Source: an uncultured Solobacterium sp. (GTDB lineage Bacteria; Bacillota_I; Bacilli_A; Erysipelotrichales; Erysipelotrichaceae). Taken from it: a stretch of 45,028 nt of DNA. Shown in pieces: positions 1-45,028 of this stretch (its first letter is position 1; every line of letters starts with the position of its first letter). The stretch is taken from positions 1 through 45,028 of the forward strand of contig CAMKTV010000008.1 in the NCBI GenBank assembly GCA_946415785.1. The letters run 5' to 3'. The position numbers were made by a program, and so were the translations under genes. The notes below the pieces were generated by a model. It did not search any database and was not told where the DNA came from. It was given only the letters and a program-made list of their open reading frames with translations.

Positions 1-1
1 T

Positions 2-550
2 TTAATTGACCCTAATTGGAATGATAAGCTTTTATTATTCTCTTTTGGCAATACAAAATTAGGTTCTTTTTCTAAACCAACTATTACTTCAGGAACTTTT
101 GGCTTTAAAGAAGTCAGCATCAAGACTATTCAAGTATATGAAACTTTAATAAAAGACCCTAGTCTTCTTTCAATGCGTGTTGTGGTAAAAGCTAATTTTT
201 ATGAAAGAGAAAGCAGTAACAAAAATAAACCAAGGGGTATCTTGTTTAAACCTTCAATTGCACCAAGTGACGAAAAAATAAAAGAAATAATAAATGAGGC
301 TAAAAAGGCAGAAAAACTTGAAGAAATCCTTATTAATCTAGATGATGTTGATCTGAGCATAATTTATGGACTAATGCTTGGCAAAAAGAGAAAAGAGATA
401 TCATTAAGTGCTCATTGTAGTGAATCAACAGTCAAATATCGTGTAAAAGGCTATAAAAATACCTTAAAATGCGATACTACTAAGCAACTTGCGGATATTT
501 TAAAAGAATATATCAGCTTAGAAAAACTCGCTGAAAAGGTGAAAATATAA
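2..550 (+). CDS. LuxR-type HTH regulator, 5' truncated by window edge
   Basis: The frame is open from base 2 to the stop at 550, so the gene begins outside the window; the first internal ATG (173) is in mid-protein. The C-terminal third looks like a LuxR/FixJ-type helix-turn-helix: an acidic helix ending in LSIIYGLMLGKKRKEIS, then the recognition-helix pattern SESTVKYRVKGYKNTLK. The part upstream is not a recognisable receiver domain: it is beta-rich at first (NTKLGSFSKPTITSGTFGFK) and then basic and helical. Role inferred: DNA-binding transcription regulator, perhaps with a sensor portion outside the window. It lies just before a micropeptide gene whose promoter region carries a palindrome, a plausible target. 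The HTH family is fairly sure; the signal sensed is unknown. Confidence 0.6.
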   Translation, partial: LIDPNWNDKLLLFSFGNTKLGSFSKPTITSGTFGFKEVSIKTIQVYETLIKDPSLLSMRVVVKANFYERESSNKNKPRGILFKPSIAPSDEKIKEIINEAKKAEKLEEILINLDDVDLSIIYGLMLGKKRKEISLSAHCSESTVKYRVKGYKNTLKCDTTKQLADILKEYISLEKLAEKVKI

Positions 551-569
551 AAAAATTAAAAAGTTTTTA

Positions 570-587
570 AAAAATACTAGTATTTTT
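570..587. promoter_or_regulatory. 18-bp perfect palindrome (operator candidate)
   Basis: AAAAATACTAGTATTTTT reads the same on both strands. It lies in the -35 zone of the micropeptide promoter and just after the LuxR-type gene. With no GC-rich stem it is a poor terminator, so a dimeric regulator site is the better reading. Binding by the upstream regulator is inference. Confidence 0.4.
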
Positions 588-600
588 AAAAAATATTATG

Positions 601-606
601 TATAAT
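601..606 (+). promoter_or_regulatory. -10 box of the micropeptide gene
   Basis: TATAAT at 601-606 is followed by a leader of about 33 nt with a good ribosome site (GGGAGG, 632-637) before the ATG at 646. No convincing -35 hexamer is seen; the palindrome at 570-587 occupies that position, which suits activator or repressor control. Confidence 0.5.
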
Positions 607-645
607 TTGTGCATAGCATCCGATTTGAACTGGGAGGGTAACTTT

Positions 646-738
646 ATGAAATATTTAAAACCTGAAATTAAAGTGATTGATTTAAATGATGATGACATCA
701 TTTTAACTAGTGATGAGTTACCAGTTAAACCATTCTAA
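646..738 (+). CDS. 30-residue micropeptide
   Basis: The small frame encodes a peptide starting MKYLKPEIKVIDLNDDDI and ending ILTSDELPVKPF. It has a strong ribosome site (GGGAGG, eight bases before ATG), its own -10 box and an excellent terminator right after it (763-795), so it is a real single-gene transcription unit and not a chance ORF. The pattern of Lys-Pro-Glu near the start, alternating hydrophobic residues, an acidic patch and an I-L/T-T-S motif recalls abundant short proteins of gut Bacillota whose function is unknown. There is no signal peptide, membrane helix or cysteine. It lies between a LuxR-type regulator and a MATE exporter; a link between them is inference. Confidence 0.7.
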   Translation: MKYLKPEIKVIDLNDDDIILTSDELPVKPF

Positions 739-762
739 TTTATTTAATTAAATTGTTTGTTT

Positions 763-795
763 AAAGGACAATATCATTTGATATTGTCCTTTTTG
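763..795 (+). terminator. Intrinsic terminator of the micropeptide gene
   Basis: A 14-bp perfect stem (AAAGGACAATATCA, 763-776, with its complement at 779-792), two-base loop and a short T tract. The downstream MATE gene therefore needs its own promoter. Confidence 0.85.
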
Positions 796-802
796 TTATA
801 AT
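794..802 (+). promoter_or_regulatory. Extended -10 promoter of the MATE gene (leaderless)
   Basis: TGTTATAAT (TGnTATAAT) lies inside the tail of the preceding terminator. Only six bases separate the hexamer from ATG at 809, so transcription should start at or beside the start codon and there is no room for a ribosome site. Confidence 0.55.
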
Positions 803-808
803 AACTTC

Positions 809-2161
809 ATGAATGTAATAAGAGAATATTTTGGTGATAAAGAATACTATCTTAAATTATTAAAAGTAGCGATACCTTTGGCTTTAACGATGTTACTTCA
901 ATCATGTATGTCGATTGTTGACAGTATCATGGTTTCAAATATTGGAATGCTTACGGCTGTAGGCAATGCCAGTAATATCTTGTCTTTAAATGATGGCATA
1001 AATTGGGGAATAGTTTCGGGTATTGCGATATTTGGTGCTCAATTTTTTGGCGCCAGTCAAAAAGATAATATGGCCAGAACTTTTGGTCTATGTTTAATAC
1101 TCATGTTTTCTAATGCCTTAATATGGATTTTGGCAGTCTATATAATAGGTGAAAAGATTTTATTCTTTTATTTAAATGATCCTGTTGTCGTAAATAATTC
1201 TTTAATTTATATTCGCATTGAAATCTTTTCTTTGCTTCCTGCTGCCTTTTGTTTTTCTTGTGCGACAATGTTTCGTTCAATGCATAATACAAAATTACCA
1301 TTTTTCATTTCAACATTTGGTGCTATCTGCAATGTCGTCCTAAATTATTATTTCTTATATATCTTAAAAACAGGTGTAGCTGGTGCTGCTTATGGCACCT
1401 TAATATCGACCTGTTTGAATTCTTTAATTTATATGATTGCTTTAATTAAAAGTAAGGCCATGTTCTTTATACCAAACAAGATGTTTGATATTCATTTAGG
1501 CTTTATTAAACCAGTATTAAAGACAACTTTTCCAATTATAGTCAACGAAACATTCTTTGGCTTAGGACTTTCATTATTTAATAAAGCATATGGACTTTTA
1601 GGAACAGGGGCCATGGATGCAATTTATGCGGCTAATCAGGTCTTTAATATGTTTACTTTTGCGGTATGGGGCTTTGGATCAGCTGTTTCAATTATTGTGG
1701 GAACAACGCTTGGTCAAGGCAATATCGAAAAAGCTAAAAAGGAAGCCAAATATCAGCTTGGCAGTGCCTTCGTGCTTGGCAGTTTTCTAAGTATTGTCAT
1801 GTGTATATTCGCTGGCTTCTTCTTATCGTTCTTTAATTTGAATGATCTTGTCACATTTAATAATGCCAGAAACATTCTTTACGTCTTTGCCTTAAAAGTA
1901 TTTTTAAGATCATTTACATATATGTTGTTTTCTACCTTGAAGGCAGGCGGTGATTCAAAAATTTTAAATCTTTATGATTCAGGCTTTATGTATTTAATTG
2001 GTTTGCCATTAGCATTTATATCTGCCTATTTAGGATTAAAAGATATTGTCTTATTAGTATTAATTGTTCAGCTTGAACAAGTTGTTCGCTTAATTTTTAC
2101 ATTAAAAAGATATAATACTTATATCTGGGCAAAAGACTTAACTAAGCTTGTAAGGAACTAA
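809..2161 (+). CDS. MATE family multidrug/cation exporter
   Basis: A 450-residue membrane protein with about twelve hydrophobic segments, the usual MATE length. Family marks include the first-helix pattern IPLALTMLLQSCMSIVDSIM and the repeat-half pattern FPIIVNETFFGLGLSLFNKA near residue 245, which mark the two pseudo-symmetric six-helix bundles. MATE proteins expel cationic drugs or metabolites in exchange for Na+ or H+; the substrate here cannot be read from sequence. It has its own promoter and no ribosome site, and its stop lies one base before rimO, so the two may be co-transcribed. Its position after a LuxR regulator and micropeptide could mean regulated export, but an intervening terminator argues against one operon. 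Confidence 0.88.
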   Translation: MNVIREYFGDKEYYLKLLKVAIPLALTMLLQSCMSIVDSIMVSNIGMLTAVGNASNILSLNDGINWGIVSGIAIFGAQFFGASQKDNMARTFGLCLILMFSNALIWILAVYIIGEKILFFYLNDPVVVNNSLIYIRIEIFSLLPAAFCFSCATMFRSMHNTKLPFFISTFGAICNVVLNYYFLYILKTGVAGAAYGTLISTCLNSLIYMIALIKSKAMFFIPNKMFDIHLGFIKPVLKTTFPIIVNETFFGLGLSLFNKAYGLLGTGAMDAIYAANQVFNMFTFAVWGFGSAVSIIVGTTLGQGNIEKAKKEAKYQLGSAFVLGSFLSIVMCIFAGFFLSFFNLNDLVTFNNARNILYVFALKVFLRSFTYMLFSTLKAGGDSKILNLYDSGFMYLIGLPLAFISAYLGLKDIVLLVLIVQLEQVVRLIFTLKRYNTYIWAKDLTKLVRN

Positions 2162-2162
2162 G

Positions 2163-3449
2163 ATGAAAATTGGTTTTATCTCATTAGGATGTGCTAAAAA
2201 TTTAGTCGATAGTGAATATCTGATTGGTCTATTTGAAGATCCGTTTTTTGAGATTGAAAGTGATCCTAAAAAGTGCGATGCTATTTTAATCAATACCTGT
2301 GGCTTTATTGAATCAGCTAAAGAAGAAAGTATTAATACTATCTTGGAAATGGCTGAACTTAAAGAAAAAAATCTTAAATATCTAATTGTGACTGGCTGTT
2401 TTTCTCAAAGATATTACGAAGAATGTTTAAAAGAATTTCCTGAAGTAGATTTATTTGTAAGACTTGATGAATATCCAATTATTGATAAATTATTAGGTAA
2501 ATTATTTAATCACGATTTTAATACTTCTTATGGAAAGAACAGAAAACTTGTGACAAATAATTATAGTGCTTATCTAAAGATAGGGGACGGTTGTGATAAT
2601 TGTTGCAGCTATTGTGCCATACCTTTAATTAGAGGAAAGTATCATTCATATAGCGAAGAAGATCTAGTATTAAAAGCTAAAGAATTATATGAAGTAGGAG
2701 TAAAAGAATTAAATGTTGTAGCACAAGATACAACAACATATGGTATAGATATTAATACATCTTTAGCTAATCTTTTAAAAAAACTAGATGAGATAGATTT
2801 CAAATGGATTAGAGTTTTATATATGTATCCAAATGAAATAAGTGATGAATTATTAGAAGTAATTAAAAATTCTAAACATGTATTACCTTATTTTGATATT
2901 CCAATACAATATGGAAATGATAAGATTTTAAAATTAATGAATCGTAAAGGGAATGTCGAATTAATTAAAGAAAGAATTAATAAGATCAGATCAATGTTTG
3001 AAAATGCAATCATAAGGACAACTCTTATTGTCGGTTTTCCATATGAAGATGATGACACATTTAAAGATACATTAGATTTTGTAAAAGAACTTGAATTTGA
3101 TTCTTTAGGCGCATATACCTATTCAAGAGAAGAAGACACAAAAGCTTATAACTACCCTCAAGTTAATGAAGAAGACGCAAATAGAAGATATGAAGAACTT
3201 ATGTCTATTCAACAGGCCATCGCTTTTAAAAAGAACGAAGAAAGAATTGGAAAAACTTATACCGTTTTAATTGAAAGATATGAGAGTCTATTTAATCGAT
3301 ATGTAGGACGTTCATACATGTCGGCACCAGATGGCATTGATGGAGTTATTTATATAAAAACTGACAAAGAACTTAAAAATGGAGATTTTGTGGAAGTTAA
3401 GATAATTGATTATAAAGATTATGATTTAGTAGCTGTTAACGATAATTGA
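2163..3449 (+). CDS. rimO: Ribosomal protein S12 methylthiotransferase RimO
   Basis: RimO adds a methylthio group to an aspartate of ribosomal protein S12 using two 4Fe-4S clusters and radical SAM chemistry. The protein (428 residues) shows the N-terminal MTTase domain opening with KIGFISLGCAKNLVDSE, the conserved NTCGFI and TGCFSQR cysteines, the radical-SAM motif GDGCDNCCSYC (CxxxCxxC), and a C-terminal TRAM-like beta domain from about residue 365. The start overlaps nothing; one base separates it from the MATE stop. The SLGCAKN opening favours RimO over the tRNA enzyme MiaB, whose N-terminal motif differs. A longer spacer (21 bases, with an AGAGGG-like ribosome site) precedes the next gene. 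Confidence 0.93.
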   Translation: MKIGFISLGCAKNLVDSEYLIGLFEDPFFEIESDPKKCDAILINTCGFIESAKEESINTILEMAELKEKNLKYLIVTGCFSQRYYEECLKEFPEVDLFVRLDEYPIIDKLLGKLFNHDFNTSYGKNRKLVTNNYSAYLKIGDGCDNCCSYCAIPLIRGKYHSYSEEDLVLKAKELYEVGVKELNVVAQDTTTYGIDINTSLANLLKKLDEIDFKWIRVLYMYPNEISDELLEVIKNSKHVLPYFDIPIQYGNDKILKLMNRKGNVELIKERINKIRSMFENAIIRTTLIVGFPYEDDDTFKDTLDFVKELEFDSLGAYTYSREEDTKAYNYPQVNEEDANRRYEELMSIQQAIAFKKNEERIGKTYTVLIERYESLFNRYVGRSYMSAPDGIDGVIYIKTDKELKNGDFVEVKIIDYKDYDLVAVNDN

Positions 3450-3470
3450 TAAAATAAAAAAGAGGGCATT

Positions 3471-4373
3471 ATGAAATATTATATTGGAATTGATTTAGGT
3501 GGAACTAAGGTACGTGTCGCAAAAGTTAATGAAGAAGGAAAGATTGTAGAAGAATATTCTGATTTTTCTCATGGCTTAGAAGGTCCTAGAGAATTAATAC
3601 TTAATACAATTATTTCATTGATTGATAAGATTGATAATGTCAAAGGATGTGAAGGTATTGGTATCGCTGTTCCTGGTCCTGTTGATGTCTATAATATGGT
3701 AATGCCAATGGCTGTAAATCTTGTTGGCTTTAAAGATTATCCTTTTGCGAAAATAATCGAAGAAAAATATCAGATTCCTGTTTATTTAGATAATGATGCC
3801 AACATGGCAGGTTTAGCGGAAGCTGTTTTAGGTGCTGGTAAAGGCAAACCAATTGTTTATTATTTAACTCATTCTACTGGTATTGGTGGTGCATTAATCA
3901 TCAATGGAAAAGTTGTATCTGGTCAAATGGGCTATGCAGGTGAAATTGCGAATATCATCGTTAAAGATAACTGTAAGAAAATTAATGAAAATTTAAATGC
4001 TGGTGCTGTTGAGGCTGAATCTTCAGGTACTGCCTTAGCTAGAAAAGCCAGCGAATTATATGGTGAAACAACAAGCACCAAGACTTTATTTGAAAATGCC
4101 AGAAAGGGTAATCTAAAAGCCCAAGCTTTAATCGATGAAGCCGCAAAGAATATGGGCAGATTACTCGCAACTATTGGCCAAATAGTTGATCCACATATCT
4201 TTGTAATAGGTGGCGGTGTTTCTAAAGATAGTGACTTATATTGGCCAAAGATGATTGAAACATATCATGAATTATTTAACGGAATTAAACCAGCTCTTGT
4301 CACTAAAGCTGAACTTAAAGAACCAGGCGTTCTTGGGGCTGCAATGTTAGTTAAAGAAAGAGGCAATGTATGA
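3471..4373 (+). CDS. ROK family sugar kinase lacking the zinc motif
   Basis: A 300-residue ROK (repressor, ORF, kinase) protein without the DNA-binding extension, so an enzyme. It has the phosphate-binding loop GIDLGGTKVRVAK near the start, the catalytic aspartate in LDNDAN (D109), the second phosphate loop STGIGGALI and a C-terminal GGGVSK motif. In most ROK kinases a GH...CxCGxxGCxE segment binds structural zinc; here the matching stretch after GQMGYAGE has Tyr in place of His and a single Cys (C168). Probable role: ATP-dependent phosphorylation of glucose or a related hexose or amino sugar. The four-base overlap with galM places it in a sugar operon. The exact substrate is not certain. Confidence 0.82.
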   Translation: MKYYIGIDLGGTKVRVAKVNEEGKIVEEYSDFSHGLEGPRELILNTIISLIDKIDNVKGCEGIGIAVPGPVDVYNMVMPMAVNLVGFKDYPFAKIIEEKYQIPVYLDNDANMAGLAEAVLGAGKGKPIVYYLTHSTGIGGALIINGKVVSGQMGYAGEIANIIVKDNCKKINENLNAGAVEAESSGTALARKASELYGETTSTKTLFENARKGNLKAQALIDEAAKNMGRLLATIGQIVDPHIFVIGGGVSKDSDLYWPKMIETYHELFNGIKPALVTKAELKEPGVLGAAMLVKERGNV

Positions 4374-5341
4374 TTTATAAAATTGAGAATGATATTTTAT
4401 GTGCTAAGATTTCCTCAATCGGTGCTACACTGATGTCTTTAATATATAAGCCAAAAGACATTGATATCGTGATGGGCTATGATGAAGAAATCGATTATAT
4501 TGTCGATAGTGGAACTTATTTTGGGACAACTGTTGGCAGAAACGCCAATCGTTTAAAGGATGGAAAATATAAAATTAATGGACAGACATATCAGCTTCCA
4601 ATTAATGATGGCCCTAATAATCTTCATAGTGGTGTTGGCAGTTTTAGTCTTAGACCATTTGATGTAAAAGAAATAAAAGAAAATTCAATCACTTTATTAC
4701 TTAAAGATGGTGATATGTATAGTGGCTATCCTGGCAATTTAGATTTTGAAGTTAAGTATGAACTAAATAATGATGAATTAATATATTCATTTAAAGGACT
4801 TAGCGATAAAGACAGTATTTTTAATATTACAAATCATTCTTATTTCAATTTAAATGGCAGTAATGATAATTTATTCAATCATGAATTAAAAATTAATACT
4901 GAAAAGATGTCTTTGATTGATGAAAATGGAATGGCAGCTGATTGTATTATTGATGTTTCGGATACTGGCTTTGATTTTAGAGAATTTAGAAATCTTAAGG
5001 ATAGTTTTGATACAAAGGAAGATAATTTTTCAAAAGGTGGGATTGACCATGATTATATCTTTAATAATCTTGAAAATAAGAAAATGGGGTCTCTTAGAAA
5101 TGGCATATTACAGTTAGATGTTGAATCTGATTTACCGACTTTGCATATTTATACCAGCAATTTTATTGATCACATAAAAGGTAAAAATAATAAATCTTAT
5201 TATCAATATTGGGGTATCTGTTTAGAATGTTATTACAATCTAAATGGTCTTAATTATGATGATAGAAACATCTTAATGCCAATTATTAAAGCTAATGAAG
5301 AAGTTAATCATTATATAAAATTTAGAATTAGGAGTTTGTAA
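4370..5341 (+). CDS. galM: Aldose 1-epimerase (galactose mutarotase)
   Basis: GalM interconverts alpha and beta anomers of galactose so galactokinase can use it. The 323-residue protein has the family blocks YFGTTVGRNANRL, NNLHSGVGSF, the catalytic histidine in FNITNHSYFNLNG, HDYIFNN, and the catalytic glutamate in GICLECYYNLNG. ATG overlaps the stop of the upstream kinase (ATGA), so the two are translationally coupled. galK starts at the base after its stop. No signal peptide, so it acts in the cytoplasm. Confidence 0.92.
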   Translation: MIYKIENDILCAKISSIGATLMSLIYKPKDIDIVMGYDEEIDYIVDSGTYFGTTVGRNANRLKDGKYKINGQTYQLPINDGPNNLHSGVGSFSLRPFDVKEIKENSITLLLKDGDMYSGYPGNLDFEVKYELNNDELIYSFKGLSDKDSIFNITNHSYFNLNGSNDNLFNHELKINTEKMSLIDENGMAADCIIDVSDTGFDFREFRNLKDSFDTKEDNFSKGGIDHDYIFNNLENKKMGSLRNGILQLDVESDLPTLHIYTSNFIDHIKGKNNKSYYQYWGICLECYYNLNGLNYDDRNILMPIIKANEEVNHYIKFRIRSL

Positions 5342-6619
5342 ATGTATTACAACGATTTAAAAAATTATCTTGATGGACAAGAGATCAATGAAGTATTAAG
5401 AAAGATTAAGCCAAAAGGGGATCTTGAAAAAGAAAAGCAGCGCTATCACAAATTATTAGATGAAGCATATGAAAAATTTGGTGATGGCGATTATCATTTT
5501 ATTTCTTCGCCAGGAAGAAGCGAAATTGGTGGCAATCATACCGATCATCAACACGGCCACATCATTGCGGCATCTTTAGATATTGATAATCTTTGTGTTG
5601 TCAAAAAAGAAGATGATTATTCATGTTTATTCATTGATCCTACTTTTCCAGAATGTTTTGTTGATTTAAAATGTTTAGATATTATTGAAACAGAAAAAAA
5701 CAGCAGCGCATCTTTAATAAGAGGCATCGCTGCCAGATTAAATGAATTGGGTTACCAGATTGGTGGCTTTAAAGCTATAAGTGATAGTGAAGTATTAATT
5801 GGTTCAGGTATTTCTTCCAGCGCCTGCTTTGAAGTGATGATAGCTGAAATATTTAATTGTCTATACAACGAATATCGAATAAATGAAATTAATCGTGCTT
5901 TAATATCTCAATATGCTGAGAATAATTATTTTGGTAAGCCATGTGGTTTGATGGATCAATTAGCGATATCTGTTGGTGGCTTAATCGCTGTTGATTTTAA
6001 AAATCCAAATGAACCAATTGTTGATACTTATGATTTCAGTTTTAATGATTACGGCTATCAGTTATTATTAATCAATACCAAAGGCAATCATGCGGGCTTA
6101 ACTGATGAATATAGTGCTGTTACTAAAGAAATAAAAGAAGTCTGTAGCGTGATGGGTGTTGAAGTATTAAGAGATAAAAGTAAGAATTATTTCTTTGAGA
6201 ATTTAAAAGAAATAATTGAAGCTACAAATAATGATCGTGCTGTATTAAGAGCCTTCCATTTTTATAATGAAGATAATCGAGTCGTCAAAGAAATTGATGC
6301 CATCATCTCTAAAGATATTGATCGATTATTAGAGCTTATGAAGCAATCAGGCAGATCAAGTTATATGTATCTACAAAACGTTTATCCTTCAAGTCAGCCA
6401 AATAATCAACCATGTGCTATTGGCCTGGCTTTATCTGATTATTTATTATTAGATAGTGGTGCCTATCGTATTCATGGTGGTGGTTTTGCGGGCACTATTC
6501 AAGCCGTTGTGCCAAACAATCTTTTAGACAGTTATAAAAGGTCAATGTCCCTAATTTTTGGTGATGATGCAATTTTAGAAGTCAATATTAGGCCATTTGG
6601 AACTAAGACAATTGTTTAA
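5342..6619 (+). CDS. galK: Galactokinase
   Basis: A GHMP kinase that phosphorylates galactose at C1, the first committed step of the Leloir pathway. The galactokinase signature reads GRSEIGGNHTDHQHG (usual GRxxxxGxHTDYxxG), followed by the ATP-binding GSGISSSACFE and the third GHMP motif GGGFAGTIQAVV; CGLMDQLAISVGG is also typical. At 425 residues it is somewhat longer than the usual 390, with the extra length mainly at the N-terminus. It starts at the base after the galM stop. galT and galE are not in this window, so the pathway must be completed elsewhere. Confidence 0.92.
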   Translation: MYYNDLKNYLDGQEINEVLRKIKPKGDLEKEKQRYHKLLDEAYEKFGDGDYHFISSPGRSEIGGNHTDHQHGHIIAASLDIDNLCVVKKEDDYSCLFIDPTFPECFVDLKCLDIIETEKNSSASLIRGIAARLNELGYQIGGFKAISDSEVLIGSGISSSACFEVMIAEIFNCLYNEYRINEINRALISQYAENNYFGKPCGLMDQLAISVGGLIAVDFKNPNEPIVDTYDFSFNDYGYQLLLINTKGNHAGLTDEYSAVTKEIKEVCSVMGVEVLRDKSKNYFFENLKEIIEATNNDRAVLRAFHFYNEDNRVVKEIDAIISKDIDRLLELMKQSGRSSYMYLQNVYPSSQPNNQPCAIGLALSDYLLLDSGAYRIHGGGFAGTIQAVVPNNLLDSYKRSMSLIFGDDAILEVNIRPFGTKTIV

Positions 6620-6622
6620 TTT

Positions 6623-7666
6623 ATGGAAAAAACCTGGATCGAAATTGATATCAATAAAATTAAAGACAATTATGCTTTGATAAAAAAGAAAGCTAATGGT
6701 GCTTTAATATGCCCAGTTATTAAAGATAATGCCTATGGGCATGGTGCTATTGTGCTGGGAAGAATATATGAAGAATTAGGTGCCAATTATTTGGCAGTTT
6801 CAAATATTAAAGAAGCATTAGAATTAAGACAGGCTAAAATAAAGACGCCAATTTTAATCTTAGGTTTTACGCCAATTGATAGAATTAAAGAATTAGAAGA
6901 AAATGATATAACTCAATGCATCTTTTCTTTAGCTTATGCCAAAGAGATTAATTCTTTAAATATTAAACTTAAATGTCATTTAAAAATTGATTCAGGAATG
7001 AACAGATTGGGCTTTAAAGATATTGAAGAAATAAAAGAGGCAATCAAACTTGATAATTTAGATTTTGAAGGTATCTTTACTCATTTTTCCGATGTTGATG
7101 ATAATACATTTAGTGAAAAACAGTTTGATTGTTTTAAAAATATTATTGATGAATTAGAAAAAGAAGGAATTAGATTTAAAATAAGACATTGTGCCAATTC
7201 AGGAAGTTTATTTAATTATCCAGAATATAATCTTGATATGGTAAGACCAGGCATCGTTTTATATGGACTTGGCGGCTATGATGGTTTAAAGCAGGTTCTT
7301 GAACTTAAATCAATCATCTCACATATTAAAGAAATCAAAGAAGGAGAATACGTTGGTTACAATCGCTTATTTAAAACTATTAATAAAATAAAAGTTGCGA
7401 CCATTCCTATCGGCTATGGTGATGGCTATTTAAGAATAAATAGTGGTAAAAATGTCGTTTATATAAACAATAAGCCAGCCAAGATTCTAGGCAACATCTG
7501 TATGGATCAGATGATGGTTGATATAAGTGATATTGATTGTAAGTTATATGATGAAGTGCTGATTTATGGTGATTTAGAAAAAATTGCCAAGAATATAGGC
7601 ACTATTTCATATGAATTAATTTGTACCTTAAACGCAAGAGTGCCGATATATTATAAAAACCTTTAG
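6623..7666 (+). CDS. alr: Alanine racemase
   Basis: A PLP enzyme converting L- to D-alanine for peptidoglycan. The PLP lysine lies in CPVIKDNAYGHG (K34), the substrate/phosphate region in MVRPGIVLYGLGG, and the C-terminal beta domain carries GYGDGYLR and GNICMDQMMVDI with the usual Cys-Met-Asp. Length 347 is slightly short of the usual 360-380. It begins three bases after the galK stop with no clear ribosome site, so it probably depends on coupling. A related serine racemase function is less likely given the absence of a membrane domain. Confidence 0.92.
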   Translation: MEKTWIEIDINKIKDNYALIKKKANGALICPVIKDNAYGHGAIVLGRIYEELGANYLAVSNIKEALELRQAKIKTPILILGFTPIDRIKELEENDITQCIFSLAYAKEINSLNIKLKCHLKIDSGMNRLGFKDIEEIKEAIKLDNLDFEGIFTHFSDVDDNTFSEKQFDCFKNIIDELEKEGIRFKIRHCANSGSLFNYPEYNLDMVRPGIVLYGLGGYDGLKQVLELKSIISHIKEIKEGEYVGYNRLFKTINKIKVATIPIGYGDGYLRINSGKNVVYINNKPAKILGNICMDQMMVDISDIDCKLYDEVLIYGDLEKIAKNIGTISYELICTLNARVPIYYKNL

Positions 7667-7678
7667 GATTTTGTTTAA

Positions 7679-7687
7679 TGGTATAAT
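7679..7687 (+). promoter_or_regulatory. Extended -10 promoter of the DUF2779 gene
   Basis: TGGTATAAT (TGnTATAAT) 18 bases before ATG at 7706, leaving a leader of about 12 nt with an AAAGGAAG ribosome site at 7695-7702. No good -35 is seen, usual for extended -10 promoters. Confidence 0.6.
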
Positions 7688-7705
7688 ATAGACAAAGGAA
7701 GATAT

Positions 7706-9151
7706 ATGTACCATATTGGTGATTTAAAGAGATTTATTCGCTGTCCACGTTATTATTTTTTGACATGCGATGAGAAAATAAATAATACTCAATATTTAAG
7801 AAGCGATGAATCAATCATCGATTTATTGTGCAAACATTTACATATCGATAATTGCTACAAAGGAAGCATGGGAGAAAATAATGAATGCTTCTTTAATAAT
7901 GCCGATTCATACCAGTGGTTTGTGAATACCAGATTTGAATTAGAAAATTTAAGGATAAAGATTCCTTTAATGCACAAAGATAAAGATGCCTATGATATTT
8001 ATTTCTTTTATCGAGGAATAGCACTCAAAGATTTAGATTTTTATTATTATCGTTGTAATCTGGAAATCTTAAGAAAATTAGGTATTGAAATTGATGATAT
8101 CTATATTATTTATATAAATAAAGATTATGTTTATCATGAATCATTAGACAGCGAAGAATTATTCTTAATTACTGATCATTATAAGGGAAAAAGATTAATT
8201 GATTTGTTTGATGAAGAAATAGCAGATTATAAAGAAATAATTAAAAGAATTGAAGGCACTAATATTGATTCTTATGTCTTAAAGAAAAATAAGAGCTGCC
8301 ATCTTCATAATAGTCAATGTCCATTCTATTACGAATGTTTTAAAGAAGAAAAGGATTTGCCTGATGATTCGATTTTGACTTTAGTTTCTTCGCAATATAA
8401 AGAAAAAATGTATAACGAAGGAATTAAATATTTAAAAGACGCCAATGTTGATGAACTTGAAGGTAATAAAATTCAATATGCGCAAGTATTGGCTAGTCGA
8501 AATGGTGGCCAATTTGTCGATAAATATAATCTTAAGAAATTCTTAAGTAAATTAGATAGTCGCCCAATATGTTTTATTGATTTTGAATGGGATACTTATA
8601 TCATTCCCAAATATGAAGGGATGAAGGCTCTTGATGTCTTGCCTTTTGAATATGTGATGTTTATCTTAGATGAGAATGATGAATTAAAGAGTTATTCATT
8701 TTTAGGAAATGGTGATTGTCGAAGAGAATTTGTGGAAGCACTTTTAAATAATATGCCAAAAAGTGGACCGATTGTTGCCTATAATGCTTTAGGTGCTGAA
8801 GTGATGAGAGTTAAAGAGCTGGCTAATTATTTTCCTGAATATGAAAAAGAATTATTAGATATCGCTGATCGTTTTGTGGATCTGGCTTTCCCATTTATTA
8901 ATGGTCTTGTTTATGATGTTAGGATGCGTGGCAATCTGACATTAAAAAAACTTGTGGATATTATTTCAGGTATCAGTTATAAAGATTTAGAAATAAGTGA
9001 TGGCATTGATGCAGTCTTAAGATGGCGCGATATCGATTTAGGAAATGAAGATATCAATGAAGAAGAAACTATCAACAGTTTAATTGAATATTGTGGTTTA
9101 GATGCTTATGGACTTTATTTAGTTTACAAATGGCTATTAGAGCTAATTTAA
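7706..9151 (+). CDS. DUF2779 protein: Cas4/RecB-like plus DnaQ-like nuclease
   Basis: A 481-residue protein with two nuclease-like halves. The N-terminal half begins with the pattern DLKRFIRCPRYYFLTC seen in Cas4/RecB-like PD-(D/E)XK proteins and ends with a second cysteine group, CHLHNSQCPFYYEC, so C13 plus three cysteines could hold an iron-sulfur cluster as in Cas4. The C-terminal half is DUF2779 with an RNase-H-like exonuclease layout: FIDFEW (D292, E294), PFEYVMFIL, AYNALGAEV and the last aspartate in YCGLDAYGLY (D466). Such proteins recall the TM0106-type RecB-like group. A role in DNA or RNA processing is likely; the actual function is unknown. hpf follows 23 bases downstream. Confidence 0.72.
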   Translation: MYHIGDLKRFIRCPRYYFLTCDEKINNTQYLRSDESIIDLLCKHLHIDNCYKGSMGENNECFFNNADSYQWFVNTRFELENLRIKIPLMHKDKDAYDIYFFYRGIALKDLDFYYYRCNLEILRKLGIEIDDIYIIYINKDYVYHESLDSEELFLITDHYKGKRLIDLFDEEIADYKEIIKRIEGTNIDSYVLKKNKSCHLHNSQCPFYYECFKEEKDLPDDSILTLVSSQYKEKMYNEGIKYLKDANVDELEGNKIQYAQVLASRNGGQFVDKYNLKKFLSKLDSRPICFIDFEWDTYIIPKYEGMKALDVLPFEYVMFILDENDELKSYSFLGNGDCRREFVEALLNNMPKSGPIVAYNALGAEVMRVKELANYFPEYEKELLDIADRFVDLAFPFINGLVYDVRMRGNLTLKKLVDIISGISYKDLEISDGIDAVLRWRDIDLGNEDINEEETINSLIEYCGLDAYGLYLVYKWLLELI

Positions 9152-9174
9152 TAATTCAAAAGGAGGAAAAGATT

Positions 9175-9696
9175 ATGAAATTCGCTATCTATGGTGAAGA
9201 TGTAACAATCACTGAAGAAATGAGAGAGAAGATTGAAGGCAAACTTTCATTTCTAACAAAGTACTTTGCAGTTGATGAATCTACAACAGCTAGATTCACT
9301 GTAAAGGTTTATGAAGGTTCTTTGAAAATCGAGGTGACAATTCCTACTAAAATTGGATTATGTAGGGCCGAAGTGGTCCATGATGATTTTGAAACTGGAG
9401 TAGATTTAGCTATCGATAAAATAGAAGACCAAATTAGAAGACAAAAATCTCGTCTTTCAAGGAGACATAAAGATTCTTTAGCCGAAACATTCTTTGAGGA
9501 AGAAAGCGGTGAAAATGACGTTCCGGTAAAGACAAAGACAGTTTATGCTGATGAAATGGCCTTAGATGAGGCAATCTTACAGATGGAAATGTTATCTCAT
9601 TCGTTCTTTATCTATAAAGATATTGATGCGGAAAAGATTGCCGTTGTATATAAAAGGAATGATGGCCAATATGGATTAATCGAAGTATCTGATTAG
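9175..9696 (+). CDS. hpf: Long ribosome hibernation promoting factor
   Basis: Long HPF binds the 30S subunit and links two ribosomes into inactive 100S dimers during stress. The ATG at 9175 is chosen because AAAGGAGG lies ten bases before it; an upstream in-frame ATG would run inside the preceding gene without a ribosome site. The 173-residue product has the N-terminal S30AE/YfiA fold (KFAIYGEDVTITEEMREKIE to about residue 100), a charged linker, then the C-terminal dimerisation domain with the family pattern DEAILQMEMLSHSFFIYKD. A frequent partner gene (secA) is not here. Confidence 0.94.
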   Translation: MKFAIYGEDVTITEEMREKIEGKLSFLTKYFAVDESTTARFTVKVYEGSLKIEVTIPTKIGLCRAEVVHDDFETGVDLAIDKIEDQIRRQKSRLSRRHKDSLAETFFEEESGENDVPVKTKTVYADEMALDEAILQMEMLSHSFFIYKDIDAEKIAVVYKRNDGQYGLIEVSD

Positions 9697-9708
9697 TACG
9701 CTTTTTAC

Positions 9709-9728
9709 CCTTTCTTTCTTAGAAAGGA
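9709..9728 (+). promoter_or_regulatory. Hairpin covering the ribosome site of the next gene
   Basis: CCTTTCT (9709-9715) pairs with AGAAAGG (9721-9727) across a five-base loop. The right arm contains the AAAGGA ribosome site of the gene at 9733, so folding would lower its translation. No T tract follows, so it is not a terminator. Confidence 0.4.
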
Positions 9729-9732
9729 AAGT

Positions 9733-10026
9733 ATGGACAAAGAGTTAATAGATATAGTAAGTAAAAGTTATCTGATGTCAAAAAGAAAGCTTGTCGAAAA
9801 TGATTTAGGTATAATTAAAAGTAATGAGATATATTTGGATCGTTATCGTAGCAATGTATATCATATAGATTATGTTGTATCATGCTTAAATGATGATGAT
9901 AGATTCATCATTGATAATGAAGTTATTAAAGGCAAAAGAGGTAATTGGTATTATGCATACATGTCGCCACCTACTTATTATCGACATCGAAAAAAAGCTT
10001 ATACAAATTTTTTAAGAAGCTTATGA
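9733..10026 (+). CDS. Small sigma-region-4/ArpU-like protein
   Basis: A 97-residue basic protein. Its last third, YMSPPTYYRHRKKAYTNFLR, resembles the recognition-helix end of sigma region 4 and of ArpU-type phage late regulators (tyrosine-rich turn, then Arg/Lys helix). The N-terminal part is an amphipathic helix followed by DYVVSCLNDDDRFIIDNEV, similar to the cell-to-cell small proteins I associate with the MG284/MPN403 group, although I cannot confirm that. No catalytic motif. It lies between hpf and ptsI with a strong ribosome site within a hairpin. Likely a DNA-binding or sigma-like regulator; confidence in function is low, in the gene itself good. Confidence 0.6.
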   Translation: MDKELIDIVSKSYLMSKRKLVENDLGIIKSNEIYLDRYRSNVYHIDYVVSCLNDDDRFIIDNEVIKGKRGNWYYAYMSPPTYYRHRKKAYTNFLRSL

Positions 10027-10054
10027 TGATAAAAACATAGAAATAGGAGGAATT

Positions 10055-11761
10055 ATGTTAAAAGGAATTGCTGCATCAAGTGGCATAGCTATCGGTAGGG
10101 TTTATAAGCTACAGGCACCTGTAATCGAAGTATTTAATGAAGTAAAAGAAGGAATCGAAAAAGAAAAAGAAAGATTCAAAAAAGCTTTAGAGAAAACCAT
10201 TGATGATATCAACAAGGTTAAACAAAGAGCTGCTGCTAATCTTTCTAAGGAAGAATTGGCTATCTTTGATGCCCATTTGATGATGGCCCAAGATCCTGAA
10301 TTTGAAAGTCAGGTTGTGGGTATGATTGAAGAAGGAAATTCAGCAGACCATTCTACAAAATCTGTTTCAGATATGATGATATCAATGTTTGAATCAATGG
10401 AAGATGCATATTTTAAAGAAAGAGCTGCTGATATTAAAGACGTATCATATCGTCTATTATGCAATGTCTTAGGTTTAACAATTCCTGATTTAACACTAAT
10501 TGATTCAGAAGTAATCGTTGTCGCTAGTGATTTAACACCATCTGATACTGCTCAGCTTAATAAACAATACACATTAGGTTTTGCGACAGAGATAGGTGGT
10601 AGGACATCACATTCAGCTATCATGGCCAGATCTTTAGAAATACCAGCTGTTGTCGGTGTTAAGGGAATCATGGACACCGTTAAAAATGGTGACTTAATTA
10701 TTCTTGATGCTCTTGAAGGAAATATTATTATTAATCCTAGTGAAGAAGAAATTAAAGAATATAATTTAAAGAAAGAAGCCTTCTTAGAAGAAAAGAAAGC
10801 TCTACAAGTTTTAGTTAATGAAAAGACAATAACTCTTGATGGCCATCAGGTTGATTTAGCAGGTAACATTGGTGGTCCAAAAGATGTTGAAGGTGTTCTT
10901 AACAATGGTGGTGAAGGTGTTGGCTTATTTAGAACAGAATTCTTATATATGAATTCAGAAAATGATTTCCCAACTGAAGAAGAACAGTTCAATGCCTATA
11001 AAGCTGTTTTAGAAGGCATGCAAGGTAAGAGAGTGGTTGTAAGAACTTTGGATATTGGTGGTGATAAGAAATTAAATTATTTCACATTCCCAGAAGAAAT
11101 GAATCCATTCTTAGGCTATCGTGCAATCAGATTCTGTTTAGATAGAACTGATGTATTCAGAACTCAGCTTAGAGCTTTGATTCGTGCATCAGTTTATGGA
11201 AAATTATGTATCATGTTCCCAATGATTGCGACAATTAAAGAATTCTTAGATGCTAAGGCAATCTTCTTAGAAGAAAAAGAAAAACTTGTTAAAGAAGGTG
11301 TTAAAGTATCAGAAAATATTGAAGTTGGTATGATGGTTGAAATTCCTGCAGCTGCTATTTTAGCTGATGAATTTGCGAAACACGCAGACTTCTTCTCAAT
11401 CGGTACTAATGATTTGATTCAATATTCAATGGCTGCTGATAGAATGAGCGAGAAAGTTTCATATCTATATCAACCATTAAATCCTTCTATTCTTCGTTTA
11501 ATCAAATTAACAATTGATGGCGCTCACAGTCAAGGTAAGTGGGCTGGTATGTGTGGTGAGATGGCAGGAGATGCAAGTGCTGCACCAATTCTGTTAGGTC
11601 TAGGCTTGGATGAATTCTCAATGTCAGCAACTTCTATCTTAAAAGCACGTAAGATAATTCGTGGCTTGAATAAAAAAGATATGGAAGAATTAGCTAATAA
11701 GGCCATTGCTTGTCAAACTGCACAGGAAGTAGCACAGTTGGCTAAGGAAACACTTAAATAA
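10055..11761 (+). CDS. ptsI: PTS enzyme I (PEP-protein phosphotransferase)
   Basis: Enzyme I takes phosphate from PEP and passes it to HPr, starting PTS sugar uptake. The 568-residue protein has the N-terminal HPr-binding domain, the phosphorylated histidine in GGRTSHSAIMARSLEIP (H186), the PEP-binding barrel with GVGLFRTEFLYM, VRTLDIGGDKK and MVEIPAAA, FFSIGTNDLIQYSMAADR, and the catalytic cysteine in GMCGEMAGD. An AGGAGG site precedes ATG. HPr (ptsH), its usual partner gene, is not adjacent, so enzyme I stands alone, with a terminator directly after it. Confidence 0.96.
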   Translation: MLKGIAASSGIAIGRVYKLQAPVIEVFNEVKEGIEKEKERFKKALEKTIDDINKVKQRAAANLSKEELAIFDAHLMMAQDPEFESQVVGMIEEGNSADHSTKSVSDMMISMFESMEDAYFKERAADIKDVSYRLLCNVLGLTIPDLTLIDSEVIVVASDLTPSDTAQLNKQYTLGFATEIGGRTSHSAIMARSLEIPAVVGVKGIMDTVKNGDLIILDALEGNIIINPSEEEIKEYNLKKEAFLEEKKALQVLVNEKTITLDGHQVDLAGNIGGPKDVEGVLNNGGEGVGLFRTEFLYMNSENDFPTEEEQFNAYKAVLEGMQGKRVVVRTLDIGGDKKLNYFTFPEEMNPFLGYRAIRFCLDRTDVFRTQLRALIRASVYGKLCIMFPMIATIKEFLDAKAIFLEEKEKLVKEGVKVSENIEVGMMVEIPAAAILADEFAKHADFFSIGTNDLIQYSMAADRMSEKVSYLYQPLNPSILRLIKLTIDGAHSQGKWAGMCGEMAGDASAAPILLGLGLDEFSMSATSILKARKIIRGLNKKDMEELANKAIACQTAQEVAQLAKETLK

Positions 11762-11768
11762 TTAATAG

Positions 11769-11777
11769 TGCTATAAT
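11769..11777 (+). promoter_or_regulatory. Extended -10 promoter overlapping the ptsI terminator
   Basis: TGCTATAAT (TGnTATAAT) ends exactly where the terminator stem starts. RNA beginning about 7 bases later would start inside the left arm, so the new transcript escapes the hairpin that stops transcripts coming from ptsI. Confidence 0.5.
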
Positions 11778-11805
11778 AGGGATGCGAAAGCATCCCTATT
11801 TTTTT
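11777..11805 (+). terminator. Intrinsic terminator of ptsI
   Basis: Nine-bp stem (TAGGGATGC with its complement GCATCCCTA) closed by a GAAA tetraloop and followed by seven T residues; the T tract runs straight into the ATG at 11806. Confidence 0.85.
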
Positions 11806-12273
11806 ATGAAAAAAGTAATTTTCATTTCCAGTGGTGGTGGTCATTTAGAAGAGCTTTTAGGACTAAAGGCCCTTTTTAATGAAGTTGATTATTTATTGAT
11901 TAGCGAGAAAACAGAAACAACCGCCTATTTAAAGAATAATTATAAAAATGTAAAATATCTAGCCTATGGCACCAAGGCTCATTTATTACCATACCTGTTT
12001 ATCTTTTCATTTAATATTCTTAAATCTTTTTTCATTTTTCTTAAGTTTAGGCCAGATGTTGTAGTAAGTACTGGTACACATACAGCAGTGCCAATGATGA
12101 AGATAGCGTCATTATTTAAAAAGAAAACAATCTGGATAGAAACAATGGCTAATATTAGTACAGGTACTAAAGCTGGTCAGATGGTTTATAAATACGTGGA
12201 CAAATTCATTGTTCAATGGCCTGAATTATTGGATGTATATCCAAAGGCTGAATACTGGGGGAATATATTCTAA
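11806..12273 (+). CDS. PssD/Alg14-like glycosyltransferase subunit
   Basis: Alg14-type proteins anchor and assist the catalytic Alg13-type subunit (next gene) in adding a sugar to a lipid-linked acceptor for polysaccharide or glycolipid synthesis. The 155-residue product opens with KKVIFISSGGGHLEELLGL, the Alg14/PssD signature, has a hydrophobic membrane-associating stretch (LLPYLFIFSFNILKSFFIFL, residues about 55-75), and the motifs VVVSTGTHTAVPMM and WIETMANIS. The start at 11806 matches the family N-terminus; an in-frame ATG at 11782 would add eight residues and fits a leaderless message from the promoter at 11769. The stop overlaps the next ATG (TAATG). Confidence 0.83.
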   Translation: MKKVIFISSGGGHLEELLGLKALFNEVDYLLISEKTETTAYLKNNYKNVKYLAYGTKAHLLPYLFIFSFNILKSFFIFLKFRPDVVVSTGTHTAVPMMKIASLFKKKTIWIETMANISTGTKAGQMVYKYVDKFIVQWPELLDVYPKAEYWGNIF

Positions 12274-12734
12274 TGATTTTTGTAACACTTGGAACACAAG
12301 ATATTCCTTTTAAAAGACTGTTAGATTATCTTGAAAATAGTAAGATAGATGATGAAATAATTGTTCAGTCAGGTTTTACTAATTATGAATCAGAAAAATT
12401 AAAAATCTATAAATATTTAGATAAAGAAAAATTTGATGAATATATGGAAAAGGCTGATTATATAATTGCCCATGCTGGTGTAGGAACAATTATTAATGCA
12501 TTAAATAAACATAAAAAAATATTAGTTGTACCTAGACTTGTAAAATATCATGAACATCACAATGACCATCAGTTACAAATCGCTAACGCATATCATCAAA
12601 AAGGTTATATACTAGTAATGTTGGATGGTGAAGACATTGATGAAAAATTCAAAGAATTAAAAGAATTTGAACCAAAAGAATTTATATCTAACAATGAAAA
12701 TTTTGTATCTAAATTAAGAGATTATATAATGTAG
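12273..12734 (+). CDS. PssE/Alg13-like glycosyltransferase catalytic subunit
   Basis: This is the sugar-nucleotide-binding half of a split GT28/GT1-type enzyme, matching the C-terminal Rossmann domain of MurG. It starts MIFVTLGTQDIPFKRLL and carries the family donor-binding region ADYIIAHAGVGTIINAL and KKILVVPRLVKYHEHHNDHQ, with the conserved His-Asn-Asp-His-Gln. At 153 residues it has the usual PssE size. It overlaps the PssD-like gene by one base, as expected for subunits made in equal amounts. The sugar transferred is not readable, and no larger capsule cluster lies here, so a glycolipid or teichoic-type product is also possible. Confidence 0.85.
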   Translation: MIFVTLGTQDIPFKRLLDYLENSKIDDEIIVQSGFTNYESEKLKIYKYLDKEKFDEYMEKADYIIAHAGVGTIINALNKHKKILVVPRLVKYHEHHNDHQLQIANAYHQKGYILVMLDGEDIDEKFKELKEFEPKEFISNNENFVSKLRDYIM

Positions 12735-12748
12735 TAAGAGGTAAAAAT

Positions 12749-13468
12749 ATGGGAAGAGCACATGAAGTTAGAGCAGCTGCAATGGCAAAGACTGCAGCAA
12801 TGAAATCAAAGATTTATTCAAGATATGGCAAGGAAATTTACATTGCCGCAAAAAGTGGTGTTCCTGACCCTGATATGAATTTAACTTTACGTTCAAAGAT
12901 TAAGGAGGCAAAAGCTAACCAGGTTCCTGCTGATGTAATTAAAAGAGCGATTGAAAAAGCTAAAGGTGGTTCTAATGAGTCTTATGATTCTTTAAGATAT
13001 GAAGGATTTGGCCCAGGTAATGCAACAATCATTATTGATTGTCTGACTGATAATTCAAACAGAACTGTAGCAGCCATGAACCAATGTTTCAATAAATCAC
13101 ATTGCAAGATGGGTGTTAAAGGATCAGTATCATTCAATTATGATAACCTTGGTGTACTATCTTTCAAATATGATGATGAAGATAAGATGTTAGAAACATT
13201 AATTGAAGCAGATGTTGATGTTAATGATATTGAAGCTGAAGATGGTGAAATGACAGTTTATGTTGTACCAAGTGATTTACATAAAGCTCAAGAAGCAATT
13301 GATGCATTAATTCCAGATTGTGAATATTCAGTATGTGCTATCAAAATGCTTCCACAAGAATATGTAAAACTAACCGATGAACATGACAAAGAAATGTGGA
13401 ATAGATTATTATCACTTCTAGGTGAAGTAGAAGATGTACAAGAAGTATTCCATAATGTAGAAGATTAA
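12749..13468 (+). CDS. yebC: YebC/PmpR family protein (YeeI type)
   Basis: The YebC/TACO1 family was named as transcription regulators and is now tied to translation of difficult peptide stretches. The 239-residue protein has the three-domain family layout: an N-terminal helical part (MGRAHEVRAAAMAKTAAMKS, the YeeI-like variant of the usual GHSKWANI start), NLTLRSKIKEAKANQVPADVIKRAI, YEGFGPGNATIIIDCLTDN with the conserved Asn-Arg that follows, and a C-terminal domain with DLHKAQEAI. It has a GAGGT ribosome site and its own terminator downstream. Confidence 0.9.
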   Translation: MGRAHEVRAAAMAKTAAMKSKIYSRYGKEIYIAAKSGVPDPDMNLTLRSKIKEAKANQVPADVIKRAIEKAKGGSNESYDSLRYEGFGPGNATIIIDCLTDNSNRTVAAMNQCFNKSHCKMGVKGSVSFNYDNLGVLSFKYDDEDKMLETLIEADVDVNDIEAEDGEMTVYVVPSDLHKAQEAIDALIPDCEYSVCAIKMLPQEYVKLTDEHDKEMWNRLLSLLGEVEDVQEVFHNVED

Positions 13469-13491
13469 TTAAATAATAAGTAATAATATTC

Positions 13492-13523
13492 AAAAACCAA
13501 TTCTATAAATGAATTGGTTTTTT
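13492..13523 (+). terminator. Intrinsic terminator of yebC
   Basis: AAAAACCAATTC (13492-13503) pairs with GAATTGGTTTTT (13511-13522) over a seven-base loop and ends in T residues. Confidence 0.82.
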
Positions 13524-13533
13524 AATGGGTGAG

Positions 13534-13569
13534 TTTGGCGTCAGTGTTCGTTTCACGAACGACGCCAAA
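13534..13569 (+). promoter_or_regulatory. Strong stem-loop upstream of a promoter
   Basis: TTTGGCGTC pairs with GACGCCAAA, and inside it GTTCGT pairs with ACGAAC around a TTC loop: 15 bp in total with a three-base bulge (AGT). It is far richer in GC than its surroundings, has no T tract on either strand, and ends just before a TTGACA box. It may be a regulator site (GTTCG-N5-CGAAC) or an RNA element. Confidence 0.45.
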
Positions 13570-13570
13570 A

Positions 13571-13599
13571 TTGACAAAAAAAAAAAACGCTACTATATC
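13571..13599 (+). promoter_or_regulatory. Promoter of the small membrane protein gene
   Basis: Perfect -35 TTGACA (13571-13576), 17-base spacer rich in A, and -10 TATATC (13594-13599). It leaves a leader of about 18 nt with an AGGTGGA ribosome site before ATG at 13624. Confidence 0.6.
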
Positions 13600-13623
13600 A
13601 TCATCAATAGAAAGGTGGAGAAA

Positions 13624-13914
13624 ATGATGTATTCTAGTTATGGCACTATTGAATATTTATTGGAACAGCTAAATGGATATTTAATTCTTTTTATAATAAT
13701 CAAACTAATAATCAGAATTATTTTTGCAAGCCGTTTCGCTGATATTGCAGAAGAAAAACACCAAGATAGAAGTTCAGCATTTTGGCTTTGTTTTTTATTT
13801 GGATTGCCAGGGTGGCTTTATGTGATAGCACTGCCAAACAAAAAAGTCTATAACGATATCCATTCAATCAAACAAGCATTAGATAGTATAGATAATCGCA
13901 ATAAAGCACAATAA
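13624..13914 (+). CDS. Small two-helix membrane protein, unknown function
   Basis: A 96-residue protein starting MMYSSYGTIEYLLEQ. The start at 13624 is chosen for the AGGTGGA site nearby and because upstream in-frame codons fall in the promoter and stem-loop. Two hydrophobic segments are seen (YLILFIIIKLIIRIIF, about residues 18-34, and FWLCFLFGLPGWLYVIAL, about 53-70), separated by a charged loop that begins with FADIAEEKHQDRSSA. The pattern of a charged loop, then an aromatic helix ending in ALP and a charged residue, recurs in small Bacillota membrane proteins of unknown role. It has its own promoter and shares a terminator with rpsT. Confidence 0.6.
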   Translation: MMYSSYGTIEYLLEQLNGYLILFIIIKLIIRIIFASRFADIAEEKHQDRSSAFWLCFLFGLPGWLYVIALPNKKVYNDIHSIKQALDSIDNRNKAQ

Positions 13915-13941
13915 AAATGTTTATTAAAATTTAATCATAAT

Positions 13942-13962
13942 AAAAAAGCCCTCAGGCTTTTT
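13942..13962. terminator. Bidirectional terminator, membrane protein gene / rpsT
   Basis: AAAAAGCC and GGCTTTTT pair around CTCA, with T tracts on both strands, serving the converging genes at 13624 (plus) and 13969 (minus). Confidence 0.85.
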
Positions 13963-13968
13963 ATTTTT

Positions 13969-14232
13969 TTATGCAAGGCCAGCAACTTTTTTAGCTAAAC
14001 GAGCTTTTTGTCTTGCAACGTAGTTTTTATGTTTTAAACCATCAGTTACAGATTTATCAAGAAGTGAATTAGCTTCATTGAATGCCTTAACTGCTGCTTC
14101 TTTATCATTGGCTTCAACAGCTTTTTCTACTTTTTTAAGAGCTGTTTTTAATCTTGACTTATTAGAAACGTTAATAAGGTTCTTTTTAGCGTTTGTTAGG
14201 GCTCTCTTCTTTTGTGACTTAATATTTGCCAT
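13969..14232 (-). CDS. rpsT: 30S ribosomal protein S20
   Basis: An 87-residue, lysine/alanine-rich helical protein with the S20 opening MANIKSQKKRALTNAKKN and the later VKAFNEANSLLDKSVTDGLKH-type segment that binds the 16S rRNA 5' domain. AGGAGG lies just before its ATG. It reads against all neighbours and is flanked by its own promoter and terminator, the usual solitary setting of rpsT. Confidence 0.97.
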   Translation of the reverse strand: MANIKSQKKRALTNAKKNLINVSNKSRLKTALKKVEKAVEANDKEAAVKAFNEANSLLDKSVTDGLKHKNYVARQKARLAKKVAGLA

Positions 14233-14260
14233 AAATCCTCCTTTTTAACAATGCTTAATT

Positions 14261-14289
14261 ATTATACAAAAGACCTCTTAAAAATGCAA
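14261..14289 (-). promoter_or_regulatory. rpsT promoter
   Basis: On the minus strand TTGCAT (14289-14284), 17-base spacer, TATAAT (14266-14261), about 29 bases before the rpsT ATG. Confidence 0.6.
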
Positions 14290-14399
14290 TTTTATAGTAT
14301 ATTTTATATTAATTAAAAAAGTTTTAACACATATATGATATTAAATCGCGTTTATTCAATATTTTAAGAAGTCAAACCTTTTAAAAATCATTTTATTAA

Positions 14400-14428
14400 T
14401 TGACATAAGGAAAGTTAGATGCCATAAT
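14400..14428 (+). promoter_or_regulatory. Promoter of the ATPase-nuclease gene
   Basis: TTGACA (14400-14405), 17-base spacer, CATAAT (14423-14428). The expected start, about 14435, coincides with the first base of the repeat array. Confidence 0.65.
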
Positions 14429-14433
14429 TAAAT

Positions 14434-14502
14434 TAACGAAAAACGCTCAATAAAAATAACGAAAAACGCTCAATAAAAATAACGAAAAACGATCAATAAA
14501 AA
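14434..14502 (+). repeat. Three tandem 23-bp direct repeats in the leader
   Basis: The unit TAACGAAAAACGCTCAATA plus four A residues occurs three times without gaps (14434-14456, 14457-14479, 14480-14502); the third differs by one base (GCTC to GATC). They fill the leader between the predicted transcription start and the ribosome site (GAAAGGA, about 14506-14512). Regularly spaced sites for a repeat-binding protein, possibly the gene's own product, are the simplest reading. Confidence 0.7.
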
Positions 14503-14517
14503 ACAAGAAAGGATAAT

Positions 14518-15822
14518 ATGAAATATATTAGAAGATTAACTGACGAATTGATTGATAAAAGAATAAAAGCCTTTAATGCGATTAATATTGTTGGACCAAA
14601 AGGCTGTGGGAAGACTAGAACCGCTAAAGAAAGGTCAAAGACCATAATTGAATTTCAAGATGAAGAAAAACGTGATGCTTATTTGAGCACCGTAGAGTCA
14701 TCCCCATCTTTAATGCTAGAAAACGAAAAGCCGATTTTGTTTGATGAATGGCAAGATGCACCTAAGATTTTTGGCGCTATAAGAAAATACTGTGATGACA
14801 ATCCGTCATCCATAGGAGAATTCTTTTTAACAGGTTCGAGTTCTAAAAAAGTAGTTACTCCTCATACTGGAACAGGGAGAATTTCTCAAGTCGCCATGTA
14901 TCCTATGACTTTAGCGGAAACTGGCGAATCAAATTGCAAAATATCATTGAAAAAACTATTTGAAGATGATTATGATTTTAATGGCACTAAAAGTGATTTG
15001 CAACTTAAAGATTTAATATATATCGTTTGTCGAGGTGGCTGGCCAAAATGTTTAGAAATTAGTGGCGAAGAGGCTAAGTTAGAAATTGCAAGAGATATAT
15101 ATAGACAAATCTATAATGTAGATATTAGTGCTGTGAGCAATGTTAATAGAAATCCTGAATTGGCGAGGGCTATACTTTGGTCATATGCTAGAAACACTGC
15201 GACACTTGCTAAACAGACAACTCTACTAGCAGATGTTCAAGCAAACATTGATGTATCAAAAAATACTTTTTGTGATTATATCAATGATTTAGAAAAACTC
15301 TTTGTTTTGAAAGATATAGACGCCTGGACACCACAAATTCGTTCGAAAACGGCTATAAGGGGTTCAAAAAAACATATATTCATTGATCCATCAATAGCTA
15401 TTGCTGCTTTAGGACTTGAACCAAAGTATTTTTATAATGACCTTGATTTGTTTGGCCACGTTTTTGAAAACTTAGTTATAAGAGACTTGTTGGCCTATGG
15501 TGAAGCTATTGGCGCAAGTGTTAAACACTATCGCGATGATTCAGGATTAGAAATAGATGCTATATATCAAATTGCAGACGGAAAATATGCGTTAATTGAA
15601 ATAAAAAATAGTTTGGCTAGATTAGGCGAAGCAGAAAAAAACTTATTAAAATTTAAAAATTTGATAGTCGAACATAACAGTAAAGTTTTATTAGACAAAG
15701 AGCGTCCAGGCGTAGTATATAAGGAACCGAGCGCAATGATTCTAATATGTGCTAATGCGGACATGGCGTATACTACTGAAAATGGAATAAAGGTAGTTCC
15801 GTATGGATGCCTTCGCGATTAA
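14518..15822 (+). CDS. AAA_14/DUF4143 ATPase with PD-(D/E)XK-like C-terminus
   Basis: A 434-residue protein of the widespread AAA_14-DUF4143 group. It has a Walker A loop GPKGCGKTRTAKE near residue 25, a Walker B-like ILFDEWQDAP, the sensor-like FFLTGSSSKK, then the DUF4143 region: a winged-helix-like stretch (ANIDVSKNTFCDYINDLEKL), HIFIDPSIAIAALG, FGHVFENLVIRDLL and finally GLEIDAIYQIADGKYALIEIK, whose D...ExK spacing suits a restriction-endonuclease-like fold. The function of the group is unsettled; ideas include DNA-related stress or defence roles. Its own promoter and three leader repeats suggest tight control. The gap to rpsT (14233-14517) holds only these control elements. Confidence 0.8.
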   Translation: MKYIRRLTDELIDKRIKAFNAINIVGPKGCGKTRTAKERSKTIIEFQDEEKRDAYLSTVESSPSLMLENEKPILFDEWQDAPKIFGAIRKYCDDNPSSIGEFFLTGSSSKKVVTPHTGTGRISQVAMYPMTLAETGESNCKISLKKLFEDDYDFNGTKSDLQLKDLIYIVCRGGWPKCLEISGEEAKLEIARDIYRQIYNVDISAVSNVNRNPELARAILWSYARNTATLAKQTTLLADVQANIDVSKNTFCDYINDLEKLFVLKDIDAWTPQIRSKTAIRGSKKHIFIDPSIAIAALGLEPKYFYNDLDLFGHVFENLVIRDLLAYGEAIGASVKHYRDDSGLEIDAIYQIADGKYALIEIKNSLARLGEAEKNLLKFKNLIVEHNSKVLLDKERPGVVYKEPSAMILICANADMAYTTENGIKVVPYGCLRD

Positions 15823-15837
15823 ATTTGGTATAGGCGG

Positions 15838-15846
15838 TGTTATAAT
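15838..15846 (+). promoter_or_regulatory. Extended -10 promoter of fmt
   Basis: TGTTATAAT (TGnTATAAT) ends eight bases before ATG at 15855, so the leader would be only about two bases; AAGGT lies in between but probably is not transcribed in full. Confidence 0.5.
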
Positions 15847-15854
15847 TTTAAGGT

Positions 15855-16802
15855 ATGAACGAAAGAATTGTATTCATGGGAACGCCTGCCTTTGCAGCCA
15901 ATGTCTTAGAAGGTTTAATAGGTAATGGCTACAATATAGTAGGGGTTGTAACCCAAGAAGATAAGCTAGTAGGAAGAAAGAAAATAATGACTCCTTCACC
16001 TGTTAAGGAAGCGGCTTTAAAATACAACTTACCAGTTTTTACACCTCACAGAATTAAAGAAGACTATAAAGATATCTTGGGCTTAGAACCTGAACTTATT
16101 ATTACAAGTGCCTATGGTCAATTTGTCCCAGAAGAATTAATTGAATATCCAAAATATAAAGCCATCAACACGCATGGATCTTTACTTCCAAAATATAGAG
16201 GCGGAGCTCCTATTCAATGGTCAATAATTAATGGAGATGATAAAACTGGCATCTCAATTATTTATATGACTAAAGGAATGGATGAAGGAGATATTCTTTA
16301 TAAAAAAGAAATTGATATTTTAAAAGAAGATACAAATACAACTTTGTTTAATAAATTATCTCTTGTAGCACTTGAATCATTATTAGATTTTTTACCTAAG
16401 TTTTTTGCGGGTAATTTTGAAAGAATAAAACAAGATGAATCATTAGTAACTTATGCCTATAACTTAAAGAAAGAAGATGAATTTATATCATTTAATAATG
16501 AAACAATTAAAGTCTATAATCATATTCGTGGTTTATTGGATAATCCAGGTGCTTATGGAATATTAAATAATAAGAAATATAAATTCATCAAAGTAGATTA
16601 TGAATTAAAAGATAATACAAAGGCCAGCAGATTTGTAGGACTTGAGAATAATTATTTAAGAATTGATTGTATTGACGGTTTTATTAAAGTGTTGGAAATA
16701 AAGCCTGAAGGAAAGAACAATATGGATGCCAAGAGTTTTTACAATGGTGTTGGCAAGTCATTAGCAGGATTAAGTTTTAGTGAAGATTATGAACAACAAT
16801 AA
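15855..16802 (+). CDS. fmt: Methionyl-tRNA formyltransferase
   Basis: Fmt formylates Met-tRNA for translation initiation. The 315-residue protein has the N-terminal hydrolase-like fold opening with [18 protein letters not shown], the catalytic Asn-x-His in [19 protein letters not shown] (N105, H107; the usual SLLPxxRG loop), and the aspartate region [11 protein letters not shown]. The C-terminal domain (from about residue 205) is the anticodon-side OB fold. The 3' end overlaps the lepA start by 14 bases. def and priA, often next to fmt, are absent here. Confidence 0.94.
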
Positions 16803-18600
16803 AATAAGAAATTTTTCAATTATTGCACATATTGACCACGGTAAATCAACATTAGCTGATCGTATTTTGGAATTGACTAATACTGTTTCAAAAAGAGAAA
16901 TGGTTACCAGCCAAATTCTCGATTCTTTAGATTTGGAACAAGAGCGTGGTATTACGATTAAATTAAATGTTGTGCAGATTAAATACAAAGCTAAAGATGG
17001 TGAAGAATATACGTTTCATTTAATTGATACACCAGGACATGTCGATTTTTCTTATGAAGTATCTAGATCATTAGCAGCCTGTGATGGAGCTATTTTAGTT
17101 GTGGATGCATCTCAAGGCATTGAAGCTCAAACTTTAGCCAACACTTATTTAGCTTTAGATAATGATCTGGAAATATTACCAGTCATAAACAAAATAGATT
17201 TGCCTAGTGCTGATATTGAAAGAACGAAAAAAGAAATTGAAGATGTGATTGGGCTTGATTGTTCATATGCACCATGTATCAGCGCTAAAAGCGGTTTAAA
17301 TGTTGAAGATGTATTAGAAGGAATCGTTAAATATCTGCCTGCACCAAAAGGCAGAGTTGAAAAACCTTTAAAAGCTTTAATCTTTGATTCTTATTATGAT
17401 TCATATCGAGGAGTAGTTGTCTTTATCTGTGTTAAAGATGGCGAAGTAAAAGTTGGTGACCATATTAAATTATTCCATTCAGATGCAGAATATGAAGTGA
17501 CAGAAGTTGGTGTTAAAACCCCTAATGAAGTAAAACGTAATAAGCTACAGGCAGGAGAAGTTGGTTATTTATGCGCATCAATCAAATCAATTAAAGATGT
17601 CTTTATTGGTGATACTATTACATTAATAAATAATCCATGTGACAGCCCTTTACCAGGATATAGAAAAATGAATCCAATGGTATATTGTGGTATGTATCCA
17701 ACTGATAATAATAAATATAACGACTTAAGAGATGCTTTAGAAAAACTACAGTTAAATGATTCATCATTAACATTTGAAGCTGAATCTTCTAAAGCTTTGG
17801 GCTTTGGCTTTAGACTTGGCTTTTTAGGTTTGTTACATATGGAAGTTGTCCAGGAAAGACTTGAAAGAGAATATGGTTTAAATCTAATTGCTACTGCTCC
17901 ATCAGTAGTTTACAAAGTAACATTAACTGATAAATCAGAAATATATATTGATAATCCAAGTATGATGCCAGATAATACTATGATTGATTTTATTGAAGAG
18001 CCTTATGTCAAAGCCAGCATCATGGTACCTAACGAATTTATTGGGCCAATTATGGAATTATCACAGAATAAACGTGGCATTTATAAAGACATGATTTATT
18101 TAGATGATAATCGTAATCAGTTAATATATGAGATGCCACTTAGTGAAATTATCTTTGAATATTTTGATAAATTAAAATCAGTATCCAGAGGTTATGCTTC
18201 ATTAGACTATGAATTAATTGGCTATCGTAAGTCATCACTTGTTAAGATGGATATCTTATTAAATGGTGAAGTAATTGATGCGTTAAGCATTATTGTTCAT
18301 AAAGATTTTGCGTATGATAGAGGACACAAGATTACTGTTAAATTAAAAGAACTTCTTCCTAAACAACAATTTGAAATACCAGTACAGGCCGCGATAGGTA
18401 ACAAAGTAATTGCGAGAACTAATATTAAGTCTTTAAGAAAAGATGTTCTTGCGAAGTGTTATGGTGGTGATGTTTCTCGTAAGAAGAAATTATTAGAGAA
18501 ACAAAAAGAAGGTAAGAAGAGAATGAAAGCAGTGGGCAGTGTTGAAATACCACAAGAAGCTTTCATGGCTGTACTTGCCTTAGATGATGATAAGAATTAA
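16789..18600 (+). CDS. lepA: Elongation factor 4 (LepA)
   Basis: LepA is a ribosome-bound GTPase acting in subunit biogenesis and translation under stress. The 603-residue protein has G1 [13 protein letters not shown]3 DTPGHVDF, G4 NKIDLPSA, domain II, the EF-G-like domains III and V, and the LepA-specific C-terminal domain with the lysine-rich end [19 protein letters not shown] at 16789 gives the standard start [17 protein letters not shown]; a GTG nine bases earlier is possible. It overlaps the fmt stop, so translation is probably coupled. Confidence 0.95.
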
Positions 18601-18609
18601 GAGGTAAAT

Positions 18610-19149
18610 ATGATATACATAACTAGTGATTTACATCTTGGACATGATAGAGATTTCATATATAGTCCAAGAGGTTTTTCGAACATTAAAGAACACGATG
18701 AAACAATTATTAAAAACTGGAATGAAATCGTAAAAAACGAAGATATCGTCTATATTTTAGGTGACATTATGTTAAACGATAATAAAAAAGGTTTGGCATA
18801 TCTGAAATCATTAAAAGGAAAAAAGAAGTTTATTCGTGGCAATCACGATAACGATGAGCGTTGGGAACTGATTAGACAGGTTGGAGAAATAATAGGTTAT
18901 GCGACAATCATTGAATATAATGGTGATCATTTCTATCTTTCTCACTATCCTACCATTACTACACCTAAAGATGTAATCAAGAGTCATTCTTTATATTGTT
19001 TATATGGACACACTCACAGTAAAGAAAAGTTCTATGATGATAATCCAAATATTTATAACATTTCCGTTGATGCCAACGATCTTAAGCCAATAAGTATAGA
19101 AGATATTAAGAAAAATATAGAAAATAAGAAAAAATCTATCAAAAAGTGA
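18610..19149 (+). CDS. Calcineurin-like metallophosphoesterase
   Basis: A 179-residue two-metal phosphoesterase with all core motifs: DLHLGHD (DxH), ILGDIMLND (GD), IRGNHDND (GNHD), LSHYPT (H) and YGHTHS (GHxH). The small size and the SDLHLGH start fit the YfcE-neighbour group of unknown phosphodiesterases and possibly protein phosphatases. Nine bases and a GAGG ribosome site separate it from lepA, so it likely shares that transcript. The stop codon forms part of the terminator stem. The 3' end appears again in degraded form beyond the downstream AbiE module. Confidence 0.85.
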   Translation: MIYITSDLHLGHDRDFIYSPRGFSNIKEHDETIIKNWNEIVKNEDIVYILGDIMLNDNKKGLAYLKSLKGKKKFIRGNHDNDERWELIRQVGEIIGYATIIEYNGDHFYLSHYPTITTPKDVIKSHSLYCLYGHTHSKEKFYDDNPNIYNISVDANDLKPISIEDIKKNIENKKKSIKK

Positions 19150-19196
19150 GGAATTTCCTCATTTTTTTTGTAATAAAGAATTATAGGGGGTTAGAA
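19129..19196 (+). repeat. Left imperfect direct repeat flanking the AbiE module
   Basis: Contains, in order, AAAAAATCTA (19129), GAATTTCCT (19151) and AAAGAATTATAGG (19175). The same three blocks in the same order recur at 20836, 20855 and 20876, each interval three bases shorter. This copy includes the functional 3' end and terminator of the metallophosphoesterase gene. Confidence 0.6.
19147..19169 (+). terminator. Terminator of the metallophosphoesterase gene
   Basis: TGAGGAA (starting with the stop codon) pairs with TTCCTCA and eight T residues follow. Confidence 0.8.
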
Positions 19197-19243
19197 AGGA
19201 GAAAATGTAATAAAAAAGAGAAATATTGTTAAATAGCAAATAA

Positions 19244-19269
19244 TACCATAGAAAAAAATATATATGGTA
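19244..19269. promoter_or_regulatory. Inverted repeat upstream of abiEi (operator candidate)
   Basis: TACCATA (19244-19250) and TATGGTA (19263-19269) form a perfect inverted repeat 19 bases centre to centre, about 50 bases before the antitoxin gene. AbiEi antitoxins are known to repress their own promoter by binding inverted repeats. Confidence 0.45.
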
Positions 19270-19319
19270 AAAATTGTAAAATAAAAAGAAAAGTAATAAA
19301 CTATTATTGAGGGAACGAT

Positions 19320-19913
19320 ATGCCAAAAAAGATAGTATATAAACTTGATAATAGTAAGAAGGTTTACACAAGGATTGATCTACAAAAAATGGGCTATGAA
19401 AGATATGCTATAGATCAAATGGTTCAAAAAGAAATGCTGATTAAGATAACAGGCAGCGTTTTTGAAAACCCTAACTATGATGGAGTTGAATCAGATTTTT
19501 ATTTTATTCCTGCTTTGATAAAGGACGGAATTGTATGTATGTTTTCAGCAGCTGTCTATTATGGACTATCAAATTATTGGCCTGAACAAATAGATGTAGC
19601 TGTAAGAAAAGACAAAAAGATTGCTACTCTTCCAAAGCGTCCGCCAATCAATATATATCATTTTGGAAAAGATAGATATGAACTTGGTGTTGTTACGATA
19701 AACGATAATGGTAATTATTTTAAGATATACGATATCGAAAAAACAGTAGTTGATATTATTTACTTTAGAAATCAGGTTGGAATAGAAGAAACAAAAGAGA
19801 TACTTATAAACTATCTTAATAGAAAAGATCGAAACATTAATAAACTGTATATGTATGCAGAAAAAACAAATTGTTTGAAGATACTTAAAACATATATGGA
19901 GGTGCTTATTTGA
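19320..19913 (+). CDS. AbiEi-type antitoxin / transcription regulator
   Basis: The antitoxin of a type IV toxin-antitoxin pair, which opposes the toxin's effect without binding it and represses the operon. The 197-residue protein has an N-terminal winged helix (VYTRIDLQKMGYERYAIDQMVQKEMLIKI begins at about residue 14) and the AbiEi core with FSAAVYYGLSNYWP, an Arg/Lys-rich beta region (AVRKDKKIATLPKRPP) and IYDIEKTVVDIIYFRN. GAGGGA precedes ATG. Its stop is followed at once by the toxin start, a standard AbiE layout. Confidence 0.85.
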   Translation: MPKKIVYKLDNSKKVYTRIDLQKMGYERYAIDQMVQKEMLIKITGSVFENPNYDGVESDFYFIPALIKDGIVCMFSAAVYYGLSNYWPEQIDVAVRKDKKIATLPKRPPINIYHFGKDRYELGVVTINDNGNYFKIYDIEKTVVDIIYFRNQVGIEETKEILINYLNRKDRNINKLYMYAEKTNCLKILKTYMEVLI

Positions 19914-20810
19914 GTGAATGTAGCTTCAATAAAAGACAGATTAAAGAATATATCCAATAAGACAGGAAAAACGGTTCAAGACTTATTGATTGCATACGGA
20001 TTAGAAAGAACAATTTATCGAATTTCAATTTCAAAATATAAGAGAAGATTTATTTTAAAAGGCGGAATATTTTTATACGCTTTAAATAAAGGCAATTATT
20101 CAAGAGTAACATCAGATATAGATTTATTAGCACAAAACATCAGTAATGATGTAAAAAGTATGAATAGAATATTCTTTGAAATATTTTCTATTGAATGTGA
20201 TGATGCTTTAAAATATGATGTCGATTCGTTAAGGATTAAATCTATAACAGAATTTAAAAAATACCATGGTATAAATGTATCAATTAATACATATTTAGAT
20301 AAAACAATTATTCCCATATCAATTGATATTGGCTTTGGCGATATTATTTATCCAAAAGTAGTTAAAATGGATTTTCCTGCACTATTAGGTAATGAAATAC
20401 AAAATATATACGCTTATTCAATTTATTCAGTCATAGCTGAAAAATTTGCAGCATTTGTTTCTCTTGGCTTAACAAATAGTAGATATAAAGATTTTTATGA
20501 TATTTATTGTTTGGCAACAGCATATGATTTAGATGGGGGTATTTTGAAAGAAGCAATTGCAGAGACATTTAATTATAGACAGACACAAATAAATGAGATA
20601 GGTGCTTTTAAAGACAGTTATATAAATGATCCAATCAATCAACAAAGATGGAATTCGTTTATAAAAAAGAAGAAAGCTATAAATAGAATTAGTTTTAATG
20701 AAACAATCAGCGTAATTAAAGAACTAATTATGCCAATTGTTGATTCAATTAAAAACGAGAAGTCGTTTAGTCACAAATGGCTAAAAGAGAAAAGGACCTG
20801 GATAATATAA
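19914..20810 (+). CDS. AbiEii-type nucleotidyltransferase toxin
   Basis: AbiEii/MenT toxins transfer nucleotides, in studied cases to tRNA or another RNA, and stop growth during phage infection. The 298-residue protein has the nucleotidyltransferase core: FILKGGIFLYAL (motif I), SRVTSDIDLLA with the paired aspartates (motif II), and the DIGFGD and YSVIAEKFAAFVSLG ... RYKDFYDIY segments typical of the family. Start is GTG, placed by the GGAGGT site ten bases before it and by abutting the antitoxin stop. The catalytic residues look intact, so the pair is probably active. Together with the flanking repeats this is an acquired defence module. Confidence 0.87.
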   Translation: MNVASIKDRLKNISNKTGKTVQDLLIAYGLERTIYRISISKYKRRFILKGGIFLYALNKGNYSRVTSDIDLLAQNISNDVKSMNRIFFEIFSIECDDALKYDVDSLRIKSITEFKKYHGINVSINTYLDKTIIPISIDIGFGDIIYPKVVKMDFPALLGNEIQNIYAYSIYSVIAEKFAAFVSLGLTNSRYKDFYDIYCLATAYDLDGGILKEAIAETFNYRQTQINEIGAFKDSYINDPINQQRWNSFIKKKKAINRISFNETISVIKELIMPIVDSIKNEKSFSHKWLKEKRTWII

Positions 20811-20835
20811 ATATTACAAAAATAAAAAAAGTTTA

Positions 20836-20897
20836 AAAAAATCTACAAAAAAATGAATTTCCTTATTTTTATAAGAAAGAATTATAGGAGGCTTAAA
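20836..20897 (+). repeat. Right imperfect direct repeat flanking the AbiE module
   Basis: Degraded second copy of the metallophosphoesterase gene end: AAAAAATCTA, then a region where the last codons are frameshifted, GAATTTCCT and AAAGAATTATAGG. The terminator stem is broken here. An AAATAGC word occurs further on in both copies (19231 and 20914). Confidence 0.55.
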
Positions 20898-20929
20898 ACA
20901 AAACCAAACAAGTAAATAGCGAATCGTTA

Positions 20930-20935
20930 TATACT
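20930..20935 (+). promoter_or_regulatory. -10 box of hemW (leaderless)
   Basis: TATACT ends six bases before ATG at 20942; no ribosome site exists near that start. The weak -35 zone is inside the right repeat. Confidence 0.4.
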
Positions 20936-20941
20936 TTTTAT

Positions 20942-22024
20942 ATGAGCAGTTTTATTAAACATCTGTATATTCATGTGCCATTTTGTAAGACGATATGTTC
21001 ATATTGTGATTTTACTCATGTTTTATATAAAGAAGATTTAGTCGATAAATGGCTAACAAGACTTAAGAAAGATTTATTAGAAATAAATAATAAAACATTT
21101 GAAACTATTTATATCGGAGGAGGCACACCTAGTTGTCTTAATCTAAGACAGTTAAAAGAATTATTGTCATTAATAAAACCTTTTAGTAAAGATGTTTTAG
21201 AATATACTATTGAAATTAATCCTGAAAGTATTGATAAAGATAAGATTAAATTATTAAAAGAATATGGCATTAATAGAACATCTATTGGCTTACAATCTTC
21301 TAATGATAGATTACTAAAGATAATGAATAGACATCACAATTTTGAAGATGTAAAAAGAGTTGTCGAAATGTTAAAGAAAGAAGGATTAAACAACATCTCT
21401 ATTGATATTATTTATTCATTACCAACACAAACAATGGAAGACTTAAAGAAGACTTTAGAAGATGTATTATCTTTAGATATTCCACATATCTCTTTATATT
21501 CTTTGACAATTGAAAAAGGCACAATTTTCGATAAACTTGGATATAAGCCTTTAGATGAAGAGATGGAAGCTGATATGTATGAATATATTGAAAAGACTTT
21601 AGTAGAACATGATTATATTCATTATGAAATCGCTAATTTCGCAAAAGAAGGATATGAATCAAAACATAATCTAGGTTATTGGAATTATGATGATTATCTC
21701 GGCTTGTGTCCTGGGGCTGTAGGCAAATATAACCATAAACGTTATACAAATAATAGAAATCTAATTGATTATATTGAAGATAAAGACATAACAGAAATTG
21801 AAGAATTGACGAATGAAGAAGAAGCATTTGAAAATATTATGATGTCTTTAAGAACTATTTATGGACTTGATTTAAAAATGTTTAAAGAGCGTTATCAAAT
21901 AGATTTTCTTGATAAATATAAGAACATAATAGATAAACATTCTGAGTTTATCATAAAAGATGATCATCTTATCTGTTTAAAAAGAGAGATATTAAATACT
22001 ATACTTTTAGATTTTATGGAATAA
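20942..22024 (+). CDS. hemW: Radical SAM heme chaperone HemW
   Basis: HemW binds heme and an iron-sulfur cluster and inserts heme into client proteins; older notes call it an oxygen-independent coproporphyrinogen oxidase. The 360-residue protein has the N-terminal HVPFCKTICSYCDF (CxxxCxxC cluster motif with the extra HemW cysteine pattern), the glycine-rich IYIGGGTPS, EINPES, RTSIGLQSSNDRLL, and the C-terminal HemW domain with YEIANFAKEGYESKHNLGYW. The NLGYW motif separates HemW/HemN-like proteins from true HemN. It probably starts as a leaderless message. Confidence 0.9.
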   Translation: MSSFIKHLYIHVPFCKTICSYCDFTHVLYKEDLVDKWLTRLKKDLLEINNKTFETIYIGGGTPSCLNLRQLKELLSLIKPFSKDVLEYTIEINPESIDKDKIKLLKEYGINRTSIGLQSSNDRLLKIMNRHHNFEDVKRVVEMLKKEGLNNISIDIIYSLPTQTMEDLKKTLEDVLSLDIPHISLYSLTIEKGTIFDKLGYKPLDEEMEADMYEYIEKTLVEHDYIHYEIANFAKEGYESKHNLGYWNYDDYLGLCPGAVGKYNHKRYTNNRNLIDYIEDKDITEIEELTNEEEAFENIMMSLRTIYGLDLKMFKERYQIDFLDKYKNIIDKHSEFIIKDDHLICLKREILNTILLDFME

Positions 22025-22055
22025 AAAAACTATAATAAAAGTAAGAGGATTTTAT

Positions 22056-22637
22056 ATGAAAAAATTATTTAAAGTATTAATTACAATTTGTCTAGTGCTA
22101 GTAATGTTTGGCTGTTCAAAGACACCTTCACCAACAAAGGTAGTTGATGAATACCTGAAAGGTTATTTAAATGACCCATTAAATACACTTTCAAAAAACA
22201 GTTTTGATTTATCTGATGCCAATGAAATAGAAAAAGAGATGTTTAATAAGATTAATGAATTATTAATGAGGCAGACTTATAAATTAGATAATGAAAAGAT
22301 TAATGGTGATAGTGCTACAGTTGATGCTCATTTTAAGGTTTATGATTTCAAAAGTATCATTCAAAGTGCTTTCTCAACCTATATTGCGACAGCATTATCA
22401 TTAGCGCTAAGCGATGGTTTAGATGAAGAATATGAAAAATTATTCGCTCAATCAATGATTGATTCGATAAATGAAGCAGGAGCAAATGAACCTGGCCAAG
22501 ATTTTAGTTACACCATTCATTTGACTAAAGAAAATGGGCAATGGGTATTAGATGATATTGGAAATGAACTAGAATTTGTGGATGGCATGCTGGGAGGTCT
22601 AGTCAGTGCCTTCAACGAATTAGGATCTTCATATTGA
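22056..22637 (+). CDS. Predicted lipoprotein, unknown function
   Basis: A 193-residue protein with a classical lipoprotein signal: KKLFK, hydrophobic core LITICLVLVM and lipobox MFGC (C20), so it should be exported and lipid-anchored outside the membrane. The mature part begins SKTPSPTKVVDEYLKGYL and ends with a beta-rich segment (TIHLTKENGQWVLDDIGNEL) like the NTF2-like DUF4878/DUF5105-type lipoproteins of Bacillota; the match is only by pattern. A TATAAT box (22031-22036) and AGAGG ribosome site give it its own promoter. Its stop overlaps the rpsO promoter. Confidence 0.75.
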   Translation: MKKLFKVLITICLVLVMFGCSKTPSPTKVVDEYLKGYLNDPLNTLSKNSFDLSDANEIEKEMFNKINELLMRQTYKLDNEKINGDSATVDAHFKVYDFKSIIQSAFSTYIATALSLALSDGLDEEYEKLFAQSMIDSINEAGANEPGQDFSYTIHLTKENGQWVLDDIGNELEFVDGMLGGLVSAFNELGSSY

Positions 22638-22662
22638 AATACCACAAAATAATTGATATTAT
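22634..22662 (+). promoter_or_regulatory. rpsO promoter
   Basis: TTGAAA (22634-22639, overlapping the stop codon of the lipoprotein gene), 17-base spacer, TATTAT (22657-22662); start expected near 22669, just before the leader fold. Confidence 0.55.
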
Positions 22663-22668
22663 AAGTAA

Positions 22669-22740
22669 GCATTGTTGCTGAGTATAAAATACTCCGAATT
22701 TATACACGGCTTCAATCTAATAAAAGAAAAGGAGAAAATT
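22669..22740 (+). ncRNA. Structured rpsO leader, possible S15 autoregulatory RNA
   Basis: The roughly 70-nt leader can form an outer stem ATTG-TT-GC (22671-22678) with GC-TT-CAAT (22709-22716), a hairpin GAGTAT-AAA-ATACTC (22680-22694) and a weak third arm (CG...CG, 22695-22708), that is a three-way junction ahead of the ribosome site. In several Bacillota S15 represses its own mRNA through a three-way junction resembling its 16S rRNA site. The fold is drawn by eye. Confidence 0.4.
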
Positions 22741-23007
22741 ATGTTAACAAAAGAAGAAAAACAAGCCATTATTAAAGAGTTTGCGCTTAAAGAAGGCGAT
22801 ACAGGTTCACCTGAAGTTCAAGTTGCAGTATTAACTGAACAAATCAATCGTCTTACTGAACACATGAAGAAACATCCAAAGGATTTCCATTCAAACAGAG
22901 GTCTATTAATGATGGTTGGTAAAAGAAGAAGTTTCCTTGAATATCTAAAGAAAGCTGATGTTAATAGATATAGAGAACTTGTTAAGAAGTTAGGTTTAAG
23001 AAAATAA
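22741..23007 (+). CDS. rpsO: 30S ribosomal protein S15
   Basis: The 88-residue product has the S15 hallmarks: [38 protein letters not shown] and the C-terminal [20 protein letters not shown], which bind the central-domain junction of 16S rRNA. ATG at 22741 follows AAGGAG by seven bases; an in-frame upstream TTG lies inside the folded leader and is not used. In many bacteria rpsO precedes pnp; here insertion sequences and other genes sit between (pnp starts at 28573). Confidence 0.97.
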
Positions 23008-23011
23008 TAAG

Positions 23012-23034
23012 AGTGAACATTTGTTCACTTTTTC
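23012..23034 (+). terminator. rpsO terminator
   Basis: AGTGAACA (23012-23019) pairs with TGTTCACT (23022-23029), then a T tract. Confidence 0.85.
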
Positions 23035-23072
23035 TTTGTTAAGTATAGAATAAAAGAAAACAGGAGATAAGT

Positions 23073-23555
23073 ATGGAAAATATTAAATTTAGAATTACAA
23101 TGGCTAATGGCAAGACTATGAGTGGTGAATTATATCCTGCTGTTGCACCTAAGACAGTTGAGAATTTTGTGGAATTAGTAAATAACAAATTCTATGATGG
23201 TTTAATTTTTCATCGAGTAATAAAGGGTTTTATGATTCAGGGTGGTGACCCATTAGGAAATGGAATGGGTGGTTCTGAAAAGAAAATTGTCGGTGAATTT
23301 TTAGCAAATGGACACACGAATGTTTTAAAACATACACGTGGTGTTATTTCAATGGCTAGAGCAATGCATCCAAATAGTGCAAGTTCACAGTTTTTTATCA
23401 TGCATAAAGATGCACCACATCTTGATGGAAACTATGCTGCTTTTGGCAAAATTCTTGAAGGTTTAGATGTTGTTGATGAAATTGCGGAAACAAAAACTGA
23501 TTACAATGACAAGCCTTTACAGGAACAAAGAATTGAAAAAATTGAAATATTGTAG
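23073..23555 (+). CDS. Cyclophilin-type peptidyl-prolyl isomerase
   Basis: A 160-residue single-domain cytoplasmic cyclophilin that speeds proline isomerisation during folding. It has the active-site FHRVIKGFMIQGGDP (Arg and Phe in place), GVISMARAMHPNSASSQFFI and HLDGNYAAFGKILEGLDVVD. No signal peptide. AGGAG precedes ATG. The surface loop LGNGMGGSEKKIVGEF is the usual short form. Symbol left open since ppiA/ppiB naming cannot be fixed from sequence alone. Confidence 0.92.
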   Translation: MENIKFRITMANGKTMSGELYPAVAPKTVENFVELVNNKFYDGLIFHRVIKGFMIQGGDPLGNGMGGSEKKIVGEFLANGHTNVLKHTRGVISMARAMHPNSASSQFFIMHKDAPHLDGNYAAFGKILEGLDVVDEIAETKTDYNDKPLQEQRIEKIEIL

Positions 23556-23585
23556 TTAAACTATTAGTGTTGATGAGGTGAAGCT

Positions 23586-24740
23586 ATGAAAAAACTTAAT
23601 AAAGAATTACTTGATAAGACTCTTAATGAAAGATTTGAAGATTATTTAAAACACAACAAGATAGCAGGTGCTTCTGTATTAGTTGCCCAAAATGATGAAA
23701 TCTTATTCAAGAAACATTTTGGCGTTAAAGATGTTTATACTAAAGAAGAAATTAATGATCAAACGATGTATCGTTTAGCTTCAATGACTAAACCATTCAG
23801 TGGTATTGCCTTTTTGATAGGTTTAGAAAATGGCTGGTACAAGATGGATGATAATGTTTATGATTACTTGCCATATTTTAAAGATTTATATGTAGGCAAA
23901 ATAGAAAATGGCAAAGTAGTAAAAGATCATAAAGCACAAAATGATATTAAGATGTGGATGCTTCTTTCAAACAGCAGCGGCTTTATGGTTTCTGATGAAA
24001 TAGGTAATCTAAATCATGACAGTGTTCCATTAAGTGCTTACAGTTCTTTAGAAAGCTATGTTAAATACTGTGCTTTAAATTGTCCATTATCATATGAACC
24101 AGGCACTGGTGCATCATATAGTGGCTATGCAGCTTTCAGTGCTTTTGCGGTAATTCTTGAACAGAAGTCAGGCATGACTTATGAAGAGTTTATTAAAGAA
24201 AAAATCTGGGAACCATTAGGCATTAAAGATGTAACATTTAAGCCAACACAAGATCAATGGGACAGAATGATTTCTATGCACGATAGAACATCTGGTGGTC
24301 TAGGTTCAGTTACAGTTGATATGGGAAAACATACATTTGAATCTTTCCCAATTGATTTCACTTGTCCTGGCTGTTCAATGGCTGGTTCGTTAGAAGATTA
24401 TTATAAATTTACCAGATTATTGCTTGGACAGGGTGAAGTAGATGGCATCCGTATTTCTAATCCAGAACTATTCCCGTTAATGAGCAAACGTTACATTGAA
24501 AGAATGGGCTATAATGGCAGAGAATTCTGGGGATTAGGTGTTAGAGTTGTTTCTAATTTACATACCAGATTACAAGAAGGAAGCTTTGGCTGGTCAGGTG
24601 CATATGGCTGTCATTTCTGGGTTGATCCAACTAATAGAATTATCGCTATTTTATTGCGTAATTCTCGTTATTATGATTCTCATGGTTGCGGTGTTATGGG
24701 TGGCGAATTTGAAAAGGCCGTAATGTCTTGCGCAGAGTGA
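23586..24740 (+). CDS. Class C beta-lactamase-fold serine hydrolase
   Basis: A 384-residue member of the beta-lactamase/esterase family (PF00144 type). The nucleophile lies in LASMTKP (S66-M-T-K69), the tyrosine motif is YSGYAAF in place of YxN, and a glycine-rich SFGWSGAYGCHFWVDPTNRI stands for the third motif. No signal peptide, so it acts inside the cell as an esterase or peptidase and not as a secreted beta-lactamase. The end of the gene abuts the IS605-type element: the stop TGA is probably supplied by the transposon end GTGAAC, so the natural C-terminus may have been slightly altered. Confidence 0.85.
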   Translation: MKKLNKELLDKTLNERFEDYLKHNKIAGASVLVAQNDEILFKKHFGVKDVYTKEEINDQTMYRLASMTKPFSGIAFLIGLENGWYKMDDNVYDYLPYFKDLYVGKIENGKVVKDHKAQNDIKMWMLLSNSSGFMVSDEIGNLNHDSVPLSAYSSLESYVKYCALNCPLSYEPGTGASYSGYAAFSAFAVILEQKSGMTYEEFIKEKIWEPLGIKDVTFKPTQDQWDRMISMHDRTSGGLGSVTVDMGKHTFESFPIDFTCPGCSMAGSLEDYYKFTRLLLGQGEVDGIRISNPELFPLMSKRYIERMGYNGREFWGLGVRVVSNLHTRLQEGSFGWSGAYGCHFWVDPTNRIIAILLRNSRYYDSHGCGVMGGEFEKAVMSCAE

Positions 24741-24830
24741 ACCTCCCATAAGCTAAAGACTTATGGGCTTCTTAAGAAGTTTGATATTTAAGCTTTGTTC
24801 ACTTAACTGTTACCTACAGTTAAGCTATCC
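24737..24830 (-). ncRNA. Predicted omega RNA (TnpB guide RNA) at the tnpB 3' end
   Basis: On the minus strand, starting at the tnpB stop: hairpin CTTAACTG/CAGTTAAG (24824-24802), the palindrome CTTCTTAAGAAG (24779-24768), and hairpin CCCATAAG-loop-CTTATGGG (24767-24745), ending GGGAGGTTCAC. GTTCACT (24797-24803) can also pair with AGTGAAC (24736-24742) to enclose two of these. Omega RNAs overlap the tnpB 3' end and stop at the right end; the guide is then the host DNA beyond it, here the end of the serine hydrolase gene. Confidence 0.45.
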
Positions 24831-26067
24831 TTATTCTTAACGGGCTGTCCACTTGCCCTCTACTGTATAGGACATTTAGGTCCGCTACATTACTTTTCTT
24901 CAAAATATTTAATGCTCCATTAATATCCGCATTGATATATTGATTTTTAGAGGTTTTATAGAGACCTCTTTTTATTCTAGCACCAGAGAAGATATATTCC
25001 TTTGGATTATCATCATTATATACGGGAATATCATCTTCATCGAAGAATGATGCCTTAGAAGTGTAAGATTCTTCTTGTTTATTAAGATGTATTCCATAAT
25101 ATTCAGATAAGTATGTCAGTTTCTTTTTCAACCTTCCAAAAGGAATATTAACGAATGATTGATTGTTTCTTCTTCCTAAATTGCTTTCCTTTTGTAGTGT
25201 AGGATTATAGCCTATTACAATATTACCTATATTATTATTTATACAATAATTAATAATATGTCTTGCACATTTAGAAATATAATCATTAATCTGATTATTT
25301 CTTTTTCTTTCTAGTTTAGATTGTTGTTTAGTTTTAAATGAAATGTGCTGTTTATCCTTTATTGATTGTAATCTAGAGTAATTCTTATTAAACCATTGGT
25401 TAATAGATTTAAGTCTTCTACCATCAAGGATGAATGATTCACCATTGCTAGTTACACATGCCACAAGATTATTTATTCCTACATCAATGGACAATGCTTT
25501 GTTAAAGTCTAACTCTTCTTTGATATCTTTTTCTTTTTCATAAGTATATTGAATCTCAAAGAACCTTCCATTTGATTTAGGTATTATTCTAATCTCTTTG
25601 ATTTTCTTATCTAATAGTATTGGTGGAATAGTAATCTCAATCTTCTTGTGTGTCTTTCTAAAGGAATTACTCATAGGTAAAAGAAGTTTGTTGCCATTTA
25701 TTCTTATAAAACCAATTACTAATGTATAATATCCCTCCTTTCTTAGATATTGAGGTAAGCATATATCTTTATAAGAGTATCTACCTTTTTTAGCTAATTT
25801 AAGTAAACTAAGAAACGATTTAAAAGAACCATCTACTTCTTTTAATATCTGTTGAGCCATATTAGAATTAAGCATCTTATAGTTTTCAGATGTTTTTAAT
25901 AGATGATAGTTGCTTTCATAATTAAGATACTTATTTTCATTAAAGAAATATTGTCTAGAGTTATAAAGACCTTCATTATAAAGATTCTTGGCATAACGAC
26001 ATAATTCCAATAAAGTATCATAATTAGATTTACTTAATTTTGGTTGTTGTCTAATAGTTAGATACAT
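24820..26067 (-). CDS. tnpB: TnpB RNA-guided nuclease, GYN-type active site
   Basis: A 415-residue TnpB (OrfB_IS605) protein, ancestor-type of Cas12. It has the N-terminal helical/wedge part with YAKNLYNEGLYNSRQYFF, RuvC-I ALSIDVGINNL (D195), a basic bridge helix region, and RuvC-III YINADINGALNIL (D381). The usual RuvC-II IVIEDL reads IVIGYNPTLQKESNLG, with Gly at the standard Glu position and E294 a few residues on, as in the TnpB branch with GYN-W-K-Q patterns. The zinc-finger CxxC pairs are missing (SYTSKASFF in place of TSKxCSxC). Length is full. tnpA being broken, it is either dormant or working as a guided nuclease. Confidence 0.85.
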   Translation of the reverse strand: MYLTIRQQPKLSKSNYDTLLELCRYAKNLYNEGLYNSRQYFFNENKYLNYESNYHLLKTSENYKMLNSNMAQQILKEVDGSFKSFLSLLKLAKKGRYSYKDICLPQYLRKEGYYTLVIGFIRINGNKLLLPMSNSFRKTHKKIEITIPPILLDKKIKEIRIIPKSNGRFFEIQYTYEKEKDIKEELDFNKALSIDVGINNLVACVTSNGESFILDGRRLKSINQWFNKNYSRLQSIKDKQHISFKTKQQSKLERKRNNQINDYISKCARHIINYCINNNIGNIVIGYNPTLQKESNLGRRNNQSFVNIPFGRLKKKLTYLSEYYGIHLNKQEESYTSKASFFDEDDIPVYNDDNPKEYIFSGARIKRGLYKTSKNQYINADINGALNILKKSNVADLNVLYSRGQVDSPLRIRIA

Positions 26068-26082
26068 GTTACCTCTACCATT

Positions 26083-26111
26083 ATTATACTTGAATATAAT
26101 TCAAGTATAAT
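26083..26111. promoter_or_regulatory. Perfect palindrome with divergent TATAAT boxes
   Basis: ATTATACTTGAA (26083-26094) and its complement (26100-26111) surround a five-base loop. Each arm ends in TATAAT reading outward, one toward tnpB (minus) and one toward the tnpA remnant (plus). Divergent promoter or operator of the element, or part of a transposon hairpin. Confidence 0.4.
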
Positions 26112-26161
26112 GCTAAAAGAGTGCTTAATTCTATTCGCATAATTTATTATGGTTTCTTTAT

Positions 26162-26305
26162 ATGAAACATTATTATGATGCTTATAATCATCAAATAGAA
26201 GTAAATTAAAAATTGATATCATGGAATCCGATAAGGACCATATTCATTTGTTATTCTTGTATGATAATTATGTACCTTGTCTGTACATAATCTCATATTC
26301 CTTTC
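26162..26305 (+). pseudogene. tnpA: Remnant of IS200-type HUH transposase tnpA
   Basis: In the frame from 26188 the segment KIDIMESDKDHIHLLFLYD matches the IS200 TnpA core, in which HIH is the metal-binding HUH motif. The N-terminus is frameshifted (MKHYYDAYNHQIEVN in another frame from 26162, then stop) and the catalytic-tyrosine half is absent, cut off where the IS110 element starts. Not functional. Confidence 0.6.
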
Positions 26306-26313
26306 TAACCTTT

Positions 26314-26505
26314 GATAGGATAAAGTAGAAGCCGTTGTTTACTCTAACGTTGTGTCTGTGGTTTATCTACTTTTAGGAGGATGAGGCTATGGGTTCTTAT
26401 GAATCTGTTTATGGTTGGATAGGACTAAGTTCCTTTATGTCACGCAAGGTTATAGATAAGATCGCCATAGTAGTTAGACAAGGTTTCTAGAAAGGCGGTC
26501 TTTTA
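26314..26505 (+). ncRNA. Predicted bridge RNA of the IS110 element
   Basis: The noncoding 5' part folds into a long first stem, AAAGTAGAAGCC (26322-26333) with GGTT-TA-TCTACTTT (26360-26373), carrying a 26-base loop that contains TCTAAC, equal to the left flank 26304-26309. A second stem, CTATGG (26387-26392) with CCATAG (26465-26470), encloses GATAGGA (26418-26424), equal to the left end 26314-26320, and AAGGTTA (26446-26452), complementary to TAACCTT at the right end. Two loops matching flank and ends are what IS110 bridge RNAs show. Confidence 0.45.
26458..26504 (+). promoter_or_regulatory. Hairpin covering the IS110 transposase ribosome site
   Basis: AAGATCGCC (26458-26466) pairs with GGCGGTCTT (26494-26502, one G-U pair), followed by TTTT and then ATG at 26508. 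It hides the AAAGG site and resembles a terminator; it shares bases with the second bridge-RNA stem, so the two folds exclude each other. Confidence 0.5.
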
Positions 26506-26507
26506 TT

Positions 26508-27677
26508 ATGACCTATTGTGTTGGCGTTGATATAGCCAAATTTGAACATGTAGTCTCTATCCTAGATTCACTTACTGGTGAACTGATAGTTGACTCACTC
26601 CATTTCGATAATAGTCTCAAAGGTTTTAATATACTATTATCGAATCTATCTAAATTAAATAAAGATGATGTGATAGTCGGCTTTGAATCTACAGCTCATT
26701 ACCACCAAGCTTTATTTAACTATCTAACTGAAAATCAATATAAGTGTTATTTAATTAATCCTTTAATGATTTCCAGATTTAGATCTATTTCATTACGAGA
26801 TAGTAAGAACGATAATATCGATTCTAGGGCTATCTCTAAATTCTTATTACTTGAATATAAACATTTGATTGATGAAGAATTCTCTATTAATGAATTAAAG
26901 GAATTGTGTCTTCAAAGAAGTTTCCTTATGGAATCGCAATCGAAAATCAAGATTAAACTTGTTTCTTACTTAGATAGAGTCTTTCCTGAATTGTGTAAGA
27001 CAATACCTCAAGGAACTCTTTATTCTAAAGGCTTATTAGCTATTCTTAAGGAATGTCCTAGTGCTAAACTAATAAGCGAAACTAGGATTGACCATTTAAT
27101 CAATATAGCTAAGAAGGCTTCTTTAGGTAGATATAAAGAATCCTTAGTTATTAAGATTAAAGAGGCAGCTAAATCATCTATCGGTTTTCATTCGGATGCC
27201 TTATCGTTAAAGATTAGACAATCAATAGAATTATTAGAATCATATAAAAGGCAGATAGATGAGATTGAAGAATCAATCATTAATAACCAAATAGTAATTA
27301 ATTCTCCACTCCACCAAATTAAGGGAATTAATTCTATCGAGATAGGTTACATCATGTCTGCCATTATTAGTATAAAACGATTTGAATCTTATAAGAAACT
27401 AGTAGCTTATGCAGGTCTAGATCCTAAAGTAAGACAATCAGGTACCTGGATGGCTTCTAAAACTAGAATGTCTAAACGTGGTAACGCCTTACTTCGCTAT
27501 GCCTTAATTTGGGCAGCTAATAATATTCGCAAGCATCCTTCAAAGATGAAAGACTATTATGAACTTAAATGTTCAGAGAATAAGTCTCATTACAATGCCT
27601 TAGGACATTGTGCTTCCAAACTATGTCGTTACATATTCTGGATTTTAAATAATCCTGACAAACAATTCATCAATTAA
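26508..27677 (+). CDS. IS110-family transposase (recombinase)
   Basis: A 389-residue IS110 recombinase. The N-terminal RuvC-like DEDD domain shows D8 in CVGVDIAKFEH, E60 in VIVGFESTAHYH, and D102/D105 in SLRDSKNDNIDSRAI. A coiled-coil-like middle follows (about residues 190-260), then the Tnp_20 C-terminal domain with IKGINSIEIGYIMSAII, AYAGLDPKVRQSGTW (catalytic serine S311) and KTRMSKRGNALLRYALIWAA. All key residues are present and the length is normal, so it is probably active. IS110 recombinases are guided by an RNA encoded in the element's own noncoding end, here probably the 5' region. Confidence 0.92.
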   Translation: MTYCVGVDIAKFEHVVSILDSLTGELIVDSLHFDNSLKGFNILLSNLSKLNKDDVIVGFESTAHYHQALFNYLTENQYKCYLINPLMISRFRSISLRDSKNDNIDSRAISKFLLLEYKHLIDEEFSINELKELCLQRSFLMESQSKIKIKLVSYLDRVFPELCKTIPQGTLYSKGLLAILKECPSAKLISETRIDHLINIAKKASLGRYKESLVIKIKEAAKSSIGFHSDALSLKIRQSIELLESYKRQIDEIEESIINNQIVINSPLHQIKGINSIEIGYIMSAIISIKRFESYKKLVAYAGLDPKVRQSGTWMASKTRMSKRGNALLRYALIWAANNIRKHPSKMKDYYELKCSENKSHYNALGHCASKLCRYIFWILNNPDKQFIN

Positions 27678-27779
27678 TTCAAGTAATAAATTTTCAAAGA
27701 ACAGTTTTATTAATACATATAATCTATAAGACTATAGCTATTAATCATAAATAGAAGTTTTAATAATGGATTAACCTTT

Positions 27780-27798
27780 AGTCAAAATTAATTTGACT
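27780..27798. repeat. Inverted repeat at the IS110 right flank
   Basis: AGTCAAA (27780-27786) and TTTGACT (27792-27798) pair across ATTAA, directly outside the inferred right end of the IS110 element. It could be a feature of the target site or a remnant operator. Confidence 0.35.
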
Positions 27799-28470
27799 TT
27801 TCATAGTAGGTCTTGTATTTTGGTGACAGGATCTGTACTTGTTTATAACAAGTTCTTTCATAAGGAAGAAGAAGTTGTTGAAAATATTCCAGTAGAAGAT
27901 GATAGCAAGGACATTGTAGAAATAGATGAAGAAGGCATAACTATTGTTGATAATAGTGAAGAAAATGTTACTGATACTAAAGAAGATACTAACAAGGGTA
28001 GAACAGTAAACAACAACACTACTTCATCTAACACTACTTCAAATGACAATACATCATCTAATACTAACACGAATAACAACAATTCATCTAGCACTGATTC
28101 AAACAACAACACTCTTGCAGCACACACTCATGAAACAGTTGTAATTAAGGCTGTTGCTCCAACATGTGAAAGTGATGGCTTAACTGAAGGTAGTAAATGT
28201 AAAACATGTGGTGCTATCTTACAAGGACAAACAGTTATACCTAAACTAGGACATAAAGCAATTACTCTTGAAGCAGTTGCTCCAACATGTGAAAGTGATG
28301 GCTTAACTGAAGGTAGTAAATGTAAAACATGTGGTGCTATCTTACAAGGACAAACTGTGATTCCAAAACTAAATCATAGTTATGGAACCGATGGCAAATG
28401 TATTAGATGTGGGGCTCCTAGTCCTGATGAATCTAAAGAAATTAAGCTACCAAAAATTAAGATTAAATAA
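27793..28470 (+). pseudogene. Surface protein with two 41-residue Cys-Cys-Gly repeats, 5' end lost
   Basis: The frame can only start at TTG 27793, with no ribosome site, 13 bases from the IS110 end, so the real 5' end is probably missing. A hydrophobic stretch ILVTGSVLVYNKFF (membrane anchor) is preceded in another frame by IVGLVF, suggesting a frameshift in the same helix. Then come an acidic stretch, an Asn/Ser/Thr-rich linker (about residues 70-108) and two repeats containing APTCESDGLTEGSKCKTCGA, ending PKLGH. Such C...CxxCG...H repeats occur in extracellular proteins of gut Bacillota. No sorting signal is seen. A terminator follows. Confidence 0.55.
28153..28355 (+). repeat. 80-bp perfect direct repeats within the surface protein gene
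   Basis: Bases 28153-28232 and 28276-28355 are identical, 123 bases (41 codons) apart. Perfect identity at third positions points to a recent duplication or ongoing gene conversion, so repeat number may vary among strains. Confidence 0.85.
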
Positions 28471-28476
28471 TTAAAC

Positions 28477-28501
28477 AACCTGATTAAAAATCAGGTTTTT
28501 A
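28477..28501 (+). terminator. Terminator of the surface protein gene
   Basis: AACCTGATT (28477-28485) pairs with AATCAGGTT (28489-28497) around AAA, then T residues. Confidence 0.85.
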
Positions 28502-28531
28502 TCTGGCTATATTTTCTCTTTTATGAGATTA

Positions 28532-28540
28532 TGTTAGAAT
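28532..28540 (+). promoter_or_regulatory. Extended -10 promoter of pnp
   Basis: TGTTAGAAT (TGnTAnAAT) about 32 bases before the pnp ATG, leaving a purine-rich leader with AAAGAGAG as ribosome site. Confidence 0.4.
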
Positions 28541-28572
28541 TATAAAGTTGAAATAAAGAAAGAGAGAAAGAA

Positions 28573-30738
28573 ATGAAAGAGACATTTACTTTAGATTTCT
28601 ATGGTCGTAAATTAAGCGTCGAGACTGGAGAAATCGCTAAACAGGCTGGGGGGTCTGTTCTAGTTCGCTACGAAGACACAGTTACATTATCAACCGCATG
28701 TGCTAGTAATGTAGCTAAAGACACTGATTTTTTCCCTTTAACTGTATCGTTTGAAGAGAAATTATATTCAGTAGGTAAGATTCCTGGTGGTTTCTTAAGA
28801 AGAGAAGGCAGACCATCAGAGCACGCAACTTTAACCGCAAGACTAATTGATAGACCAATTAGACCATTATTTGCGGAAGGCTTTAGAAATGAAGTTCAAG
28901 TTGTAAATACTGTATTATCAGTAGATTATGATTGTTCACCAGAAATGGCAGCATTATTTGGTGCTTCACTTGCGATTTGTATTTCTAATATTCCATTTAA
29001 TGGGCCAGTAGCTGGTGTTAAAGTTGGTTATGTTAATGGTGAATTTGTTGTAAACCCAACAGTTGCGCAAATGGAAGAATCATTAATTGATTTGACTGTT
29101 GCTGGAACTGAAGAAGCTCTAGACATGGTTGAAGCTGGTGCAAAAGAAGTATCAGAAGATTTGATGTTAGATGCTTTGATGTTTGGACATGAAAAAATTA
29201 AAGAATTATGCAGATTCCAAAAAGAAATCATTGCCCAAGTTGGTAAAGAAAAGATGGAAGTAGTTCTTTATGAAATTGATCCTGCTATTAAAGAATATGT
29301 AAATCTTAATGGTAAGGCTAGACTTGAAGCTGCTGTTTCAATTCATGACAAACTAGAATCTTATGCTGCTCAAGAAAACATCACTAATGAAATGAAAACT
29401 CATTTCGAGGAAGATGAAACATTAAGTGAAAAAGAAAGAGAAAAATTAGTTAAACAGACTGGTGAATATTGTACTGAAATCATCGCTAATGAAGTAAGAA
29501 GATTAATCAGTGTTGAAAAGATTAGACCTGATGGAAGAGCATTAGATGAAATTAGACCATTAAATTCACAAGTTGATTTGCTTCCAAGAGTTCATGGTTC
29601 AGCTATGTTTACTCGTGGTCAAACACAGGTTCTTTCAATAACAACTTTAGGTCCATTAGGTGACAATCAGATTATTGATGATTTAACAGAAGTTGAAGAA
29701 AAACGTTTCATGCATCATTATAATTTCCCACCTTATTCTGTTGGTGAAGTTGGTAGAATGGGTAGCCCAGGTAGAAGAGAAATTGGTCATGGTGCCTTAG
29801 GTGAAAGAGCCTTAAGCTATGTTATTCCTAGTGAAGAAGAATTCCCATACACCATTAGAACAGTCGCAGAAGTTGTTGAATCTAACGGTTCAAGTTCTCA
29901 AGCATCTATTTGTGCAGGAACAATGTCATTAATGGCAGCAGGTGTTCCGATTAAGGCTCCTGTAGCAGGTGTTGCGATGGGCTTAATTGAAGTTGGTGAT
30001 TCATATTCAATCCTTACTGATATTCAAGGTATGGAAGACCATTATGGCGATATGGACTTCAAAGTAGCTGGTACAAAAGATGGTATCACTGCTTTACAGA
30101 TGGATATTAAATGTACAGGTATTTCAAGAGAAGTATTCAAGGAAGCTCTTGCTCAAGCTAAGAAGGGAAGACTTGAAATCTTAGCCAATATGATGGCATG
30201 TATTTCAGAGCCTAGAGCAGAAGTATCTAAATATGCACCTAAGATGGAAACATTCAATATTCCTGTTGAAAAGATTAGAGATGTCATTGGTAAGGGTGGC
30301 GAACAGATCAATAAGATTATCGCTGAATGCGACAACATCAAGATTGATATTGAAGATGATGGCAAGGTTGTTTTATATCATATGGATAGAGAAACAATTA
30401 AAAAGGCTAGAGCTATCATTGAAGATATCACTAGAGAAGCTAAAGTTGGTGACATCTATGAAGCAACTGTTGTCAGAATGGAAAAATTCGGTGCCTTTGT
30501 GGAATTATTTAAAGGTCAGGATGCTTTACTTCATGTATCTAAGATAAGACATGAAAGAGTTGAAAAACCTGAAGATGTCTTAAAACTTGGTGACAAGGTT
30601 ATGGTCAAAGTAATGGAAATTGATGAAAAAGGTAAAGTATCAGTAAGTGCTAAAGAATTATTACCTAAGCCTGATAAAAATGAACCTAAAGAAGATGAAT
30701 CTAAAGGTGAAAAGAGATTCTTTGGTAAAAGAAAATAA
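28573..30738 (+). CDS. pnp: Polyribonucleotide nucleotidyltransferase (PNPase)
   Basis: PNPase degrades RNA 3' to 5' with phosphate and works with RNase J and RNase Y in the Bacillota degradosome. The 721-residue protein has two RNase PH domains (first with [20 protein letters not shown], second with [14 protein letters not shown] and the catalytic [19 protein letters not shown]-type region), a KH domain ([20 protein letters not shown]) and an S1 domain ([20 protein letters not shown]) ending in a charged tail. It is separated from rpsO, its frequent neighbour, by the mobile elements. Confidence 0.97.
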
Positions 30739-30741
30739 TAT

Positions 30742-30778
30742 AATTAATTAAAGGCGGGTTTTCCGCTTTTAATTAATA
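30742..30778 (+). terminator. pnp terminator
   Basis: A stem formed by TTAATTAAAGGCGG and CCGCTTTTAATTAA (with one unpaired base) closed by a GTTTT loop; the right arm is T-rich. Confidence 0.7.
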
Positions 30779-30782
30779 TTCT
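30777..30782 (+). promoter_or_regulatory. -10-like box of the acyltransferase gene (leaderless)
   Basis: TATTCT ends six bases before ATG at 30789, the same spacing as at the MATE, hemW, trmB and ZnuA-like genes. It sits in the pnp terminator tail. Confidence 0.35.
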
Positions 30783-30788
30783 ATTAAA

Positions 30789-32288
30789 ATGAAAAACAAG
30801 AAACTTGAATTTGAAAAAGAAAAATTAAAAGTTGGTCTTAATAATTCGGATATAAAAAAAGTCGATAATTTTTTTGATGAATTAGATGCATCAATTAAAT
30901 TACCACCTGCATTTAGAAAGCAATTAATAAATGATTATCTAAAAGCTTTTGAATATCTGGAAAATAAGAATTACAGTATAAACAAGATTATCAGGTTATT
31001 AGATTTAAATGATCTAGGTAGTTTTTATTATGAAAATGAAAGAAGATATCTTGAACTTGATAACGCTGCTATTGTTTATCCTTTAGGAATGCGACAACAT
31101 GAAATGCCGATGTTTAGATTATCTGCTAAATTAAAAAAGAATATCATTCCTGAATTACTACAGATTGCTTTAGATATTACTATCAAACGTTTTCCAGGTT
31201 TTGCGTGTACTGTTAAAAATGGTTTTTTTTGGAACTATCTAGAAACAAATAATAAACCGATTCAGATTGAAGAAGAAAAAGATATTCCTTGTAAGCCGAT
31301 ATCTAGACTATCAAGGACCTATCGTTCTTTTAGAGTATTTTATTTTAAAAGTAGAATATCAATTGAGTTCTTCCATGTCTTAACTGATGGCAACGGTGGA
31401 TTAATCTTTTTAAAAACCTTATTAAGAGAATACTTTAGATTAATTGGCACATTGATACCAATTGAAAATGGCATTTTAGATATAAATGGAACAATTGATG
31501 AAGCAGAGCTTGTCAATGAATTTAAAAACGCCAAAGGGAATGGTGACTTTAATACCTTTGTGGATGGCAGATCCTTACAGTTAAAAGGAAAAAGAATTAA
31601 AGCACCAATGTCTAAAATCATTCATTTTGTCTTAAATGTTGATGAATTAAAAAAGATAACTAAAAAATATAATTGCACAGTTACAACTTATATCTGTGCT
31701 TTGATGTTTTTAGCTGCCAAACCTTGTATTAAGAAAAAAGAAGGGCCATTTAATATTCAGATACCAGTGAATATGCGTAAATTCAATAAGAGTAAGACAT
31801 TAAGAAATTATTCAATGTATTTTAATGCGTCTGTCAATGTAAAAGATATTTCAAATAAAGAAGATTTGATTAAGGAAATTGGTAAACAGATAAAAGAAAA
31901 AGGCTCATTAGAAAATATGGGTAAGATGATGGAAACAACAGGTAAGTTAATTAATTCATTGTCTCTTGTGCCAAGATTTCTAAAGAACATTGTCTTACAG
32001 CTGGTTTATGGAAGCTTTGCGAATTCTATGATTGGCTTATCTTTATCTAATTTAGGTAATATTGATATGCCTAAAAAGCTAAAAGAAGAAATAGATAAAA
32101 TGTATTTCTTATTATCACCAGGTTCTCCTAATAGAGCTACTGCTACAATGGCTACAATTAATAAATCAGTTGTTTTTACTATCGTCAAGAACAGTGATGA
32201 TGATACATTTGAAAATAAAATCAATGAATTATTTAAAAAAGATGGCTTAAAATTTAAAGTCGAAGGAAGTGTCGATTATGAGGCTTAA
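30789..32288 (+). CDS. Alcohol acetyltransferase-like / condensation-fold protein
   Basis: A 499-residue protein of the CoA-dependent acyltransferase fold (condensation domain, WS/DGAT, alcohol acetyltransferase group). The active-site motif HHxxxDG reads FHVLTDGNGG (H196, D200, G201), followed by LIFLKTLLREYFRL. The C-terminal half has VTTYICALMFLAA and IQIPVNMRKFNKSKTLRN, which match the second subdomain including the usual N-R-basic stretch. No membrane helix. Its 3' end overlaps a DUF6320 membrane protein, so both probably modify or export a lipid or small molecule together. The acyl acceptor is unknown. Confidence 0.68.
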   Translation: MKNKKLEFEKEKLKVGLNNSDIKKVDNFFDELDASIKLPPAFRKQLINDYLKAFEYLENKNYSINKIIRLLDLNDLGSFYYENERRYLELDNAAIVYPLGMRQHEMPMFRLSAKLKKNIIPELLQIALDITIKRFPGFACTVKNGFFWNYLETNNKPIQIEEEKDIPCKPISRLSRTYRSFRVFYFKSRISIEFFHVLTDGNGGLIFLKTLLREYFRLIGTLIPIENGILDINGTIDEAELVNEFKNAKGNGDFNTFVDGRSLQLKGKRIKAPMSKIIHFVLNVDELKKITKKYNCTVTTYICALMFLAAKPCIKKKEGPFNIQIPVNMRKFNKSKTLRNYSMYFNASVNVKDISNKEDLIKEIGKQIKEKGSLENMGKMMETTGKLINSLSLVPRFLKNIVLQLVYGSFANSMIGLSLSNLGNIDMPKKLKEEIDKMYFLLSPGSPNRATATMATINKSVVFTIVKNSDDDTFENKINELFKKDGLKFKVEGSVDYEA

Positions 32289-32859
32289 GAATATCTATCC
32301 TATTCCTGAAAGACAGGGGAATTTCTATCATAAATTAAGATTTATAATGGGCATTGTTTTTATAGTAGCCATTTTGGCTTGCGTCATTGTTAATCTCTCT
32401 GTTGGTGGTAAGGCCTGGTCGGTAATTGTCGTGTGGTCAATTATAAGTTTGTGGCGTTTATTATTTTCGCTTAAGATTGTTGAATTCTCAATCTTTTCTC
32501 ATGCCACAAGAATAACATTTTATCTGATTATCTTATTATTACTGATTGATTATTTCCTTTATTCAGGCTGGGCAAAGACAGTTATTCCTATTGTTTTATT
32601 TGGCTATTTATTAATTATGTTTATTCTTTTCTTATCTTTAAGAGATAAAAGAGATCGTCATTATCTATCAATCTTTATTTTAGGTTTGTTCGCTATAGCT
32701 TTTATTCCTTATTCAATAAGATTTCCAATTGATAACTGGATTGCCTTTTCTTTTTCTATAGCTATCCTGGTGTTATTTATAGTATTATTAATCATCAATT
32801 TTAAAGATATTGTCTATGAAATAAAAGTAAGATTTAAAACAAATAGGGATAAATTATAA
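32278..32859 (+). CDS. DUF6320-type membrane protein
   Basis: A 193-residue integral membrane protein with six predicted helices (for example IVFIVAILACVIVNLSVG, SVIVVWSIISLWRLLFSL, FYLIILLLLIDYFLYSGW). The cytoplasmic N-terminus MRLKNIYPIPERQGNFYHKL matches the opening of the DUF6320 family as I recall it. ATG at 32278 lies inside the end of the acyltransferase-like gene (11-base overlap), giving coupled translation; a GTG nine bases earlier is a weaker choice. The pair is likely a functional unit of unknown purpose. The stop lies within the trmB -10 box. Confidence 0.65.
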   Translation: MRLKNIYPIPERQGNFYHKLRFIMGIVFIVAILACVIVNLSVGGKAWSVIVVWSIISLWRLLFSLKIVEFSIFSHATRITFYLIILLLLIDYFLYSGWAKTVIPIVLFGYLLIMFILFLSLRDKRDRHYLSIFILGLFAIAFIPYSIRFPIDNWIAFSFSIAILVLFIVLLIINFKDIVYEIKVRFKTNRDKL

Positions 32860-32860
32860 T
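32855..32860 (+). promoter_or_regulatory. -10 box of trmB (leaderless)
   Basis: TATAAT includes the stop codon of the preceding gene and ends exactly six bases before ATG at 32867. No ribosome site precedes trmB. Confidence 0.5.
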
Positions 32861-32866
32861 AAGATT

Positions 32867-33475
32867 ATGAGAATGAGAAAGAAAAAATGGGTAAGACCAT
32901 TTTTAGATGAAGAAAAAGAATATCTGTTAAAAGATTTTAAAGAGATTAAGGCTCATAAAACCCTGTATTTGGAGATTGGAATGGGTATGGGTGATTTTAT
33001 ATGTGAAAGTGCTTTGATTAATCCTGACATCTTTTATATTGGCTTAGAGAAGGATGAAACATGTGTTGCTAGGGCAATTAAAAAAGCTCAAGAATTAAAG
33101 TTAAATAATTTAAAAATTGCTTTATTAAATGCTGACTTGTTAAGTGAATATTTTGATGAAAAAAGTATTGATCGTATATACCTTTATTTTTCTGATCCTT
33201 GGCCTAAAAAAGGACATCACAAAAGAAGATTAACTTATCCGACATTTTTAGAAAAATATAAGAAAGTATTAAAAGATGAGGGACTAATAATATTTAAAAC
33301 AGATAATAAAGAATTCTTTATAGATTCTTTAGAATATTTTAAAGAAGTTGACTTAAAAACTGTTGAAATAGATTATGATTATCATCATCTAAAAAGAGAT
33401 GAGCCTTTGACGGCCTATGAACAGAAATTTAAGGATTTAGGCCAGGAAATTTACTATATTAAACTATCAAAGTAG
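32867..33475 (+). CDS. trmB: tRNA (guanine-N7-)-methyltransferase
   Basis: TrmB methylates G46 in the variable loop of tRNAs using SAM. The 202-residue protein shows the SAM loop LYLEIGMGMGDFICE, IGLEKDETCVARAI, the adenine-binding LLNADLL, the catalytic YLYFSDPWPKKGHHKRRLTYPTFL and the terminal LTAYEQKFKDLGQEIY, all diagnostic of TrmB. The start follows a -10 box by six bases, so a leaderless message is likely. Confidence 0.94.
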   Translation: MRMRKKKWVRPFLDEEKEYLLKDFKEIKAHKTLYLEIGMGMGDFICESALINPDIFYIGLEKDETCVARAIKKAQELKLNNLKIALLNADLLSEYFDEKSIDRIYLYFSDPWPKKGHHKRRLTYPTFLEKYKKVLKDEGLIIFKTDNKEFFIDSLEYFKEVDLKTVEIDYDYHHLKRDEPLTAYEQKFKDLGQEIYYIKLSK

Positions 33476-33489
33476 GTGCTAGTTTGTTG

Positions 33490-33495
33490 TATAAT
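33490..33495 (+). promoter_or_regulatory. -10 box of the ZnuA-like gene (leaderless)
   Basis: TATAAT six bases before ATG at 33502; no ribosome site lies between. Confidence 0.5.
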
Positions 33496-33501
33496 TTTAA
33501 T

Positions 33502-34509
33502 ATGAAGTTCATAAAGAAAACAATTATTGTGTTAATGATTTTATTACTATGCGCATGTAGTGGAAGCGACAATGTAATTAGATCATATCAAGTATATACT
33601 ATATATCCTATTGGCTATTTATTGAATAGAATTGGTGGGAATCGTATTAGCACCATCTCTGTTCAGACAAATACTTCTGTTCAAAGCGCCAATTTAGTTG
33701 AAAATTATAAGGAAATTTTAAATGATGCGATATATTTTTATTATCTTAACGGTTTAGAGCCTTATTTAGACGTATTTGACAAAGAGATTAATAATTCAGG
33801 GGCTACAAGAATTGACCTCTCTAATAACTCAATATATGCCTTTAAACGCTATACACCAATTTATATTAATGACAGCATCAGTTTTATTGAAGCTGATTAT
33901 TATGAAGGTGAAGCTTTTGAATATGCCAATTCATATAAAGATGATTTATTCTTATGGCTAGACCCTATTGGCATGCTTTCAATGGCAAAGAGCGTCTATA
34001 ACAATCTATCTAGCAATTATGCTGAAGCAGCCAGCTATTTTAAGGCCAACTATGAAACTCTAGAAAGTGATCTGATTGCTCTTGATGCAGCATATCAGAA
34101 TCTAGCTAGTAATATTCAAAAAGAAGGCAAGTCAATTAAATTTGTGTCTATGACACCTTCATTTGGCTCATGGCAAAAAGCTTATGGTTTTGAAGTATAT
34201 CCAGTATGTCTATCAAGATATGGTGCTTTGCCTACTGATTCTCAATTAGAAATTATTAAAGAAAAAATAAAGAATGATGGTGTGAGCTATATTACATATG
34301 AACCAAACATGTCAACAGACATGCTTTCTCTATTCTTATCATTAGAAGAAGAATTAGGACTAAAGAGAATTAATCTTTCTAATCTATCATCTTTAACAAT
34401 TACTCAACAGACTGACAATAAAGATTATTTAACTCTGATGTATGAAAACTTGGCTATTTTAGAAAACATTGCAACAAAGACTAATCAAACAGCTGAGGAA
34501 GAGAATTAA
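33502..34509 (+). CDS. ZnuA-like lipoprotein without histidines
   Basis: A 335-residue lipoprotein: KFIKKTIIVLMILLLCAC, lipobox LCAC, then a fold matching the metal-binding cluster 9 substrate proteins (ZnuA/TroA): YTIYPIGYLLNRIGG, LNDAIYFYYLNGLEPYLDVF, LFLWLDPIGMLSMAKSVYNNL and IKFVSMTPSFGSWQKAYGFEV. In metal-binding members the loop before WLDP supplies a histidine and two more follow; here the whole protein has no histidine. ABC permease and ATPase genes are absent nearby. The start at 33502 is favoured by the signal peptide and -10 spacing. Possibly a converted binder of another ligand. It overlaps nothing and precedes polA by one base. Confidence 0.72.
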   Translation: MKFIKKTIIVLMILLLCACSGSDNVIRSYQVYTIYPIGYLLNRIGGNRISTISVQTNTSVQSANLVENYKEILNDAIYFYYLNGLEPYLDVFDKEINNSGATRIDLSNNSIYAFKRYTPIYINDSISFIEADYYEGEAFEYANSYKDDLFLWLDPIGMLSMAKSVYNNLSSNYAEAASYFKANYETLESDLIALDAAYQNLASNIQKEGKSIKFVSMTPSFGSWQKAYGFEVYPVCLSRYGALPTDSQLEIIKEKIKNDGVSYITYEPNMSTDMLSLFLSLEEELGLKRINLSNLSSLTITQQTDNKDYLTLMYENLAILENIATKTNQTAEEEN

Positions 34510-34510
34510 T

Positions 34511-37084
34511 ATGAAGATTTTATTAGTTGATGGTAACTCTGTTTTATTCAGAGCCTTTTATGCGACAAGTTATGGCAATATGATGAAAACATCTTTTGGT
34601 GCATATACAAATGCTGTCTATGCATTTGCGAATATGTTAAATAAAGCCCTAAAGATGGTTGAACCAGATTATTGTTGCGTTGCCTTTGATAAAGGGAAGG
34701 CAACATTTAGACATCAGATGACTCCTGATTATAAGGCAGGAAGAAAAGAAACACCAGTAGAACTTGTTGAACAGTTTAAGATAGTTAGAGAAATGTTAGA
34801 TGCCTATAATATCAAATATTTAGAATATGATGAGATAGAAGCAGATGACATCATTGGAACATTAGCGAAGAAATTTGATATTGATACCTGTATTTTTTCA
34901 AGTGACCATGACTTATTTCAATTAATTGATGACACAACTAAAGTCTATTGTATGAAAAAAGGAATGAGTGAATTAAGTGTTATTGATGAAAAAGCCTTAT
35001 TTGAAGATATGGGCTTAAAGCCATACCAGATAATTGATTATAAAGGACTGGCAGGTGATAAGTCAGATAATATTAAAGGCGTTGCAGGTATCGGTGATAA
35101 GACAGCTGTTTCCTTATTACAAAAATATGATACATGTGAAGGAATCTATGAACATATTGAAGAAATAAAAGGTAAACTTAAAGATAAATTAATCGCTGAT
35201 AAAGATTCATGTTTCTTATCAAAGAAATTGGCTACAATTGTCACAAACGGTGATGTACCAATCGAATTAGAAGATATCAAATTAGATATCAATGAAAAAG
35301 CTAAGAACGAATTCTTTGATAAATATGAAATGAAATCTTTAATTAAAGATGAAACCTATACAAAAAAAGCTGTTAATACAAATGGTAAAAAGGTTTCAAA
35401 GATTTCACCATCTTTATTTAAAGATCCATTGGTATATTTTGTATCTGATGATTTTTCTTATTATGAAAGATCTTTATTTGGTCTATGTTTTAATAATGGC
35501 CAGGAAATGGAATATATTGATATTGAAGATTTTAAACAGGATGAAGAAGCAGTTAATTTCTTAGCCAGTGATAATCATAAAATTGTCTATGGCTTAAAAG
35601 ACATTAAACATCAGTTGGCATATCATGAATTAAGTATAGGTACTAATACTGATGATTTATTACTGATGTGTTTTCTCATTAATAATAATCACAATGAATT
35701 ACCATATATCGCTCATGAATATGGCATCTATTTATCAAGAACTTTAAAAGATGTCTTTGGAACTGATAAAAAACCAAAACCTTTTGATGAAATAGAAGTG
35801 ATGGCTTATACATATGAAGTATGTTCATGTCTATATAAGATATATGAAAAAGCTGTTTTAAAACTCAAAGAAGATCAGCTGTTAGAATTATATGAAGAAA
35901 TAGAACTGCCATTAGTTTATGTCTTATATGATATGGAAAAAGAAGGCATCATCTGTGATCAAGAAGAATTAAATAAAATAGCCGATCAGACATTAGATAA
36001 AATGCAGATCTTAGAAAAAGAGATCTATGAATTATCAGGCAAGAAATTTAATATTAATTCACCTAATCAGTTAAAAGATGTCTTATATAAAGACTTAGAT
36101 TTGCCAGATTTAAAAAAAGGCAGCACCAATGCAGATGTCTTAAATAAACTGTTAGATTATCATCCAATTATCGGGAAGATTTTAGAATATCGCAAATATT
36201 CAAAATTATATTCAACCTATGCGGAAGGCTTAAAACATTACATCAGAAAGGATGGCAAGATTCATACAATCTTCTCACAAACCGGTACCGCAACAGGAAG
36301 ACTTTCAAGTTCTGATCCAAATCTACAGAACGTAAGCATCCGTGATGATGAAAGCAGAGAAATAAGAAAAGCCTTTAAACCAAGACCAGGCAATCTTATT
36401 CTTTCAAGTGATTATTCACAGGTTGAACTAAGAGTTTTAGCAAGTCTTTCTAATGAAGAAAAGATGATTGAAGCGTTCAATAAGGGAATTGATATTCATA
36501 CAAAAACTGCTATGGATATTTTTGACATTGAAGAAGATAAAGTTACACCATTAATAAGAAGACATGCCAAGGCAATCAACTTTGGTGTAGTCTATGGCAT
36601 CAGTGATTTTGGTTTAGCTAATCAGACTGGATTATCGTTTACTGAATCTAAAAAATTTATTGATGATTATTTTAAAAACTATCCAAATATTAAAAAATAT
36701 CTTGATGAACAGATATCTTTCTGTCAGGAAAATGGCTATGTTAAGACAATACTTAACAGACGTCGCTATATAGATGAAATCAATGATAGTAAATGGACAA
36801 TCAGAGAATTTGGAAAAAGAGCGGCCATGAATTCTACAGTTCAGGGTTCAGCTGCTGATTTAATCAAGATTGCAATGATAAAAGTGGCTCGTGAAATAAA
36901 AGAAAGAAAATTAAAATCTAAACTGATTCTTCAAGTTCATGATGAATTAATTTTTGATGTCTATAAAGATGAAGAAGAAACAATGATTGAACTTGTCAAA
37001 GAATGTATGAAGAATGCCTATAATATGAAAGCCAATCTTGATGTCTCACTTTCTGTGGGAACTGATTGGTACGAGGCGAAATAA
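34511..37084 (+). CDS. polA: DNA polymerase I
   Basis: An 857-residue PolA. The 5'-nuclease domain starts KILLVDGNSVLFRAFYAT and has EYDEIEADDIIGTLA, SSDHDLFQLID and GLAGDKSDNIKGVAGIG. The middle domain (about residues 290-450) lacks the Asp-x-Glu motif of proofreading and is thus inactive, as in many Bacillota. The polymerase domain has GTATGRLSSSDPNLQN, SSDYSQVELRVLA (motif A), RRHAKAINFGVVYGISDFG (motif B) and LQVHDELIFDV (motif C). ATG at 34511 matches the family N-terminus. TAATG overlap joins it to mutM. Confidence 0.96.
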   Translation: MKILLVDGNSVLFRAFYATSYGNMMKTSFGAYTNAVYAFANMLNKALKMVEPDYCCVAFDKGKATFRHQMTPDYKAGRKETPVELVEQFKIVREMLDAYNIKYLEYDEIEADDIIGTLAKKFDIDTCIFSSDHDLFQLIDDTTKVYCMKKGMSELSVIDEKALFEDMGLKPYQIIDYKGLAGDKSDNIKGVAGIGDKTAVSLLQKYDTCEGIYEHIEEIKGKLKDKLIADKDSCFLSKKLATIVTNGDVPIELEDIKLDINEKAKNEFFDKYEMKSLIKDETYTKKAVNTNGKKVSKISPSLFKDPLVYFVSDDFSYYERSLFGLCFNNGQEMEYIDIEDFKQDEEAVNFLASDNHKIVYGLKDIKHQLAYHELSIGTNTDDLLLMCFLINNNHNELPYIAHEYGIYLSRTLKDVFGTDKKPKPFDEIEVMAYTYEVCSCLYKIYEKAVLKLKEDQLLELYEEIELPLVYVLYDMEKEGIICDQEELNKIADQTLDKMQILEKEIYELSGKKFNINSPNQLKDVLYKDLDLPDLKKGSTNADVLNKLLDYHPIIGKILEYRKYSKLYSTYAEGLKHYIRKDGKIHTIFSQTGTATGRLSSSDPNLQNVSIRDDESREIRKAFKPRPGNLILSSDYSQVELRVLASLSNEEKMIEAFNKGIDIHTKTAMDIFDIEEDKVTPLIRRHAKAINFGVVYGISDFGLANQTGLSFTESKKFIDDYFKNYPNIKKYLDEQISFCQENGYVKTILNRRRYIDEINDSKWTIREFGKRAAMNSTVQGSAADLIKIAMIKVAREIKERKLKSKLILQVHDELIFDVYKDEEETMIELVKECMKNAYNMKANLDVSLSVGTDWYEAK

Positions 37085-37890
37085 TGCCAGAACTACCTGA
37101 AGTTGAAACTGTTTTAAGGACACTTGAAACACAAATAAAAGACACTAAGATATTAGATATTGAAGTCTTATATGAGCCAATTGTTTCTAATAAAAGAAAC
37201 TTTAAGAAAAAACTTCTATCTCAACATTTTAGAGAATTTAAAAGAAGAGGAAAATACTTAATTTTCATAATGGATGATATAGCACTGATTTCTCATTTAA
37301 GGATGGAAGGCAAGTTTTATCTATTTGATTATGGTGAAAAAATTGATAAGCACAGTCATGTGGTATTTTATTTAGATAATAAAAAGAAACTTGTCTATCA
37401 TGATGTGCGTAAATTTGGGCGCATGGAAATCATGGATAAAAAAGCTGATTATGATGTCTTTAAAGATTTAGGACCAGAACCATTCTCTAAAGACTTTAAT
37501 CTTAAATATTGTAAAGAATATTTAAAGAATATTAAAAAGCCAATCAAAGAAGTTCTTTTAGACCAGAGCTTTGTGGCAGGAATAGGAAATATCTATGCGG
37601 ATGAAATATTATGGGCAATGAAAGTAAATCCAAATAGAAGTGCCAATAAAATAAATGATGAAGAAATTAAAACATTAATATCTTCTTCAAGAGTTATATT
37701 AAATAAAGCCATCAAAGCTGGTGGTACAACAATCAGATCTTATACATCTTCTTTAGGTGTTACTGGTCGCTTTCAGCTAAAGCTTAATTGTCATACGATA
37801 GAAAAATGTAAAAGATGTAATAATGAAATTTTAAAAACTAGAATTGGAGGCAGGGGCACCTATTATTGTCCAAAATGTCAAAAAATATGA
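37084..37890 (+). CDS. mutM: Formamidopyrimidine-DNA glycosylase (Fpg/MutM)
   Basis: MutM removes 8-oxoguanine and cuts the abasic site. The 268-residue protein begins MPELPEVETVLRTL with the catalytic Pro-Glu next to Met, has the H2TH region LLDQSFVAGIGNIYADEILW, and the C-terminal zinc finger with CKRC ... YYCPKCQ. ATG overlaps the polA stop by one base; the end overlaps coaE (ATGA). The polA-mutM-coaE order is conserved in Bacillota and supports all three calls. Confidence 0.95.
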   Translation: MPELPEVETVLRTLETQIKDTKILDIEVLYEPIVSNKRNFKKKLLSQHFREFKRRGKYLIFIMDDIALISHLRMEGKFYLFDYGEKIDKHSHVVFYLDNKKKLVYHDVRKFGRMEIMDKKADYDVFKDLGPEPFSKDFNLKYCKEYLKNIKKPIKEVLLDQSFVAGIGNIYADEILWAMKVNPNRSANKINDEEIKTLISSSRVILNKAIKAGGTTIRSYTSSLGVTGRFQLKLNCHTIEKCKRCNNEILKTRIGGRGTYYCPKCQKI

Positions 37891-38450
37891 AAATCGCTAT
37901 AACGGGTTCTATTGGTTCAGGCAAAAGCAGTGTTAAAGAATATCTTAAAGATTTAGGCTTTAAGGTTTTTGATTGTGATGAATATAATGCCTATTTATTA
38001 AATGATGAAAATGTATTAAATAATATAAAAGAATATTTTCCTGATTGTTTTATAGATAATAAATTAGATAAAAAACTATTAGCGAATATAATTTTTAATG
38101 ATGATAAATCAAAAGAAATATTAGAGAATATCTTACATCCTCTTATTATTGAAAAGATGTTGTCATTAGCTAATCAAGAAGAACTGTTTATTGCGGAAGT
38201 GCCTTTATTATTTGAAAAAGACTTAGAAAGTCATTTTGACCATCATCTATTGATTGTTGCCGATGAAAAGAAAATCATCAAAAGACTCATGAAAAAGGGC
38301 TATAGTAAGGAAGAAGCTGTAAGCAGATTAAATAAACAAATGTCTATTGAAGATAAGATAAAAAGAGCTGAAGAAATAATATATAATAATGGTAATTTAA
38401 GACAGCTGCATCGTAAAATTGATAAGTGGTTAAAGAAATATGTTGGGTAA
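37887..38450 (+). CDS. coaE: Dephospho-CoA kinase
   Basis: CoaE performs the last step of coenzyme A synthesis. The 187-residue P-loop kinase has AITGSIGSGKSSVKEYL (Walker A), VFDCDEYNAYLL (the Asp-x-Asp-like acceptor site), LHPLI and EVPLLFEKDLESHFD of the CoA domain, and RLMKKGYSKEEAVSRLNKQM of the lid. ATG at 37887 overlaps the mutM stop; upstream in-frame codons lie within mutM. It overlaps the dnaB start by 11 bases. Confidence 0.93.
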   Translation: MKIAITGSIGSGKSSVKEYLKDLGFKVFDCDEYNAYLLNDENVLNNIKEYFPDCFIDNKLDKKLLANIIFNDDKSKEILENILHPLIIEKMLSLANQEELFIAEVPLLFEKDLESHFDHHLLIVADEKKIIKRLMKKGYSKEEAVSRLNKQMSIEDKIKRAEEIIYNNGNLRQLHRKIDKWLKKYVG

Positions 38451-39579
38451 GAATTTATTTAAAGTTGAATCAAATGTCGATATGAGTAAGGAACATTATA
38501 AGGCCTTGATTCTTTTCTATAACCCGCTTATTGGAAGTGACGCCTTATATCTATATGAATATTTAGCAATTAGAGGTAATCGTCCATCTTTCGAAGAATT
38601 AAATAATCTATTAAATATTCTTAATATTTCGATTGATTCTTTTGAGAAAAGTTTAACTAAATTAAATGAATATCGTCTATTAAAAACATTAAAAAAGAAA
38701 AATGAAGATGCATATATCTTTATCTTAAATAATCCTTTAAATGTGAAAGAATTTATTAAAGATGATTTATTTGTAAGGAATTTTATTCTTAAGACCAGTG
38801 GCCAATATTATCAATCATTAATTAGTGAAATAAGATTCTTTAATAGTCACGATGATTTTGAAGATGTAAGTGCCAAATATAATCCACAGGAATTAAGTGC
38901 CTGGGGGCCAGAGGAAGAAAGCTTCTTGAAGAATAATAATAAAAAATCATATAACTTCAATACACTATTTGATGTCAATGTTTTCTTAAAAGATATGTCA
39001 GATAATCTGTTCCCATTAAAATACCGCACTTATGAAAATCTAAGTGAGATAGCTAAATTAGCTGATTTATATAACATTTCTTATGATAAGATGCGTTTGT
39101 TTATTTCTGAAGCATATAAAGTCGGTGAAACAGGTTTAGATTTAAAACTATTAAGATATAAATGTCAAAGTGCTATTCCAGAATATAAGCGCATTGAAAA
39201 TGGCATGTATGATGTTCCTTGTTTAACATTCTTAATGAACAAACAAGAAGGCAAAGAATTATCTCCATATGATAAAAAGATTCTTTATAGTTTATCTAAT
39301 GATTATAAATTGAAACCAAGTGTAATCAATGTTTTAGTTGAACATGGTTTAAGAAATTGCGACAATCGTCTATTAGAAAAATATTTATATCCAATTGCTT
39401 CTGATTTGCATCGAAATAATATCGAAAATGCTAGAGACGCTATCAATCGTTTAGATCGTTATGAGAAGCCTTCTAAACAAAGTGAAGTTAAACAAAAATA
39501 TGATGATAGTAAAAATCCTGAATTTACTGAAGAGATGAGAAAAGCTTTAATGGAAAGGAGAAATCAAAGTGATCAATAA
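38440..39579 (+). CDS. dnaB: Replication initiation / membrane attachment protein DnaB
   Basis: In Bacillota DnaB works with DnaD and DnaI to load the replicative helicase at oriC and restart sites (it is not the E. coli DnaB helicase). The 379-residue protein has an N-terminal winged-helix-like part (LILFYNPLIGSDALYLYEYL, FEKSLTKLNEYRLL), a long middle, and the DnaB_2/DDBH2 region (LSPYDKKILYSLSNDYKLKP, VINVLVEHGLRNCDNRL) with a terminal coiled, basic tail. dnaI follows with an 11-base overlap, the conserved pair order. Confidence 0.87.
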   Translation: MLGKNLFKVESNVDMSKEHYKALILFYNPLIGSDALYLYEYLAIRGNRPSFEELNNLLNILNISIDSFEKSLTKLNEYRLLKTLKKKNEDAYIFILNNPLNVKEFIKDDLFVRNFILKTSGQYYQSLISEIRFFNSHDDFEDVSAKYNPQELSAWGPEEESFLKNNNKKSYNFNTLFDVNVFLKDMSDNLFPLKYRTYENLSEIAKLADLYNISYDKMRLFISEAYKVGETGLDLKLLRYKCQSAIPEYKRIENGMYDVPCLTFLMNKQEGKELSPYDKKILYSLSNDYKLKPSVINVLVEHGLRNCDNRLLEKYLYPIASDLHRNNIENARDAINRLDRYEKPSKQSEVKQKYDDSKNPEFTEEMRKALMERRNQSDQ

Positions 39580-40438
39580 ACAAGAAAAAGCTGTTGAAAT
39601 GCTAAATAATCCTTACATTAAAGAATTCATTGAAAAGAATAATCTTTCTAAAAATATTCTTTTAGAAAAATATTATGTCTTTAAAGAATGCCATGATTCT
39701 TTATTAAAATGTAATAAATGTGAAGGTTTATATACATGCAGTCAGATAGAAATTGGGCAAAAGATTAATTTAGAATATGATGGTGAAGTTTATAACACGA
39801 TTTCTTATTGCCCATATTTATTAGAAAAGATGGAAAGAGAAAAGACCATCAATGCATTTGTAAGAAGTGATATTCCTGAAAATTATTATGATGTCTATTT
39901 AGAAAATGTTGATATCGATAATGACTGTATCGCTAATTTATCATTATTATGTTATGAAGTATTAGATGGACATAGGAATAAAGGTTTATACATCTATGGT
40001 GATTTAGGTGTAGGGAAGACTTATGTATGTATTGCCTTAGCTAATTCTTTAGTTAGAAAGGGTGAAAAAGTAGCCTTTATCAAAGCAAATTATTTCATCA
40101 ATGAAATGCGTAAATTAATTGCGATTGATAATGAAGAATATGAAGAAACAATTGAAAATATTAAAAGAGTTAAATATCTATTTTTAGATGATATTGGCTC
40201 TGAATCAGTGACATCTTATGCAAGAGATGATCTGTTATTTAATATTTTAGATTATCGAATGGAAAATAAATTATGTACATTCTTTACATCAAATCTAAGT
40301 AAAGATGCCTTACTTAAACATTACATCTTTGATAAGAACGATAACGCATCAACCATAAAAGCAAGCAGATTGCTTGAAAGAATAGATATCTTAAGTGATG
40401 ATTTTGTCTTACAAGGTCCAAACAAACGCAGGGGGTAG
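39569..40438 (+). CDS. dnaI: Primosomal protein DnaI (helicase loader)
   Basis: DnaI is the AAA+ loader of the replicative helicase DnaC in Bacillota. The 289-residue protein starts with GTG after AAAGGAG. Its N-terminal part holds the zinc-binding cysteines (LLKCNKCEGLYTCSQ), and the ATPase part has GDLGVGKTYVCIALANSL (Walker A), VKYLFLDDIGSES (Walker B), TFFTSNLSKDALL (sensor 1) and ASRLLERIDIL with the arginine finger. Its start overlaps dnaB. Confidence 0.92.
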   Translation: MINKQEKAVEMLNNPYIKEFIEKNNLSKNILLEKYYVFKECHDSLLKCNKCEGLYTCSQIEIGQKINLEYDGEVYNTISYCPYLLEKMEREKTINAFVRSDIPENYYDVYLENVDIDNDCIANLSLLCYEVLDGHRNKGLYIYGDLGVGKTYVCIALANSLVRKGEKVAFIKANYFINEMRKLIAIDNEEYEETIENIKRVKYLFLDDIGSESVTSYARDDLLFNILDYRMENKLCTFFTSNLSKDALLKHYIFDKNDNASTIKASRLLERIDILSDDFVLQGPNKRRG

Positions 40439-40440
40439 TT

Positions 40441-41400
40441 ATGATAAGAAAAATTGGTGTTTTAACTTCTGGTGGTGATGCACCAGGCATGAATGCAGCT
40501 ATCAGATCAGTGGTAAGAACAGCACTGTCAAATGGCATTCAAGTAATTGGTATTTTAGATGGTTATAAAGGATTAATTGAAGAACGCTTTATCGAATTAA
40601 ACAGATCAAGTGTATCTAATTTATTAAGTAAAGGTGGCACGATTTTAGGTAGTGCTAGATTGCCTGAATTCGCTAATGAAGAAGTATTATTAAAAGCTTG
40701 TGAAATATTAAATAAGAATGAAATTGATGCCTTATGTGTAATTGGTGGTGATGGCAGTTATCGTGGTGCTTTAGCACTTACAAAACATGGCATCAACTGT
40801 ATTGGCATTCCTGGCACTATTGATAATGATATTCCAGGAACTGATTTCACTATTGGCTTTGATACAGCCTTAAATACAATTGTTGATTGTGTCGATAAAT
40901 TAAGAGATACTAGTGCATCTCATCACCGCTGCTCAATTGTTGAAGTAATGGGTAACCATTGTGGTGACTTGGCTATTTATTCTGGTCTATCAACTGGTGC
41001 AGAAATATTGATTACACCAGAAACAGGTCTAGATGAAGATACAGTAATTGAAAAATTAGCCTACCTAGAAAAATCTGGAAAGAATCATGCGATTGTCATT
41101 GTTTCAGAAAAGATTGTAAACATCAATTCTTTATCTTCAAAGATCAGCAGCAAGACTGGCTTCGCAAGCAGAGTAACCGTTTTAGGCCATATTCAAAGAG
41201 GTGGTGCACCAACTCCTAGTGATCGTGTATTAGCATCAAGACTTGGTGAAAAGGCTGTTGATTTGATATTGGAAGGTATTGGTGGACACTGTGTCGGTAT
41301 TAAAAACAATTCCATCGTTTCTACACCAATCGATGAAGCATTAAATAAACCAAGAGAAAATAAGAAAGGCTTCTATCGTTTATTTGAAAGGCTAGTATAA
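40441..41400 (+). CDS. pfkA: 6-phosphofructokinase
   Basis: ATP-dependent PfkA phosphorylates fructose-6-phosphate in glycolysis. The 319-residue protein has the full prokaryotic set: GVLTSGGDAPGMNAAIR (ATP loop), GGDGSYRGAL, the catalytic GTIDNDIPGTD, RCSIVEVMGNHCGDLA, and VTVLGHIQRGGAPTPSDR (allosteric arginines). Gly follows Gly-Gly-Asp at the position that marks ATP in place of pyrophosphate use. Its stop overlaps pyk (TAATG); pfkA-pyk is a common pair in Bacillota. Confidence 0.96.
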   Translation: MIRKIGVLTSGGDAPGMNAAIRSVVRTALSNGIQVIGILDGYKGLIEERFIELNRSSVSNLLSKGGTILGSARLPEFANEEVLLKACEILNKNEIDALCVIGGDGSYRGALALTKHGINCIGIPGTIDNDIPGTDFTIGFDTALNTIVDCVDKLRDTSASHHRCSIVEVMGNHCGDLAIYSGLSTGAEILITPETGLDEDTVIEKLAYLEKSGKNHAIVIVSEKIVNINSLSSKISSKTGFASRVTVLGHIQRGGAPTPSDRVLASRLGEKAVDLILEGIGGHCVGIKNNSIVSTPIDEALNKPRENKKGFYRLFERLV

Positions 41401-42818
41401 TGTTTCAAAAACAGACAAAAATAATTTGTACAATTGGCCCAGCCAGTAATGATTACGATACCATTTTAAAACTGGCAAAAGAGGGAATGGACATTGCCCG
41501 TCTTAATTTTTCTCATGGAACTCATGAAAGCCATAAAGAAACAATTGAACTAATTCGAAAAGTTGAAAAAGAAAATGGTCTAAATATCGCTATTTTATTA
41601 GATACTAAAGGACCAGAAATAAGACTTGGTGAATTTATTAATGGACATGAAGATTATCAAAAAGGTGAAATCGTCTATATCTGTAAAGAAAAGATCATGG
41701 GTACTCATGAACGCTTCCATTTAGCATGTAAAGAAGTGTTTGATGATGTTAAGAAAGATGATTTAATTCTTATTAATGATGGTAAACAACAATTAAGAAT
41801 ACTTGAGAATAATGGCGAAGAATTAAAATGTGAAGTTTTAGTTGATGGCCAATTATCAAGTAAGAAGGGTTGTAATATACCTGGTGTTAAATTATCAATG
41901 CCATTTATTTCTGAAAATGATGATAGCGATATTCGCTTTGGTTGCGAAAATGATGTCAATTTTATCGCTGCATCTTTCACAAGAAGAGCTGAAGATATTT
42001 TAGGAATCAAGAAAATTATCAGAGAAATGAAAAAACCTAAAATCAACATCATCGCTAAAATCGAAAATCAGGAAGGCTATGACAATATTGAAGAAATCTT
42101 ATCAGTAGCTGATGGCGTGATGGTCGCAAGAGGGGATCTAGGCGTAGAAGTTGCGACAGAGAAAGTACCAATTTACCAGAAAGTCATGATTAAAAAAGCC
42201 AATGAATATGGTAAGCCCGTAATCACCGCAACCCAGATGTTAGAATCAATGATTTCTAATCCTCGCTGTACCAGAGCAGAAGCTGCCGATGTTGCCAATG
42301 CGGTTTTAGATGGCTGTGATTGTGTTATGCTTTCAGGAGAAAGTGCTGCCGGAAAATATCCTATAGAAGCTGTTAAGACAATGGCTGCCATTGTCAAGAG
42401 TGCTGAAGAAGCCTTTGACTATCGTGAACATATTGACTGGTTAAAACAATTCTCAAGAAATTCAATTCAAGATGCAATTGGTTTAGCAATATCTGATGCT
42501 TCTTTATCTTTACCAATATCAGCGATTGTTGTCTTCACTCAAGGTGGTACAACAGCACGTGTTATTTCTAGATATCGTCCTATTTGTCCAATATATGCGA
42601 TAACTTTCACTAAAGAAACACAACATAATCTGTAAGATTATTGGGGCGTTGTGCCTATCATTTCTCAAATTGAAAATGATATGACCAACGATGATGAAAT
42701 TGCCAGTGCAATATGTAAAAAATATGGTTATAAACCAGGAGAATTAATAATCTTATCGGCAGGATATCCAACAGGTGAAGGTTCTGCCAATATGATGAAA
42801 ATCATTAGTATAAAATAA
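41400..42818 (+). pseudogene. pyk: Pyruvate kinase with one in-frame TAA
   Basis: Pyruvate kinase makes pyruvate and ATP from PEP. The first 411 codons hold the usual barrel and most of domain C (KIICTIGPASNDYDTI, MDIARLNFSHGTHESH, IIAKIENQEGYDNIEEIL, MVARGDLGVEV, TATQMLESM, VMLSGESAAGKYP). Codon 412 (42633-42635) is TAA. The same frame then continues for 60 codons as DYWGVVPIISQIENDM to GELIILSAGYPTGEGSANMM, the normal end of the protein, to a second TAA at 42816-42818. Without the first TAA the length would be 472, exactly normal, and the alignment across it has no gap. Either a nonsense mutation, a sequence error, or readthrough. Confidence 0.9.
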
Positions 42819-42838
42819 AAAGGCGCAAGCCTTTTTTA
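42817..42838. terminator. Bidirectional terminator, pyk / rnj
   Basis: AAAAAGGC and GCCTTTTTT pair around GCAA, with T tracts on both strands, between converging genes. It follows the second pyk stop codon directly, consistent with that being the true gene end. Confidence 0.8.
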
Positions 42839-44572
42839 TTATTGATAACGTTTTTTCACAACTTCCACATTATTTAAGATAACAGGAATGACAATTGGGT
42901 TTCTATTTGTCTTATTGTATAAGAATGGTTCCAAGGTATTCTTGATACAGTTCTTTAAATCATTGAAGGTAACTTTTCTTTTCATCATTTCTTTTAATGA
43001 TTCATATACCAAGTTTTCTGCTTCCTTGATTAATGCCTGATTATCTTTGATATAGATAAACCCTCTTGAGACAATACCTGGTTTACATAATACTTTATTA
43101 ATTCTTGAATCAATGCATACAACAACGGCTACCATACCATTATCAGCTAAAGCCTGGCGATCTTTTAGAACTGAAGTTGATAAGCCAGATATATCTCTTC
43201 CTTCAACATAGATTTCATCAGTTTGAATTCTGGTATTAGATCTAAATACTTCTTCATTTCTTAATATTAAGGCGTCACCATTTGAACAAATGAAACATTT
43301 ATCTTCTTCAACGCCAGTTTCAACAGCTGTATGGGCATGAACTTTTAACATCTTATATTCACCATGGACAGGCATGAAATATTTTGGTTTGATTAACTGC
43401 AACATCAGTTTCTGTTCTTCCTTAGAAGCGTGTCCTGTAGTATGTAAAGATTGGAAAGTTGCGTTTTCCATAACACGAGCACCATTTCTAACCAACTGAT
43501 TGACGATGTCCGAAACATTTAAAGCATTACCAGGAATTGGATTACTTGATAAGACGATACTGTCACCTGGCATAATCTTGATATTCTTATGAGTACCATT
43601 GGCGATTCTGCTTAAAGCTGCCAGAGTTTCACCCTGTGAACCTGTACAGATAATACATAATTCATTTGGTGGATAGGCATCCACTAATTCGGCAGATATA
43701 AATGTTTCTTCAGGAACATCAATAGTCTTTAATTGTTTACCTATCTCAACAACATTTTCCATTGAACGTCCTAGTATTAAAACTTTACGATTACATATCT
43801 GAGCAGCTTTAATAATCTGCGATAGACGATGGACATTTGAAGCGAAAGTAGAAACAATTAAACGACCACTAGTCTTTTTAATAATATCTAATATTGATTG
43901 AGCAACTTGTTTTTCAGAAATAGAAAAACCATCAACTTCTGAGTTAGTAGAATCAGACATCAATAAAGTTACACCTGTTGCGCCTATATAGGCCATCTTT
44001 TGATAATCAGCATTTGTGCCAATAGGTGTTAAATCAAATTTAAAGTCACCAGTTTCAACAATTCTGCCATTAGGAGTTGTGATTAATACGCCTAATGAAT
44101 CGGGAATTGAGTGAACAGTATTAAAGAAACCAACAGTAAAATATTTTGTATTGATTCTTGAATCACCATTGATTTCAATTATTTCAGGATTATTAATTCT
44201 TTTTCTTTCAGCTAATTTCTTTTCAATTAAAGCTTTCGCAAAACGTGGAGCATAAATCTTTCTGATAGGGCAAGCCATCAATAAGAAAGGGATGCCACCT
44301 ATATGGTCTTCATGTCCATGAGTAACAATCAAAGCTGTAATTTTATGTTGGTTCTTGATTAGATGTGTGTAATCAGGGATAACATAGTCAACACCTAATA
44401 AATCGTCATCAGGAAACTTAACACCGGCATCAACAATGATGATTTCATCATCTTGTTCAAAACAGTACATGTTTTTTCCGATTTCACCTAAGCCTCCTAG
44501 TGCGTAAACTAAAGTATCCTTAGCGGCATCATAGTTTATGCCATTATAAACATCGGCATTATCTTCTATCAT
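42839..44572 (-). CDS. Ribonuclease J
   Basis: RNase J is a metallo-beta-lactamase-fold 5' exo- and endoribonuclease central to mRNA turnover and rRNA maturation in Bacillota. The 577-residue protein has the metal motif THGHEDHIGGIPF (HxHxDH), the VIVDAGVKFP entry motif, GDFKFDLTPIG, the beta-CASP segment with LMSDSTNSEVDGFS and HTTGHASKEEQ, and the RNase J C-terminal domain. GGAGG precedes ATG. Whether it is the J1 or J2 paralogue cannot be decided, so no symbol is given. Confidence 0.94.
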   Translation of the reverse strand: MIEDNADVYNGINYDAAKDTLVYALGGLGEIGKNMYCFEQDDEIIIVDAGVKFPDDDLLGVDYVIPDYTHLIKNQHKITALIVTHGHEDHIGGIPFLLMACPIRKIYAPRFAKALIEKKLAERKRINNPEIIEINGDSRINTKYFTVGFFNTVHSIPDSLGVLITTPNGRIVETGDFKFDLTPIGTNADYQKMAYIGATGVTLLMSDSTNSEVDGFSISEKQVAQSILDIIKKTSGRLIVSTFASNVHRLSQIIKAAQICNRKVLILGRSMENVVEIGKQLKTIDVPEETFISAELVDAYPPNELCIICTGSQGETLAALSRIANGTHKNIKIMPGDSIVLSSNPIPGNALNVSDIVNQLVRNGARVMENATFQSLHTTGHASKEEQKLMLQLIKPKYFMPVHGEYKMLKVHAHTAVETGVEEDKCFICSNGDALILRNEEVFRSNTRIQTDEIYVEGRDISGLSTSVLKDRQALADNGMVAVVVCIDSRINKVLCKPGIVSRGFIYIKDNQALIKEAENLVYESLKEMMKRKVTFNDLKNCIKNTLEPFLYNKTNRNPIVIPVILNNVEVVKKRYQ

Positions 44573-44649
44573 TTTTCCTCCATGATATTTCTTATAAACT
44601 TAACAAGATAATTTTAAACTAAATAATTCTATAATTCAACATGGGCTAA

Positions 44650-45027
44650 TTAACTGTTATTATTTTTGACAATTATCTGTTTTAATCTTTTATTACAATC
44701 AAAATAATCTTCATCTAGATTATTCATTTCTAATAAACTATTTACACACCATTCAGCATCTTGAGTATGAAACGAATAATAAACATCATTTAATTGTTTA
44801 TATGAAAAAGTTCTCATCACAAATCTGGTGGTTACACACCTAGTGTAAGATATATATCGATACATATAGCCAATCCAAAACATTGCGCTTTTTGAATATT
44901 TGTTTTTTCCATATTGTGAATCGCCAAATTGTTGTTTAATGCTCTCTAATCCTTCATTAACATCAAATGATATCGATGTTAAATCATTTTTGTCTATTTG
45001 TTTTGCGTGATCAGAATAAAAGAATCT
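44650..45027 (-). CDS. Unknown conserved-looking protein, 5' end outside the window
   Basis: The minus-strand frame is open from the window edge (45027) to the stop at 44650 (125 codons seen). It reads FFYSDHAKQIDKNDLTSISF, then FGDSQYGKNKYSKSAMFWIG, YMYRYISYTRCVTTRFVM, DVYYSFHTQDAEWCVNSLL and ends with a basic tail. The aromatic WIGYMYRY segment, the Tyr-x-Ser-Phe-His-Thr-Gln-Asp motif and the small size recall antitoxin-like or small regulatory proteins, but I do not recognise the family. The internal ATG at 44883 is unlikely to be the start since the upstream frame is coherent. The gap 44573-44649 before rnj holds only the rnj upstream region. Confidence 0.55.
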   Translation of the reverse strand, partial: RFFYSDHAKQIDKNDLTSISFDVNEGLESIKQQFGDSQYGKNKYSKSAMFWIGYMYRYISYTRCVTTRFVMRTFSYKQLNDVYYSFHTQDAEWCVNSLLEMNNLDEDYFDCNKRLKQIIVKNNNS

Positions 45028-45028
45028 T

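What the first reader, a model, noticed from the sequence alone, without database searches (positions are those of the whole stretch)
26306..26505. IS110 5' noncoding region looks like a bridge RNA whose guide segments match the element ends
Seen: TAACCTTT at both sides sets the likely ends; in the noncoding 5' part one stem-loop carries TCTAAC (identical to the left flank), and a second encloses GATAGGA (identical to the left end) and AAGGTTA (complement of the right end), so the two donor matches have opposite polarity. Known: IS110 recombinases use an RNA with target and donor loops that pair with opposite strands. Inference: this is the bridge RNA. The right-target match was not found, so the core could be a little off.
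Basis: partly seen in the sequence, partly recalled or inferred. Interest (0 to 1): 0.7.

Follow-up and report, generated by a model that had tools for sequence, protein, structure and literature searches.

The report
IS110 bridge RNA aimed at Shine-Dalgarno sites
The region does encode the guide RNA of an IS110 transposon, but its real ends and guide segments differ from those first proposed, and in its relatives the guides spell a ribosome-binding site plus start codon, so these elements land precisely between genes in operons, even in front of essential genes.

Summary
The inference "bridge RNA" is right; the ends and guides first proposed are wrong. Twenty homologous elements place the element at window 26256-27813 (core CT), not at the TAACCTTT repeats: such an 8-mer repeat is expected by chance in 76% of simulations and only this copy has the right-hand one. 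An empty site in a congeneric genome confirms the ends for a homologue. The RNA (about 26268-26504) has a 5' stem, a target loop and a donor loop with strong covariation. Correct guides are LTG 26346-26357, RTG 26371-26379, LDG 26411-26418 and RDG 26436-26438 plus 26444-26448. Guide and flank covary across relatives: RTG P<=1e-4 in each of two sets, LTG P about 0.01 and 2e-4. In 19 of 19 homologues the target is a Shine-Dalgarno/start-codon junction on the other strand (atpD, frr, cysS, hisA and others; background 2.7%). IS900 is known to have this habit; its explanation by bridge-RNA guides I found in no paper. The window copy itself does not sit at such a site and its guides do not match its flanks, which I cannot explain.

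The parts
26256..27813 (+). Whole IS110-group element; core CT at 26256-26257 (left) and 27812-27813 (right), 1556 bp from core to core
   Evidence: Conserved LE CTTGTATGAT and RE TTGAC(N)..CATAG..GGT|CT in homologues; five identical copies in G133 diverge exactly at these borders; empty site in G581
26268..26504 (+). Bridge RNA gene: 5' stem-loop, target-binding loop, donor-binding loop, terminator-like helix; 5' end inferred at about 26272 from the junction -10 box, 3' end inferred
   Evidence: Alignment of 15 homologues, RNAalifold, pair counts
26268..26290 (+). 5' stem-loop (TTATGTA / TACATAA), loop CCTTGTC 26275-26281 also complementary to GACAAGG 26477-26483
   Evidence: helices 1 and 2: changes on both sides in 4 of 7 and 1 of 7 pairs
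26346..26357 (+). Left target guide (LTG): hypervariable stretch directly 5' of the hairpin
   Evidence: LTG-LT matching above permutation, P about 0.01 in the main set and 2e-4 in the distant set
26358..26370 (+). Hairpin GUGG-UUUAU-CUAC between LTG and RTG
   Evidence: 100% of cells paired, 2 pairs with changes on both sides (helix 4)
26371..26379 (+). Right target guide (RTG) TTTTAGGAG; in relatives usually AAGGAG, a Shine-Dalgarno sequence
   Evidence: RTG-RT permutation P<=1e-4 in two sets
26387..26470 (+). Donor-binding loop, outer stem CTATGG 26387-26392 / CCATAG 26465-26470
   Evidence: helix 5: 4 of 6 pairs with changes on both sides, 98.9% paired
26411..26418 (+). Left donor guide (LDG) ATGGTTGG; matches own RE ATAGTAGG at 6 of 8 positions, one of the two differences a wobble
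   Evidence: LDG and RE change together in homologues: GCTGG/GCTGG, GTTGG/GTTGG, GTTGG/GTAGG
26436..26448 (+). Right donor guide (RDG), discontiguous: TAT 26436-26438 and GCAAG 26444-26448, against LE CTTGTATG
   Evidence: Sequence; same layout and same donor CTTGTAT as IS621
26460..26504 (+). Terminator-like helix GATCGCC 26460-26466 / GGCGGTC 26494-26500 followed by TTTT; probably ends the bridge RNA upstream of the transposase gene
   Evidence: 99% of cells paired, one pair with changes on both sides
26508..27677 (+). IS110 recombinase, 389 aa; D8, E60, D102, D105 and S311 correspond to the catalytic residues of IS621
   Evidence: Pfam PF01548 and PF02371; alignment to 8wt6; positions
27793..27813 (+). 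Right end with the -35 box TTGACT; with the left end in a circle gives TTGACT-17-TATGAT
   Evidence: Junction promoter in 16 of 16 elements, 17-18 nt spacing

Best explanation
This is an IS110-group insertion sequence with a bridge RNA in its left end. On excision the right and left ends join at the core CT and form a sigma-70-type promoter that transcribes the bridge RNA (inferred). The donor loop pairs with the element's own junction (LDG with RE, RDG with LE) and the target loop pairs with genomic DNA (LTG with the bottom strand left of the core, RTG with the top strand right of it), as in IS621. In this clade the target loop spells a translation start region read on the opposite strand: RTG = AAGGAG (Shine-Dalgarno) and LTG = spacer plus, weakly, the start codon. 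One guide therefore fits many gene junctions, and elements land between Shine-Dalgarno and start codon, antisense to the operon. After insertion the left end brings its own ACAAG(G) 5-9 nt before the host start codon, which may keep the downstream gene translated (inferred). Shown here: ends, RNA fold, guide-flank covariation, target class. Inferred: transcription, RNA-protein binding, catalysis, effect on translation.
For: Domains and catalytic residues. Ends from homologues and five identical copies, and an empty site aligning gaplessly over 122 nt at 91%. Fold: 92.9% of cells paired against 87.0 sd 0.5 in shuffles, 17 pairs with changes on both sides against 7.4. RTG-RT permutation P<=1e-4 for 10 RNA types and 5e-5 in 11 distant elements; LTG-LT P 0.009 (best of 13 registers), 0.014 and 2e-4. 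Examples: L058 RTG TTTAGAAAG with flank CTTTCTAAA; L060 AACGGAG with CTCCGTT; L014 TTTTTGGAG with CTCCAAAA. A phage-borne relative matches over 10 nt. 19 of 19 left flanks have the ATG of a long opposite-strand ORF 5-9 nt from the core against a 2.7% background, 17 of them with a Pfam domain. Junction promoter in 16 of 16.
Against: The window copy is the exception: RTG predicts CTCCTAAAA but the right flank is CTTGTATTTT (score 2.5 of 7), LTG does not match its left flank, and the left ATG opens only a 13-codon frame. No expression or binding data. LTG evidence is weak in the close set, and core and RTG borders in the distant set were placed by eye. Five of the 19 flanks come from one genome with identical elements.
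Confidence: 0.9

Rival explanations
1. One reading: ends at the TAACCTTT repeats, with guides TCTAAC, GATAGGA and AAGGTTA.
For: The strings are present.
Against: Conservation continues 50 nt upstream to CTTGTATGAT and 40 nt downstream to GGTCT in homologues; an 8-mer repeat is expected by chance; the right repeat occurs only in this copy.
Confidence: 0.01
2. Start-codon-proximal insertion reflects selection (only harmless intergenic insertions survive) rather than guide-directed targeting.
For: Insertions between genes are less damaging, and survivors are all that genomes show (inference; the pattern itself is).
Against: Selection alone would not place every insertion inside the Shine-Dalgarno sequence at 5-9 nt from the ATG (19 of 19), nor make the RTG covary with the right flank beyond the common CTCC. 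Insertions precede atpD, frr and cysS, where damage should be costly.
Confidence: 0.06
3. About the window copy only, compatible with the best explanation: it is a stranded or rearranged element with a real bridge RNA, whose present flanks are not its insertion target.
For: Left flank looks like IS605 tnpA debris beside tnpB; the right flank is a top-strand gene cut in its N-terminal anchor; neither guide matches; the first 7 nt of right core plus flank equal the element's own left end.
Against: No genome with an empty or intact site was found, so off-target insertion or guide drift remain possible.
Confidence: 0.6

Closest known systems
IS621 bridge RNA system (PMC11208160, PMC11208158)
   Same: IS110 recombinase with DEDD plus serine residues, upstream bridge RNA, 5' stem-loop, target loop then donor loop, LTG-hairpin-RTG and LDG-hairpin-RDG order, CT core, donor right half CTTGTAT, discontiguous RDG ending GCAAG, junction promoter
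   Different: Targets are Shine-Dalgarno/start junctions, whereas IS621 targets REP sequences (from memory); only a distant protein match (E 5e-9); longer RNA (about 230 against 177 nt)
IS900 of Mycobacterium avium subsp. paratuberculosis (Doran 1997, cited in PMC8141618)
   Same: Target motif CATGNNNNNNTCTCCTT is the same start codon-spacer-Shine-Dalgarno arrangement in the same orientation
   Different: IS900 carries a full-length opposite-strand hed frame; here the opposite-strand frame behind the host Shine-Dalgarno is only 4-37 codons. I found no paper assigning IS900 targeting to a bridge RNA. The IS900 sequence itself was not compared here
IS1111 / seekRNA elements (PMC11187229)
   Same: RNA-guided DEDD transposases
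   Different: IS1111 has its noncoding region downstream of the gene and subterminal inverted repeats; here it is upstream

Membership tests
IS110 family recombinase | DEDD_Tnp_IS110 and Transposase_20 domains with D-E-D-D and serine | tested here: met
   PF01548 6.5e-31, PF02371 9.6e-20; D8, E60, D102, D105, S311 against IS621
IS110 (not IS1111) type | Long noncoding region upstream of the gene | tested here: met
   252 nt from core to start codon
[quoted passage not shown]
Bridge RNA | Target guides covary with insertion-site flanks (across homologues) | tested here: met
Bridge RNA | Target guides match the flanks of the window copy itself | tested here: not met
   RTG-RT score 2.5 of 7; LTG no match; flanks may be rearranged
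Bridge RNA | Donor guides match RE-LE junction | tested here: met
   LDG ATAGCTGG = RE ATAGCTGG, with linked changes in other elements; RDG GCAAG against CTTGT; by inspection, no permutation test
Bridge RNA | RNA expressed from the circle junction and bound by the recombinase | not testable with these tools
   Only the promoter-like junction was seen
IS900-like Shine-Dalgarno targeting | CAT-spacer-CT-CCTT at the insertion site | tested here: met
   19 of 19 homologues with a left flank have the start codon and most right flanks begin CTCC; not met by the window copy
IS900-like Shine-Dalgarno targeting | Long host-dependent opposite-strand frame (hed) | tested here: not met
   4-37 codons only

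The most novel reading that the evidence does not exclude
A widespread clade of RNA-guided transposons has evolved a degenerate 'universal' guide that reads the translation start signal itself. The element's own junction is also an SD-like/ATG module (ACAAG..ATG in the close family), so recombination swaps initiation regions and leaves both sides translatable, which lets the element live inside operons of essential genes.
Probability: 0.25. Interest if true: 0.72.

Novelty: new variant of a known kind. Interest (0 to 1): 0.52.

Why it matters
It gives a molecular reason, RNA guides that spell Shine-Dalgarno plus start codon, for a targeting habit known since 1997 for IS900. It shows how a programmable recombinase can trade site specificity for a genome-wide class of safe sites. 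It makes clear predictions in culturable Lactobacillales and Bacillales that carry related elements.

Tried and rejected
Single-sequence folding was uninformative, and Rfam found nothing credible. Scans of genome contigs and viral contigs by peptide pattern found no relatives. A search for an uninterrupted left flank of the window copy in the genus gave only short matches; the right-flank protein had one weak homologue. A functional antisense 'hed' gene was considered: the RE start codon is present in 17 of 17 close elements, but the frames are 4-37 codons and the CAT is missing in several distant relatives, so it is not claimed. A terminator scan with short loops missed the long-loop helix. 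In the distant set, a start-codon match near the left end alone is weak evidence, because CAT-N-CT with an open frame occurs often in 330 nt; only the guide-flank permutation tests count there.

Full report
Observation. The quoted strings are present, but TAACCTTT at 26306 and 27772 does not mark the ends: a shared 8-mer between the two noncoding parts is expected in 75.5% of simulated pairs, and only the window copy has the right-hand one. The gene at 26508-27677 is an IS110 recombinase whose D8, E60, D102, D105 and S311 align with the IS621 residues. The genome holds one copy.

True ends. Searches of related genomes gave about 20 elements at 41-77% protein identity. All with a left end start with CTTGTATGAT, 50 nt upstream of the proposed end, and nearly all with a right end finish CATAG(C/T)(T/A)GG(T)|CT. 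The window element is thus 26256-27813 with core CT. Genome G133 holds five identical copies that differ only outside these borders. Joining the flanks of the copy between atpG and atpD at a single core CT gives a sequence that aligns without gaps over 122 nt at 91% to a congeneric genome without the element.

RNA. Aligning 15 left ends and folding them gives a target loop and a donor loop; a 5' stem-loop was added by hand. On this fold 92.9% of cells pair against 87.0 (sd 0.5) in shuffles, and 17 pairs have changes on both sides against 7.4. The donor-loop stem CTATGG/CCATAG changes in concert to CTGTGG/CCACAG and CTGCGG/CCGCAG. A terminator-like helix follows. Layout and order match IS621, including the donor half CTTGTAT and a split RDG ending GCAAG. 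Joined ends form TTGA(C/T)N-17/18-TATGAT in 16 of 16 elements.

Guides. The RTG, directly 3' of the GUGG..CUAC hairpin, matches the right flank of its own element better than those of others: 54 matches against 38.8 for 10 RNA types, P 1e-4 or less, and 52 against 33.3 in 11 independent distant elements, P 5e-5, the resolution limit. The LTG, directly 5' of that hairpin, matches the left flank: P 0.009 at the best of 13 registers, 0.014 without anchoring in the close set, and 2e-4 in the distant set. The LDG changes together with the right end.

Target. In 19 of 19 homologues with a left flank the bottom-strand ATG of a long ORF lies 5-9 nt outside the core, against 2.7% of CT dinucleotides in the window. 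Pfam recognises 17 of the 19, including ATP synthase beta, cysteinyl-tRNA synthetase, ribosome recycling factor, a histidine-biosynthesis protein (HisA) and semialdehyde dehydrogenase. Most right flanks begin CTCCTT, so the site is start codon-spacer-Shine-Dalgarno on the opposite strand. More distant relatives on plasmids of Lactococcus, Leuconostoc and Alicyclobacillus, and in Faecalibacterium phage Roos, lie in front of annotated opposite-strand genes in the same way; in phage Roos the RTG matches 10 of 10 bases. The same motif, CATGNNNNNNTCTCCTT, is published for IS900. I found no paper that links it to a bridge RNA in the library searched; subscription papers and preprints are not held there.

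Exception. The window copy does not obey the rule: its right flank CTTGTATTTT does not fit its RTG (predicted CTCCTAAAA), its left flank does not fit its LTG, and the left ATG opens only 13 codons. The left flank looks like the remains of an IS605 tnpA and the right flank is a truncated gene, so a rearrangement after insertion is plausible but unproven.

Mechanism. RNA-guided recombination as in IS621 is inferred from anatomy and covariation. That the left end (ACAAG) replaces the lost Shine-Dalgarno sequence, so that genes such as atpD, frr and cysS stay translated, is a hypothesis suggested by the sequences; it was not tested.

Noticed in passing
24820-26067 (-) and 26160-26255 (+): IS605-type TnpB (OrfB_IS605, Cas12f1-like TNB) next to what reads like a remnant of an IS200-type tnpA (..ESDKDHIHLLF) that ends at the IS110 left end.
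   Followed up: partly
window 27812-27818: The right core plus the first 5 nt of the right flank, CTTGTAT, equal the element's own left end; possibly the scar of a tandem copy or of insertion into a left-end-like site.
   Followed up: partly
L045, L050, L068, L069, L070: In this distant subgroup the CTCC lies on the left (LTG) side, so the host gene keeps its Shine-Dalgarno sequence; in the close family the Shine-Dalgarno is split and mostly left with the element.
   Followed up: partly
L061 (G501:C12): Copy in front of cysS has lost most of its donor loop (left end about 88 nt shorter than in its sister copy L075) while the transposase frame is intact.
   Followed up: no
RE of 17 close elements, e.g. 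just inside the right core of the window element (complement): An antisense ATG lies 6-7 nt inside the right core, at Shine-Dalgarno spacing from the host AAGGAG, opening frames of 4-37 codons; reminiscent of IS900 hed.
   Followed up: partly
L075 and L064: Elements whose right end lacks one T before the core (GG|CT) have C instead of A or G just after the RTG, consistent with the handshake pairing described for IS621.
   Followed up: partly
window 26314-26325: GATAGGATAAAG corresponds to a conserved TATAAT-like stretch about 25 nt upstream of the target loop; possibly a second, internal promoter.
   Followed up: no
L097, Faecalibacterium phage Roos orf25: An IS110 element annotated only as hypothetical protein sits in a phage genome, with its right target guide matching the flank over 10 nt and its left guide over the proximal 7 nt.
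   Followed up: partly
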